NCBI GenBank assembly: GCA_022925895.1
Contig: JAKSYS010000363.1
Location: 1 to 61,246, forward strand
DNA from: Fragilaria crotonensis
Lineage: Eukaryota; Bacillariophyta; Fragilariophyceae; Fragilariales; Fragilariaceae
Reading direction: 5' to 3'
DNA length: 61,246 nucleotides
The notes beneath the pieces are model-generated. The model was given only the letters and a program-made list of their open reading frames with translations, was not told where the DNA came from and searched no databases. The translations under genes and the position numbers were made by a program. Every line of letters begins with the position of its first letter. The first letter of the stretch is position 1. Below are positions 1-61,246 of the stretch, one piece after another.

Positions 1-2640
1 CCGTACCCGACCATTCTAAATAAATCGACTTCCTGAAATTAAATGTAAGTGTGTACGGCTAGACGGCTACTTGTACCTGGAACTTGTATGACATAGGATC
101 TGCTCTCTGCTGTATCATACGTCGGATGTTATGACATGTGCATAAGCCGAGTCTCCGAGACCTTGTACCAGGTACCTGGTACTACAATATTCATCCAGGT
201 GTATATTGCATGTAGGTCATATCGTTCGAATTTCGAATACGGACGGCACCGTACGCTTTACGTAGAGTACGCAACATCCGGATCTTGGGGAGTGTCTTCA
301 TATAATTTTCCCTCTCACTCGGAGTCTCGGAGAAGAGTACAAGTACTCAGTTTGCCGTCTTGTGTGTAAAGGTAAGAGTACCACTGGTACCTGGTACTCG
401 TTACGTACGAATTCATTCTTCGGTTCATCAGACCCAATACGATGCCCCGATGGGGCGGAATGGCGATTGCAACCTGCCATTCGCAAGTGTGAACAATGAG
501 ATAAATGCTGTGAAATGGAATTTTGTGGAATAACAATACACAATTCTCCACGGCGTACCGTGGCGTCGCACTGTCCTTTGGGTCCGGAACTTGATGGTCA
601 GCAGGTTGTTGTGCGTAACTCTGTGTTAGGCCCAGGCTGGCATCAACGGCTGGCATCACTGCACACGTTTGAGAATTGGCCTATGACCACCATGTCGCAC
701 ACTTTAATTGAGGTCGAGACTCGGGACTGATCACCCCTTACCGCCCGGAACGCGACCCCGCCTTGCAGGCTGCCTGCTTGTCGTATAGCATGGTCCGGTG
801 GAAAATACCAAACCCAGGCAGTAGTTGCAATGGACTAGCCACTCATTTGTTCAGTATGGTACAAGTTACAATGGACAAAGTTGTTGATCCCGTGATGCCA
901 TCCAAAGTGCCTGCACCTCCAGTAGTGGAGAACCCTGTTCATGGCGTTACATCTTTCTGCTGCGTTACCTCTCTTACCTCTGCTGCTACTCATCAGACCT
1001 TCATGACCATCATTGAGGGACTGGATACCATCAATGCATGACTGCAATTGGGGCATGTTTTTTGTTGGCCAATAGTATAAAATGCACAGAAAAGCGTCTT
1101 GCACAAGTACAAAAATGATGTCCTGAATAAAGACACAGATGGCATTAATTAAGGCAAGTGGTCCGGGAACATACTAGGCACAAGTAATACAACAGCAATG
1201 AGCAATAATGAAAATGCTACTACCCAGGCTGGAGCAAGAAAAAAGTGTATTATCTGAGATTATGGAGCAGGGATCTCAGAATGGCCATAGCATTTGTTGC
1301 GGTGCATATACTACCTGACAGACAGATGGCACTGGTGATTGACAGCAACAAAACATGATGCCTGTAATATTGAGTACACATGTGGTTGCAAGTGCCAATC
1401 TGCAAACCTTTGACAATACTACTGAAGGAACACCCGGTAAGAACAAGATTGATAATCATGCTGCAACAATTTGTGCTGGACCAAATTGGAAAGTGCTTAA
1501 TTTATTGGCTGGGATGCCTTTTTTATGACTATCAAACCAAGGTTAATATGCCTATTGCCAAATGTGCAACAACATACACTTGTCCAGGTTTGGGGCAATC
1601 CTTTCTCCTTCTTATTGCTGACCAAGTTCTTTGCTTTGGTTTGGATTTGTATTGTTCCCTCAATAACGCACATCAAATTTTGTGCTCTGACTGGAAGAGC
1701 CATTGTGATGACCTGTGGAACCCTAATTGTGAGCTGGGCTTGTGTGTCAGCCAGGGACTTATTTCTACCCTTCCTGGCATCCGGTCCAAACCTTTTTTTG
1801 AGACATGCGTGCCAAGCAATTGGGAATGTCACACTTAGTAGTAGCTATTATGGATAGAGTTGAACCACAGGGAGAACCTGAATGCACCACAGGCAGCACT
1901 TTTAGGAAGTAAGCAATATGAGCAACACGTGTCCTCCACCATGGGCACCAGCAATGATACGGTGATGATCACACAGAGCTGCGGAGAATTCGAGCTGACG
2001 CAGCTTGACGCAGTACGAGAATTGGAACAGGAGGAAGGACAGTCGTGACTGGCATAACCACAGCTGCAGAATCCAGATTGACTCCATTAGCAAAATGGAG
2101 CAAAGCTGTTTTGAGTTCATTATCTCAAAACAATCCTGTGAACTAGAACAAGGTTGGTTGCGTTCCTTTTTGTTCTCAACGAAAACGAACATCTGGTCCG
2201 ACCTGCAGTGAAATACTAGGATAAAGGCCGTAATAGGACGTTGGGAGAAATCGGTATTTTTTACAACAGGTTGCACCCTCAGTTTCATGTAGACCTACTC
2301 CGAGTACTTTCACAATATGTTTGTACTTACCGTATATTATCGCCCAAGTGGTTTTGTTGCGTGCTGGGTTGTTGTGGAGGCGTTCAATTTATACTGTAGT
2401 ACGGTATAGCATCCGGAGCGTAGATTTAATACCTATAGTATGCACCCCTTATGCACGTAGGGTCATAATTTCATATCCAAATTTGCATTGGATGCAACCA
2501 GGCATCGCGTGTAGAATCGTAGAATGTGTACCAGAAAAGAAGTAAACGATGGTTTGATATTGAATGCGTGATTTCTTGTTATTTTTACACCGTTCAAGAC
2601 AGAGATCACCATGTCCAGCATCCATTAGTTGGGTCCAGGA
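1..2640. other. Gene-free left end
   Basis: No protein in any frame of this stretch is recognisable. The first 440 bases are rich in short palindromic words containing GTAC, of the kind found between genes elsewhere in the window. From about 1040 to 2290 the sequence is A/T-richer with open frames up to about 150 codons, but these show no domain, no motif and no conserved partner inside the window. It may be an old, unrecognised repeat. Confidence 0.4.
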
Positions 2641-4690
2641 GAGCAATATGACTTTGGGCGTGTGTATACTGAAAACAAGAAGAGGCAGGTAACTCCAGCA
2701 GAAGAACTGATGAGATGGTTGAGCATTAGAACTGTCGGTGTTCCTGACCCCGGGCCACAGATGACAATTCAACTCTATGTGCTAACACAATTACCTTTTG
2801 GAAAAAGCAATTTCATTCTATATGCCAGATTGTTTGCATAGTTGGAGAACAGGTTCAAATGATGGAAATCCTACAAAGTGTGCCAAAGTCAATGACTTTG
2901 TTAAGTATCTTAGGAAGCTGGAAGCAAGGAAACAAGGAGCGGAATCAAAGACGCGGCCTCCATTGGATGAAAGGGATTTTCGAGGTTTGAATGACGTTTT
3001 CGAGACTTTTGGTGGTGCTCATACTTCAGGGATTTGGACGCTTGTCAACTTTCAATTTCACATGATTATCAGAATTGATGATACTAGACAGGAGGTTGTT
3101 ATGGAGCACATTTGCGTTCACGACCATTTTGAGAATGCATTGAAAACAAGGTTGAAATGGAGTTAGAATGTACAGAATGAAAGGAATGCACTGTGGCAGA
3201 TTGTGCTTGGGATTATCAACCCCCAATTTCTGCATATTCATCAGTTTAGGGTTGTGGCTTGAATCCAACTTGAGATCCAATGTGACCGCAATGGCCTCAC
3301 CTTACGATTTTGCATTCTCGTCTGATGATATCACGGTAGCTGGTGGCGGGCTCAAAGCAAAGGAAACTGCACAGAATATCTTCGGTCAGAAGCAAAGTAT
3401 TGCGAATGGAGGAGTTCTGGTCTGGAGGTCTTCTTGGAAGTCACTCTATTTGCAAGTTTGCTTCCACTCACGCTCGTCGATGCGGAATCTTCAATGACAA
3501 CAAGAACACCAGAGGCCCTTGGAAAGGGAGGGGATGGGTTTCGGATCGAAAAAATGATGTTGAAGTTTCCTATACAGATTGCAAGATGGCTGAGAAACTT
3601 TGTATGGGCGGAGCTCGCTACTAATTGATCAACAATTCTATTTGCAACTCCTCGCATGTCCTGACAACATTCATACTTACTAAAATTGTTCCTAACATTT
3701 GGCAATGATTTCCGGATTCAACAGCAATTGTGCTTGGTAAGCAAGGCTGCTGTGCTTTGGCTTGTTTTTTGTGTGTTGCTTCTGATTTGATTTCATTTTA
3801 ACAGGAGACACAGGTCGAGTGAAAAGGGAATTGTCGGAAACTGGAATTTTTATGGCCAAAGGTCAGAATCCGAATTAAAAGGTGCCGGTTTTAGTGAGCG
3901 GAAAGGTACAGCCTTCATTGATGAGATTCCAACAGCAAGTATCAAAGTTCATGATGTGGGAGCTGAGAACAAGAATGGTGAAGAACCTGCAGGCAAGACA
4001 ATCAATTGTATGCAAAGACTGAACCAGAGACTTCTACAGAACAATCAAGCAAGTGGCAACCAACTTCCAAACTGGATGCTTCAGTTGCAAAGCGGGTTTT
4101 TGAGTCCACGACGCGAGAACGTTAAAATTCAAAACAACATTGCTTGCTGGAATACTGCAAGCAATGGAACAAGGATTCAACATAATCAATGGACGAAATG
4201 TCAGGAGCAAGGGCTGCACTGCAGCCAGCACGATGTATGCCCAGACCACCAGGGGAGCAGCAGCAACGGCAGCTACTGCAGCTGCAATTGCTGCTGCAGC
4301 TGGTGCTGGTGCTGACAATCAGGGTGCCAACTTGGATGCCCTCTTGATGACTAATCCCGTAACCCTGATGCCGAATCCACGAAGTCGTTATCATGACTTG
4401 TGGAACGAGCATCTACATGGGGTCGGGGGGGGGAGAAAGCCTGCAAGGCTTTTCTCCGAAACCGAGCAAGTGCAGGTGAAGTATAAGAAATTGAGACAGA
4501 TGGTGATCTGTGATGTGATTCGCAACCTTGTGAGCTTGGGGCACAGTTTGCAATGGGCCATAGGCATGAACCACAATGTCTATGGCCCTCAAACAAGTGT
4601 GACACTGATTATTACTACTAGGCTCTGGAGAGACAAAGACAATGGGACTCTCAATCCCAATCTTCAAATTAAGGTGATTAGATATAATGC
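2640..4690 (+). pseudogene. Crypton-type element, degraded copy 1 (tyrosine recombinase + GCR1_C-like domain)
   Basis: This is a decayed relative of the element at 5267-7375, recognisable in pieces over its whole length. Around 2690-2795 it carries the N-terminal region (VTPAEELMRW against ITPAHVLQWM in copy 2). At 2798-3166 comes the stretch starting EKAISFYMPD, then at 3260-3600 the recombinase core with a GGLKAK motif, a degraded S-I-C-K for the catalytic H-x-x-R, and the G-P-W-K / V-S-D block. A region at 3840-3910 aligns with copy 2 (VPVLVSG against VPVIVSG) but contains an in-frame stop. At 4380-4670 lies a GCR1_C-like DNA-binding domain (HDLWNEH, GGRKPARLF, LNPNLQI). The protein is broken by several frameshifts and at least one stop, so it should be inactive. 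An alanine-rich, CAG/GCT-rich tract lies at 4255-4315. Confidence 0.7.
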
Positions 4691-4759
4691 AAATGATGCA
4701 TGTGATGGGTTTTGCGACTTAGGAATTTTGAATGTCGCAGCAATCTCTCTACCATAGTG

Positions 4760-5266
4760 TTGCTACGACAGTACAAAGTTTTGGTATGCATAATTCTAGT
4801 GGACTCTCCATATTGTTTCAACGTATCTTGGTCTCCACGTACCCCTTCCTATGGTGTTGCATATTGTGGAGCATGAATTCGGTATACTTACGTAGAGTCT
4901 ACGAAATACAACTGGCATTGTATTGTCACTGTAGAAAATCGTGGGTCTCCTATTTATACCTTGCTCTAGAAAATGGGGGTATGGTCCTTGCAGATGACGT
5001 AGATGTATAACAGATTCTTGCTCTCTGGAGCATAGTATGGAAAATCGACTCCTATCGTACGGAGGGTAGGTTTTCTACGGCAAATAATGCGACAGAATTC
5101 GACTCTCCCCGGAAGTAATCACGGATACTTCTTGAAGTAATCATGGTATTGAAACGTACTCCGAGTTCTGATGGTGTTCGTGCTAATTTGTTGCAATTTC
5201 AACGTTCCTTGCTCTTTCAACAAAGAACAAAAATAGGTTGAAGCACTGAAGCAAGTATAGTGTATC
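4760..5266. other. Spacer between the two Crypton copies
   Basis: No gene is seen here. The stretch contains GTAC-type words and an inverted pair of short A/T-rich segments upstream of the copy 2 start. It probably includes the 5' end of the second element, but I could not define its boundary or a target-site duplication. Confidence 0.35.
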
Positions 5267-7375
5267 ATGGATGTTGCCCAACTGGAAGCCCAACGTGCCC
5301 AGCGTTTCCTTGGTGGCACTGGCAAACTGTACAAACCTTCACTTGACCACCTGATGTCGTTCATTGTGGGTCGGCCCTTTGCTCGGAACTACATATACAG
5401 TGATGATGAGCTCAATGCTATCACGCCTGCTCACGTACTACAGTGGATGAATTTCAGGACGTTTGGCACCATTAACCCTGCTGTCGATGCTAACCCATTT
5501 CTGCAAGATCAAGCTCTCTGTACTGGAAGAAAGCCGTATCGTTCTTTCATCCCAACAGATTAATGGTTTGGAGTGCTGGTCGCAATGAAGGGAACCCAAC
5601 GCGAAGCGTAGAGATCAACAATCTGATTAAAAGAGTGAAGAAGAAAGAGGTAAGGAAACAGGGCGTGGCATCGCAGACTCGAAGGGCGATTACAGAATTG
5701 GAATTTCGTACATTGCATTCAGTTTTTCGTGATGCAAGTAATAGTATGCTGTGGAGGTACGGTATGAGTGCTTTGATCAATTTCCAGTTTCATGTTATTG
5801 CAAGGATTGATGATACAACGCAGGTATTGATTGATCACATTCGCGTCCATGATTCGTTTCCAAATTGCTTGAAAACCAAGTTAAATTGGTCCAAGAATGT
5901 TGGGGATGAGCGAGATGCACCATGGCAAATTGTTATGGGATCTATGGACACAACGTACTGTGTCCTGGTAAGTATGGCTGTATGGATGGAGATGAATATG
6001 CGTACCAATGCAAATGCTGCAAATTCGCCGTATGTATTCTCGTTCAGTGATGACGTCGCTGTTCCAAGCGGTGGACTGAAGGCAAAATGTATCGCACAAA
6101 CTATCTTCGGTCAGAAAGTCTTCAAGATGGAACAGTTTCGTAACACTGCTGACAGTGGGTCATTGCTCGGAAGTCACAGTATTCGGAAATACGCAGCTAC
6201 CCATGCAAGGAAGTGTGGCTGCAACAAGGATGAGAAGGATATTCGGGGTAGGTGGAAATCGAAAGGACGAGTTTCTGACGTGTACGATGATGTTGAGCTT
6301 CCATATCCAGATGCCAAAGTTGCCGAAAAAACTGTCCATCGGAGGTGCTTGTTTTTACTTGTTTCCTAACGAAGATGCGAATGTCAATGGTGGTGTGGTT
6401 GACGCGACAATTGGGAACAACATTGAAATGCTGAGGACGTTCGTTCTGACTCAAGTTGTGCCTAACATCAGACGTCGCGTACCCGAATCATGTGCTTTGG
6501 TTCTTTGGAAAGGCTTTTCTGTGGTTCATTTATTCTGACGATGCTGTTTCGGAGAACTTTCTTCCCGAAGAATTCAAGAACCGAATCAAACTGGAGTTGA
6601 ATGAAATACTGACGGCCTCAGGTGTGGATGTGGAAATCAACAACTTCAATCCAATTCGTCGAGTGCCAGTGATAGTGAGTGGCGACCAAGGAAGTGTTTT
6701 TATCGATTGCATTGAAACAGAAGATCAGGGAGGAGAACAACAAGTCAGAGGCGGTGGTGCAGTTCTTGTTGGTGGCATTCTTGGTGCAGCAGGAGGGAGG
6801 CCGGCCGGAGGTGGGATGAGTGCACAACTGATGGCAGTTCACTCATTGGCGACACAACTTCGTCGCGAGATCCATGAAATCAAGTTGGCACAGGTGGCAG
6901 ATCGAGCGGCAATGCAGAGGTGCTTCGGAATTGTGAACACGGGTCTGAGGAGGATTGGTATGGCACCAGCTTTCAGGGTTGTTCAAGGAGTGGGTGGCGT
7001 TGGTGCAGGCCATGATGACAACAACATATTGGCCGCGGCAGGTTTACAAAACCTTGCGAGAGCTGCTAATGCAAGTCTGAGCCCGTGCCCTCGCAACCTG
7101 TATGATCTGTGGACTGAGTACACAGTTGGTTTAGGAGGGAGGAAGCCCGCATCTCAGTTTTCACACTGTGAACGCGGAAAATCGAAACACAAGTTTTTTC
7201 GTCGCAACGTAATTTGGAAAATGGTGAAGCACTTAGTGGATTGGGGATTACATCTGACATGGCAATTGACCGAATCTACTCAGTATACGGTGCTCAAACA
7301 AGTGTTACAAAAATCATCAATGCTATCATTGATGACAAGAAAAGGGGCAGGTTGAATCCAAATCTAGTTATGTAA
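5267..7375 (+). pseudogene. Crypton-type element, copy 2 (tyrosine recombinase + GCR1_C-like domain)
   Basis: Better preserved than copy 1. The ATG at 5267 opens an N-terminal region resembling the SAM-like, core-binding part of tyrosine recombinases. The catalytic part (about 5560-6370) has a candidate first arginine in ARIDD, an H-x-x-R box in GSHSIRKYAATHARKCG, and RGRWK followed by SDVYDD and LPYPD, where the nucleophilic tyrosine should lie. A variable linker follows, then a GCR1_C-like DNA-binding domain near 7100-7375 (LYDLWTEY, GGRKPASQF, ending RLNPNLVM). Tyrosine recombinase plus GCR1_C is the known architecture of Crypton DNA transposons, which move through a recombinase-made circle. 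Four frame changes interrupt it, near 5545, 6330 (six A where five keep the frame), 6505 and 7255; all could be one-base indels. The true stop would be at 7373-7375. Confidence 0.75.
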
Positions 7376-7601
7376 TTGTTCTTTGTTTTGAACTCCTGGA
7401 CGAGTAGTTACATGTTACATGCACTTCTTCGCTTCGTAATCGTACTCGAGTATACACACATGCACTCTATTCGTTTGTACACGAGTACTCGTGCACTGAA
7501 ATAGGATACTTGTATGACACTTCTACATACACTTAAGCAATACGAAGTCCTACCTAGTTGTATTCCAAATTGCACTAAAATCAAATACGTTCGTAGTACA
7601 C
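7376..7601. other. Short spacer before the retrotransposon
   Basis: About 225 bases with no gene. It holds several TACTCG/CGAGTA and GTAC words, like other spacers in the window, and runs directly into the target-site duplication of the non-LTR element. Confidence 0.4.
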
Positions 7602-7617
7602 TACAGTGATATCATTG
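7602..7617 (+). repeat. Target-site duplication, left copy
   Basis: The 16-base word TACAGTGATATCATTG occurs here and again, identical, at 16471-16486. The two copies flank the retroelement ORFs exactly as a target-site duplication should. Confidence 0.85.
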
Positions 7618-7709
7618 ACACAATTTCTAGTATCTAGTTTTTGCAACTACGTTCCGTCCGTCGTCCGTTCCCAGTACACCACCTACGAAGCCTCTCTCTA
7701 AGTGACACC

Positions 7710-10654
7710 ATGTCCGAAGGAGCGGCATCTTCCCCTTTTCCCACCATGACATCCCTCCCTCCAGACGAAGACCCCATCTTTGGATTCCGCATCTCAAAGT
7801 GGTTCGAACCGTCTGAGTTTACTCCAAATCCGCCTGAAACCAGTGAAGAACGCTACAAACGTCTTCATGACGAAGCAGAATACCGCCATTCTACTAATCA
7901 AACCCTCTGGCATCGATACGCCACACTCGGAAGATATGTTGTTGACGGCAATACCTTTGATCTCATCTGCAAGGAATATGAAGACAATCCGATCCGTCTT
8001 CATCTCGTCATCTGGTTCCAATACATGTACCATGTAGATCGAAAAATGGACATCCCGGACAAACTTGATGACTGGGCGACAAAACGCTCCCAAGCCTACT
8101 TGGCGATTCATGCACCTGGCGCCCTTCATTTGGACACTTTCAAAGTATCTTGGAAGAATTTTTCAAATACGAAACCAGTATTCAATCCGTGGAAAACTGT
8201 GGGCTCCAAATCTCGTCAGAAAACCAAGCAGAAGTCTATTACTATATCGGCGAACATTCCTAAAGCTATCCAGAAACAATCGGTCACACCAACTATTGTG
8301 GAAGAAATGGAAGAAGAAACCCAAGGGCCAGTTGAACCGCCTCTACCACCATCACAAGGAAAAAATCTCCAGCCTCAGAAAACCTTGATCGACAACGACT
8401 CTACTGCTTCGTCAGACGGCAAGGTGTCAGCACTCATCCCAAATCTAAATGTCCCGGTAAACGACGGCACAATGCGTATTACTCTCAGGTGGCATACAAA
8501 GTGGAAGTATCTCGCCTATCGAAAACTCATCTCAGATGACAGCTTCGATCTACGATCTTCTTACTGAACTTTTCAAGGACGAGGATGGTCTTCTCTACAA
8601 ATGGGACGACGAGGGTATGGAGCACTTCAATTCCATCTCTACAATGTCACCAGCTGAAGTAAGATCCTTTATATCTCCTTCGATCACAATTATTCCGAGC
8701 CAGTCGATGGTCATTGTCCCATTAAGATTTGGGTTCACGGGAAAAAATTCTTCAAGCTGGAGGAATCACCAAAGGACCAAGGCAGCTCTTGCTCGAAACA
8801 ACGTTACCGTGGGTATGTCTAATTCCAAAAGCACGAGCGGGAAGTTAGTCATCGCGGGATACATTCTTTTGAAAGCTCCTCGAACTACCCATCGACTCAG
8901 GTATCTTCAAAGTCTTCGAAGCAAACTTCCAGACACGACACCAGCATTCGATATTTTACTCTACCGCCGAACACCCTTGGAACAGGATATAAACCATCTC
9001 GTGGTCCAATGTGGAGAACATCATGTACACCCGTTGAGCCAAGCTTTACTTACATCCTTAGATGGATCAGGCGCAGGTGTCTACATACCAAGATTCGCTT
9101 TTGCCAGTATGTCGAGAGAAAAGCAATGATTCTCTTCGAAAAACATGACTCGTATATTAAAGCACTTCGATTCATCCCTCTATCTCCGATGATCAACAAT
9201 CTTGATACTATTCGCACAGAACATTTTCCAGACGGGACAACCATTGAGAGGTCAGTCAGAGATTGGGCATCTACTATCCTATCAGCCGATGGCAAGGAAT
9301 CAGCACACTGTGACGTGGTCAACGGAGGTTACGACCAAAGTCTTTTCTGTTGATGGCACCCCAGCACGAAGCTACTGTCAAGGCAGCATTTGAGGATTAT
9401 CGCCGCAGAGTGTTTCCATTTACACTACGTGAGGAACGTTTCCGAGAGACAATCGGCCCCCCTCCGTCAGTCATACATGTAGATCTAAAAGTCCGGGCAA
9501 ATCTTCAATTCGTTGACAAGCTATCATCTGTAACTACAAACTGGAAGCCATCGGATGATACATCTTACTCTGAAGCAGAAGAAGAGTCAAGCAATGTTTC
9601 TAACATCTCCCAAGAGCAACAACGACAAGAAAGCGACCGACTCAACACGGACACTGGCACTCAGAAGGACCCCAACGGAGCGAAGATGCCCCCAACCCCA
9701 CTCGAGTCCTTACAACGAATGTACGAACAGCGTTCAACTGACAATACGTTAGCATCCAGTACGTCATTGCACAGTGGATCAGACAGATCTCGCCAGTCGA
9801 TGTTATCAACATCCAGCGCAAGATTCATCGAACTTGAGGCAAGGATTACCCGTCAACAAACTGACTTTGATCGAAAGGACAAGATATCTTCGGAACGTTT
9901 GTCGCAAATTGAGAGGCAGCTACACCGATTTGACGAAGTCGATACAAAACTAGACACGATGAAAAGTGATATAGACAGAAAAATCGACGGGTCGCAAAAG
10001 GCTCAGACAGCGGAAATTCAAATCATGAGTGGGCAAATCTTAACAGTCATGGAAAAGCAAGTGGGGTTTGGAGCGTCAATAAACATTTTGAGTGACAAGA
10101 TCAGCTTGCTAATGGGCCTGATTACCGAGAAGAATCAATCAGAGAACCCAGACGACAACGTCAAACTTCGGAGATCTTCGCCAAACGCATCTCGGAGTGT
10201 TCAGCTAAACGACATAACTGCTGGAAAGGGACCATCTCAACTGAGACACACCAATGTAATGTCGCACCAAAACCCAAGACACGCGAGTGATGCCAGGGAA
10301 GAAGAAAGAAGTGTATTATCTCATCAGTCATCGGCAACAAAATCCTCATCCACATCCTCCACCGGATCTGAAAAATTACGATCTCCAGAGAAGAAAAAGC
10401 AGCGCCCTGTCACGTTTGATAAAGACGAGGAATATGATAATGATGAAATAGAGGATGACATCGACATGGAGGAACTACAAGAGGAACCCGAAGAAATGAT
10501 TAATTACAACAGTGATACCGTCGATCAAGGGGAGGATCCCACCTCAACACTACATGACGAAACAAACACCCAACCTGATTTGGACATTATTCCTACTGAT
10601 CTGGAGAGCCGATACAAAAACCAGCACTCTTCTGATCAGTGCGAAGAATCATGA
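7710..10654 (+). pseudogene. Retrotransposon ORF1 (nucleic-acid-binding/gag-like), frameshifted
   Basis: The ATG at 7710 follows a pyrimidine-rich leader. The protein is carried in three frames: to about 8540, 8540 to about 9125, and 9350 to 10654, with a short bridging frame at 9009-9353. The first part has no motif I can name and includes a K/Q/P-rich linker. The middle part is a globular region found next to the RT ORF in this element (YDLLTELFKDEDGLLYKW). The last part contains a long coiled coil (about 9830-10080, heptads around RLSQIERQL and KLDTMKSDID), a Ser-rich basic tract and a strongly acidic tract (DDIDMEELQEEPEEM). Coiled coils in ORF1p mediate multimerisation in LINEs. No zinc knuckle is visible. 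The stop TGA overlaps the ATG of ORF2. Confidence 0.6.
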
Positions 10655-13600
10655 TTCGAGATCTTGAAAGTGTAAGGGGGGATGAATATGATGATTCCTC
10701 TCCGATCGTCTACAGAAATCAACCGCTAAACATGTCAACTCCACGTATTCCAATATCCAGACTTCTGCTTGTGCCAAAGGCTAGACCAGGCAGAAAATGC
10801 AGAGATACGCCCTTAGATCCATATCCGACCAAGTACTACGGTGACGCCATTATACAGAAAAACAGCTCATCAACAAGAATTTTCTTCCACAACGTGAAAG
10901 GACTAACCTATTCTACTGCAGGAGAAGATTACCGCTACTACTTATCATGCCTTCAAGCATACGATATAGATATAGCAGGTCTCTCAGAAACAAACACGTG
11001 TTGGTCTCACCAACATCTGGCGGCGGAGTTCCGTGCAACTGTGCGACGCTATTATCCGCAGAACAAAGTCACGTTCGGTTGTGTTTCACCACTGATAGAC
11101 AAATGTCTCGAACGAGAGTCTTATCAGTCGGGCGGAAATCTCACACTAATAACGGAGCCCTCGTAGCTCAGGCTACCGCATCAAAGGTTTCAGACGATCC
11201 CAAGGGCTCGGCAGATGGAACAGCGTGACTCTGGAAGGAAAAAGCGACTCGAGAATTTCTATTATTACGGCATATCGATCATGCCCAGGATCTATAAAAA
11301 CGTCTCCAATCGGAAGCGTTTTTTCTAGAGAGTACACATATCTCAAAGATCAAGGTCATTCATCTTTAAATCCCCGCACAGTCTTTCTTGCAGATCTCCA
11401 TGAATTTATAAGGCCAATGCAAGAACAAGGAAACGCCATTATCCTTATGATGGACGCCAACGCAACAATTGAGAGTGACCAGAGGTTAGCATCCTTCATT
11501 CAATCATGTTCTCTACATGATCTTCACGCAAACGATCCAGCCACATCTACATACATTGGTGCAGCAGCGAGGCGCATCGATTATATCTTCGGATGTCAGA
11601 AGATTCGAGAGGTTATGTCACGCTCGGGAACTTTATCGTACTCAGAAGGCCCTCAATCCGATCACCGCGGCTTATACGTCGATCTCGAGTTAGGTTCTTA
11701 TCTTCAAAGTACAAAGATGAAGATATCTCAACCAACACATCGTTCGCTCCAGACTGGGAATCCCGAGCTGGTATCATCTTATCATTCGAGTATGCTCCAA
11801 TACTATTCGCAACATAACATGGAAAAACGCATTGATGATCTGTTCGATAATCATCAATCTCTGTCGAGAGAGGAAGTACGTAGGATTCTGACATCTTGGG
11901 ACAATGACCAAGGACGAGCTATGCTACATTCAGAACGCCTGCTAAGACGTCCTCCAAAAAAGTACCAATGGTCTCCCACACTACGGAATGCAGCAATTGT
12001 ATGTCGTTATTGGAAGTTGAGGCTTAGAGAAAGTTTGAACGGGGAAGATTACCAATGTACGTTTGCAAGGTGGCAAGCTCAAGTTCAAGTACACGATCCG
12101 GAGTTTATCCTTCCCCATTTAGGGGAAGTCCTACCAATAGCACGCATCCGGGAACGATTCAACCAAGCTACTCGGTTCTTTCGTAAGTGTCAACGCTCCT
12201 CGACAGATCTTCGTTTGAAAACATACCAGGATTTGCTGGACTCATACGAGGAAGACACTAATCCAAATACACAAAGTGAATCAAAAAGGAAGGCAAAGAT
12301 AGTTCAGAAAACTATTTCAGGCGAGATATGCAAAACCACCTTTCGGAACATTGGTCAAGTTGTCAAACCGTCAACATACGCCAGTATATCAAAATTACTC
12401 ATTCCTCGTCGACGAGCTGACGCAAACACGCCATTGCAATCAACGGAAATCTACTCCTTTCTACAGACAACGGATCAGTCCGACTTACTATGGGAAACAA
12501 TCTTGGACAGATCGGAAATCGAAAAACATCTTCTCGATTATAACAGGGAATCTTTTCGTGCGGCAGCGGAATCACCATGTGGACACGGAGTCGTACATGA
12601 CGCCATAACTTTTTCGAGTCTATCGCACGAAGCCTCTGAGCTCCTATCAGGAACAGTACCATCCGAATGGCATGGAGACGATGATATTCTTCGCGAGTTC
12701 CTCGCATCTTTCACGATCCCACCAACGGTAAAAGATCACGGTGACATATTGACTGAAGTCTCAGAAGCTGATATCTGCCGAGGTTTTAAAACATGGTCGG
12801 AAACAACTTCAACGTCTCCTTCTGGCCGTCATTTAGGACATTATAAAGCCCTCGTTCAAGAACCTACCTTGCTTCGATGTTTCAGTAGATTCATTAATAT
12901 TGCGATCTCAAGAGGGATTGCAATACCAAGATGGTGCAACGCAACAAATGTCCTAATCGAGAAGGATCCCGGCTACCCTCGGATTAACCGACTTCGAATC
13001 ATTCACCTTTTTGAAGCAGATTTCAATTTCTACCTAAAACTTCAATGGGGTCACAGGTTGGTTCGACAAGCATGCGATTTAGACCTTCTCCATTCTGGGC
13101 AACATGGATCAGTCCCCCGCCGAACATCGTTGGATCCCATAATGCTTACACAGCTAACAACGGACTTGTGTCGCATTCTCAAACATGACTTCGCTCGATT
13201 TGACAACGACGCTTCATCATGCTACGACAGAATTATCGTGGCACTGGGGATGCTTGCAGCAAGACGCTGCGGAATGCCTACTAATGCTATTCGTCTTCAT
13301 GCAGATGCTTTACAATTTATGAAGTACACTGTAAAGACCATACACGGCATATCAGAGGAAAATTACCATGGCACAGCATATGCTCCGCTATTTGGAACAG
13401 GACAAGGAAGTGGAGCATCACCTTCCGTATGGTTGACTTTGGTGGTCATAATGCTCAATACATTGGATCGCATAGTACCGGATCGTATAAACTTCGTGCC
13501 AGTCCAAGGAAAAGAAATCATTCAAGGCTAGTTGACGCTTTCGTAGACGACACATCACTGGGCTTTACATCAGCGGGGAACATGGACTATGATCAACTCA

Positions 13601-16359
13601 TTCAACGCCTTCAAGACATCGCGCAGACGTGGAGCATATTCTATTTCTCTCGGGCGGAAAACTGAATCTTTCAAAATGTTCGTGGTATGTCCTCTCTTGG
13701 GAGTGGAAAAGTGGCAGACCAACTCTTCGACCAATCACCCCGCAAGACAAAAGATACATCTCAAACAAGGTGACCAAACGCAAGAACTCGAGATAAGACG
13801 AACTGCTCTAACTGAATCAACAAGGATGCTGGGCGTGTATATCAACCCATTGGGTGATTTCTCCGATCATCTAGAGAACTTACGGAAAAAAGCACATACA
13901 TACGCATCACGTCTTATGTCGCCTCGTCTCACGGCAGCTCAAATACGCATTTTCCATAGGTCCATATACATACCATCAATGCGCTACAGTTTACCAGTCC
14001 TGGCAGTGGATGAAGAAGAACTTGCAACAGTACAATCACGAGTGGTACAGGTAATGTTACAACGAATGCATGTTAGTAGCACGATACCGACTTCGATCCG
14101 TCACGGACCGCTTGAACTCGGCGGACTCGGGATATACGATCTTAGGACAGAAGCAGGATTGGAGGCATTGAAATTTTTCGAAATGCGATTTACGCAGATT
14201 CGGAAGTGGGAAATCTGCTTGAATTAACCTGCAATACTCCCAACTGGAATCGGGCATCGGAGAACCAATATTAACACATCCGAACATATGTCTGCCATAC
14301 CTCACGCCGTCATGGATATTGTCTCTTCGACAATACCTATCATGCCACAACATGACAGTGACTATCACCGACTCCTACACCGTACCTCTTCAGAGTGGCC
14401 TCGATCAGTACATTATGCAACGTGAACACCTTCAACGATACACGCCGAGGCAGCAACGCGACTTAAATTTGGTAAGATTGTATTTACAAGTCACAACATT
14501 ATCGGAGATGTCAGATCCGGAACGTCAGCAAGCAATCCATCTGGATTACCTTGACGCAAAACGGCCCGTCAATTGGATAAGTGATCCTCGATGGCCTCGA
14601 CAACCAAACATATCGGCGTCACAACGTCGCTTATGGAAAAGATATATCACGTCTGTTTTTCTTCGCTACATTCCCTACTGGAAGGTCTCACCTTCACATC
14701 ATCAAGACAAAGTATCGGACCATCGGCAACTCAAGATTCTATACCTACGTCTTTCGCGTCGCTCCAAGAGTACCTACGTACGTTACCAAGGACTCAACGT
14801 CGATTAATTTCGGACTGGACGCAACACGCATCAGACCTGCAAGTATGGAGAGCCATGCGATCTCGAGAAAAACTACACTTGGCAACCGATGGAGGACTAC
14901 TTGGATCATCAAGTACTCACGGTTGGGTTTTAGCTACAAGCAAACTCGTTCTTTTTACTGGAGCAGGCCCAGTTGATGGTCCTTTTGATTTAGCATCATC
15001 AACTAGGAGTGAACTCGGCGGGCTAGCAGCATCTCTCGTGTTCATCGTGGCCATCTCTCGACATTGGGGACTGCGCCATAATGCATCATTCAAATGGTAC
15101 GCTGACAGCAAGGCAGCAATTTCGAGGGTTAACAAATTTGCTCGTTCACAAAAACACGCCACAAGAATGCCATATGATGCAGACCTTTTTATCTCTTATA
15201 CGAAGCCTGCTCAAAGAACTTCGACGTCCATTCAAACCGCTATGGGTGAAAGGTCATCAGGATAAAACACGGTCATACGACACCCTACCCCGTTCAGTAC
15301 GAATGAATATCGACGCTGACGTTCTGGCCACGCAATATCGCACTCACGGGCGTTTTCAATCATCACAGTCTGTGGATCATCAGCAGTGCCAACAAGTCTC
15401 CTTCACCATTAACGGTCGACGTATAAACAGTCACTTTGACGAAAGTATAAGGTACCATATTAATGGATACCACTTGAGACGATACTTACAGCATAAGAAC
15501 TCTTGGAGTGACGAAACCTGGAATGAAATTGACCTCGCTACGTTTGGAAAATCTTTTTGTCGATTAAGCCCAACAAAGCAGGTCCGACAAACAAAATTTG
15601 TACACGGCTATCTCCCGATCGGAACGAGAAGGTACAAGCAGGCTCGGATAAAGGATGAGAAACTGAAAGTGTGTCCGTGTTGCAAACTTCCACGAGGAAA
15701 CGGAAACGCATCTTCTCAGGTGTTCAAAAAATCCAGCTCAAGCATCGAGTTTACGTGAACTAGCTCGCTGTATTCACGGAGGAGATACTCACGCGGTGAA
15801 GTACTTGATCTCTGGGGCAATCCGACACTGGTCGACACAGGATGATCCGTATAACCCTGACATATCCGAATATCCGTCACATCTGCATTCATTAATAACT
15901 TCCGCACTTGATTCACAAGCAAAGATTGGTTGGGAACAGATGATGAAGGGTTTTCTAAGCACGACGTGGCGAACGCTCGCATCAAAGGATATGTTTGCTG
16001 AAAAGCCGACAAATGATGATCGACAAGGAGAATCTACGATTAAGACAACAATGAAAGGATTAGCAGAGCATTTTTCACGGCTTTGGGAGGCACGCAACAA
16101 AGTCCTACACGATACAAAGGATGAGGAAATGCGCGATGTCAGATCGATGGAAATCGCAGAAATCAAGTATTACTTCAGTCGACCTCATTTGCTTCGTTTC
16201 GACGATCGACACTATTGTGAAGGTTCTTTGGCAAAACTGTTGAATGGACGATCATCTAATAGACGCAGGTGGTTACGACGAGTGAAGACATCAATTGAGA
16301 TTCAGAAGGTACAAGGATCGCGACAAACACGAATCACTTCATTTTTCAGTCCCACATGA
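10651..16359 (+). pseudogene. Retrotransposon ORF2: endonuclease, reverse transcriptase, RNase H; frameshifted
   Basis: The start ATG (10651) lies inside the ORF1 stop as ATGA. The APE-type endonuclease begins with FFHNVKGL and GLSETN (about 10880-11000) and continues with ITAYR, MMDANA, RIDYIFG and SDHRGLYVD (to about 11690). In the reverse transcriptase, motif A is FARFDNDASSCYDR (about 13190), motif B is GTGQGSGASPSVWL (about 13400) and motif C is AFVDDTS (about 13540), so the catalytic box is FVDD rather than YADD. RNase H runs from ATDGG (about 14885) through SSTRSELGGL and WYADSKAAI to VKGHQD and NIDADVLA (about 15320). The tail has a CPCC cluster near 15675 and ends RITSFFSPT. Frame breaks near 11160, 11205, 13500, 13660, 14225, 14600-14800, 15265 and 15760 split it. 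Several look like one-base losses in short homopolymers, for example GGG to GG near 11150. Confidence 0.8.
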
Positions 16360-16470
16360 GTATTAGTTAAAAACACACAAGTCCTCGCGAGGAAACTCGC
16401 CAGGATGGGGTACACAGGTCTGGCCTCACGGCCGGAGCATGGTGAAAACCCTATAATTAGTTATGTTATA

Positions 16471-16486
16471 TACAGTGATATCATTG
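16471..16486 (+). repeat. Target-site duplication, right copy
   Basis: Identical to 7602-7617. Joining the outer flanks gives the pre-insertion site, which continues into GTCGACATCCTG; a similar word recurs at about 17770, in the next spacer. Confidence 0.85.
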
Positions 16487-16916
16487 TCGACATCCTGTTT
16501 GTCAATGGAGTGAGCTAGTAGGTTTGTGTAGTACAACTCTGAGTATCTGGTCCTGTAGTTCATTATGAGGTGCACTGAAATTGGGAGCTCCTGCACATTC
16601 TTGATGAGTTGTGGTTCTCCACGCCAGCGCATATAGGAAATGTTATGATCAACCTGTCTAATTTGTCGTATGGAAGTTGGACTTCCACTGACCCAGCATT
16701 AGCACCAGGTCTCGTTTCGTGACGCAGCGACGCAGCCCAATGCACAAAACAGTTCGCGGATGTAAGGACAAAATCGCATTTGTGCGTTGTGCGCCATCCA
16801 AATGTGCGAAGCGTCTGAGGCCTGTGATGGACGTGCTCGACTCATATGCTGCTGGGGCATAATGATTCGAGAGAACGCAGGAGGAAAACGCAAATGCAAT
16901 ATGCACTATGAACAAC
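16487..16916. other. Spacer between the retroelement and the secreted-protein pair
   Basis: No gene is recognised. The right part may be the 5' flank of the first secreted-protein copy. Confidence 0.35.
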
Positions 16917-17004
16917 TTCATGGAGAAGATCTCATAAAACGCAAAATTGTTTGCGCCAAATGCCAAAGGTTGAGTGTTGACCTGAATTTTTCCCGTCACC
17001 CATT
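16917..17004 (+). promoter_or_regulatory. Conserved upstream region, copy 1
   Basis: The 85 or so bases before the ATG match the same region of copy 2 (20338-20424), including CCAAAGGTTG, GTTGA and a pyrimidine-rich CCGT-ACCCAT just before the start. Conservation of non-coding sequence here shows the duplication included the promoter and 5' UTR. It may hold the core promoter, but no named element is visible. Confidence 0.35.
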
Positions 17005-17389
17005 ATGACGAAAGCCTGTTCCCTCGTTCGTTTTGCCCTCCTTTTCTATGTAATCATGGTTCACATGAGCCCTCAAGTGAATGCTAAAATCTAACAATGT
17101 CATCAAGAAAGGTCGCTGCACCGGTGCGTCCACCTACAAGCTCAAGCTCAGCCCAGAGAATGGTAAAGTGGAGGTGGAATTTGAAGTGGACCAGAACAAG
17201 AACGGCGTCAATTGGGCCATCAAATTCTTTAGCAACAATGTTCAGTTTGCTTCGGGTACGTACATGACGGCGGCGACAAGCGGTTCCTTCTCCGCCGATC
17301 AGTTGAGCAGCTTTAGGTCTGGCACATTCAAGGTTGTTGCCACGCGTCCGGGCGAAACGTGCAATGCGTCCGCGGCTGCCAGCTTCTAA
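17005..17389 (+). pseudogene. Small secreted beta-rich protein, copy 1, frameshifted in the signal peptide junction
   Basis: This is the tandem paralogue of the gene at 20425-20808. The ATG at 17005 opens the same signal peptide (RFALLFYVIMVHMSP), but after A-K the frame runs into a stop. One extra A in the run at about 17089-17092 explains it: removing one base restores A-K-S-N-N-V-I-K-K and the whole mature domain. The mature part has two cysteines and alternating strands (STYKLKLS, VEVEFEVDQ, GTFKVVATR). Apart from the indel the domain is as well preserved as in copy 2, so this may be an assembly error and not a dead gene. Confidence 0.65.
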
Positions 17390-18600
17390 GCACGAAACTG
17401 TGACAGACGGCTCATCGACTGGAGTTTTCAACAATACCACGAACTTCGGCTCATGGCCGCAACTTTTGAGTTGAAGGACTACTTAATTTGATCAACGCTA
17501 AATGCAAACTACCATTAATGTGCGGCTCAGTCGCCGTCTGTGCGGGATACTTGTACTCGGAGTGTGGTGGAGTACAATGATAGCAGCGGTGTTGCGCCGT
17601 TGCCCCTACGAGTTCGAGTGTAGGGTGTAGGGCCGCAATCAGTGAGAACGTAATTAGACATTCTCAACGGCAAAAAAGTAGTCTAAAATTGTGTCGTTGA
17701 CGCGGTACGCGGTCCGTTGTTGGGGTTAAGTAGAGCAAAAATATAAGTGTATACATATATGTATGGTCGACTGTCGACATCCTGATTTGTCGTTTGAGCG
17801 ACCTAGTGTAAGTCCATATTCCCTACGTATTCCTCCTATGTACGAGTAGTTGACAACTCTACAGTAGTGAGTATTTATACCAGGGATTGGAAAAATAATA
17901 CTGTCCCACGTTGAATCTGGTATTACAGTCCTCCAGTAGGTAGAATGGTATTGTGCTGTTGCACTGGGAGGTATTTTGGTATTGAAAAATCCTTCAGTCC
18001 GGTATGAATATAACTTCTCTTCATTTTTTCGAATCGCAGTACTTACTCGGTTCCATTGGTTTCGTCCGGTAGGTATGGCTGGTTTCACGAGTTGAGAACA
18101 TGTAGTAGAAATTGTGTAGGGATGGTACAACATTAAGTGACATCACGGAGTGATTTCTGATCTGGCATACTCGTTCATTCGAACAACACGATCGGCATCG
18201 CACAAAAAACAGGGCTGCTGACCATGATAATCGAATGACTATTTCATCATCTTCCAGTCATCATCAGCCCCGCCTCTTTTGACATAACTTCAATAAACCA
18301 AGCAAGGAAGGCACTTGCCGAAAAAGGCGGGGCTGATTGGCCGTCATGAAGACGCTACAGGTGTTTTACCAGGACCAGAGGTTATGACCTACAAAGCGCA
18401 CGTAAACGATCCTGAACATTGATCATCCCAGATTTCAAGGGTACAGTTGTTGGTTTCGGATTAACAGAGCTAGGAAGTATGAAATTAGAATTAATAGTAT
18501 GTAGTGATATAACAGTACGCTGTACGTAAATGTCCGCACCGGAGCGCTTTTCAGAGTCCAGCATCAATGGGGAAATGTGAGTTGATACACATCAAATCTG
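17390..18600. other. Spacer inside the tandem duplication
   Basis: No protein is recognised. Beside GTAC-type words it holds an inverted repeat with arms ATCAGCCCCGCC (18263-18274) and its complement (18326-18337), separated by 51 bases. The arms could fold a G/C-rich hairpin; I cannot say whether it is a terminator, an ncRNA or the edge of a small repeat. Confidence 0.35.
18263..18337. repeat. Inverted repeat with 12-bp G/C-rich arms
   Basis: The left arm ATCAGCCCCGCC and the right arm GGCGGGGCTGAT are exact complements. Next to the arms are a T-rich and an A-rich stretch that extend the pairing imperfectly on the loop side. Confidence 0.5.
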
Positions 18601-20337
18601 GAAGAGCTTGCGTGTAGAACAATCTTGAGATCGCTGATTTCCTTTGCTGCCAAGTTAGCAGCCGGCAACATTGTTGAGAAAGCCGCCCGTGTTGCCGGCA
18701 ACCACCGTGAGGTCCGTTTCCTGTTGTTAGCAGCACTGACGACTGCTGGCAACAAAATTACCATCATTTCAACGACAGACAACTGGGCTAGTAAGAGAGG
18801 TAACAAGAATACCGGTCAAATTGAACCCACGTCAATCATAATCACTCGTGCCATTCCTGGTGCACCCAAGGAAGTGATGCTGATCGACTGCTGGGGTTGT
18901 GCACAACCCACAACAAGGGATTCGTTGGCTGTCGGCCTTAGTACGCTCACAATATTCTCTTTGGTCAGACAAAAGAGTGGAAGCCTTGTCTTGACCACAA
19001 TGTAGCATCACTCGCGCACTCAATGGCAAACCTTTCCCAGGGCTGTATCCCCTGCTGGACAGGTTTTTTAAACCGCTATGCAGTGTTGGATGAGGTCAAA
19101 AACAGCGGATTCACGACGACTAAAAACGGCGTTGATGGCGCTCTTTGAACCATGGAAGCTTCCTTCTGAAGTCAAGGAGGCGCTCCTCAGTGCCATTCCG
19201 CGCCCACTGACAACGCCACGCCAATGGGAATGGGAGGTATTCCAGTCGGGAAGATGCCCACTGATGATTCCGCATTACCACTCCATACGAACGACGACAT
19301 GTGTAGATGCAAGGCAACCCTTGAATTCAGCCCAACTACGCTTACGCTTCCACTGATTGAGCGTCTTGTTAAGGCGTTCAAAACCCAGTGAATGCTTTTG
19401 CACCGACGCTTGAGAGGTGTGTCTTCGTAAGGAATGACACAAATGAAGCAGCGCAAGAAGAATAACAGGTTGTGGTATGGATTATGGAGATGTGATGTAC
19501 GTGTGAGAGGTCCATTTTGGGGCTTCAACTAAATTTTTAGATTACGGAGTCTACGTGCATCTATGCATAGGATTTGCAGGCGCAGGATGAACCCAGCCAT
19601 ATAATGGTAGTAAAAACACTACAGTAACAGTAAACTTCAGTACTACAGTACAGAAATGAACCGTAAACACACTGATGCAGGACAGAACATTTATGGAAAT
19701 TCCGACTGGTATTCCCGAACACCGGAATTCAAAATACTACCGACTAAACTCAGTAGAAAATAACCAAGGGTCTTGGTTACTGGTTGGTATATTGCAACTC
19801 GCAGGTAACCAGTTATTGGGCATTCTAAAAATCACAGTAGTGGTACAGTATAATACCATCGGTATTTGGTTACCGGTACCGGTGGTTATTTACTTCCAAT
19901 CCCTGATTTATACAGAGGTGAAATATGGAATCCATACCAATATGTCATAGTACTAGTACCTGGTACTCCAGTTCTGTTTCGCGGTACGGAACATACCAGG
20001 CAGCCCTATTATTGTAGTTGCATGATAAATACTTTATGACATACGTACGCATACTTGTACCTATTATGGAATTCGGAGCGTCTGCATATCCGTGAATCTG
20101 TGTCGAGTCGTGGTTCTTGGCTTCTGCGAATCATTATCATGAACCAGTCTGATTGACCGTCATCAGTGACCTAGTAGAATAATTAGTAATATGCGATCTG
20201 GTACTCCAGTTCATCTCGTGACGTATCCCAACATGCTTGTACAAACCGGTGTGTGACGAGCCCGCACTTTTTACGCCTGGTGTACCCAGTCAAACTGATG
20301 GATGTCAAGGATTCTTGCTGCGTTACGAAAAATCAGT
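18601..20337. other. Spacer without a convincing gene
   Basis: A 126-codon frame at 18625-19005 is open on the plus strand but shows no recognisable domain; it includes repeated GCCGGCAAC-like words. From 19580 to 20050 the sequence is a patchwork of GTAC, GGTACC and GGTTACC words, including a near-palindrome GGTTACCGGTACCGG at about 19868. Confidence 0.35.
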
Positions 20338-20424
20338 TCATCTTCGCTCTCATAAAAAAAAGCAAATTGGTTGTGCCGAAGACCAAAGGTTGTGCGTTGA
20401 AATAAATTATTTCCGTTACCCATC
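20338..20424 (+). promoter_or_regulatory. Conserved upstream region, copy 2
   Basis: Homologous to 16917-17004. The shared words CCAAAGGTTG and GTTGA and the pyrimidine-rich stretch ahead of the ATG are retained although the surrounding spacer is not. Confidence 0.35.
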
Positions 20425-20808
20425 ATGACTAACGCCCGCTCCCTCATTCGTTTTGCCCTCTTCTTCCTGGCAATCATGGTTCACATGAGCCCTCAAGTGA
20501 ATGCTAAATCTTCGGTTATCATCAAGAAAGGTAAATGCACCGGTGCGTCCACCTACAAGCTCAAGCTCAGCCCAGAGAATGGTAAAGTGGAGGTTGAATT
20601 TGAAGTGGACCAGAACAAGAACGGCGTCAATTGGGACGTCAAATTCTTTCGCAACGATGTTCAGTTCGCTTCTGGTACATACACGACCGCGGCGCCAAGC
20701 GGCTCCTTCTCCGCCGAGAAGTTGAGCAGCTTTAGGTCTGGCACATTCAAGGTTGTTGCCACGCGCACCGGCGAAACGTGCACTGCGTCCGCGGCTGCCA
20801 GTTTCTAA
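20425..20808 (+). CDS. Small secreted beta-rich protein, copy 2 (intact)
   Basis: A 127-residue protein. Residues 1-27 are a clear signal peptide (hydrophobic core FALFFLAIMV, cleavage likely after VNA). The mature part of about 100 residues has two cysteines, one just after the start (KKGKCTGAS) and one near the end (GETCTAS), which could form one disulphide. The strand pattern between them (YKLKLS, VEVEFEVDQNKNGVNW, VKFFRN, SGSFSA, GTFKVVATR) suggests a compact beta-sandwich. From memory it resembles small secreted proteins of unknown function common in actinobacteria, with EVEFEVDQN and SGSF blocks and a terminal C-x(4-6)-F; I could not search this. If confirmed it would be a candidate bacterial acquisition followed by tandem duplication. 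Function unknown. No intron. Confidence 0.75.
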   Translation: MTNARSLIRFALFFLAIMVHMSPQVNAKSSVIIKKGKCTGASTYKLKLSPENGKVEVEFEVDQNKNGVNWDVKFFRNDVQFASGTYTTAAPSGSFSAEKLSSFRSGTFKVVATRTGETCTASAAASF

Positions 20809-21886
20809 GCATGAAGGTACGGCAGCAAGCTCATCGATGGGAGATTTCAGGAACCGGATCCTCAAGGAGTGCTTATGGATGCATCCATCCATCATGTAGG
20901 TAATGTGATATGTGATAAACGCAAAGGCATACTAGTATTCATTTTCGACAAAGTGATCTTCTCTTCAGTGCATTTGCGCTAGTGTGTGTGTTAATATGGG
21001 ATCAATATGGTACTAGTCGGGGATATTGTTAGTACTACCGGTAGTACGAGTTTCTGTGCATACAGCAGAGATTGACGATGCATTTCTACATTGCTAGGAG
21101 TAATATCGTAACTGGGAGTGGCGTTTCTGCATAGCCTCAGCACATGAAATCGTCATCGGCATTTACCAGGAATAATGCGGTACACGCAGGTGGGAGAGGG
21201 TGCATAGTGGTACATGATTTCGCTATCCGGACTGCTATGATATCACCTGCGTTCTCCGAAGACAACAGCTCCGGTGACTTGAAAGGAGGGCTCATTGTTA
21301 ACAGGCAAAGAAGAGAATAATGTCCTGGCAGTCTTTCATGAAAGCCATTGAGCCGATGAGCAAGTGAGCCCGTGAGCCCGGGTGAGCCCGGGTGAGCCCG
21401 GGTGAGCCCGGGTGAGCCTGAGCCGTGACGTATGTCGGCCGTACAAGTACTGGCGAAGTATGAATAAGCACGCACACGATGAGACAAGGCAGCGTGAGCA
21501 TGTCCCAAGTCCCACGATGTGTGCAGTGTGCATTGTGCATGGTTCAAACTTGGACGGTTTGCTACTTACTACGTGTACGTGGTATTCATACATACCTGGT
21601 ATGTACTACAACTGACTTGTGTATGAAATACGTCGTGGGAGCCCTACAGCTATATGTTTACACGAGTTTTTGTATCTAACGGTAGTATCTACCGGTGTAA
21701 CGGTAGACCAGGATCCGATATAGGACATATAGTGCTTTCATGTCCCTCCCCTTGCTGCACCAACACCCTCACGGAGTGGATGTAGGAACTGAGCTATCGT
21801 CATCAAAACCCGATGCCATGCATTCGGAGCTATATAGGCGCATTCTCACCTTTGATGCTTTCGGTAGTGTCTGGTGAGCGGTTGAC
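20809..21886. other. Spacer upstream of the octanoyltransferase gene
   Basis: No gene is recognised. It contains the 10-bp tandem repeat at 21372-21417 and GTAC-type words around 21010-21060 and 21560-21720. Confidence 0.4.
21372..21417 (+). repeat. 10-bp tandem repeat, unit GGTGAGCCCG
   Basis: Four to five nearly exact copies of a 10-base unit in a row, with degenerate units on both sides (CAAGTGAGCC to the left, GGTGAGCCTGAGCC to the right). It is G/C-rich and unlike its surroundings. Confidence 0.8.
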
Positions 21887-22948
21887 ATGTTCATGATGCG
21901 CCAAGCAGCTGCCGCTCGCCATTCGAATACTGCTATTGCAGTCTGGAGACCTTCCCAACGATTCTTGAGTACTAGTATCGAGCATGAATTCGGTGAGGAA
22001 CCTATAAGCAAAACGACACAATCTACCACCGTCCATTCCTCTCTCTCCTACGGTCCGATTGACTATGCTCGGGGCTGGGCATGGCAGCAAACACTGTTGC
22101 ATCAGCGACTCTTGCGTCGTGCAAAACTACTTCAACAGCCACAAGAAAGCGTTGATGATGATCTACAGGACGACACAATACTTTTGTTCGAACACCTGCC
22201 TGTCTATACGTTGGGACGTGGTGCCGATGAATCTCACATAACAGTCGAAATTCCGGACCGTGATCGTCTTTCACGGACCTGTCGGCGACAGCGGGGCTCA
22301 GGGTCGGCGCGACTATCCATGGACAAGAGTCCGTTGTCCTCGACGACCATGACGACTGCCGACTCGGTCCAACATCTGTCGGAGATGGCAACGCCCGTTA
22401 TAGCACCAAATGGAGTACCAATCTATCGCATTGATCGAGGTGGTGAAGTAACATTCCATGGTCCTGGACAATTAGTCGTTTATCCCTTGCTAGATCTGAA
22501 ACGCTGTCCCATGCAGCAGGATCTACATTGGTATCTACGTCAAATCGAACAAGTGATCATCGATACACTGCACGACTATGACATTCCAACCACACGCGAT
22601 TCTGACCATACCGGAGTTTGGTATCAATCGCCAAACCACAGGAACAACAAGGGTGACAATGGTCGTTTTGCCAAGGTTGCTGCCGTGGGAGTGTCGGCAT
22701 CAAGATGGATCACCACGCACGGCTTTGCACTCAATGTTCGACCAACATTGCAGTATTTCGATGCATCCTACATTGTTCCCTGCGGAATCCATGACAAAGA
22801 TGTGACAAGTATGGAACAAATCTGGAGAGAAGAAGGTAGGGAAACCGAACTTCCGACAGTCGACCAAGTGGCCGCGAGTGTCTTGAACAAAATGGAATCT
22901 GTTTTTGGAATAACGGTAGAGAAGAATGCAATCATTAAAATACATTAG
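21887..22948 (+). CDS. lipB: Lipoyl(octanoyl) transferase, mitochondrial
   Basis: LipB transfers the octanoyl group from acyl carrier protein to a lysine of the lipoyl domains of 2-oxoacid dehydrogenases and glycine-cleavage H protein; lipoyl synthase then adds sulphur. The protein has 353 residues. The family signature RGGEVTFHGPGQ is at 184-195, the catalytic lysine is K263 in AKVAAVGV, and the catalytic cysteine is C299 in VPCGI. The first 50 or so residues are rich in Arg, Ala and Ser without acidic residues at the very start, fitting a mitochondrial presequence. Between YTLGRGADESH (to 117) and VPIYRIDRGG there is an insertion of roughly 45 residues, Ser/Thr/Arg-rich, where bacterial LipB has a short loop. 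The ATG at 21887 was chosen because it gives the targeting peptide. No intron is needed. Confidence 0.93.
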   Translation: MFMMRQAAAARHSNTAIAVWRPSQRFLSTSIEHEFGEEPISKTTQSTTVHSSLSYGPIDYARGWAWQQTLLHQRLLRRAKLLQQPQESVDDDLQDDTILLFEHLPVYTLGRGADESHITVEIPDRDRLSRTCRRQRGSGSARLSMDKSPLSSTTMTTADSVQHLSEMATPVIAPNGVPIYRIDRGGEVTFHGPGQLVVYPLLDLKRCPMQQDLHWYLRQIEQVIIDTLHDYDIPTTRDSDHTGVWYQSPNHRNNKGDNGRFAKVAAVGVSASRWITTHGFALNVRPTLQYFDASYIVPCGIHDKDVTSMEQIWREEGRETELPTVDQVAASVLNKMESVFGITVEKNAIIKIH

Positions 22949-23610
22949 CGTAAAAAAATGGCTACCATTATCAATGATGGTCGCCCGAGGAGGATTGGAA
23001 CCATTTGACCTCGACGATCCAGCCGCCGGATCCTTGAGTACCGTCACACACAGTCTCAGGCGATTGCGCTATAGGGTACAGTACTACAAGTACCGTAAAA
23101 CTCTCTGGTTACAAGACCCCTCGGAGGATAAGACCCACCCCCGCCAAAAAAGGTCATTTCCCAGACATGTGCATGCCAACCCAGCTGTACGTCGTTCTCT
23201 CTAGAATGGACAACCTGACCAGAAAGAGGACAACAAGGGCTTCAATTCCATATATAACACTTACATAATCAGATGACGTTACGAATGATTTCTAGTCGAA
23301 TATACAGGTGGATGGACAACAGTTTTGACGGATTCCTCAGGGTGCCAACAGACGTTTTCGGGTTTTCGGCCCATAAAACAGACATTGCTGTGTGAGATTC
23401 ACGGGTTTCGCGTTGTCCAATTACAGGGATAATCTGCAACCGCACGACCCTGCGGCATCCCGTCATTCCAACCTTAAACTCAAGGGTATCGATTGAATAC
23501 CTATTCATCCCGTCAATTTTTGAATTCGATCTCGCCCAGGCTTGTGGGTTTTGCATCGCGGCGTGTCGAACAGTCACAATTTGCAGGGAGCTGCTCGCAC
23601 GGCAAGCACA
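22949..23610. other. Spacer between lipB and the EF-hand gene
   Basis: Nothing coding is recognised. It would hold the 3' UTR of lipB and the promoter and 5' UTR of the EF-hand gene. No clear terminator or promoter motif is visible. Confidence 0.4.
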
Positions 23611-26600
23611 ATGACCCTCATGTTCCGATTCCAATCGATTATACTTCTCTTGATTGATGGCATCGTTGCAAACAGATTATTTCTCATGGCCGATGCGGCA
23701 CCGTCAATGCAATATTGTACTAAAATACTGGTCTCGGCTGATTCGAACGGAGACGGAAGATTAAGTCGAAACGAATATGGGGACGCTCTACGAACTTTTT
23801 TGAGACGCGACATAATATCGGACGTGTTCGATGATGCTTCTGACGACGGGGTTTCGCAGAGACTGCAACTTATCTTCGACGACTTTCGCGGTCCAGATGA
23901 TTCTCTTGATATAGTGGGGGCGCTCTCATTGGATTGGACATGTCGAGCGATTGTCAAAGCGTTTGACGAACCCATTGTGACGGGGAGGACTTCGAGCAGC
24001 GTTGTAACTCAGCAGGATGAAGAACGCGAAATTTCTCTAGAGTATTGCTTCGTGGCAATGACTATCAATGACAGCGAAGGAGATGGATATTTGGACTCGA
24101 CGGAGTATCTACGCTTTGCTAAACTTTTGGCATTAGAGGACTTGGATTGCGCAACAAAATTCGAAGATCTTCCACAACAGCTCCAGGATAGTTTCGATGC
24201 CAGAAGTTCAAATGAGCTTGTTTCAATCGTTGGAGCAAAGCCAACCGACGTTGCATCGAATGAGCAGGTACAATTTCTGACGAACTGGTGTATTGAAACA
24301 ATCTCCCTGGTTGGAGAAGCAAGCGGACTTTGTGGTGTACCGACCTTGGCACCAAACACTGAGTTGCTACCGGTTGCCTCGAGTGTCCTGGAGTGCTTTT
24401 ACAGTTACGCCCAGGCAAACGAGAACGAGGACGCTTGGCTAAGCCGTCTGGAATACATCATTTTTGTGCAGAGGCTATCCGGTAACGACACTTCGCTTGC
24501 CAACCTAAGTTTCAATGAGCTGCCCTATGTTTTACAGAATAATTTTAATGATCTTGCGGTGGATGATGCTGAGATTGACATCTCAGGTTCAGAGGCAGGA
24601 TCAACGCCGACTACGGAAGAGCTTGAATATCTGACGCGAGTTTGTTATAACACCACCACCGCAATACAATTGGCTTTGTCACCGGGTTCTACCATGCCAA
24701 TACCGGCCCCGAGTGCGATTCCCACAATAGAGACATCAACGCCGTCAATTCAGCCCACATCAGAAAGTCCAAGTAGAATAAGTCTACCAACAGAAAGTCC
24801 CTCTTTCAACACAGACGGCCCAACAGAGCACGCTGAAGTTGAGACCCTTGAACCAACTGAGGCTCCCAGTGACACAACCCCTCGACCCACAATCACGCCG
24901 AGTATAATGTCCTTCGACCCCAGCGGGTCAAGTCAGGCTCCACCCACAAGTGCTCCAAATATAATATCCTTGGAACCTAGTGGATCGACTCAGGCTCCAA
25001 CCAACGCATCCCCTCAACCCACAAAATTACCGAGTACAATATCCTTGAAACCCAGTCGGTTAAGTGCGACCCCTTCTTCGTCAAACACCATCCCATCACT
25101 GTCTCCTACTGGATCGACAGGCGTATTCGAAGTGAGAAGCACATTTGTTATCTCCAACATAGTCGGAATATCAGCAAGCGACCTGAGTCCAGTGGCGGAG
25201 GAACGATTACGGCTAGACGCCAGCTACAGCCGGCTAGTACAACTAGTAACAAATAAGGAGTTCGGAGTCGAAGGATCGCGTCGACAAGCTCGACTCCTGA
25301 GAAGACGACTGCTGGTTCAATACATCTCGCAAAGTGCCCAAACCGTGAATCTTACTGATGTTTCATGCCCTCTTGCATCTGCGAACAACACGTTGTGTCA
25401 GACTGTTGAGGCATCATTCAACATCAACGCTACAAGTGATGAGAACCTTGTGACAGTTTTGGCTGACGCCAAAGCTGCTGTGGACGCCGGGATTCAAGAG
25501 GGACAACTGCAGTCCTTGTTGGATGAGCTGAATACGCCCCTCCGCATTGTGGTACCGTCAAATTCTGGAAATGAGACAATGTTCACGATATCTGCCTCCT
25601 TTGTCATCGCAAACCGCATGGGCTTCAGTGCTGTTGCATTCTCGGAAGGATCAAAAGGGTATACTGATATCAGGGCTGCTTTTGGTAACCTTTGTTCTTA
25701 CGTCGTCCAGGTCAACGGGACTGGAGCTCAGTACGTCGCCAACAGTTATCGAATTTTGGACGTCTGCGACATAAAATGTCCCAAATCACCCGCAGGCGTC
25801 TTTTGTCAATCCGTATTTGCAACGAGCCAAGTCGAAATTGAGGCGACTAATCCAGAATATATGGCCAATTCCATCACATCTGCTGTGGAACATGAGATCG
25901 AGATTGGCACGCTACAGACTCAGTTGGATTTCATCAATCCATGGTCGTCATACAGCATTGAGGAAGGATATGTTCCCACTTGTCCTGAAACCACTCAACA
26001 GTAAGCCCCATGAACGAGACCAGTCAGAAGGAAAGTCCAGCAAGTGACGGGAGTGGCACTAATTCCACCAACTTGACCTCAAACGTCGCCATTGGGGTGG
26101 GAGTTACTGTTGGTGTATGTATTCTTCTCGTTTTCTGTTATCTTGCAAGACCAAGACAACCGGCGAAGCCTTTAACAACCTTCACACGCGGTGATTACAT
26201 TGATGAATTCGGCACCACCGGACCAGGAAGGGCAAACAATGCACAAGATAACCTGGACGATGATGATGGATACTACGAAGAGGAATATCGATACGCACCA
26301 GTTCAAACCCGTATCCCGATATCACCCTACAAAGTCGAGGATCAACGCTTTTCGCAAGTATTTGGTCCTCCCAAGGTCTCACCCACGCCACTCCTAGGTC
26401 GCTCTTCTACCACTCCGCCAACGACGACGGGTTCTTCCGCATATGCATCCCATGGTTCGGAACAGGCTTTCCGACGAGGTGCAAATTCCTCTAGTGACAG
26501 CAACGCCTCAACTCCGCCTGCTTCCATGCCTCGCGTACCAATGGGCGCGCTTCGCGCGCCAATTGCAGAAGAGGAGGAGGATAGCGAATCGGACGATAGC

Positions 26601-26762
26601 AGCAGTGGTAGCAGTGGAAGTGGCAGCAGTGGAAGTGGTAGCAGTGATAGCAGTGACGATGATTCGGACAGCAGTGGCTCCAGTTCCGACGGCAGCGACG
26701 GAAGTTCTTCTTCGTCTGACGACGACGACAGCGACTCGGGGTCCGAGTCCGACGAGGATTAG
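23611..26762 (+). CDS. Secreted/type I membrane EF-hand protein with PTxSP linker, TM helix and acidic Ser/Asp tail (frame break near 26001)
   Basis: The ATG at 23611 gives a signal peptide (FQSIILLLIDGIVA). Two canonical EF-hand loops follow, D44-E55 (DSNGDGRLSRNE) and D154-E165 (DSEGDGYLDSTE), so calcium binding is likely; a third copy (NENEDAWLSRLEY) has lost ligands. Next is a Pro/Ser/Thr-rich linker with repeated T-x-x-P-S units (24680-25110), typical of diatom cell-surface proteins. Two related domains of about 140 residues follow, each starting with a strand (FEVRSTFVISN, MFTISASFVIAN) and containing C-P-x(5-12)-C. After a stop at 26002 the next frame, from 26010, supplies a transmembrane helix (VAIGVGVTVGVCILLVFCYLA) and a cytosolic tail ending in a long Ser/Asp/Glu run. 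The parts clearly form one protein. A single missing base near 26001 or an unusually short intron (GTAAGC donor at 26001) would join them. Role unknown; a calcium-sensing adhesion or cell-wall protein is a guess. Confidence 0.75.
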
Positions 26763-26924
26763 TCCAGGTTGGAGGGTTTAAAGACATGATGATTTGGGGC
26801 GAGTGTTCTCGTGGTGTCATTGTGTCACCGACGAACAAAGTTGATCGAGAGGGGAAGTTAAACTTTTGTACGTATCTAGTTGTTTCTAGTAGAGGCTTCC
26901 CTATGTAAATTCGTTCTGTTTCTA
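26763..26924. other. Convergent 3' spacer
   Basis: The two flanking genes converge here and leave about 160 bases for both 3' UTRs. Confidence 0.5.
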
Positions 26925-28336
26925 CTAGTAGCCACCATATGGATTCGCGCCAGTTGACTGCATTGTGTTGTATGGAGCAGAGGGCACACCGAACTGGCTG
27001 AATGGATCCGCAGCAGCGCCATTGTTGGTAGTGCTGTTGCTTTCAAACGGATTGGCAGCCGGGTATGCATCATTATTATTAAAACCCGATAATGGGCTAT
27101 TTGGTGGTTGTTGCACTCCACCAAATGCATTTGATTGTGTTTGTGCATCGTAACCGCTGTAGTTGTTACTGTAGTTGGCAACAGGCTGCATCGATGGTTG
27201 TCCAACCCCAAAGGGATTCGCAGCATCAGTTGCCTGTTGTGGCGGCGCGTTATAGGAGTAGTGATTGGTAGATGTCTGCACGGTTGGCGAGCCTCCAAAT
27301 AGATCGGATGCGTCATTCGCAGAGGTCGGAGGAGGACCGTAAGTATTGGCCATGGTCATTTGACCTCCAAATAGGTTCGATGCGTCATTCGCAGTGGTCG
27401 GAGGAGGACCATAGCTGTTGGCCATTGTCATTTGACCTCCAAATGGGTTGGACGAGTCATTCGTAGTTGTCGGAGGAGGACCGTAGCCATTGGCGACGGT
27501 CATTTGTCCTCCATATGGGTTGGATGCGTCATGCACAGTGGTCGGAGACGTACTGTAGGTATTGGTCGTTGTCATTAGTCCACCAAATAGGTTAGCCGTA
27601 TCAGATGTTGGTGCACCACTTCCATAAGTCTGAGCAACTTGCATCTGACCTCCAAATGCATAGGAGGCATCAGTCTGAGGTTGGCTGAACATGTTGTAGT
27701 TGTTGTATGTCGACTGTTCCGTTGGGACAAGCAAATCGGTCGAAGGGGCGGGGGTAGACGCAACGGGATTGAAGTCCAGCAAAAGGTCTGGAGTAGAGTT
27801 TGTCACTGGGGGATCCACTGGGGTAGGCATTGTCGAAACATCGACCGGAGCCCGACTGCTGTTGCACACCAGAGTACATGTGGCCCTTGGGTTCCGACGC
27901 AGGCAAAGCTTTTCGCTTCCTACAGGGATGGTTAGGGTACAAAAGATCGAGGATCGAGTTACCTTGAGTCGATGGCGGAACATGAGCACTTCCTTCCCTA
28001 GGGCAGTCGGAAAGAAGAATTCCATCAATCAACAACTCGAAGCACTTGTAATCGTACGATTCTCCCTTTGGTCTAGTGCGTGTTCCAATTAACTGAAAGT
28101 TCGATCCATCGTGCTGGAATTTAGTATCGATGAGGCTTGCACCACTATTCCTGGTGAAGACTTCTTCGATTCCATTGACAAAGATGCTTTGCTTTCCTGA
28201 GGTGAAAGACCAAACGAGGAGGAGATCGTATTCCTTGCCGTTGATCGAGAGCGCATGGCGACTTCCTCTTGCTTTCAGGGTTCATCTTGCCGACATCGCG
28301 TTCGGAGTAGTCAATCTGATTAATGACAGTCGCCAT
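26925..28336 (-). CDS. FAIM1-like beta domain fused to an NPF-repeat, Asn/Gln-rich tail (frame breaks)
   Basis: Read from the ATG at 28336 on the minus strand. After MATVINQIDYSERDV and a basic stretch, a one-base shift near 28260 (GGAAGT where GGAGT keeps the frame) leads into a beta-rich domain containing HALSINGKEYDLLLVWSF, GKQSIFVNGIEEVF, SLIDTKFQHDG and CFELLIDGILLSDCP. This pattern (lipid-like beta strands, DGxxV, DTKF, FELxIDG) resembles the FAIM1 beta domain. The frame then changes near 27985-27945. A candidate 43-nt intron with GTAACT donor, CTAAC branch and TGTAG acceptor joins in phase; a one-base indel is the alternative. The C-terminal half is low-complexity with a clathrin-box-like LLLDFN and several NPF/NPY/NLF tripeptides within four repeats of about 22 residues, ending NPYGGY. 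NPF binds EH domains, so an endocytic adaptor is plausible. Confidence 0.6.
27290..27560 (-). repeat. 66-bp coding tandem repeat, four units
   Basis: Within the NPF tail the block GPPPTTxNDxSNPFGGQM plus TMANxY repeats four times with a period of about 66 bases and some divergence. The repeats expand the number of NPF-like EH-binding motifs. Confidence 0.7.
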
Positions 28337-29443
28337 GATACTGATTGTGATTTTGATGATGCACTCGGAGCGCAGTGATTTGTGGTGAGGATCAAGGAGT
28401 GCTCGGAGTAGAAGCTCAAGGTTTGTGGATGTGACCACGTAGTTGTATACAATCTGATTGATTTGTGATCAATCGTACGTCGTTGTAACAATTGCTGCAC
28501 TACTTGCCTTGCATGCATACCAAGTGCCAAGTTGTGCAACAAATTGACGTTGGAGGAATTTCGTGAGATCGTGTTTCGTCCACGACGAATGGCGTCGCTA
28601 TAGTACTGCTGTGCGCTTCGGTGTGCGTCGTACATTGTCGCATAGGTATTTACGTCCTGATATGCACAATGCTCTCTTTCGATGGAGGCGGAGAACCAAC
28701 ACTGGATGGTGGGGAAGTAATATATGTGTATGTGTGTCACTCATCTATTTCGCGCCGCACATCTTGACAAGAACCCATAGTTCGATCGTGGATTTGGCCA
28801 AAAATCTGAAATCTATCCGTTGGAAGCGCACAGGTGCGCCGGTGCTCCACCTACCACCTCTCCACCACCTCGATCTTTTTCCAAAGACTGTTGCATCCAT
28901 TCACGAAGAAATGTTTATCTTCGCCATGCTGTGCGGGAGTATCACATGGAAGTCGGAACGGTACTGTATGATATGCACGGTAGCAAAGTATGAACATATT
29001 CATACATCCGATCAATGCTGTGCATTGTACAGCATCTATGTCATATGACATATGACATATATATATTGCGTATATAATTAGTACGACAGTACCCCATACT
29101 CTAGTACCACGGTTTAGTTGGAGTACACTTGCAGAGAACACCCGAGCATCAAAGATGACAGTACTCCAGTACCTGGTACGAAACATCAACAACAAAAAAC
29201 AAAAAAACTACCTAGCCACAACGTGGAGTACAGATCCCATCATTGTCTGCATCACAGTACCAGGTAGTTCGGGGTGGCAGGTAGGGATACGACTCGGAGG
29301 GACCATAGGGACCCTGTCCCTACTCTAGAGCGTAGCTGGCATGCGACTTCTGTAGTATTGGAAGTAGATTGGTACTCGGAGTACAATTGCACGATCTACC
29401 TGTAGGTTATAAACACTACGCTACTGTACATCCCTTGTCTTTA
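28337..29443. other. Spacer without recognised gene
   Basis: Open frames up to about 160 codons show no domain. The right part (29040-29420) is full of GTAC words and contains CATATGACATATGACATATATATATT at about 29039-29066, an A/T-rich, self-complementary stretch. Confidence 0.35.
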
Positions 29444-30736
29444 TCATAATAACTCCCTAGCCTCAAATTCATCGCCGTCCTCGACGACCTCCTCATCCAT
29501 CGATTGAGCACTGCTGTCAACGTCGGAATCGCCGTCGTCAGATCCACCGGCCGTCAAACCCTGCCTCATATTCATTACTTCCCCCGGTGATGCACGCACA
29601 ATCAAGCTACCGGCATCAACGTGCGTCAACAAATCCATGTATTGTGTCACAAGCAAGACATCCATAACATGCGAAAAATCCTGATTCCATCCCGACGCAG
29701 CACTCTCCTTCATTCCCGCGGCAAGACATTTGCGTTGTTGTGCAGTTCCCATTCCATGCAAATACGCCACTTCCACACCCGCTTCCGCTCGTTTCACTCG
29801 AATCACCTTATCTGCTTCACCACGATGCACCATTGCCTCCTTCCTTCTCCGACATGCTTCCACTTCGTTCATGGCACGCACCACGGACGGCTGTGCGGGT
29901 CGTACATTGGTGCAGAGGGTTTGGACCACATGGTAGCCAAAGTCGTATTGGCTCAGGACGAGGCACAATCGCGTGTGCACCGCGTTTGCAATATCACCAC
30001 GACGACCACCAAGGACGTCATCCAGAGTCATGGCGGGAACTTGGGCGCGGACAACATCAAAGATATAGGATCGGATTTGGATGTGAGGGTCGGTCAATTG
30101 ATAGTAGGCTAAGTACGCCATTTCAGGTATCACCTTGTACTGGACCGAAACTTCAATGTGTACAAAGACATGGTCCTTTGTTTTTGTCTCACAGGCCACG
30201 TCAAGTTGTTGAATACGAAGCGATATCCGCGATGCTATGGTTGAGTAGGGCCAGCACATCAGGTGCAAACCAGGGCCAAGTAAATCAAATCTTCCGAAGT
30301 TCTCAGTTAGTCCAATCTCTTGAGTACGGACACATTGACAACATAGTCCTCCATGACTGAATAGTGGAATTGACAAATCCTTTGCAGGATTGTGATGGTT
30401 CAAAAGATTATGGTGAATATGGTGGATCAAAGAGTGACCTTGCGCGTCATCGAGGCTAGGAAATTCAGGAATAGGTTCTTGATTTTGCTGCTCGTGTTGA
30501 GTCTGTGGTATCCCAACCACCAAGGGGACTTCATAGTACAGAGATGGTGATACAACCAGATCACGCTCTGGACGATGGTATTGATTCTGGCGCCGTCGTC
30601 GTCGATTGTTCGTTTCCGAGTACCATTCGTCGCGAAACGCATCGGCACCGCTGTTCGCCACATTCTCCGAAAGCAATGGTTCACGCCCAAATTTCGAGGA
30701 TTGCTTCCTTCTCATTCGAAGCGGTACCATCTCCAT
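29444..30736 (-). CDS. SPFH/band-7 (prohibitin/stomatin-like) protein
   Basis: A 430-residue intronless protein. The N-terminal 130 residues are basic and low-complexity (NNRRRRRQN, HHIHHNLLNHH). The SPFH domain starts at TQEIGLTENFGRFDLLGPG and runs through QQLDVACETKTKDHVFVHIEVSVQYKV, a typical band-7 core, then an alanine/Arg/Glu helix (NEVEACRRRKEAMVHRGEAD, RAEAGVEVAYLHG). It resembles the plant hypersensitive-induced-response subgroup of SPFH proteins, which lack a transmembrane helix and attach to membranes by acylation. A Cys pair (GGLCCQCV) just before the SPFH domain could be an acylation site. The C-terminus is acidic (DDGDSDVDSS, EEVVEDGDEFE). Such proteins scaffold membrane microdomains; the client here is unknown. 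Confidence 0.85.
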   Translation of the reverse strand: MEMVPLRMRRKQSSKFGREPLLSENVANSGADAFRDEWYSETNNRRRRRQNQYHRPERDLVVSPSLYYEVPLVVGIPQTQHEQQNQEPIPEFPSLDDAQGHSLIHHIHHNLLNHHNPAKDLSIPLFSHGGLCCQCVRTQEIGLTENFGRFDLLGPGLHLMCWPYSTIASRISLRIQQLDVACETKTKDHVFVHIEVSVQYKVIPEMAYLAYYQLTDPHIQIRSYIFDVVRAQVPAMTLDDVLGGRRGDIANAVHTRLCLVLSQYDFGYHVVQTLCTNVRPAQPSVVRAMNEVEACRRRKEAMVHRGEADKVIRVKRAEAGVEVAYLHGMGTAQQRKCLAAGMKESAASGWNQDFSHVMDVLLVTQYMDLLTHVDAGSLIVRASPGEVMNMRQGLTAGGSDDGDSDVDSSAQSMDEEVVEDGDEFEARELL

Positions 30737-31191
30737 CTTGTTAAAGTGCTTGTGGCTTTACTGTGGGTATGGAGTTGGATGGTTGGCTCTTGGTATGCAT
30801 GGCGACGACGACGACGACCACGACGACGATTGACATTAATGGCGTACTCCGAGTAGACTCCTTTACCAAGGATTCAGCAATCCGGATTCTTGTCTCTGGA
30901 CTCTGCTACTGGTACATACCAGTCGTACAGATCCGTGTGACAGCATTGGCGAAGCTTCAGTCATGGTTTTGGGAAAAGTACTGGTACAAGTTTTTTACTC
31001 CGGATAGCATATTATCATACTATCATAGAAGGTACAGTACCAGGTAACGCGCTGGCGCCGTGGATCATGTTTTGTGTCATGGGGTCATGGATCCTACATC
31101 ATCGCCCACACGACTTAACGGGTGTGCTACAGACGACCGACGGAGTACAAGTGTACTACACTGACCTTGGATGGTGAGCAGTGAGCACTGA
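30737..31191. other. Spacer upstream of the band-7 gene
   Basis: It starts with a GACGAC/CGACGA trinucleotide tract (30800-30830) and continues with GTAC words. It probably holds the promoter of the minus-strand band-7 gene. Confidence 0.4.
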
Positions 31192-31305
31192 GAGCATTCT
31201 CTATGGAGGGGTATATTTGAGTAAATTTCAACTTTTTTTCCAAAAAGCATTCTCTATGAGGGGGTATATTTGACATTTAGGGGGGGTCACAAATATACCC
31301 CCCCT

Positions 31306-31347
31306 GGTCAGATTTCGAAAATCTGGCCAGATTTTCGAAATCTGACC
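31306..31347. repeat. 42-bp perfect palindrome
   Basis: The sequence is its own reverse complement over 42 bases, centred on CTGG|CCAG (31326/31327). After a short unmatched G/C run the symmetry resumes in AAATATACC and GGTATATTT, so the whole hairpin spans about 31290-31360. Confidence 0.9.
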
Positions 31348-31466
31348 CCTAGGTATATTTGGGGGGTACATCGTTGCATTTCTCATTCCTCGTGTCAAAC
31401 TGCGCGTCATCCACTCGAAACCCTCCTAGTCACACTTCATACTCCTGTTGATACCAGCCAAATCAC

Positions 31467-31742
31467 CACGCCTGGAACTCCGACATCACCTTCGTCTCGA
31501 CGCTCTCCCGAAGCAACAAGACGAAGGCATGTAACTACTAGTATTACTATCATACTACCGGTAGCGCCAACAGCAAATCGGATGCTGTCGGATGAACTCC
31601 GACGACACATCCGCCTCGACGCTCTCCCGAAACAAGAAGACGGCACGTACCAGTGAAAACAGCGCATCAGACGCTGACGAACGAACTCCGACATAAAGTC
31701 GTCTGCCTCAACGCGCTCCCCGAAGCAAAAAAAGGCACGTAG
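31467..31742 (+). repeat. Three direct repeats inside the TIR element
   Basis: Each unit has GAACTCCGACA, a short variable part, then GACGCTCTCCCGAA-CAA-AAG and GGCA-GTA. Units lie near 31467-31530, 31596-31650 and 31681-31742 and have diverged by substitutions and small indels. Confidence 0.6.
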
Positions 31743-31971
31743 CCACTGTATGTGTTGTTTTTGTTGTCGGCTCTACGACTTCTCGTCACTTCAATGATGA
31801 GATGATGAGACTCGAGAAGTCTGCCGGGTAGTGTAGGAAAAGACCAGTACGTCAGTAGAAAAGGGGGTCAACGATAGAGAATGCTCAATTTTTCATTTTT
31901 AAAAAAGGGTATATTCATCTGACCCTAGGGTCAGATTTTTGACGTACCCCCCTCAACCATAGAGAATGCTC

Positions 31972-34957
31972 TGATGAGCACCAACAACTTTTTCAGGATG
32001 AAGGCAGAATTGGAGTTGTGCTTCTGGCAGGAATCATACAAGGTGCTGAAGTTGAACAACTACATACAATATAAGAAAAGGTCAGGCTATTGAATTGTTC
32101 CCAACCTAGTAGTACCAAAAAATTCACACATGCAATCTGTGTAAAAGGTAACTAAAATGTGCTTTGACATTGAATATGCTTCACCATGACAAGGCTGAAA
32201 GCCATGAGATAAAGGAGAATCAAAGTTGTGATTCTTGTTATCTTGTTGCGGTTTCTCACAAGTTGAGCCTTGGAGTCCAGATTATGTCCTTTTTGCTTGA
32301 CTATGCTGCAGTGATTACTACTAGTTGCCTGTGGTGCAGCAGGGCGGCAGAACATCATAAACAATTACAACACCAAGAGCATCATGGCATGGCAACTAGT
32401 GTAAGATATTCAATGACAACAATATCGTTGAGGTCTCCTTGTCTCCTCACAAGTTGGAGTTCAGATTATACACCTAAATCATGCTTCATCAAACAGGACT
32501 ACTACAAAGTGGTGCAGAGCACAGCCAAGATCACTGCTACTTATGGCAAAATGAACATGCTATGGCAATCAGATGAAAGGCATGAATAGGTCTTTTCAAT
32601 ACTACATCAATGAGACAACCTGACAACATTGTTAAGGTCTTTCGTCTCACACAATAGTATCTTGCTTGAGGTGGACCAGAATGCTTGTCTTCTTGCCTGT
32701 GACCTCCTGTCTGGCCTTCTTGCTTGTCAATGAACATGGGTGCTGGTTGGCAACCTGGGTGGAATTGGGGTCTGCTTTCCATGCAACAGGATGGGACATG
32801 GATCATGGGCTCAAGTCTTCATCTGACTCGTTGATGTGCAATGTGAGGGTATACTAAGTCATCTCACCAATGGGCGATGGACATTGTTTCATTTGCAGCC
32901 TTTTTTGTTGAAAGATATGTAGGGAGAATACAATGTGTACATCGTTCACTCACTTTCCTTCATGCTTGTTCTGCTTCAAAACACATTCAGTGCGCCTAAA
33001 TATGTCCTCATTAATGTGCATGGTGCACAGCAGTTCTGGTACCGGTACAGCACTACAGCACCAAATCCTGTCCTTAGTATACTTAGGGTTCGCGTTTCGG
33101 CCAGGACAGTTTGGAGCTTGGACAATACCGGCGGGTGGCTAACGCATCCCGCTTGTTACAACAGCTTTGTTACCATGGCTCGGCGTTCTGTAGTGTATGT
33201 TTGAACTAAAGTACAAGGTGATGGCAATGATGGCATTCTTTACTAGGTGCCATCAGCGGCCTTCACCAGTAGAATTCCTTGCCCTGCTCGAAAAGGCATG
33301 GGATACCAAACCGGCGCAGGCGGGCGGTGTTGATGAACTCGGTGCTGTGGCTTGACAAGATGTTGCCAGAGACGCAGCGGAGGACGAGGGTGTGAAGGTA
33401 TCACGGCCTGGGGACTGCTGGGTAGTGGGTAGTGAGGAGTTACCAACAATGACGCCTGCGCACTCAACTTCTACTTATATATTATTCCGAGTACAGTACT
33501 GCAGTTCTCCAGTACCTGGTAATACTCCAGTAGTACCAGGTGCCACGTAGTTTCTTGTAGATTGCACTGTAGTACGAGTACGAGTACTCGTACAAATCAT
33601 TCATAGTTCATAGTTCATAGTTCATATCATATCATACTCCGAGTATGTATGTACAAGTGCGAACCTGGTACCAGGTACTAGTACTAGAGTACTCGTACTC
33701 TTGAACCAGGTACTCTACTAGAGTATTCATACCAGGTACAAGGGTACAAGTACTTGTAGTTCATTGTTTACCATTGTTGTCCACTACAGAACATTCGGCC
33801 TCTGGAGCAGTGGACAAGTGAACACGGATTGACGTTTTCCGCCGTTTTTTACTATCGGCGTTTATGCAAGTATATAAATTATTCTTTATTTCAGAGTCTT
33901 TAACGGCTTTTTTGGATGGTTTTTACTCAATAACTTCACCAATTCCTGAAACGACGATGAGATCGTGCAACTTTGACTTCCTTGTATATGTAGGTCTCAT
34001 GGGTTGCACGTTCGCATCGAACTTTCGATTTTCAAGATCGTCGACTTTGAGCATGATCATCGACTTCCACGTGGCATGCAAAAAATACCTGTACTGATTC
34101 CGACGTAGACTTCTACAGAAGAAAATCTTATCTTCAAAACTCGCGTTCAGGCACGTTGTGAAACACCGTGTTGTGAACACGATGTTGCTTTGGACCGACA
34201 ACAATCTCATTGTCATGCGTCAAAACACAATTTACACGGATAATCAGCAGTCAAATAACTTGTATAATGTTACACTTGATAATGTTATAGTCAACGTTTC
34301 TCTTGTTGTTGCTTGAAGAAAGATTGTGGAGGCATTTTAGGGATGATGGCATGGTGACACACAACATCTCTCGCGACGTCAACACGAAGCATAAATACTG
34401 GGGCACTCCAGTACAAGTAAATTCACGAAAGAAGAGCAAGAAAAAATTTAACGTCTGATCTAAAAAACTCGATGCTGTCTTCGTCATTATATAAATACAT
34501 ACGGTGAAAGGCGTTGATTGAAAGTTAAACAAGGGACATTTTTTATATAAAGTTGCGGCACATAACCAGTCACTTGTCCACCTCTCCAGAGGCCGAATGT
34601 TCTGTAGTGTCGGTGTTCAATGTCCAGTCCTACATGGTCGTCACATCGTTTCGCCGATATGCGAAGCCCTCTGTCACACGTTTCAATATGGAGGGACATG
34701 TGCTCCTTGGGCTGCGGCAGTGATGTGACATATGATAGAAGGAGTGAGATTTCCATTCTGGAAAATCTTCCACAACACTCTTGTGCCGACTGCGAACAAC
34801 TTGAGTAACTTCGGCATCCTTCTATCGTTGCATGCGCCGCTCCAAGCCATATTGCTGGTCGGTTCTCTCCCTTTCAACGGTATTGGGCATTCGACAATCG
34901 GCTCCTCCGCGATTTTCTCTCAGTCGAAGACTCCCATACTGTTCACATACCGCAGTC
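31972..34957. other. Three-kilobase stretch with no recognised gene
   Basis: From 31980 to 33230 the DNA is A/T-rich with open frames up to 141 codons that match nothing I know. From 33480 to 33760 it is the densest patch of GTAC, CCTGGTACCAGG and CGAGTACTCG words in the window. A minus-strand frame at 33923-34216 (97 codons) looks somewhat protein-like (LKVDDLENRKFD, IVVSGIGEVIE) but has no partner or domain. Confidence 0.35.
33480..33770. repeat. Dense cluster of GTAC-centred palindromic words
   Basis: The cluster includes GAGTACGAGTACTCGTAC, CCTGGTACCAGG, AGTACTAGTACT and ACTCCAGTA in quick succession. It is not a tandem repeat: the words share the GTAC core but vary in flank and spacing. 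Similar clusters occur at 140-440, 29080-29420, 36470-36620, 47430-47480, 51340-51510 and 53160-53400, always outside the genes. Confidence 0.7.
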
Positions 34958-36019
34958 ATGGACCGAGCCGAAGATCTCGACGATGCACCTATTCTCATGA
35001 TCGAAGGGGATGAATTCTACGTGAATCACGACGCAATATGCCGAAGCTTCTACGAACTTGAACAATGGAACAATGGGATATTGCAGCCTCTAAGTCTTGA
35101 AGAGGAGTACGACCTACGCAGAGCCCACAAGACATTTTCTTTGCGTCACAAGATGAGAACCCTGATCTCGACGCAACTCTTGGATCCAACCAACTCCACA
35201 TCTAAAAATAGCAAGGACGACGACGAAGCAACGCAAGTGCCTCGCATCTCTGTACTTCCTCACAATGCTCGCGGGATCGTCAACCTTGGTACAGTGCAAC
35301 GTCGGGTTTGCATTCAAGAAATTGATCAAGGTGTCTTCGGATCTGCTGGGACAGGCGCGACCACTTGGGAGTCGTCCATTGCCATGGCCTTGCTCGTATC
35401 GTCACAACCCAATCTTCTTAATGGTCACGTCCTTGAATTGGGATCGGGGGTCGGGTTGGGAGGCATTCTCACGGGAATGATGGTGATGCCATCGTCCGTA
35501 TTGTCACTCACTTTGACGGATGGGAATGATGAAGTTTTGGAAGCGTGCCGCGACAACTGCCAGCGCGCAAAACTTGACCATCCCAATCTACGCATTCTGC
35601 GATTGGATTGGAATGATTTGCCAAAACCATCACTGAAGTATGATACAATTCTGGTCAGTGATTGCGCTTACAAGTACCCTGATGTTTTCGCTCTTGCTGC
35701 GGCGTGCAAGGATTCACTGCAGGAACCAGACGGGAAAGCTCACATTTTTGGCCCCTACAACCGCGGGGGGCTACACGATTTACTTCGTGAATTGAAAGAG
35801 CGTCAAGATATGGACGTCGAAGTTAGCAGTATTGAGATGAGTCGGTACCGACTGCAATCGTCATTCGCTACTGGCAATGCCTGCAGCCGGAACGAAGACG
35901 AAGCCATGTATGCATCGCGGCACGTGGTCAAGTTCCTACACATCACCGCAATGCATAAGAATCGACAGCAAGAATTGCTATCTCATCTGCATTCATCGAG
36001 TATGGATGCTATCGATTAG
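34958..36019 (+). CDS. Family-16 type (METTL21-like) S-adenosylmethionine-dependent methyltransferase
   Basis: From the ATG at 34958 the protein has 353 residues. An in-frame ATG at 34832 would add 42 residues rich in Arg, Ser and Leu (possible organelle targeting), so the start is open. The Rossmann SAM site is at 158-170 (VLELGSGVGLGGI), followed by the acidic strand end LTLTDGND, then DWNDL and the post-II strand DTILVSDCAYKYPDV, where family-16 lysine methyltransferases have D-x-x-Y. Upstream, the WESSIAMALL block matches the W-x-S/A-A-x-x-L region that closes the SAM pocket in METTL21/METTL18 proteins. These enzymes methylate lysines of chaperones, eEF1A or eEF2; the substrate here cannot be read from sequence. 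No intron is needed. Confidence 0.85.
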   Translation: MDRAEDLDDAPILMIEGDEFYVNHDAICRSFYELEQWNNGILQPLSLEEEYDLRRAHKTFSLRHKMRTLISTQLLDPTNSTSKNSKDDDEATQVPRISVLPHNARGIVNLGTVQRRVCIQEIDQGVFGSAGTGATTWESSIAMALLVSSQPNLLNGHVLELGSGVGLGGILTGMMVMPSSVLSLTLTDGNDEVLEACRDNCQRAKLDHPNLRILRLDWNDLPKPSLKYDTILVSDCAYKYPDVFALAAACKDSLQEPDGKAHIFGPYNRGGLHDLLRELKERQDMDVEVSSIEMSRYRLQSSFATGNACSRNEDEAMYASRHVVKFLHITAMHKNRQQELLSHLHSSSMDAID

Positions 36020-37314
36020 TGATGTACGTAGAAGCCGTGATGCAATCGTGAAGCAAAGCACACCAGATAGACTTTTCCTCACACTAGGTAACAACTCATC
36101 GTTCCGTAACGCTCAATTCCATACCTTCGGAAATGCCAGTCAATCATACATTCATTGATTACGAGCTTCGACTGAATTTCACCGAATCCGACGTCCTATC
36201 ATCATTATTGGCTTAGAACTCCTTAACTCTAGCATAGTGCTGGGGTACAATACTACGTAGAGGATAGCGTCGACAGGAATGAAGAATGTGTGATGAGGTG
36301 ATGAGTGAGGAGTGAGGAGACAGTAAGAAATGAGAACCCTACGAGTAGTGTAAACTTCAATGTGATTATGTTGAGGAGTCCTATTGGTCAACTTGCGCTC
36401 GACGTGCTTCGGGAGTGCTACGTAGAACTCAGTACTACCGTAGGGCTGTTCCATGTTCGGTACATGTACAGTACTGCCTCTGCATCCAGGACATACAGTA
36501 CCTTGACTCAAATTCTGCAGTACCTGGTACTACAGTACAAGTACTCCGCACAAAGCACTACTCGAGTATGATACCACGTTCCACCCCGTATGACATATGC
36601 ATACACCTCCCAACGTAGTACACGTACATGTACTGTTTCATTTAGTCATTTTCAGTGGGCTCTGGGATCCGATTTAAATGGCCGCTTTGTGTATGATGTA
36701 TGATGAAGTCGAAGTAGTATCAAAATTATAGAACACATTATGACCGAAACATGAGAACACCAGCCACGTCATAATCTGTGTTAAACGAATTCTAAGTTAG
36801 TGCTACTGGAGTACTGGACTCCTGCTTCATAACAAATACTACAGTACGACGAGTTACGTAAAATGTTTGACAAGGAGGTTTAAGCGACTCGAAATGTCGA
36901 TGCGTACGCAAATAGATGCAGATGCTCCAGCGTCAGAAAGGGAGCGAAATAAATGTTGTTGATATTCCGACGTGAATACGAATGAACTGATCTGGCAGAT
37001 TCATGCGTGGCCATTTACTACCCAACCGAAATGCCGACGCAGGAACACGTACACTCTATGTATACGGGACCAGCAGTAGGCATCTACGGGTTGTTTGGCA
37101 TTTGGCATCCTGAAACGAGTGTGTGGTGAGGTTGATACTGCAGCTATTCCATATTGCATTATTCCGATCTGTCAAGACACTCTCCTTACCATACCTGTCT
37201 AGTTCAGTGCCGAGGTCAGTCATATTCCTTTGGGACCGACTTGTTGAGACTTGGACTTCCACATCAGATTATAACACCGACACCCAACAGTCCTCACCTC
37301 GACGACGGCTTACC
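36020..37314. other. Spacer upstream of the histidine kinase pair
   Basis: No gene is recognised. GTAC words cluster at 36410-36630. The 37120-37310 part is open in frame with the kinase but starts with no ATG and is likely 5' UTR. Confidence 0.4.
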
Positions 37315-40300
37315 ATGACTGTACGTTACATTCAAGGCAAGACGAAGGGCCCTGGTGGCTCATATCCGTCAAAGCAATCGAAGCATGGTTCCGACGTGGA
37401 ATCGCATACCGAGTTTTCTGTTCTCGCAGCCGACGACGCTGCGAGCATTGTGTCGCAGCTAGAGAATCCGAGATCCTTTTTACGTGGTGGAACGGATGAT
37501 GATAAAATCAAGTTGGTCGAAGAACTCTTTCACAAGGGAGCAGCGATTGGAGTCGGTGTCTGGGTCATTTTGATGATTATGGTGTACTTGTTCTCTCCTT
37601 ATGAGCTTTACGAGGAGCCTTCAGGATTCGAGCAGCTCTGCCATATTGTTGGAGGCACTCTTCTGATCGTCTCGAATGGTGCCAGACTTCTTCCCTTGCT
37701 CATGAAAGATAAGGGCTACAAGATTCTGAAGAGTGGCTTCATTGTTGGGTCATTAGCTGTGCAGTTGGTGGCGTTGGCATCTAACTACATCATGGCCTTC
37801 AGACCAACACCAGTTATGTACGATGAAATTAGTGGGCTACGCTTTCATCTCGTTCGATGGGCAGAGTGGATTCCCCTGGCCTTCTCATGGCCTTTCTCAC
37901 CATTAACGTCGACGCACCTTTCCGAGGGCCCACTAAGGTTGACTTTGTATTCCCTACCATGATGGCACTGAGTACCTCCGCCGGATTGCTCTTCCCACTT
38001 TGCCCCGATGAATACACATGGTGGGGTGTCATGGGCACCTCTTGGTCATTGTTCAGTATGATCTACGTTGTAACCTATCAGAAGGGTGTTGACTACTTGG
38101 AATTGAAGGGTGAAATCAAGGCCGGCGCCTCCAGGTCCAAAGCAAATGCTCAACAGGCTGAGCGGCTTGATCTTACCAAGTCCAGTTTCTCGTTGTGCAT
38201 TGCCATTAGTGTCACCTGGACTTTCCTTGCTCTCATGTTCACCTTTTTCAGTGTTGTGACCAAGCTTGCCAGGAAGGATAGTTGGCTCAGCAACCCATCT
38301 ATCCCAGTGGCCTTGACCTGCACCTTCGAAGTTATGTCCAAGGTATGGTACCTTGGGGCCCTGTTTGAAGCATACGGCAAGGTCTTTGACGAACAGGTCA
38401 GGGGTCATCGCCGACTTGAGGAATTGCGAAGCTTCATGTCCGCGGTGTGGGCATCATCCTCTGACGTGATCGTGTTCTGCTCGAAGAACAACGATATCGT
38501 CAGCGCTCGGATCAGTCCATCGTTTCTCAAAATCCTTGGAAGTTCAGCCGACACTCTAGGCTTTGACATCACAAACGAAGTCTCACTTGTCCTTGAGATC
38601 GATCAAAGTCAGGATTTGTTCTCCGTTGTCGCCATGGATCTTGATAGACCGGTGATGAGAAGTGATCTTTCTAGTGTGTCCTATGACTTGAATACCAGAT
38701 CGTTCAGGATCTCCAAGGCGGATGATCTTAGTGCTCCTGAAGTTAACCTTGCACGCATGGCGAAGCTTGCGATTGACGCTGTCACTCTAGCGCCGGCGTT
38801 ACTAGAAAGGATTAATCCAACTAAGTTCGTCGCTGAAGTCGGCAGGAAAGGAGATCTCTCGAGCGAGATGTCTTGCGAGGTTAACATTTCGCTATTGGAA
38901 GGAAGGTCATGCGTCTTGACTCTGCGTGATATCTCCGAGCGTCTTCATCGCTTCCAAATTGAGAAGAAGCTTGTCAAGGAAGTCACCTCCAGAAAGAAGG
39001 ACGAGGAAGCCAACAGATTCACTCGCCATGAGGTGAAGAATGCTCTCTTGGCTGCGATGGGGATTCTGGACCACCTGAAGGAGTTGATGCAGCGCAGTAA
39101 TGTGTTACCAAAGAGAAACACGGACGAAAAGAGTATGTTTCTCCTTTCTGACAATGCCCCTATGGTATTCATGGACATGGGCGGCGACGACGACACCACG
39201 TCTCCTCAGACTAAAGAAGTGGAAGAAGCTTTCAACGAGCTCGATACTACTCTCAAGGATGTTATGGACACAATTTTGGACGAAGCAATGGCGCGCGAGG
39301 TAAGAACTGTTACCGGCGATGATCGATTGACTATTCTCGATCCTTTCTCTAACTTTCCTTGTTTTCCTCTAGATTATTTACGGCGATTACACACCGCGCA
39401 AGGAGCGCATGAATGTTCCTGATGTCCTCGACTCTCTCCGCCGACGCGCCTCTCGCAGATTTCCGATGGATATCGTGCCTGCCGGTCCTCTTTTCCCCGT
39501 CCTTGAAATGGATCGTCAGTTGCTACGATACATTTACCGAAATGCCGTATCGAATGCTTGCAAGTATGGAAAGAAGGATGGCGTTGTCAGTACTCGCGTT
39601 ACGTACGAACGGAATTTGCAGGTCCTGACGATGCAAGTCATCAACCTGCCAGGTGTAGGTCACGATAAGCTTTGCCAGCTCTCAGCCTCAGAGGCAGCGA
39701 AAGTGTTTGAGCAGGATACTCAGCTGAAGGCTACGCAAGAGGGCACCGGAAGAGAGGCCGAATCGATTCGCAATGAATCATCTGGAAACGGTGCCTGGAT
39801 CATGAAGAAGGTGCGCTTGCTTGTTTTGTTGTTGTTGTACTTTTGTTTTCGCCCCCTTTGGTGACGCTAACAATTTTGCTTCGACAGTGCGCCGAATCAA
39901 TGAATGGAAAAGTTGATATCAAATTCGAGAAGACGAGAACTGTTTTTACTTTCTCGTGTGCTGTCACCCCAGTTTACATGCCAGAACGAAGCATGAGGAT
40001 CTCAACCCCAAGTGTATCCAACGAGGAGTTCGCCATCCCAGAAGGTACTTGGGGTGTTGTGATTGACGACTCGAGGATCCAGCGTAAAGTGTTGGGAACG
40101 TTCATGCAGTTGATTGGTATTGACAAGTCAAGGCAAGTGGGTTGAACTCCTCGAACGTTTGTGTAGCTGCCTCTACTAATACTTTCTTTCCATTTCACGC
40201 AGACAAGTTATCCTTGGGGCCACGATGGAAGAGATTCACGGCTTTGGCGATGCTGTTCAAAAGCTTTTGAGGCAAAATCCTCGTGACAAGTTCCTGTTAA

Positions 40301-40872
40301 TCGTGGATGAGAATCTGGATATTGTCGATGGCGGAACTCGTCACGAAACGGTATCCGGTTCTATAGCGACACAGAACCTTTTGTCTCAACTCGACAATAA
40401 CACCAAATCGCGTGTGTTGGCATTGATTCGCAGTGCAAACGATTCGGACATGGACATTCAAGTGTATAGAAAGAGAGCCCACGGGCATTTGCGCAAGGAG
40501 CCTCTCAAAAAGACTGGCAATCTTGAGCTAATCAAGCCTTGGTGGATCGAGCGGTTTGCCTCCAACCATGACCAGGACATGGACGATTCCAGTGGAAACA
40601 ACACACTTGATTTTGCTGTCGCGGATGATGTTCGCGAGTCACTAGGAGTGATCAACGCGTTGTCGGCAGTGGCGAGTGAGGCTCGATGGCAGGCAATTCG
40701 CGAGAAACTGCATGCTCTCAAGGGTGACTTGAAAGCAACGATTCCTATGGGAATCATTGGGAAGGTCGTAACCCAGATCGATCAACTCATGGCGAGTGAT
40801 AGGCTACCACGAGATTTCAGCAACAAATGGATCCGACTTCAGGGTGAAATAGAGACAATTCTCGCTACCTAG
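37315..40872 (+). CDS. Rhodopsin-like hybrid histidine kinase with receiver and HPt domains, copy 1 (full-length)
   Basis: The ATG at 37315 opens a 3-intron gene. Residues 75-355 form eight predicted transmembrane helices. Helices 2-8 align to microbial rhodopsin A-G: R181-W-A-E184-W matches the R82-Y-A-D85-W of bacteriorhodopsin, W236-W237 the helix E tryptophan pair, W302 the helix F tryptophan, and E339-V-M-S-K343 the D212-V-S-A-K216 segment with the Schiff-base lysine. Then come a PAS-like region (380-470), HisKA with H572 (FTRHEVKNALLA), an HATPase with N-box RNAVSNACKYGK and G-box SSGNGAWIMKK, a receiver (VVIDDS, phosphoacceptor in LLIVDENLD, IRSAND, RKEP) and an HPt (KLHALKGDL). It would carry a His-Asp-His phosphorelay in one chain. 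One C is missing at about 37884 (TTCTCATGG; the paralogue has TTCCTCATGG). Introns: 39300-39372, 39811-39887 and 40133-40202; the last is GC-AG. Rhodopsin assignment is by motif only. Confidence 0.8.
40133..40202 (+). other. GC-AG intron in kinase copy 1
   Basis: The exon ends TCAAG and the intron begins GCAAGT, the usual context of the minor GC donor class, and ends CACGCAG. Splicing gives K-S-R-Q-V-I-L-G, matching D-R-A-R-Q-V-V-L-G in the paralogue, where the intron at the same position starts GTACGT. Confidence 0.75.
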
Positions 40873-42507
40873 TGTTCATGGAATTTTGAAAGATGCGGGT
40901 TTGAATTAAAATAGGAAGGCGCTGTGCATGCATGAGCAGTGTTTGTACTACCTCGTGCATGTTATCCCAGTATTTAATCAGTGCGGCAGTGTCATTAGGC
41001 GAGTTGTTGAATCGGGCCATTATTTGCTGCGGAAGTCGGATCGCACCTGTAACTTACTATAGGAACTTGGAAACCCTGTGTAGTGTATAGATTGTATGTT
41101 ATGTTTGAGTATAAAATAGTATATATGTAATTCACAATGCAAAATTGGGTTCCACGTAAACTCTCTATAGACAAACACCAAAACGAAGATCGTCAAAGCT
41201 AGGTGGTCGACGCTCATAGCGATAGAGCTTTGAGCTAGCTGATTAAGTTACGCTTGCAATAGCTCCTCGACCCGCAATCAGCCGAGATGCACTCATCTAC
41301 CTGACATACCAATGTGAATTCAACAGAATCGTCAATCAGACGAGCAGCGGCACTTGCTTGAAAGTACCTCGACTATCCCACTTCACAATCATCTAACTCA
41401 AGAGATTATTCTGGTATTGTTTCTTCTGGTTCTTTGGAAATTCTTTTTGGACAGCGTATCTGTCATGTGGCCATGAGTAACTCCTTGGTTGTCTTTCCCC
41501 CTTGCTTGACCAATGCTTGAAATGCAAGTTCGAACCCTTACTCATGAATTTGTCTCCAACTACCACCCTCAACGTGGTCAACGTTAATCGGATGCAGTGT
41601 GGATCTAAAGGAGGAAATAGTTAAACACGTGGAAGGGGATTTCCTTTATGTTGCCCTCTCTTCTCTCTGGGTCTACTCTCGCTACTATGCACTCCGGAGT
41701 ACTACCGGTGCACGGTGTAGCTACTCTCTCTCTCTATTGAGATAAAGAGGGTGGTGGCAAATCTTATCCAGCTTATGTCATAAACTCAAGACAGAATTGA
41801 GAGGGGGTCCCGTTTCAAAATTCCAGTGTACAAGTACTGTAGTACAAGTACTGGGCTCAGGGATGGTTGTTCTTTTTTTTTAAGGACACCCAGAGTACTT
41901 GCACATTTACTCCTTCACAAATGTGCGGGTAGACACTAGATGACTCCATGACCCAACACTTCCTGGTCGCAGATTCGCCAGAACGGCTGAGCTACTGTAC
42001 ATTTCGGTATGCTACTGAGAGAGTGTCATACTCTGAGTGCTGTACAGCACTACGGCCTATATTTCGATACAAATGTATTCGGATTAATTGTTTTGTCGAA
42101 ATTGTTCCGAATCATAGGGTCATCGGTTCCCATAAATGATCGTGCTCATCAACAATCAGCTTGCGACGTGGCAAGGAGGGGCAGTGCCATAAAATTCTCG
42201 TAGAACGCAGTTAACGGACATATTTAATCGGGATTTATCCAGTGTCGAAATGGAAAGTTGTGTGACTATGCAGAATGTGATATGACAGGACGTCATCAGA
42301 GCATGTTTCATGGGCAGTGGATATCGATTAAATGTAAAATGTGGTCATCTGCGTGGACTTCGTTGCGTGTGCAGAAGTTGCTGATACGGGCGGGCTGGTT
42401 GAATTTTGATCTTCGTTAAACATACTCCGTACAGAAACCTTTCACAACAAGCTGGAAAAAGCTTTGGGTGACCGATCGAGCCGAAGTTATTCAGCGTCGC
42501 GGTGCCC
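40873..42507. other. Spacer between the two kinases
   Basis: No gene is recognised. It holds a CT-repeat (ACTCTCTCTCTCT, about 41724), T-rich runs and a few GTAC words. There is no trace of a missing first kinase exon for copy 2 in any frame. Confidence 0.45.
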
Positions 42508-45500
42508 ATGTCTTACAGTCAGCGATCGCAGAGCATGTCGAAGGTCCACAGATCCCCCCAAATGCCGAAGCGAGAATCTCACTCCAAGAATGAATCGGAG
42601 ACGACGAACCCGAGATACAAAGAGTTCACATTTATGGCCCCTGACGATGCTGCGAGTCTTGTCTCCCGTCTCGAGAATCCCCGTTCCTTTCTCAATGCAG
42701 CGGCCGATACTGACACTGCCCTCGCCTTCCTCATGGCCTTTCTCACCGTTAACGTCGATGCGTCATTCAAGGGTAACGGCTCCCAATCACCTAAGGTGAA
42801 CTTCATTTTCCCCTCCATGATGGCTCTGAGCACCTCCGCTGGAATGATATTCCCATTTTGCCCGAACGAATATCTATGGTGGACTGTCATGGCCATCTCG
42901 TGGTCTCTTTTCTTTACTATCTATGTTGTAACCTTCCAAAAGGTAGTCGACTACTTGGAGTTGAAAGGAGAACTCAAGGCCGGCAGCGCACAGGCCAAAG
43001 CGAACGCTCAGCAAGCCGAACGTCTTGAAATAACCAAGTCCAGCTTCAATTTATGCCTATCAATCAGCATATCCTGGACTATGTTGGCTCTCATCTTCAC
43101 ATTTCTCGGTGTCGTCACCAAGCTTGCCAGAAAGGATAGCTGGGTCAGTAATCCGCATCTCCTCGTCGCAGTGACGTGCGTCTTTGAAGTCATATCCAAG
43201 ATCTGGTACCTCGGCGCACTCTTTGAAGCCTACCGCAAGGTCTTTGACGAGCAGGTTAGGGGGCGCCGCAGGCTAGAGGAGCTTCGTAGCTTCATGTCGG
43301 CGGTGTGGCTGTCATCGTCAGATGTCATCGTTTTCTGCTCAAAGAACGGTGGTATTGTAAGCGCCAAGGTCAGCCCAGCCTTCATCAATACCCTCGGTGG
43401 TTCTGCTGAGGCCCTCGGCTTGGACGCTGATGATCCGGCATCATTGATGCTTGAGATCGACGCAAGTCAAGATATATTTTCTGTTAGTTGCATGGACCTC
43501 GATCAAGCTATCGTTCAAAGTGACATTTCCAGCGTTCACACCGAGAATCTCAACTTGAGGACTTACCGGATCTCCAAGGCAGAGGACATCAACGCCCCTG
43601 AAGTCAATCTCGCACGCATGGCGAAGCTTGCTCTTGACGCTGTTACTCTGGCTCCAACGTTGCTGGACAGTAGGATCAACCCCACCAAGTTCGTGGCTGA
43701 ATCGGGCAGGAAAGGGTTCGCTGCGACTGAAATGTCTTGCGAGGTTCACATTTCACTTTTGGAAAGCAGGTCTTGCGTCTTGACTTTGCGCGATATCTCC
43801 GAACGTCTTCATCGCTTCCAAGTGGAGAAGAAGCTCGTTGAGGAAGTTACTTCCAGAAAAAAGGATGAGGAAGCCAATCGATTCACTCGCCATGAGGTGA
43901 AGAATGCTCTCCTGGCTGCCATGGGAATCCTTGACCACTTGAGGGATCTGATGCAGCGCAGTAATGTGTTACCCAAGAGAAACACGGAGGGTTTGGTTGT
44001 CGTCTCCGAAACTGCTTCGATGTCATTCTTGGACATCGGTGGAGATGACGACAGTGTGTCTCCTCAGACCAAGGAAGTCGAAGCTACTTTCAACGAGCTT
44101 GACGCCACTCTTAAGGACGTTATGGACACTATTTTGGACGAAGCGATGGCTCGCGAGGTAAGTCATTTGATGTTTTGCATTCGGGATTGCGCCGCCCTCC
44201 AACGGGTATCTCAATAAACACTATCTGTTCCTACAGATTATTTATGGGCATTATACCCCAAGGAAGGAACGCATCAACGTCCCTGATGTTCTCGCCTCGC
44301 TTCGGAGAGGAGCATCGCGCAGATTTCCATTGGATGTGGTTCCTTCTGGTCCTTTGTTCCCTGTCCTTGACATGGATCGTCAATTGCTGCGGTACATCTA
44401 CCGAAATGCGATATCGAATGCCTGCAAGTTCGGTCGAAAAGATGGCGTTGTCAATACTCGTGTCAACTACGATAGTCACTTGCAACTGCTGACGATGCAA
44501 ATCATTAACTTACCTGGAGTTGGCCATGAGAAGCTCTGCAAGCTTTCTGCCGCTGAAGCGGAAAAGATCTTTGAAAAGAACACTAAACTCAAGGCCACGC
44601 AAGAAAGCGAAACGGATGGAGCCGCGTCCAATGATGACTCGACCGGCAATGGCGCGTGGATCATGAAGAAGGTACGAATGCGCTGCCTCGGGTTCACATC
44701 CTTATTTATCCGGTGTGACGATGACTTACAATTGTTTCTTTGTATCAGTGCGCGGAGGCCATGAACGGACGGCTGGATATCAAGTTTGAGAAGACGAAAC
44801 GGTATTTTCGTTCTCATGTGCATGTTCTCCAGTGTTTATGCCAGAACGGCAAACACTGCATCAACGGCCTGTCGGCTCCGTCAACATGTCAACCTCCGAA
44901 GAATTTGTCATTCCCGATGGCACGTGGGGCGTTGTGATTGACGACTCAAGAATCCAAAGGAAGGTTTTGGGCACATTCATGCAGCTTATTGGAATTGATA
45001 GAGCTAGGTACGTGCGGTGATCACTAATACATGTCTTCCTCATGTTTTGAAATGATGCGACTCATATGGTGTTTCATTCCCTCTGTTGCGAAAAACTACA
45101 GGCAAGTCGTCCTTGGAGCTTCGAAGGACGAGATTCACGGCTTTGGCAAGGAGGTTCAAAGGCTGCTGAAGGAAAATCCGAATGATAAATTCATTTTGAT
45201 CGTCGATGAGAATCTTGACATTGTGGATGGAGGAACTCGTCACGAAACGGTATCTGGTTCCATTTCGGTTCAAAACCTGCTGTCAGAACTTGACCAAAAT
45301 TCGAAGTCTCGTGTCTTGGCGTTGATTCGCAGTGCCAACGACTCGGACATGGACATTCAGGTGTACAAGAAGAGAGCTCATGGACATTTGCGAAAGGAAC
45401 CGCTCCAAAAGACTGGTAATCTCGAATTGATCAAGCCATGGTGGATCGAACGTTTTGGGGTGGAAGTCCCATGATGGATGATTCTAGTTTGAACAATTCG

Positions 45501-45767
45501 TTGGAATTCGGAGTGGCCGATGACGTTCGGGAATCGCTTAGCGTTATCAGCGCCCTCGCCGTCGTGGCGAGCGATGCTCGTTGGCAGGCCATTCGTGAGA
45601 AATTGCACGGCCTCAAGGGCGATTTAAAGGCAACTATGCCAATGGCCACTGTGGGCTCGATCGTTGCCGAGCTGGATCGACTCATGGGCCAAGAAAAGGT
45701 ACCTCGGGATTTCAGCAACAAGTGGCTCCGTCTCGAAAGTGAGATAGAGTGCATTCTTGCCGTGTGA
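42508..45767 (+). CDS. Hybrid histidine kinase, copy 2, with truncated rhodopsin-like domain
   Basis: Tandem paralogue of the gene at 37315-40872 with the same three intron positions (44158-44236, 44672-44748, 45008-45101; all GT-AG). The first 62 residues correspond to those of copy 1 (DDAASLVSRLENPRSFL), but the sequence then jumps in frame to ALAFLMAFLTVNVD. About 122 residues are missing: the extra helix, helices A and B and the first half of C with the R-W-A-E-W motif. Helices D-G, including E227-V-I-S-K231, remain, as do HisKA (TRHEVKNALLA), HATPase, receiver and HPt. Two one-base losses, at AAA 44797-44799 and GGGG 45457-45460, break the reading frame, but the paralogue shows the expected frame on both sides. 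If the deletion is real the protein cannot form a rhodopsin, though the kinase core could still work. Confidence 0.8.
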
Positions 45768-46162
45768 AAAGTATTCGGGTAAGTAAAAGTACAACTCTGT
45801 TACATGATAAATAGTTATGAACCATTGAAAGCTGTCAAAATCTCGTGATAGTCCTAAACCCACCCGGGCTGTAGCTTGCCTCAGAATTTGCGCACTGGAT
45901 AGGAAATGCTTTCTCCAGCTCGGTAAACGCACCAGGGACCGCATCTTGAGAATGATAGGTTGGGATCGAATTCTATGTATGGATTCAGATCGAGGAACAA
46001 TTCACTGAGTCATGTGAAAAGGCTGAACAATATTAAATTTGATTATGGGCTGCGGTGTGTTTAAGCCTCTCATCTCCCTATTCTATATGCATTCGTAATA
46101 TATTTTCTTCAATAAAAAGTATGCACCGAGTTCCGAATCTGGTTTGGGTTTCTCGCTCATTC
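45768..46162. other. Convergent spacer
   Basis: This is the 3' flank of both the kinase and the minus-strand secreted protein. It holds an AATAAA-like word (CAATAAAAAG at about 46110). Confidence 0.4.
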
Positions 46163-47359
46163 CTACTGTCCACTCTCCACCGCTCCTTCGTCCTCCTCCT
46201 CCTCATAGTTGACCTCTTCGGCAATCTCAGAAGTCTCGTCTTCATAGGAAACTCTACCTTCAAAAATTTCAGGAGCCTCATCTTCGTAGGCAGCTTCAGC
46301 ACCATAAATATCAGGAGCCTCCTCTTCGAAAATCATTTCAATTTCGGCCTCGTCAGCCTCATCAGCGGCATCTCCAGTTTCTTCGGCATCGTAAATCTCA
46401 TAGGTGGTATCTTCAGATGAGCCATCTTCAGTTCCGTCCTGTTCTCCAAAATCATAATCTTCTCCGTTACCCATGGCGAGACCAGGTTCACCTCCCATCA
46501 TACTCATTGGACTGGTGATTCCCATCTGACCCATCTGATCCACGATATAGTCAAGAACGGACTTTTGGGTATCCGTCACACACACGTCAATCATGCCAAA
46601 GAGGTTGGCAATGACACACGGGTTACCCTGAGCATCCTTTGTTTGGGAGCAGACTCCAGCCAAGGCGTCAACATCGTAGTCATCTCCAGGATTGCCATCG
46701 GTCATGCAGTGCATGTCCGCAATAGCACCAACCTCCTTTGGCGCTTCTGGAGAGCAGTCCACGACGGAGGACAGCATGTCCGTGGCAGCATCAAGTTCCT
46801 TGGCTTCACTCACAAAGGCTTCCGAGAAGCATGATGCAAAGTAGGGTTCGTTGACGGTGACACACCAGTTACAGGCCGTTCCATCGGCGGTTACGGATGG
46901 TCCGAGACATGCGTCGGAAGTGTCACCCTTGGTGACGCAGGACTTGAGGTCGTCGAAAAAGGTTTCGTCTTCGTCCGAAAGGGTCTTGATGCCGCAATGA
47001 AGGTGAGGAATTTCAGCAGAATTGACGATATCGGCAATATCGCTTCCAACACATCCTCCAAAATCACCACCCATAGCACACCAGACACAGTTCAAGCCGT
47101 TAGAGTCGACGGCTGCAGAACAGGAGTCGAAATCCGTCGCCATGGACAGCACACAAGACATGTCTGGAGAATCCATACCACTTCCAAATGGCGAGATACC
47201 GCTTGTGGTGGTGGTGGTGGTGCTGCTGCTGGACATTCCAGCGATAGAATTGCTAAGGAAGATGGGGGCATTGGATTCCAGGTATCGACGAATGGAAGTA
47301 CGAGCGGAAGCCGACGCTAGGAGGAGCGGCAAGAGGAGAGAAAGGCGATGCATCATCAT
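46163..47359 (-). CDS. Secreted cysteine-rich protein with acidic Tyr/Glu tail
   Basis: A 398-residue intronless protein. It starts with a strong signal peptide (MHRLSLLLPLLLASASA, cleavage before RTS). A Ser/Thr linker follows, then a cysteine-rich region with repeated units of the form C-x(6-10)-C-x(n)-NGLNCVWC or GTACNWC, each followed by a further C. This resembles PSI-like or other small disulphide domains found in stramenopile secreted proteins, but I cannot name the family. The last 100 residues are very acidic, with imperfect repeats of Y-E-D-E-x-x-E-I-F/A, such as AAYEDEAPEIFEG and VSYEDETSEIAEE. Acidic secreted tails can bind calcium or mineral surfaces; that is inference only. Confidence 0.75.
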   Translation of the reverse strand: MMMHRLSLLLPLLLASASARTSIRRYLESNAPIFLSNSIAGMSSSSTTTTTTSGISPFGSGMDSPDMSCVLSMATDFDSCSAAVDSNGLNCVWCAMGGDFGGCVGSDIADIVNSAEIPHLHCGIKTLSDEDETFFDDLKSCVTKGDTSDACLGPSVTADGTACNWCVTVNEPYFASCFSEAFVSEAKELDAATDMLSSVVDCSPEAPKEVGAIADMHCMTDGNPGDDYDVDALAGVCSQTKDAQGNPCVIANLFGMIDVCVTDTQKSVLDYIVDQMGQMGITSPMSMMGGEPGLAMGNGEDYDFGEQDGTEDGSSEDTTYEIYDAEETGDAADEADEAEIEMIFEEEAPDIYGAEAAYEDEAPEIFEGRVSYEDETSEIAEEVNYEEEEDEGAVESGQ

Positions 47360-48899
47360 GGCGTATCAAGTGTCAGAAATAAGAACAACGAAACAGGTTG
47401 TGAACGTGTGCGTAGCATCCGCACGAGGAATGTAGTACTACCTGGTACTTGAATCGATCGCAAATTTAGACTACTACATCAACTCAAGTCGTGTTCTCAC
47501 TTCGCACTGTCACATCGTACGGACGACGTAGTACAACTAACTTCGTACACTTTGCAAATGTAGCGCTGAAAGCCGGAATATCGTTGTGGACCTGTACCAC
47601 GCCGAGTAGAATTTAACACAAGCACGTCTCGATCTTGTCGACCGAACGGCTTTCTGCGCGAAATAAAGATGTCCGCATGCCTTTGTACTGTACCTGGTAC
47701 CTGGTATATCCGAAATCGAGTCACGCTCCTCTCTAGTAGTAGACCTTGTACATATGCATATGGAAGCACAGAATCGACACGGTTGTGCGGCTTGGACATG
47801 ACTTTGAATTCCGACGTGTCCGGCAGAGAAAGACAGTAAGACATACTAGTATGTATGAGCATTACGTCCCCACTACATCATTGTACCAGGTATGGTACTA
47901 AAAAAAATGCGGCGATAGATACGTCTCTATCCTACGTCGTATAGCCATTATATAGGCTAAAGAGAGATGTACGGTTGGCTGCGTAATAATCAAGTTTGTT
48001 TAGTTCTCGTGCTTTCATCCGCGACAGATCAAATTCTGTTCTCTCGTCCAGGATGTCCGCACCACAGACAGGCGAGGACCTCTCGACTCCCGCCTCCCGC
48101 CGGGCCTCTTTATTTTCAGGTAAATCCGAATATAACGAAAACAGCTAAATTCGGGAAGTAGTTGTTTCTCGCCTTTAAGTATCTTAAAATGCTATGTTCT
48201 TTCTTTCCGTTAATGAACTTATAATTATGTATACAGACCCTCCAAGGTTTTGGATTGTTTGCAATGTAGAATTGCTTCCAAGGAGAGTCTGTTAATGACT
48301 TTGAGTGTGGATCCTTGGTCCAGTTGGTGAGGGACAAGTCAGATTCCACTGAGCTTGTCCCCGGCATCACAGAAGCAAGGCCCCCACAAAATTCTTTCAG
48401 GATAATCAAAATCCTTTCCCCAATGGGCTCCAGCTAGTAGTATCTTTGAAGGGCTGGACTTTACTTGCTGAGTGATTTGCATCCAATCGTAGCTTCATTC
48501 CTTCATCTTCCTCAGAAACCTTTTCAAGGAGGCAATTCCTTTGCTGTTGCAATATTGCTGAGAATGGACGTGGTAACATAGAACACAGATCAACGGGTAC
48601 TAGAATAGGGGGATCTCATTGACCACCCGCCCAGCAGAAGCATCATCATCCTCAACTAGTAGCTACACCTTGCTCAGCCACAATCTTTGACACACCATCA
48701 ACAACGGTGAGGGCAAACGTTGACACAGCTTTTAGAACACCAAGGTATGGACTGCCAGTTGCAATACCACCGTCCTCCTTCAGTTTATCAAGCTCTGTCT
48801 GTACCATCATTCCAGCCTTCTCTATGGCCTCAGCTGTCTTGATGCGAGTAACATAGTAGGAGTTATAAAAGAAGAACTCGCTAACAAGTGCTTGTTCTT
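47360..48899. other. Spacer without recognised gene
   Basis: GTAC words occur at 47430-47480 and 47690-47710. From 48130 the base composition shifts to A/T-rich, suggesting the start of the degraded repeat that contains the hAT-like relic. Confidence 0.4.
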
Positions 48900-50000
48900 C
48901 TACTGTTGGTGGGAAAGACGAGCATGACCTTCAGCAGCCATGGGCCCTTCAACATTGGTCCGCGCTTGATTATCATAAAGACGAAGTCTGGACAGTTGCA
49001 ATTTTTGCTCACACTCAAGAGTATTCATACCTTGAATTTTTACAAACGTTGTTTCAACACGTTGCACCAGTGGGTAAATAATGATGGCAACAACAATCCA
49101 CCAATCAATGGATGGGTGCATGCAGCAGGTTTTTTCATTGAAGTGCTGGAGCAATCGCAATCACTCGTCAATTAACCACTTCAATAGCTTCCCCATCGAG
49201 AGTCACTGTGTTGACACAAACACAGGACACGACGGTGATTTCATGTCACCAATCAAGTTCTGCTTCTTGTTGCACAATCTATTGAATGCTCGCTTCATTA
49301 CAAGATCAAGTTGGTGTGCCCCACACCAGATTCAAAACACTCGTGAATGGCATTCATTTGACAAACGAGTGCATGTACCTTTGATGAAAACCGTCGTGGT
49401 TGACGCACCATCTGTTGCAATCCCAACAAGCTGATGCCTCCAATTCGGAGCGAGGACATCCAAAACAGAAACCACTAGATTGGCCTGATACTCACTAGCA
49501 GCAGTGTGTGGCTCACGCATAGGGATAGCCAATAAGTGCAGATTCTGAATGTCACCTTTGAATCAACATTGCATACGGATGTCAAGGTACAACAATCCTG
49601 CAATGTTCCCAGCATCAAGCCCAATGGAGAACGCCCATACCTTCTAGAACAGCTCCTTTAGATACTGAAGATTGATAGCACACACAATACGACAAAGCTG
49701 CGCAACTTTGCCATCGGAGACTGACTTTTTGATGTTGTTGAAGCACATTGTCATCAAAACGCCTATAGCCAGCCTTGTATACTGATGGGAATCTCAACAT
49801 ATTTCTCATACTACCTGCCAACAGCACAGATTTTAGCCCTTTTTGATTGTCTTTGATTGTTGGTGCGCTCCACAGCAAGATTGCAGGTATGCCAAAAAAA
49901 CTTACAATTGTCATTGAAAGTCAGGTAACAATTTCACCAATTGTGAGGACGACATCAACCTGTTCTGCTCTGAGTGCCATGATGTTGTTGTTTCCTAACA
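48900..50000 (-). pseudogene. hAT-like transposase relic
   Basis: Read on the minus strand from about 49900 down. The clearest part, near 49645-49330, translates with two stops as FSIGLDAGNIAGLLYLDIRM, then LLAIPMREPHTA, then VVSVLDVLAPNWRHQLVGIATDGAST and GTCTRLSNECHS. The spacing of GLDAGN and GIATDGAST fits the two catalytic aspartates of hAT-type transposases. Further on, 49160-48900 carries LLQHFNEKTCCMHPSIDWW, similar to the C-terminal region in this family. Several frameshifts and stops show it is dead. A frame at 50673-50398 (YNPYTKRNRIGSQ) may belong to the upstream part of the same element. Confidence 0.6.
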
Positions 50001-51666
50001 TGAACAGCAGAGGCAGATCATCATGGTAGAGCATGATGTGTTCATTGCAGACAGCATGTAGTAGTAGTACAGCATGTACTACACTAGGTGCTCATCAAGC
50101 AAAGTGACAACATGTTGTCTGCTGCTGGAGTAGCGCGTGTCCTGCATCATCCCAGAGCGAGCAAAACAAGGGTCAGATCACAACAACATCTTGAGGGAGA
50201 TGCTGTAAAGGATAACTTCACTTTCACCAGCACATGCATGGCTTTGTTGCGCACCATGTTGTTCAACCGTGTGGTCTAGCTACTAGTAGCAAAAAATAAT
50301 GTGAAAAAGATTCACATTATGGGGGGCTTGATTTAGTGATCTTTCTGGCTGAACCAGAAACCCATGGACCATCCTCATCAATGAATTTTTCTTGTTGTTA
50401 ATATAATTTCTGGGAGGTTGGTGAAGGTCTCAACAAACAAGTCATTATCCAACCTTGAGCAACCATGTCATGGCAAGCTTTTGCCATCATGCTAGCTTCT
50501 TCACACCCAAGCAAGTTACAAGAAGGGTCACCACACATTGTTGGGTCTGCTGGTGTTGGTACAATCACATTCCTGTTATTGTCAAACACAACGGGCGGGA
50601 CCACAACACTCTGCGACCCAATTCTGTTCCTCTTTGTGTACGGATTGTAACTCAATACCGCAGGATCATTCAAAATTTATTTTAAGGGTCATCATACCTG
50701 CATTTGTTGCATGGATAGCATCAAAGGTTTGAGTTGCAATTTTGATGACGTTGTTGCTCAGTTGCTTGTGATGGACTGTGGTCTCACCAGCAGCAGCCTA
50801 AAATGATCTCTTGAATTCTGTTGAGCTCACTTGATAGAAGAACCACGTAGTCTTTAGTTGGCCACAATGAATGTCTGGGACCAAAGCATCCGCAACAACC
50901 ACCTTGCTTGTGCACAAACCCTCATTTCACGGTACGCACTGCCATTGAGACAGTGATACTTGACAACAGCCAGAGGTCACATTACACCCTCTCCCATCCA
51001 CCTATGTTGCAATAGCATTGCAATCATAACCATCATCTTTGCTGCTCCTTGACTCAATTGGGAAAGATATCAATGAGCTGTGAATGATGCGATGTCATGG
51101 TCAAGAATTCCCGGAAATAACCGAAAAATTTCAGCCCCAGAATTTTTTTATGACACAATTCTTACAAACACCATTGAGCAATCCCATATTTAAGCCATGC
51201 TGCAACCTGTTTCTGTTCCAAGGAGACTGGCGAGGTTGGAAATCCAACTGACATTGTCCTAGGTAAGGAGAAGCAAATTGGAGGTTGGCAAACACGGGGT
51301 AAATAAACCCCGTCAGCCTACGTAAAAGAAATCATAGCAGTATTGGTAAGTACGTGGCACTAATACGCCACTGTACAGTACACTGTACCGAAGGAGTACA
51401 TCAGTTGTTACTACTGGTACATAGGGTATACTGGACTACGGGTAGCTCTACTACTAGGAGTACGAAAACGTTACCACTCAATTTAGTACTCCAGTACTAC
51501 TCTACTAGAGTGGAGTTTTCACTCTATCATATCCTACTAATGTTGTTCTTGTTGTTGCTTCTGTATGAATTACTAAATAACAACGCTACGTGAGAGAGGG
51601 AGAGCGAGAGGAGCCAGATATCTATTTCATTTCCATTGGTCAAGTAAGATCGATTTTGCTTCATTT
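50001..51666. other. A/T-rich repeat remnant and spacer
   Basis: No complete gene. The left part probably continues the hAT-like element. The right part (51340-51600) has GTAC words and a GAGAGGGAGAGCGAGAGG purine tract next to the aldolase 3' end. Confidence 0.4.
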
Positions 51667-52865
51667 TTAGTTGAGAACATTGACACAGTTCAAGTCCTCT
51701 GCTGCCTGGACCAAACGTGCGGCCATGGCCTCTTCACCCGCACGAAGGGCCATGCGAGGTCGTAGTACTTCTTGTTAGGCTTCTCTGGACCATCGGGGTT
51801 GCCGATCTGGCCCTGGAGGTAGTCGTGGTACTTGGCTTCATAAGCGCGAATGCCGTCCCAGAATGCCCACTGGGTGTCGGTATCAATGTTCATCTTGACG
51901 ACACCGGCCTCGATGGCGTACTGAATATCTTCTCTGGAGGAACCCGATCCACCGTGGAAGACGAAGAGCATGGGCTTGGTGTCGTCGGTGCCGAGCTTCT
52001 CTTGGATGTACTTCTGGGTGTTGTGGAGGATTTCTGGCTTCAATTCCACGTTACCAGGGGCGTAAACTCCGTGGACATTTCCGAAAGACGCAGCGCAAGT
52101 AAATGCGGCGTTTGGAACCTGGGAAAGCTGCTCGTAGGAGTACCAGACTTCCTCGGGTTGGGTGTAGAGACGGGATGAGTCAACATCGGAGTTGTCGACA
52201 CCATCTTCCTCACCTCCGGTGACACCGAGTTCGAACTCGAGGAGGCAATCAATCTTGGCCATGCGCTCAAGGTACTTCTTGCAGATGGCAATGTTCTCTT
52301 CGAGTGGTTCCTCGGACAAGTCAAGCATGTGGGAGGAGAAAAGAGGCTCACCGAATTGTGCGAAGTGTTCCTCGTTGGCTTCAATGAGGCCATCGAACCA
52401 TTGCAACCAAGACTTTTGGCAGTGATCAGTGTGGAGGATCACAGGAACGCCGTAAAGGGCAGCAACCTCACGGACGTGCTTGGCTCCAGCGATGCACCCA
52501 GCAATGGAAGCAACATCATCAGTGTTGTCGACAGTCTTACCGGCGATGAACTGTCCACCTCCCTTGGAAGGTGACCATGATTGGTCCACCGTACTTGGCA
52601 GCGGCCTCCATACAGGCATTGATGGAGTTGGTTCCAACAATGTTGACTCCAGGGATGGCGAACTTCTCCTTCTTGGCGTGTTGAAGGAGATCGACAAGTG
52701 CCTTCCAGTCACAACACCAGGCTTAACCGATGCTGGGAGCTTGGTAAAGGTAACTTCCTTGACGGCGCTCATGTCAAGAGCCGTGGTGCGAACACCGTTG
52801 ATGCTAGCACCTGGGGCGAACGCACCAGTTGAAGCGATGAGAAGAGCGGCGATGCAGAACTTCAT
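51667..52865 (-). CDS. FBA: Class II fructose-1,6-bisphosphate aldolase, plastid-targeted (three small indels)
   Basis: It catalyses cleavage and formation of fructose 1,6-bisphosphate in the plastid Calvin cycle or glycolysis with a divalent metal. The start at 52865 gives a signal peptide (MKFCIAALLIASTGAFAP) with the diatom AFAP plastid-import motif. Family motifs present include SKGGGQFIAGK, ILHTDHCQKSW (metal ligands), LLEFELGVTGGEEDG, FVFHGGSGS and MNIDTDTQ, as in class IIA aldolases. The frame is broken three times. A missing G near 52695 and a missing two bases near 52568 put 42 or so residues out of frame; corrected, they read RHLVDLLQHAKKEKF through KYGGPIMVTFS. A missing C near 51765 (GACCTCGC for GACCCTCGC) hides the normal end PRMALRAGEEAMAARLVQ through the stop at 51667. 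In such a housekeeping gene these are probably assembly errors. Confidence 0.9.
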
Positions 52866-53807
52866 GGTGTAAGTTACAAGACAGTTTAACAAATGCGATG
52901 AAATTATGGATGGTGTTGTCGCCACAGATCGTGCGCAAGTGACATACTCGAGTACGTTGTTTTTCACCAAGATCTGGAATCTGCGGAACCCCATTGTCGT
53001 ACGTCACCCTCGACCCTCGTATGTATTGAACACGCCTGAGTACGTTCACGTACGAGTCTTGCGGCTATGCCCTAGTTTGTCGTGTATCGTAGAGATTCTT
53101 AAAATTTGAATGCCAGGTGCCAGGTGCAACAGTGCTGGAGAATGAGCAGTAGATCGCAGACTCGCAATAAGCAGTACAAGTACATACGTACTCGAGTACA
53201 AGGTGAAAAAGAAGCATGCCAGTATTACTTGTACTAGTACTGGTGTAGGACAGAAACACAGTGCGCCGATTCACGGATACACCGCCCGTACTCGGTACTG
53301 AATGTGATACTGTAGTACAGTTTAGTACTCGAGTAGTGCGAAATACTGTAAGTACGAGTACAGTGTACTACCGGTAGTACTCGTACCTTGCGTCGCGATT
53401 TGGTCGGAGACAATCTGACCGTACAGCGGTCGGACCACACTGTCAGGTGTATTTGGCAAAGTGCGGGGCACGGAACGTTCCTTCCAAGTACACAGAAACC
53501 CATACAAAGATCAAGCGAAGAACACGTTGCACTGCTAGACTACGCCATTCTTGAGCCATTATGGCATCATTGCCCGTTACTCGTCAGCCGGCAGTTGGGC
53601 GTGACGTAGGTTGGGTAGGATCGTACTGGGAACATCGACGGAAAAGAACAGCGTCACCCAGTTTGCGAACAAGCCCTGCCAGTGGCAGGCCATCTGGACA
53701 ACGGGATTCGCTGGCCTTCGAACACGCAGTGCAAGTCGCAAACATATGAATATTGAACATATTGAACATTTTGTACACACACATCTTAAAATTACGAATC
53801 TTCAACC
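52866..53807. other. Spacer with GTAC words
   Basis: It holds the divergent promoters of the aldolase and the small plastid protein. Dense GTAC words lie at 53160-53400. A repeated ATATTGAACAT occurs at about 53749-53769. Confidence 0.4.
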
Positions 53808-54311
53808 ATGAGGCAGGTAAGAAAGGAAATACGGAACAGCGAGACTATCTTCCGCACACCCTGGACTCTAGACTGTAGCCGTGTGCCGGTCGCATCCTCG
53901 ATAATGATCATTTTGGAGGAATGCCGTCGTATGCCTCCTTCCAATCGAGAAATCGCCGAAGTCAATCCCATGCCAATACTCCGTCATTGATAATCCGATT
54001 TGCTCACTCATTTCCTTCCTCTCCTTGCAGATGATGGCATATTCACTCTCCTCTTCTTTGTGTCATCATGCCTGATTACTCCCTTTGCTTCTGCCGCCTT
54101 TCATCAAACACCGCGGCCTGCAATTGTTCGAATTGTGGCCCTCCCGATGAGCGAGGAGCAGCAGCAACAACAACAACATGTCTCGGTGGCAAAGACTTTT
54201 GACTATCATTTCGAGTCAAGTCAGCCTGATCATGACGATGATGATCGCAAATCCATATCCGCAGCGCCGTCCTTTGATGAGTACATGAAGCAGCGAGCTG
54301 GAGATTTGTAA
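53808..54311 (+). CDS. Small putative plastid-targeted protein, one intron
   Basis: I propose a first exon ATGAGGCAG (53808-53816), a GT-AG intron 53817-54030 with a clear polypyrimidine acceptor (CTCCTTGCAG), and a second exon to 54311. The second exon encodes a hydrophobic signal (IFTLLFFVSSCLITPFASAAFHQ) with an A-S-A-A-F site like the diatom plastid-import motif, a Gln run, and a short mature part ending SFDEYMKQRAGDL. The phases do not match by one base; one more G in exon 1 (GGG for GG) would give M-R-A-D-D-G-I-F. Without the first exon no ATG precedes the signal. The mature protein has no domain I recognise. Confidence 0.45.
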
Positions 54312-55019
54312 CAACGGAGTTTTTTTTTGTTAACACTCGAAGAAAAGGAGGGAAGTTTGGATTGAGGAGGTCACGAGGTAATGACGTTGCGTGCGCTTTT
54401 CCAATCTGGCACGCAACGAGTTGGTCTCTCTTGCTAGCTTGGAGCTACAGTATCGGATTATAGGAGGAATATGGAAACTCTGTGCGGTGGGGCAAAAGGC
54501 AATGGTAACAGCTATACAATGCAAATGAACAGCACATGGGTGTGTGGTGGAGATGGTGGTCGTGTGTCTACTATATGTGTTCTTTTTCTTATTAAGGAAC
54601 TTTTGACAATGCAAGTGCTTGCTGTTGTCATGCAGCAGATATCATACTTCTGTCGCATTGACTAGTGATGTGGGTGGGATTGGAAATGTGTCAGCGTACT
54701 TGTCGGTTAAGATAATGTCGCGGTGGGTCATGAAAGGGCGACCCTCGGCCGAAAACTCTGCTCGAAGGCCGTGACCTTTTTCAGCTCTGGTTCGAGAAAT
54801 CCTACGCTCTGATACTGTGTACTCGTACAGCAGTATTGCCGAAACCCGGAGCCGTGTCCTGTATGTCATGCTACTGGAACTGCAAAAATGAATACTTGGA
54901 GTCTATCTTAGTGTTGCATAGAAAGTAGTACTAGCTAGTATGCAGTAGTATGCATAGTGTCCCGTACATTATCCTATTGTAACCCGATTTGTAGTCGGGG
55001 TATGAGTGGATACAGTCCT
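54312..55019. other. Spacer left of the foldback element
   Basis: No gene is recognised. It has T- and A-runs next to the stop of the small plastid gene and GTAC/CTAGTA words at about 54930-54960. Confidence 0.4.
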
Positions 55020-55365
55020 GCAAGTTGCGGTCATTCTCTTTAAACACAAAACTTGTTGACAGATGGAAGCGGCAACGTAAAGGAAAAGAAATTTATTCTG
55101 AAAGGACGATCTGTAGTATATGTGAAACCTAATAGAATCGATGTTCTGAAACGTCATAGATACCATATGAGACAAAGGAATAATTTCCCCGTATATACGA
55201 AACAACGAATGATTAACAATAAATGTCGAATTTCAGTTTACTTAAGGATACAGCCTAAAATCTCCATGTACAAGACGACTGCAATCAAACGTACGAGAAA
55301 TAGATTCAGCAAAAGATATGTCTGAATCCGAAGTTGTAGAGACGGAATCTGTCTAATCTCTTAAG

Positions 55366-55471
55366 TGAAACCTCTAAAGTTTTGTCTAATGTCTAAAGTG
55401 TTATACGGAATCTCTCTAATGTCTAAAGTCTTTAGAGAGAATGAGACTTTAGACAAAACTTTAGAGGTTTC
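55366..55471. repeat. Inner hairpin of TCTAATGTCTAAAG words
   Basis: The left arm GAAACCTCTAAAGTTTTGTC pairs with the right arm GACAAAACTTTAGAGGTTTC. A diverged second copy of the same hairpin occurs at about 55741-55835, beyond the inner foldback. Confidence 0.8.
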
Positions 55472-55494
55472 AAGAAATGTTTAGAGATTCTGCA

Positions 55495-55728
55495 GATTCC
55501 GTCATGACCACGGACGAGTTTCCACGATTCCAACTTAACCAGGTTTCAGTACAAAGTGACCATGGTGCGGTAATTCTCTCTAAACATAAATTTCGTCTCG
55601 TGGCTTCTACATACAATCAATACTACGAAGAGATGCCTAGACAGAAATTACCGCACCTTCCACGGTCATTTCGTGCTAACTTGGTTAAGTTAACATCGTG
55701 GAAACTTGTCCGGGTCATGACGGAATCT
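55495..55728. repeat. Inner foldback repeat
   Basis: The arms pair through GATTCCGTCATGACC, ACGAGTTTCCACGATTCC, AACTTAACCA and GACC(A/G)TGG-GCGGTAATT and their complements, leaving a loop of roughly 40-60 bases near 55590-55640. Confidence 0.75.
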
Positions 55729-56188
55729 CTAAACTCTTAAGTGAAACCTCTAAAGTTTTGTCTAATGTCTAAAGTGTTCCACGGAATCTCTCTAATGTCT
55801 AAAGTCTTTAGAGAATGAGATTTAGACAAACTTTAGATTTCAAAAATGTTTAGAGTTCCGAAGATTCCGTCATGACCATGGACGAGTTTCCACGATTTCA
55901 AAAGACCAATGCCTGTCGTACTTAGGTTTCCCAACAGCTTCCACGGAAGTTTTAGGTGTCATCCCTTGTAAACCGAAATAGACTTTTAATCATTCGTTGT
56001 ATGAACAACCCGTAGAAATTGTTCCTTTGTCTCATAATGATAGTAGTTGTGACATTGCAGACATGAAATTTAATTTCTTTTCTCTGATATGACAGATCGT
56101 CCTTTCAGAACAAATGTCGTTTTCTTTTCGGATGTCGCTTCCATCTGCGAACAAGTTTTGTGTTTAAAAGAGAATGACCGCAGCTTGC

Positions 56189-56432
56189 TGGAGTACAGTG
56201 GTTCCGTAGTACTGTAATCAATACACAGTACTCCAGTACAAGGGCGCACCTGTCGTATTTGACTTCCAGTCTATTCAGTGATGGAGAGGGGTGCACGGAG
56301 AATGACATGCATAGCTACGTCCGGAAAAGCATCTACAACTATTCAACAACTGACAAATCCCAATTGAAACTAACAATTCCTTGTGACGACAAACCACAAC
56401 GTAGACCCTCGAACATATCGGTGTTCTAATAT
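56189..56432. other. Short 3' spacer of the L13 gene
   Basis: This is the downstream flank of the minus-strand ribosomal protein gene. It contains CAGTACTCCAGTAC words. Confidence 0.4.
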
Positions 56433-57035
56433 TTAATCCTTCTTTCGGTTGAGAACCGCAACACGAAGACCTGCAACCTTGGTTTCCTGCTTGGCGATGC
56501 GCATTGCCGTGTATGCACTGTACGATTTCATTTCCTCCGTCACATCCTGCATCACCACAACTCCCTTCGTAGGCGCTGGGACAATTGGTTGGATGGTTCC
56601 CGTCAACTGAGCAGGTGTTGTCTCCACAGGGACCTTCTTTTTGTACACGACGAGATTCTTCTTGTACTCTTCCAATCGTGCCACATTAAGCGCCAGGGAT
56701 TCCTCGGACTTGTTGACACGACGGGAATCCACGCTGATTCCAACCGTCTGGGCATACGCAGGGACAAGGCCGGCAGCCTTGAGCTCCGCAAGCGTAAATC
56801 CTCGGCCGAGACGAACCTTGGCAGAATAACGCTGGGTTGGGCAGTGCACAATGGGGCGGAGCTTTTGAAGAGGACGAGGGGCAATGGCGGCGGCCTTGGC
56901 AGCACGCTTCAATCGGCGGGACTTCTTTTTGGTGGCCTGGTCAAGGCTGAGCTTGACGTGGAGAGGACCACGGGAAGACTGCGCGTACTTCTTGTGGAAA
57001 TGCTGGTTGGGGATGACATTATTATGCTTCACCAT
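56433..57035 (-). CDS. RPL13: Cytosolic 60S ribosomal protein L13 (eL13)
   Basis: A 200-residue intact protein of normal length for the family. It begins MVKHNNVIPNQHFHKKYAQ and contains the L13e features: a basic N-terminus, KKKSRRLKRAAKAAAIAPRP, LRPIVHCPTQRYSAKVRLGRGFTLAELKAAG and ISVDSRRVNKSEESLALNVARLEEYK. eL13 is a structural protein of the large cytosolic subunit. It is uninterrupted, unlike many neighbours. The upstream side (57036-57420) should hold the promoter and perhaps a 5' UTR intron, which I could not place. Confidence 0.95.
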   Translation of the reverse strand: MVKHNNVIPNQHFHKKYAQSSRGPLHVKLSLDQATKKKSRRLKRAAKAAAIAPRPLQKLRPIVHCPTQRYSAKVRLGRGFTLAELKAAGLVPAYAQTVGISVDSRRVNKSEESLALNVARLEEYKKNLVVYKKKVPVETTPAQLTGTIQPIVPAPTKGVVVMQDVTEEMKSYSAYTAMRIAKQETKVAGLRVAVLNRKKD

Positions 57036-58021
57036 GGTTGCTGTTTATTGAAGGAGAGTAAAACTACAAGAAGAGAGAAAGAGACAGAGATGTGGTGAGT
57101 CAAAAGGTAATGCCAATCAAAACTGAACCACTGGACGAGGACACGCTCTTGTCGCAACATGCCACTCCTACACTACAGTCTCAACGATTTTCAACTACAT
57201 GACCATTGCAAATAGAAGTTCCAAAGAGTTGTCAAGTGTATTCAGGAGTCCACAGCGTATATTGTCATCATGATTGGAAGCGCAAGGAACGAGGCGTCAT
57301 CATCGTCGTACCTTCCTGAAAGAAAAACAGTTCACTAAGGTAAGGGCGACAGGGATCGGCTGTCGTAGATTACACGTTCACGGCGTACGATCAAGTTTTC
57401 AGTAAGAAGTAAACCCTACACAGACTTGCGTGAATTTTCGAAGGATAAGGCTTTCGAGCTCGCGCTCTTGAAATGCCAGTGGAAAAGGTCGTGGTCGGTG
57501 GTCGGTACTGTTGTGATTCATCCAGTAGTCAGAACTAGTGCAACAGTGGTCATGACGTACGACGTACCGTCCCCAAATTCCGTATTGCAACTTGCAGACA
57601 CTGTGTATCATGTACGGTTCAACGTGGTTTCAATACTACAGTACACGAGAAGATATGTTTCATACGCAGACAGAGCGGGGCTGGCGCTTCCCGAAATCGT
57701 TCCGTTGGGTCTCGTACATCGATGGTGTAGAATGTAGATCCTTGTGAAATCTATGAAATGCGCGAGACATGCATGATACAGCTGGTTTTCTGTTCTAAAA
57801 TCCGGGCGCACGTCCCAGTATTAATTCTACGCTAGACCGATTTCACTGCCAATATGACGTCACGAGGGCGGGACTTTGTCGTGTTGGAAGCAAGGCTTCC
57901 ACAATGAGATTTTCAAGCCGTCGTTTGCAACATTTCCATTCTAATCTATAGATTTACCTCCTGCAGTCACCTTCCTATGTAACTCAGTGAACCTACTGTT
58001 GGTGATAAATCTATAGATACA
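57036..58021. other. Spacer between RPL13 and the DDE element
   Basis: No gene is recognised. It contains TGACGTCA at about 57853, a CRE-like palindrome, and two copies of ATCTATAGAT-type words (57950-57957 and 58008-58018) close to the start of the next open frame, which may mark the element edge. Confidence 0.4.
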
Positions 58022-58372
58022 ATGGTTGACAAAGGTAAATATGCTATTTTGACTGATGCCGTCATGCTACTTCGAACAGACATCACGTATGGTCCGAGAT
58101 TGTCAAATTGCTGGCTTCCTGCATCAACTTGGGCTGAAGCTTTAGGGAGATTTGATGTCAATGCGTCCCTTGGCGTCATTGATGTAAGAAGGTTCAATAC
58201 AGGGATGTCCAAGTCGGCTTCTTTCGGAGAATTGATGCACCGATTTGATGGATCAAACACAACAGGAGTGTTCAGAGTCACATACAAGAACACATTCTAT
58301 TACTACTTCACAGAGAAATCAAGGCAGATACGGTACCCATGTCCACTTAACAGTGCATGGAACGAAAAGTAA
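58022..58372 (+). CDS. Unrecognised 116-residue protein ahead of the transposase
   Basis: The ATG at 58022 starts an open frame that overlaps the first transposase frame by 16 bases. The protein is balanced in composition (LTDAVMLLRTDITYGPRLSNCWLPAS, FGELMHRFDGSNTTGVFRV) and looks like real coding sequence, but I know no match. It may be an accessory protein of the DDE element or an N-terminal part separated from it by a frame break. Confidence 0.4.
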   Translation: MVDKGKYAILTDAVMLLRTDITYGPRLSNCWLPASTWAEALGRFDVNASLGVIDVRRFNTGMSKSASFGELMHRFDGSNTTGVFRVTYKNTFYYYFTEKSRQIRYPCPLNSAWNEK

Positions 58373-61187
58373 TGGAAGCAGCCGCAAATGTGCTAGTCAT
58401 TCCAAGCACAAGATCAAGACCCGCTCTCGACACAATGATAACTACACCTGTCAACACGGAGGCTACAACGGGAGGAAGGATCGGAGACATTGTTGAGCAA
58501 TCACCGAGCAAACGAGCAAGGATAGGAGATACTGGTGCGGCCGCTGTAATGATTGCTGCTGATGCTTCTAGCTCAAGTTACTGGCCATGTAGCCCAGAGG
58601 CATACCGAGTGTTCAAACCACCAAAGAAACATGGGACAACGAATTGCGAGGATGGGAATGATACTGATTTCGATTCTGAAACTCCAATGGAAGCACTTCA
58701 GAGAAGGATTGTACTGCTTCAAAGCGTTCATGAGGAAGAAAATAATTGGAGGAATGTTGTGCAAGGTAGAGATATCGACAACGTGTGTACCAAAGCTGAG
58801 ATATGCGCTGTCAGGCAAAGGGCGACGTTTCTTTGTTATGCGTACCGATTGGCTCTTGCAAAAATGAATGAATGGACGTGGCAAGACTGTTGCACTGAAT
58901 CTTGTAAGGTATTGAACACTGTTGGTATGACGCAAGCAACCTTCTATAAAACCATCGCAAATTGGAACATTGTGTTCCGTAATTTTGAATGCTTCCCAAA
59001 CCCAAACTTGTCTGTTCAGTGTGGGAAACGACCTCTTCCTCGAGTTCTCGAAGTGTTTCCATGCGCAAAGGAGCAGATTGTTGCATTTGGCGTCGAGAAC
59101 TTGTCACATCTTTCAATTGAAGCAGTCTATCAATTCGTTCATTCGTCTGTAATCCCAAGGCTGGCTGCGTTGTGGAAACGTGAATCGGTAGTAGACGAAG
59201 ATACTGCAGAAACGTCAACATTGAGTACAAGTACTACAGCCATTAATCCTACTAGCAATCCTGTCGATGTCGATCAAGATGAGGATGATATTGCGCTATT
59301 CCTTCGCGCACATAGACTTAAAAACATGAGCTTCACAACAGCATGGCGCTGGATGCGATTACTCGGATTCAAGTATGATACGAGAAGGAAGAGCTTCTAC
59401 GTCGATGGCCATGAACGTGAAGATGTTGTCGCACATCGAAATGCATTCTGCAAGAACTACCTTACCGTGCTTGAGCCACGTTGTCGGCGTTGGATTCAGC
59501 TTCCACTCAGTGAAGCTGCTACGATCAAGACCTTAGACACAGATTTCGGACATCATTACTATGATATTATATCTGATGAGACTCGGGTTGAGTTTCACGT
59601 TGACTATTGGAAGAATTGCATATCAAGAATCAAAAGGGAGAAGAGGCAGCGCGAGATGTTGAAGCAAAAACAAGCAGAGTGTCATCATCAGTCAGGCCCT
59701 TGATGATTATTGGTCAAGATGAGTCTGTCTTCGCGCAGTATCTACTGTCCTCAAACAATGGGTTGGGCCAAAGGACAAGTGCCACTTCTGCCCAAGTCGG
59801 AGGGCGATGGGTATATGCTTTCTGCGTTCGTGTCACGCGAATTCGGCTTTGGGCAGATGACAGAGGATGAGTTACAAAGAGTGAATATGGCAAGGCAAAC
59901 AGCAGCTCTCGGCGGTGGAAATTACCTCGATACAACAGCTGCGATGGAAATCTTGGGAACAACGAGGAAGCCGATTTTGTTGGAATCCCCTTCGTAAAAT
60001 ACTTGTTCATCGGAATCAATAATCAGGGTTATTAGATTCATACCACATGAGTCTTCAGCTTGAGGATGTGGTTGATTGCCTACGAATCCTATATCCAAGC
60101 TTCGATTTTGTATTTTGTTCGATCATTCTCAGGGACACGCTCGCAAACGTGATGGTGCACTCAGTGCGATCAACATGCAAAAGAACTTTGGAGGATCAAA
60201 ACAGCAGATGAGAGACACAGTCATAATGTCACAAGAGGGTTATCTGGGCACACACTCACCAACCCTGGGCATCGGAGACACACAGTCAATGGTATTCAAT
60301 ACTGACGACTGTGGCCCATGGTATTTGACACCAGAGCAACGTGACTTACAACGTCATGATCGAATAATGGGAAAAGAAGCAAGCCAATTGAAAAAAACAA
60401 GAAGACCCTTCTTGAAGAGCTCAACGAAAAGGGTGTGACGCTCCAACAAAAACTTGGGTACACTAAAGCCGAACTTCAGGAATTGGCAAGAAACAATTCA
60501 ATCAGAAACTCACAAAGAAGTCGACAAAATCCTATCTGGATGGGAAGGAAAATCTAAAGGCATGCTACAAGTTCTGTGGGAAAGAGGACTGATTGATCCA
60601 AGTGAGTTAGATAAATACACTGTCGACGGAAAGAAAGACACAATTTCAGGGAAGATTGACTTACGGTATTCCCTACGCCATCTCATCGCAGAGTGTGCTG
60701 ATTTCAAGGATGAGAAACGGCACTTCAGTACCTTGGATCTCAGCTGGGCATCACGGTACTTCTAACACAAAGTTCCATGCCGAATTAGCAGGGGGCATTG
60801 AATTTTGCTGGGGTCACCGCAAGGCTTTCTACCGACGGGTTCCTGTATCTCAAAAGGGGACGAGAGAATTTCAAACAACTTGTGAGAGATTCAACGTGTT
60901 CAATCAAGGAGTTGACCAAAGAAAGGATGGGAAAGTTTGCTTCGAGCACGCGCATATATTTGTACTTACCATCATCTTTTGAGAGTCAGCAGAGAATGAG
61001 GCAGCAAGGTCGTACCCACAACTTCATCGCCACAAGTATAACAGAAGATCAAGGACTTCTGTACTCGAGAAATCAACGCCTGATGAAATTGTTCAAGTCT
61101 CACAGGTGTGCATTGGACTTCGATCGTGGCTTCGTCAACAGTGCACTCAAAGAAGCAAAGACAAGAAACGAGGAGGACGAGGTGTGA
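58357..61187 (+). pseudogene. DDE transposase, IS630/Tc1-mariner-like superfamily, frameshifted
   Basis: The first frame (58357-59703, 448 residues) has a variable N-terminus, a helical region with a likely helix-turn-helix (TQATFYKTIANWN), and the pre-catalytic region SFTTAWRWMRLLGFKYDTRRKSFYVDGHER. The catalytic core continues in other frames: IIGQDESVFAQYLLSS (first Asp, about 59710), REFGFGQMT, then LFDHSQGHARKRDG (second Asp, about 60117), GYLGTHSPTLGIGDTQSMVF, GMLQVLWERGLID and finally AELAGGIEFCWGHRKAFYRR (acidic residue, about 60798). The I-E-x-x-W-G-x-x-K pattern is the third catalytic site of IS630/Tc1 enzymes. At least six frame changes split it, so it is inactive or badly assembled. 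It ends at about 61187, close to the window edge. Confidence 0.7.
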
Positions 61188-61246
61188 TCATCATGTCGAC
61201 AGAGATGGATTTTGCGCAGGAGACAGCTGCTACTAAAACTTGATAA

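Follow-up and report, generated by a model that had tools for sequence, protein, structure and literature searches.

The window analysed here is a stretch of 61,246 nucleotides from Fragilaria crotonensis (contig JAKSYS010000363.1 of assembly GCA_022925895.1), and the locus of interest within it holds a gene for a putative membrane-bound hybrid histidine kinase, followed by a tandem paralogue (Table 1). A preliminary description, made from the sequence alone, had placed the coding region at 37,315–40,872 and taken the host to be a diatom. Both points hold, the second in that silicon transporters are encoded in the same genome. The chain is, however, not encoded in a single uninterrupted frame, a point absent from that description: the gene reads as four exons, and to follow it through requires three introns and, within helix C, a frame break of one base near 37,884. 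On contig C384, which represents the other haplotype, the frame is open where that of the window breaks. The introns are predictions from reading frames and splice signals.

Table 1. Coordinates of the gene, its candidate functional sites and the neighbouring paralogue in the window.
Feature	Position	Strand	Remarks
Exon 1, first part	37315..37886	+	N-terminus, TM0, helices A and B, opening part of C; R181 (37855-37857), E184 (37864-37866)
TM0, extra N-terminal helix, residues 74-94	37534..37596	+	Hydropathy and predicted helix; ends set by hand
Exon 1, second part	37887..39299	+	End of helix C to G, PAS-like and HisKA-like stretches; dN far below dS against paralogue
E339-x3-K343, helix G, at places of D212/K216 of bacteriorhodopsin	38328..38342	+	
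H572, candidate phosphorylated histidine in HEVKNALL	39027..39029	+	Motif only
Intron 1, GT-AG	39300..39372	+	Paralogue intron at same place
Exon 2, most of HATPase_c, N-box N719, altered G1 box NLPGVG	39373..39810	+	Pfam and box alignment
Intron 2, GT-AG	39811..39887	+	Paralogue intron at same place
Exon 3, last part of HATPase_c plus beginning of receiver-like domain with D868-D869	39888..40132	+	
Intron 3, GC-AG	40133..40202	+	
Exon 4, remainder of receiver-like domain with D925 (40306-40308), HPt-like domain with H1060 (40711-40713), stop codon	40203..40872	+	Motifs; HPt sub-threshold in Pfam
Tandem paralogue	about 42508..45767	+	Helix-G E and K conserved

The N-terminal part of the protein is predicted to form an eight-helix membrane domain, as had been proposed. 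Seven segments are hydrophobic, with a mean hydropathy of at least 1.19; helix E does not reach the cut-off of 1.0, although it is drawn as a long helix by both AlphaFold models. The predicted loops contain 24 lysines and arginines on the cytoplasmic side versus 4 on the outer side, and this positive-inside distribution supports a layout in which both the N- and C-termini lie inside. Within the helix cores the sole D, E, K or R residues are R181, E184, E339 and K343 (helix ends were set by hand for both the core-charge and the loop-charge counts). R181 and E184 form a pair of the R82/D85 type in the third rhodopsin helix, with W185 adjoining E184, while E339-x3-K343 puts a lysine midway along the last helix and an acidic residue four positions ahead of it, an arrangement present in both paralogues. 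That acid is Glu, the usual residue being Asp. The residue numbers given previously, including that of W302, are correct once the pieces of the gene are joined. The extra N-terminal helix, likened earlier to that of enzyme rhodopsins, is indeed seen, and together with the cytoplasmic termini and a HATPase_c domain downstream of helix 7 it gives a resemblance at the level of layout only.

In all 16 unsupervised MAFFT alignments, R181, E184, E339 and K343 fall on R82, D85, D212 and K216 of bacteriorhodopsin, and W86 and W138 are each matched by a tryptophan. The original claim that all core Schiff-base residues are in place stands for these four and is unsure for W302, which occupies the place of W182 in 2 of the 16 alignments (as W303 in C384 numbering), the other 14 putting F309 there (F310 in C384). 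The D212 column has Asp in 81 of 83 aligned rhodopsins and a gap in two; here it has Glu. Shuffles that preserve local composition put the four key residues on their columns in 2/300 and 4/300 trials, windows from unrelated multi-helix membrane proteins did so in 0/12, and among 386 hydrophobic segments of two cyanobacterial genomes the patterns Rxx[DE] and [DE]xxxK occur six and five times, respectively. Because matches are rare in all three kinds of control, it appears unlikely that the quartet arose by chance.

Profile methods do not make this connection. The Pfam Bac_rhodopsin model, which the preliminary description had suggested running, does not list the protein at E values up to 10; in a control the profile rings in both of two genomes known to hold a rhodopsin. 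The green algal histidine kinase rhodopsins (HKRs) should be recognised by this model. No rhodopsin was matched in PDB sequence searches or by hhalign against 79 rhodopsins, and when the ends were left free in a custom profile alignment, no part of the core was aligned. In profile-global alignment the whole-domain score was attained by 19 of 240 shuffles and is not significant. R82 was unaligned at all three gap settings and D212 at the softest, and at the stiffest K318 was aligned in place of K344 (C384 numbering); the helix-G pair was recovered in full at one setting, as the lysine only at one, and not at all at one. All four key residues were aligned in 4/240 of the shuffles, and equivalents of P186 and W189 are not evident in the profile alignment. 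A best match to another seven-helix sensor family, which had been named as evidence against a rhodopsin, is likewise absent: the membrane part has no family at cut-off, and none in PHROGs, where other parts of the protein have three weak ones (E 0.03–0.09). Sub-threshold Pfam matches to DUF2417, Nup188_SH3-like, p31comet, DUF7032 and DUF6863 were taken as noise.

Modelled without rhodopsin rows, the domain reached a pLDDT of 43, which is too poor to use, and the Foldseek and VIA matches listed for it were mostly soluble helix bundles, with no microbial rhodopsin among them. With 17 rhodopsin rows added, pLDDT was 57 and pTM 0.45, and the best structural matches were the eight-helix rhodopsin phosphodiesterase and bestrhodopsin, above bacteriorhodopsin. 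The four Foldseek matches with E of at most 1e-3 are all rhodopsin phosphodiesterase chains (1.5e-4 to 6.0e-4); other microbial rhodopsins follow at 5.0e-3 and weaker, and class A receptors at 1.5e-2 and weaker, values like that of bacteriorhodopsin. VIA-align gave Z scores of 16.8 for bestrhodopsin 7pl9 (rmsd 4.1, 273 aligned), 16.0 for 7cj3 (rmsd 3.9, 255 aligned) and 14.9 for bacteriorhodopsin 7q38 (rmsd 3.4, 223 aligned), and all among the 50 matches listed are microbial rhodopsins. The agreement of this model with the rhodopsin fold is circular in part, because its added rows were taken from rhodopsins. TM0 is in none of the 17 rows, apart from a few leader residues on its first columns, and is placed in the model as in rhodopsin phosphodiesterase and bestrhodopsin.

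The most serious alternative is that the protein is an eight-helix sensor histidine kinase that does not use retinal, in which the R-E/E-K cluster would be a salt-bridge network for some other ligand or for the stability of the bundle, and the likeness to rhodopsins would be convergent. Although the silence of the profile searches, the insignificant profile-global score and the lack of a confident fold without rhodopsin rows favour this scenario, we consider it unlikely, for the helix, order, side and spacing of the four buried charges, together with W185 beside E184, are rarely reproduced in the controls, TM0 and the topology match enzyme rhodopsins, and other membrane-sensor families all score below cut-off.

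Beyond the membrane domain, HATPase_c (PF02518, residues 709–831, E 6.2e-7) is the only domain over its Pfam cut-off. The series of PAS-like, HisKA, HATPase, receiver and HPt modules described previously is thus secured by Pfam at HATPase_c; HPt is below cut-off (E 0.096 here and 0.051 in the paralogue), and PAS, HisKA and receiver, for which Pfam gives no match, are recognised by motifs. The H-box-like, receiver-like and HPt-like motifs stand in the usual order of hybrid kinases. Eight NCBIfam families match, each covering the kinase core or running from it into the receiver and none near cut-off, the best being ArcB (2.6e-5). A genome-wide search with the HATPase_c profile gave 21 matches and did not list the window gene itself, in which this domain is divided among exons. 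Such genome scans therefore do not show absence, and this includes the PF01036 search, which lists nothing in this genome and rings in none of 14 control genomes. A cyanobacterial rhodopsin query found nothing better than E 0.06 in this genome.

The ATP site is altered in both paralogues: in the G1 box Asp is replaced by Asn and one residue is added, and in the G2 box the first Gly is replaced by Ser with G-x-G kept, as judged against four bacterial kinases chosen by a pattern that requires such boxes. The preliminary designation of a light-driven phosphorelay is doubtful in part, because it needs an active kinase and these boxes are changed. The same changes would fit a retinal photoreceptor that has lost the ability to form phosphohistidine in its kinase core and serves as a light-controlled phosphatase, a scaffold or a receiver/HPt reservoir, a scenario that overlaps with the explanation we prefer. 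We regard it as rather improbable, given that the N-box, H572, D925 and H1060 are kept, that HATPase_c scores above its cut-off, and that the HATPase exon, where dS is close to saturated, has a dN/dS of about 0.06, a value typical of a functional part.

The paralogue on C384 keeps both the R/E and the E/K pairs. In the window haplotype it lacks the region from TM0 to mid helix C, being about 270 nt shorter than on C384; its reading frame changes in exon 3 and again between the receiver and the HPt, and each of the two haplotypes carries it in an interrupted or truncated form. Comparison of the first gene with the paralogue in six parts gave dN of 0.09–0.21 and dS from 0.85 to saturated, and by these rates all six parts are under purifying selection. 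The gene is real. That the gene is decaying or was misassembled, which would fit the break in helix C, the four single-base and one three-base length differences between haplotypes in the exons of the first gene, and the damaged paralogue, is very improbable, as the first gene is open in the window where C384 is broken and vice versa, the single-base differences sit in short one-base runs as assembly errors often do, and dN is far below dS throughout the parts compared. Two weak kinase matches, on contigs C299 (E 0.247) and C488 (E 0.776), were candidates for a further family member; C299 led nowhere, giving nothing better than E 6.3 against the whole protein. Three scans of IMG/VR for relatives returned 49, 8 and 10 pattern matches, none of which was confirmed.

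We suggest that the gene probably encodes a strongly diverged eight-helix microbial (type-1) rhodopsin that continues, within the same polypeptide, into a hybrid histidine kinase. For the membrane part we infer a rhodopsin fold, retinal binding and light dependence: retinal would be held as a Schiff base on K343 of helix G, the counter-ion pair would consist of E339 and E184, with R181 close by, and light would isomerise the retinal and shift helix G. This helix would extend into the cytoplasm and join the PAS-like linker, and its movement may alter the state of the H572/HATPase core. For the remainder we infer kinase activity and an order of phosphate transfer, in which phosphate would pass from H572 to D925 of the receiver, then to H1060 of the HPt, and finally to a response regulator outside the chain. 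In favour of this reading, the genome contains nine matches to carotenoid-cleaving dioxygenases, three of which are pieces on one contig.

There is also a broader proposition, whose prospects we judge to be even: that diatoms possess a family of sensor kinases based on retinal which have diverged beyond the reach of current rhodopsin profiles and for that reason been missed in photoreceptor surveys, with an all-glutamate counter-ion pair, an altered ATP site, a one-chain light-controlled phosphorelay, and a tandem paralogue of which one haplotype retains the kinase but only half of the sensor. If so, enzyme rhodopsins can escape profile-based annotation, and the Glu/Glu counter-ion arrangement would be open to testing.

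Several known systems bear comparison. The rhodopsin phosphodiesterase of Salpingoeca rosetta (7cj3, 7d7q) is described as having eight helices with TM0, termini inside and a lysine in TM7, with Glu164-Trp165 at the D85/W86 place and Asp292 at that of D212 (PMC7644710). On that description, the diatom protein would share the number of helices, TM0, the location of both termini, E184-W185 as the counterpart of Glu164-Trp165, and the helix-G lysine; it would differ in its output, a kinase rather than a phosphodiesterase, and in having Glu in place of Asp292. PDB sequence searches gave no match between the two. In the green algal HKRs, such as Chlamydomonas HKR1 and Ostreococcus Ot-HKR, rhodopsin, kinase and response-regulator domains are reported in one chain (PMC12558739, PMC6798134). 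As these are described, the diatom protein would resemble them in joining a membrane part, a kinase and a receiver-like domain, and is set apart by its PAS-like linker, its receiver plus HPt, the lack of a visible cyclase, its altered G1 box and its diatom host. We found no description of a diatom histidine kinase rhodopsin in the open-access literature searched; our interpretation, if true, would add a new branch to a kind of receptor so far known from green algae. With hybrid sensor histidine kinases the protein has in common a HATPase_c domain over cut-off and H-box, receiver and HPt-like motifs, whereas its HisKA and receiver go unseen by Pfam and its G1 and G2 boxes are off consensus.

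Finally, much of marine photosynthesis is carried out by diatoms, and a retinal-based kinase would give them an additional, direct route from light to phosphorelay. The light-absorbing proteins described in diatoms include xanthorhodopsin pumps (PMC10627834), aureochromes and a cryptochrome (PMC12558739), and phytochromes (PMC13150293). FcR1 of Fragilariopsis cylindrus, a diatom xanthorhodopsin, is reported to be a proton pump (PMC10627834); on that account, the protein described here would likewise be a rhodopsin in a diatom, with fusion to a kinase in place of proton pumping.

The membrane domain of gene 1, the candidate rhodopsin-histidine kinase, is probably a diverged enzyme rhodopsin, judging from its sequence. 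This reading is favoured because the charges buried in it form the Schiff-base set, each on the helix where it belongs, and because it has an extra helix, a feature of enzyme rhodopsins according to PMC7644710. The preliminary description had likened four residues to the Schiff-base quartet, and the likeness holds: R181, E184, E340 and K344 (numbering of C384, a second contig of the assembly, which beyond residue 205 runs one ahead of the window) occupy the R82, D85, D212 and K216 places of bacteriorhodopsin and, with helix ends set by hand, are the sole Asp, Glu, Lys or Arg residues within the helix cores, where H110 also lies. MAFFT put the quartet on these places in all 16 runs (four rhodopsin sets, four modes), and likewise aligned W185 and W238 to W86 and W138. 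After shuffling within 12-residue stretches, all four key residues were placed in 2 of 300 cases against bacteriorhodopsin alone and in 4 of 300 against 12 rhodopsins; they were placed in 0 of 12 control windows with at least six hydrophobic segments from two cyanobacterial genomes, a small control. Among 386 hydrophobic segments of those genomes, Rxx[DE] occurred in six and [DE]xxxK in five, and one protein out of 23 having at least six segments contained both motifs somewhere. A Glu where bacteriorhodopsin has D212 is uncommon, this place being Asp in 81 of 83 aligned rhodopsins and a gap in two.

The eight helices proposed earlier are borne out by hydropathy for seven segments (means of at least 1.19); helix E falls under the threshold of 1.0. 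Lys and Arg number 24 in predicted inside loops versus 4 in outside loops, with hand-set helix ends.

Of the marks of type-1 rhodopsin membership, residues, topology and spacing were found and a profile match was not. Pfam Bac_rhodopsin, for which a search had been proposed, is absent at E values up to 10 from both the whole protein and the domain alone, PDB searches with a single sequence or a three-row profile gave no rhodopsin matches, and hhalign gave none against 79 rhodopsins. The PF01036 search was positive in both of two genomes known to carry a rhodopsin; among 194 genomes of one phylum (that of genome G001), nine passed the cut-off. Profile-global alignment at the middle gap setting put E184, W185, W238, W303, E340 and K344 on their columns; none of the three settings aligned R82, D212 was lost as well at the softest, and the stiffest paired K318, not K344. 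Its score was matched by 19 of 240 shuffles, and all four key residues were aligned in 4 of 240. With free ends, the core was unaligned.

From the family's three rows, AlphaFold drew eight long helices in the membrane domain (pLDDT 43.3); fold matches of that model are meaningless. Adding 17 rhodopsin rows (20 in all) gave pLDDT 56.9 and pTM 0.45. Foldseek then ranked the four chains of the Salpingoeca rhodopsin phosphodiesterase at the top (E values between 1.5e-4 and 6.0e-4, TM-scores of 0.55-0.59 for the query and 0.56-0.70 for the target), with other microbial rhodopsins lower (E 5.0e-3 and weaker) and class A receptors from rank 11 (E 1.5e-2 and weaker). In VIA-align, bestrhodopsin 7pl9 (Z 16.8, rmsd 4.1, 273 aligned), 7d7q (16.6, 4.7, 268) and 7cj3 (16.0, 3.9, 255) were tied among themselves; bacteriorhodopsin 7q38 gave 14.9, 3.4 and 223. 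The 20-row model is not independent proof of a seven-helix fold, because the added rows suggested that fold to AlphaFold. TM0 is missing from every added row, a few leader residues falling on its first columns, and its predicted placement, as in an eight-helix enzyme rhodopsin, is the part of the model least put in.

The extent proposed for gene 1 stands; the single open frame does not, giving way to one frame break and to four exons and three introns predicted from frames and splice signals. Matching places in the paralogue also allow intron cuts. The one-base break lies in exon 1, within helix C, and an X is written there in the protein of 1,112 positions. C384 shows 50 mismatches over 5,353 aligned bases and apparently represents the second haplotype; its frame is open at the window's break and broken elsewhere, where the window stays open. 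The gene 1 exons of the two differ by four single-base and one three-base length changes, and the single-base differences, which sit in short one-base runs, look like assembly errors.

Coordinates of gene 1, its paralogue and other frames
Feature	Contig	Positions	Strand	Remark
Gene 1	window	37315-40872	plus	
Frame break	window	near 37,884	plus	
Intron 1	window	39300-39372	plus	GT-AG
Intron 2	window	39811-39887	plus	GT-AG
Intron 3	window	40133-40202	plus	GC-AG, within receiver-like domain
Paralogue	window	about 42508-45767		
Open paralogue frame	window	42508-44217		junction near 42715
Paralogue frame shift	window	about 45440-45500		
Overlapping frames	window	about 9314-16356	plus	tested: 9314-10651, 11153-13528, 15027-15755
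826-codon frame	window	23524-26001		
Triple transporter-like frame	C97	29749-33762		1456 aa

In the kinase part, the proposed HATPase_c domain was recovered above the Pfam cut-off (E 6.2e-7). Compared with four bacterial kinases, chosen by a pattern requiring ATP-site boxes, the N-box is unaltered; in the G1 box (NLPGVG), Asn replaces Asp and one residue is added, with G-x-G retained, and the G2 box retains G-x-G (GNG) with its first Gly replaced by Ser; the paralogue is identical at all three. Along the chain follow H572, D868-D869, D925, RSANDS, HLRKEP and H1060 (HALKGD), which we take to be H-box, receiver and HPt motifs in their usual order. The HPt-like stretch has sub-threshold Pfam matches (E 0.096 and 0.051 in the two paralogues). 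Pfam returned no PAS, HisKA or receiver match, and we infer these identities for the respective stretches.

A genome search with helices C-G gave four matches, two on the window's contig and two on C384, and therefore indicates two tandem genes in two haplotypes. The paralogue shares 74-76% identity with gene 1 across the aligned membrane part. Its window copy is without about 270 nt, losing TM0 to mid helix C; the C384 copy retains part of this, with several indels. The helix C Arg and Glu are present in the C384 copy, and the helix G Glu and Lys in both. The window copy, whose frame is open from the start into the kinase region, would encode a kinase joined to half of the sensor and lacking the helix C Arg and Glu. 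Between receiver and HPt the frame shifts in both haplotypes; this may detach the HPt, unless one and the same error arose in each. Six parts of gene 1 were compared with the paralogue. In the five that gave a measurable dS, the dN/dS ratio is close to 0.1 throughout: membrane C-G (0.158/1.297), PAS-like (0.189/1.73), HisKA-like (0.091/0.846), HATPase exon 2 (0.15/2.54) and the receiver part of exon 4 (0.091/1.283). In HPt, dN is 0.205 and dS saturated. The parts compared are under purifying selection.

The assembly comprises 62.1 Mb in 881 contigs, one of which was taken whole as the window. A silicon-transporter search gave 18 of 19 matches above cut-off (best E 4.0e-193), and the organism is therefore a diatom. 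Three consecutive matches on C97 share a single open frame resembling a fused triple transporter, and one 1008-aa frame on contig C771 holds two. Four of ten other long window frames scanned passed the Pfam cut-off (lipoyl ligase, Band 7, lysine methyltransferase, class II aldolase). The overlapping long frames in series are perhaps a broken mobile element; the three tested had no Pfam matches at E 0.01. The 826-codon frame upstream of both sensor genes has weak EF-hand matches (E 4.4e-5, under cut-off).

Carotenoid-cleaving dioxygenases have nine matches in the genome, and a retinal source is therefore possible in this diatom. In the open-access literature searched, passages of PMC12558739, PMC6798134, PMC6944256, PMC10627834, PMC7644710, PMC2781859, PMC8582858 and PMC13150293 among it, no diatom histidine kinase rhodopsin is described. 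In green algal histidine kinase rhodopsins, the kinase is inhibited by light, as reported in PMC12558739. The product of gene 1, if it is an enzyme rhodopsin, would work like these proteins, with either sign of the light effect.
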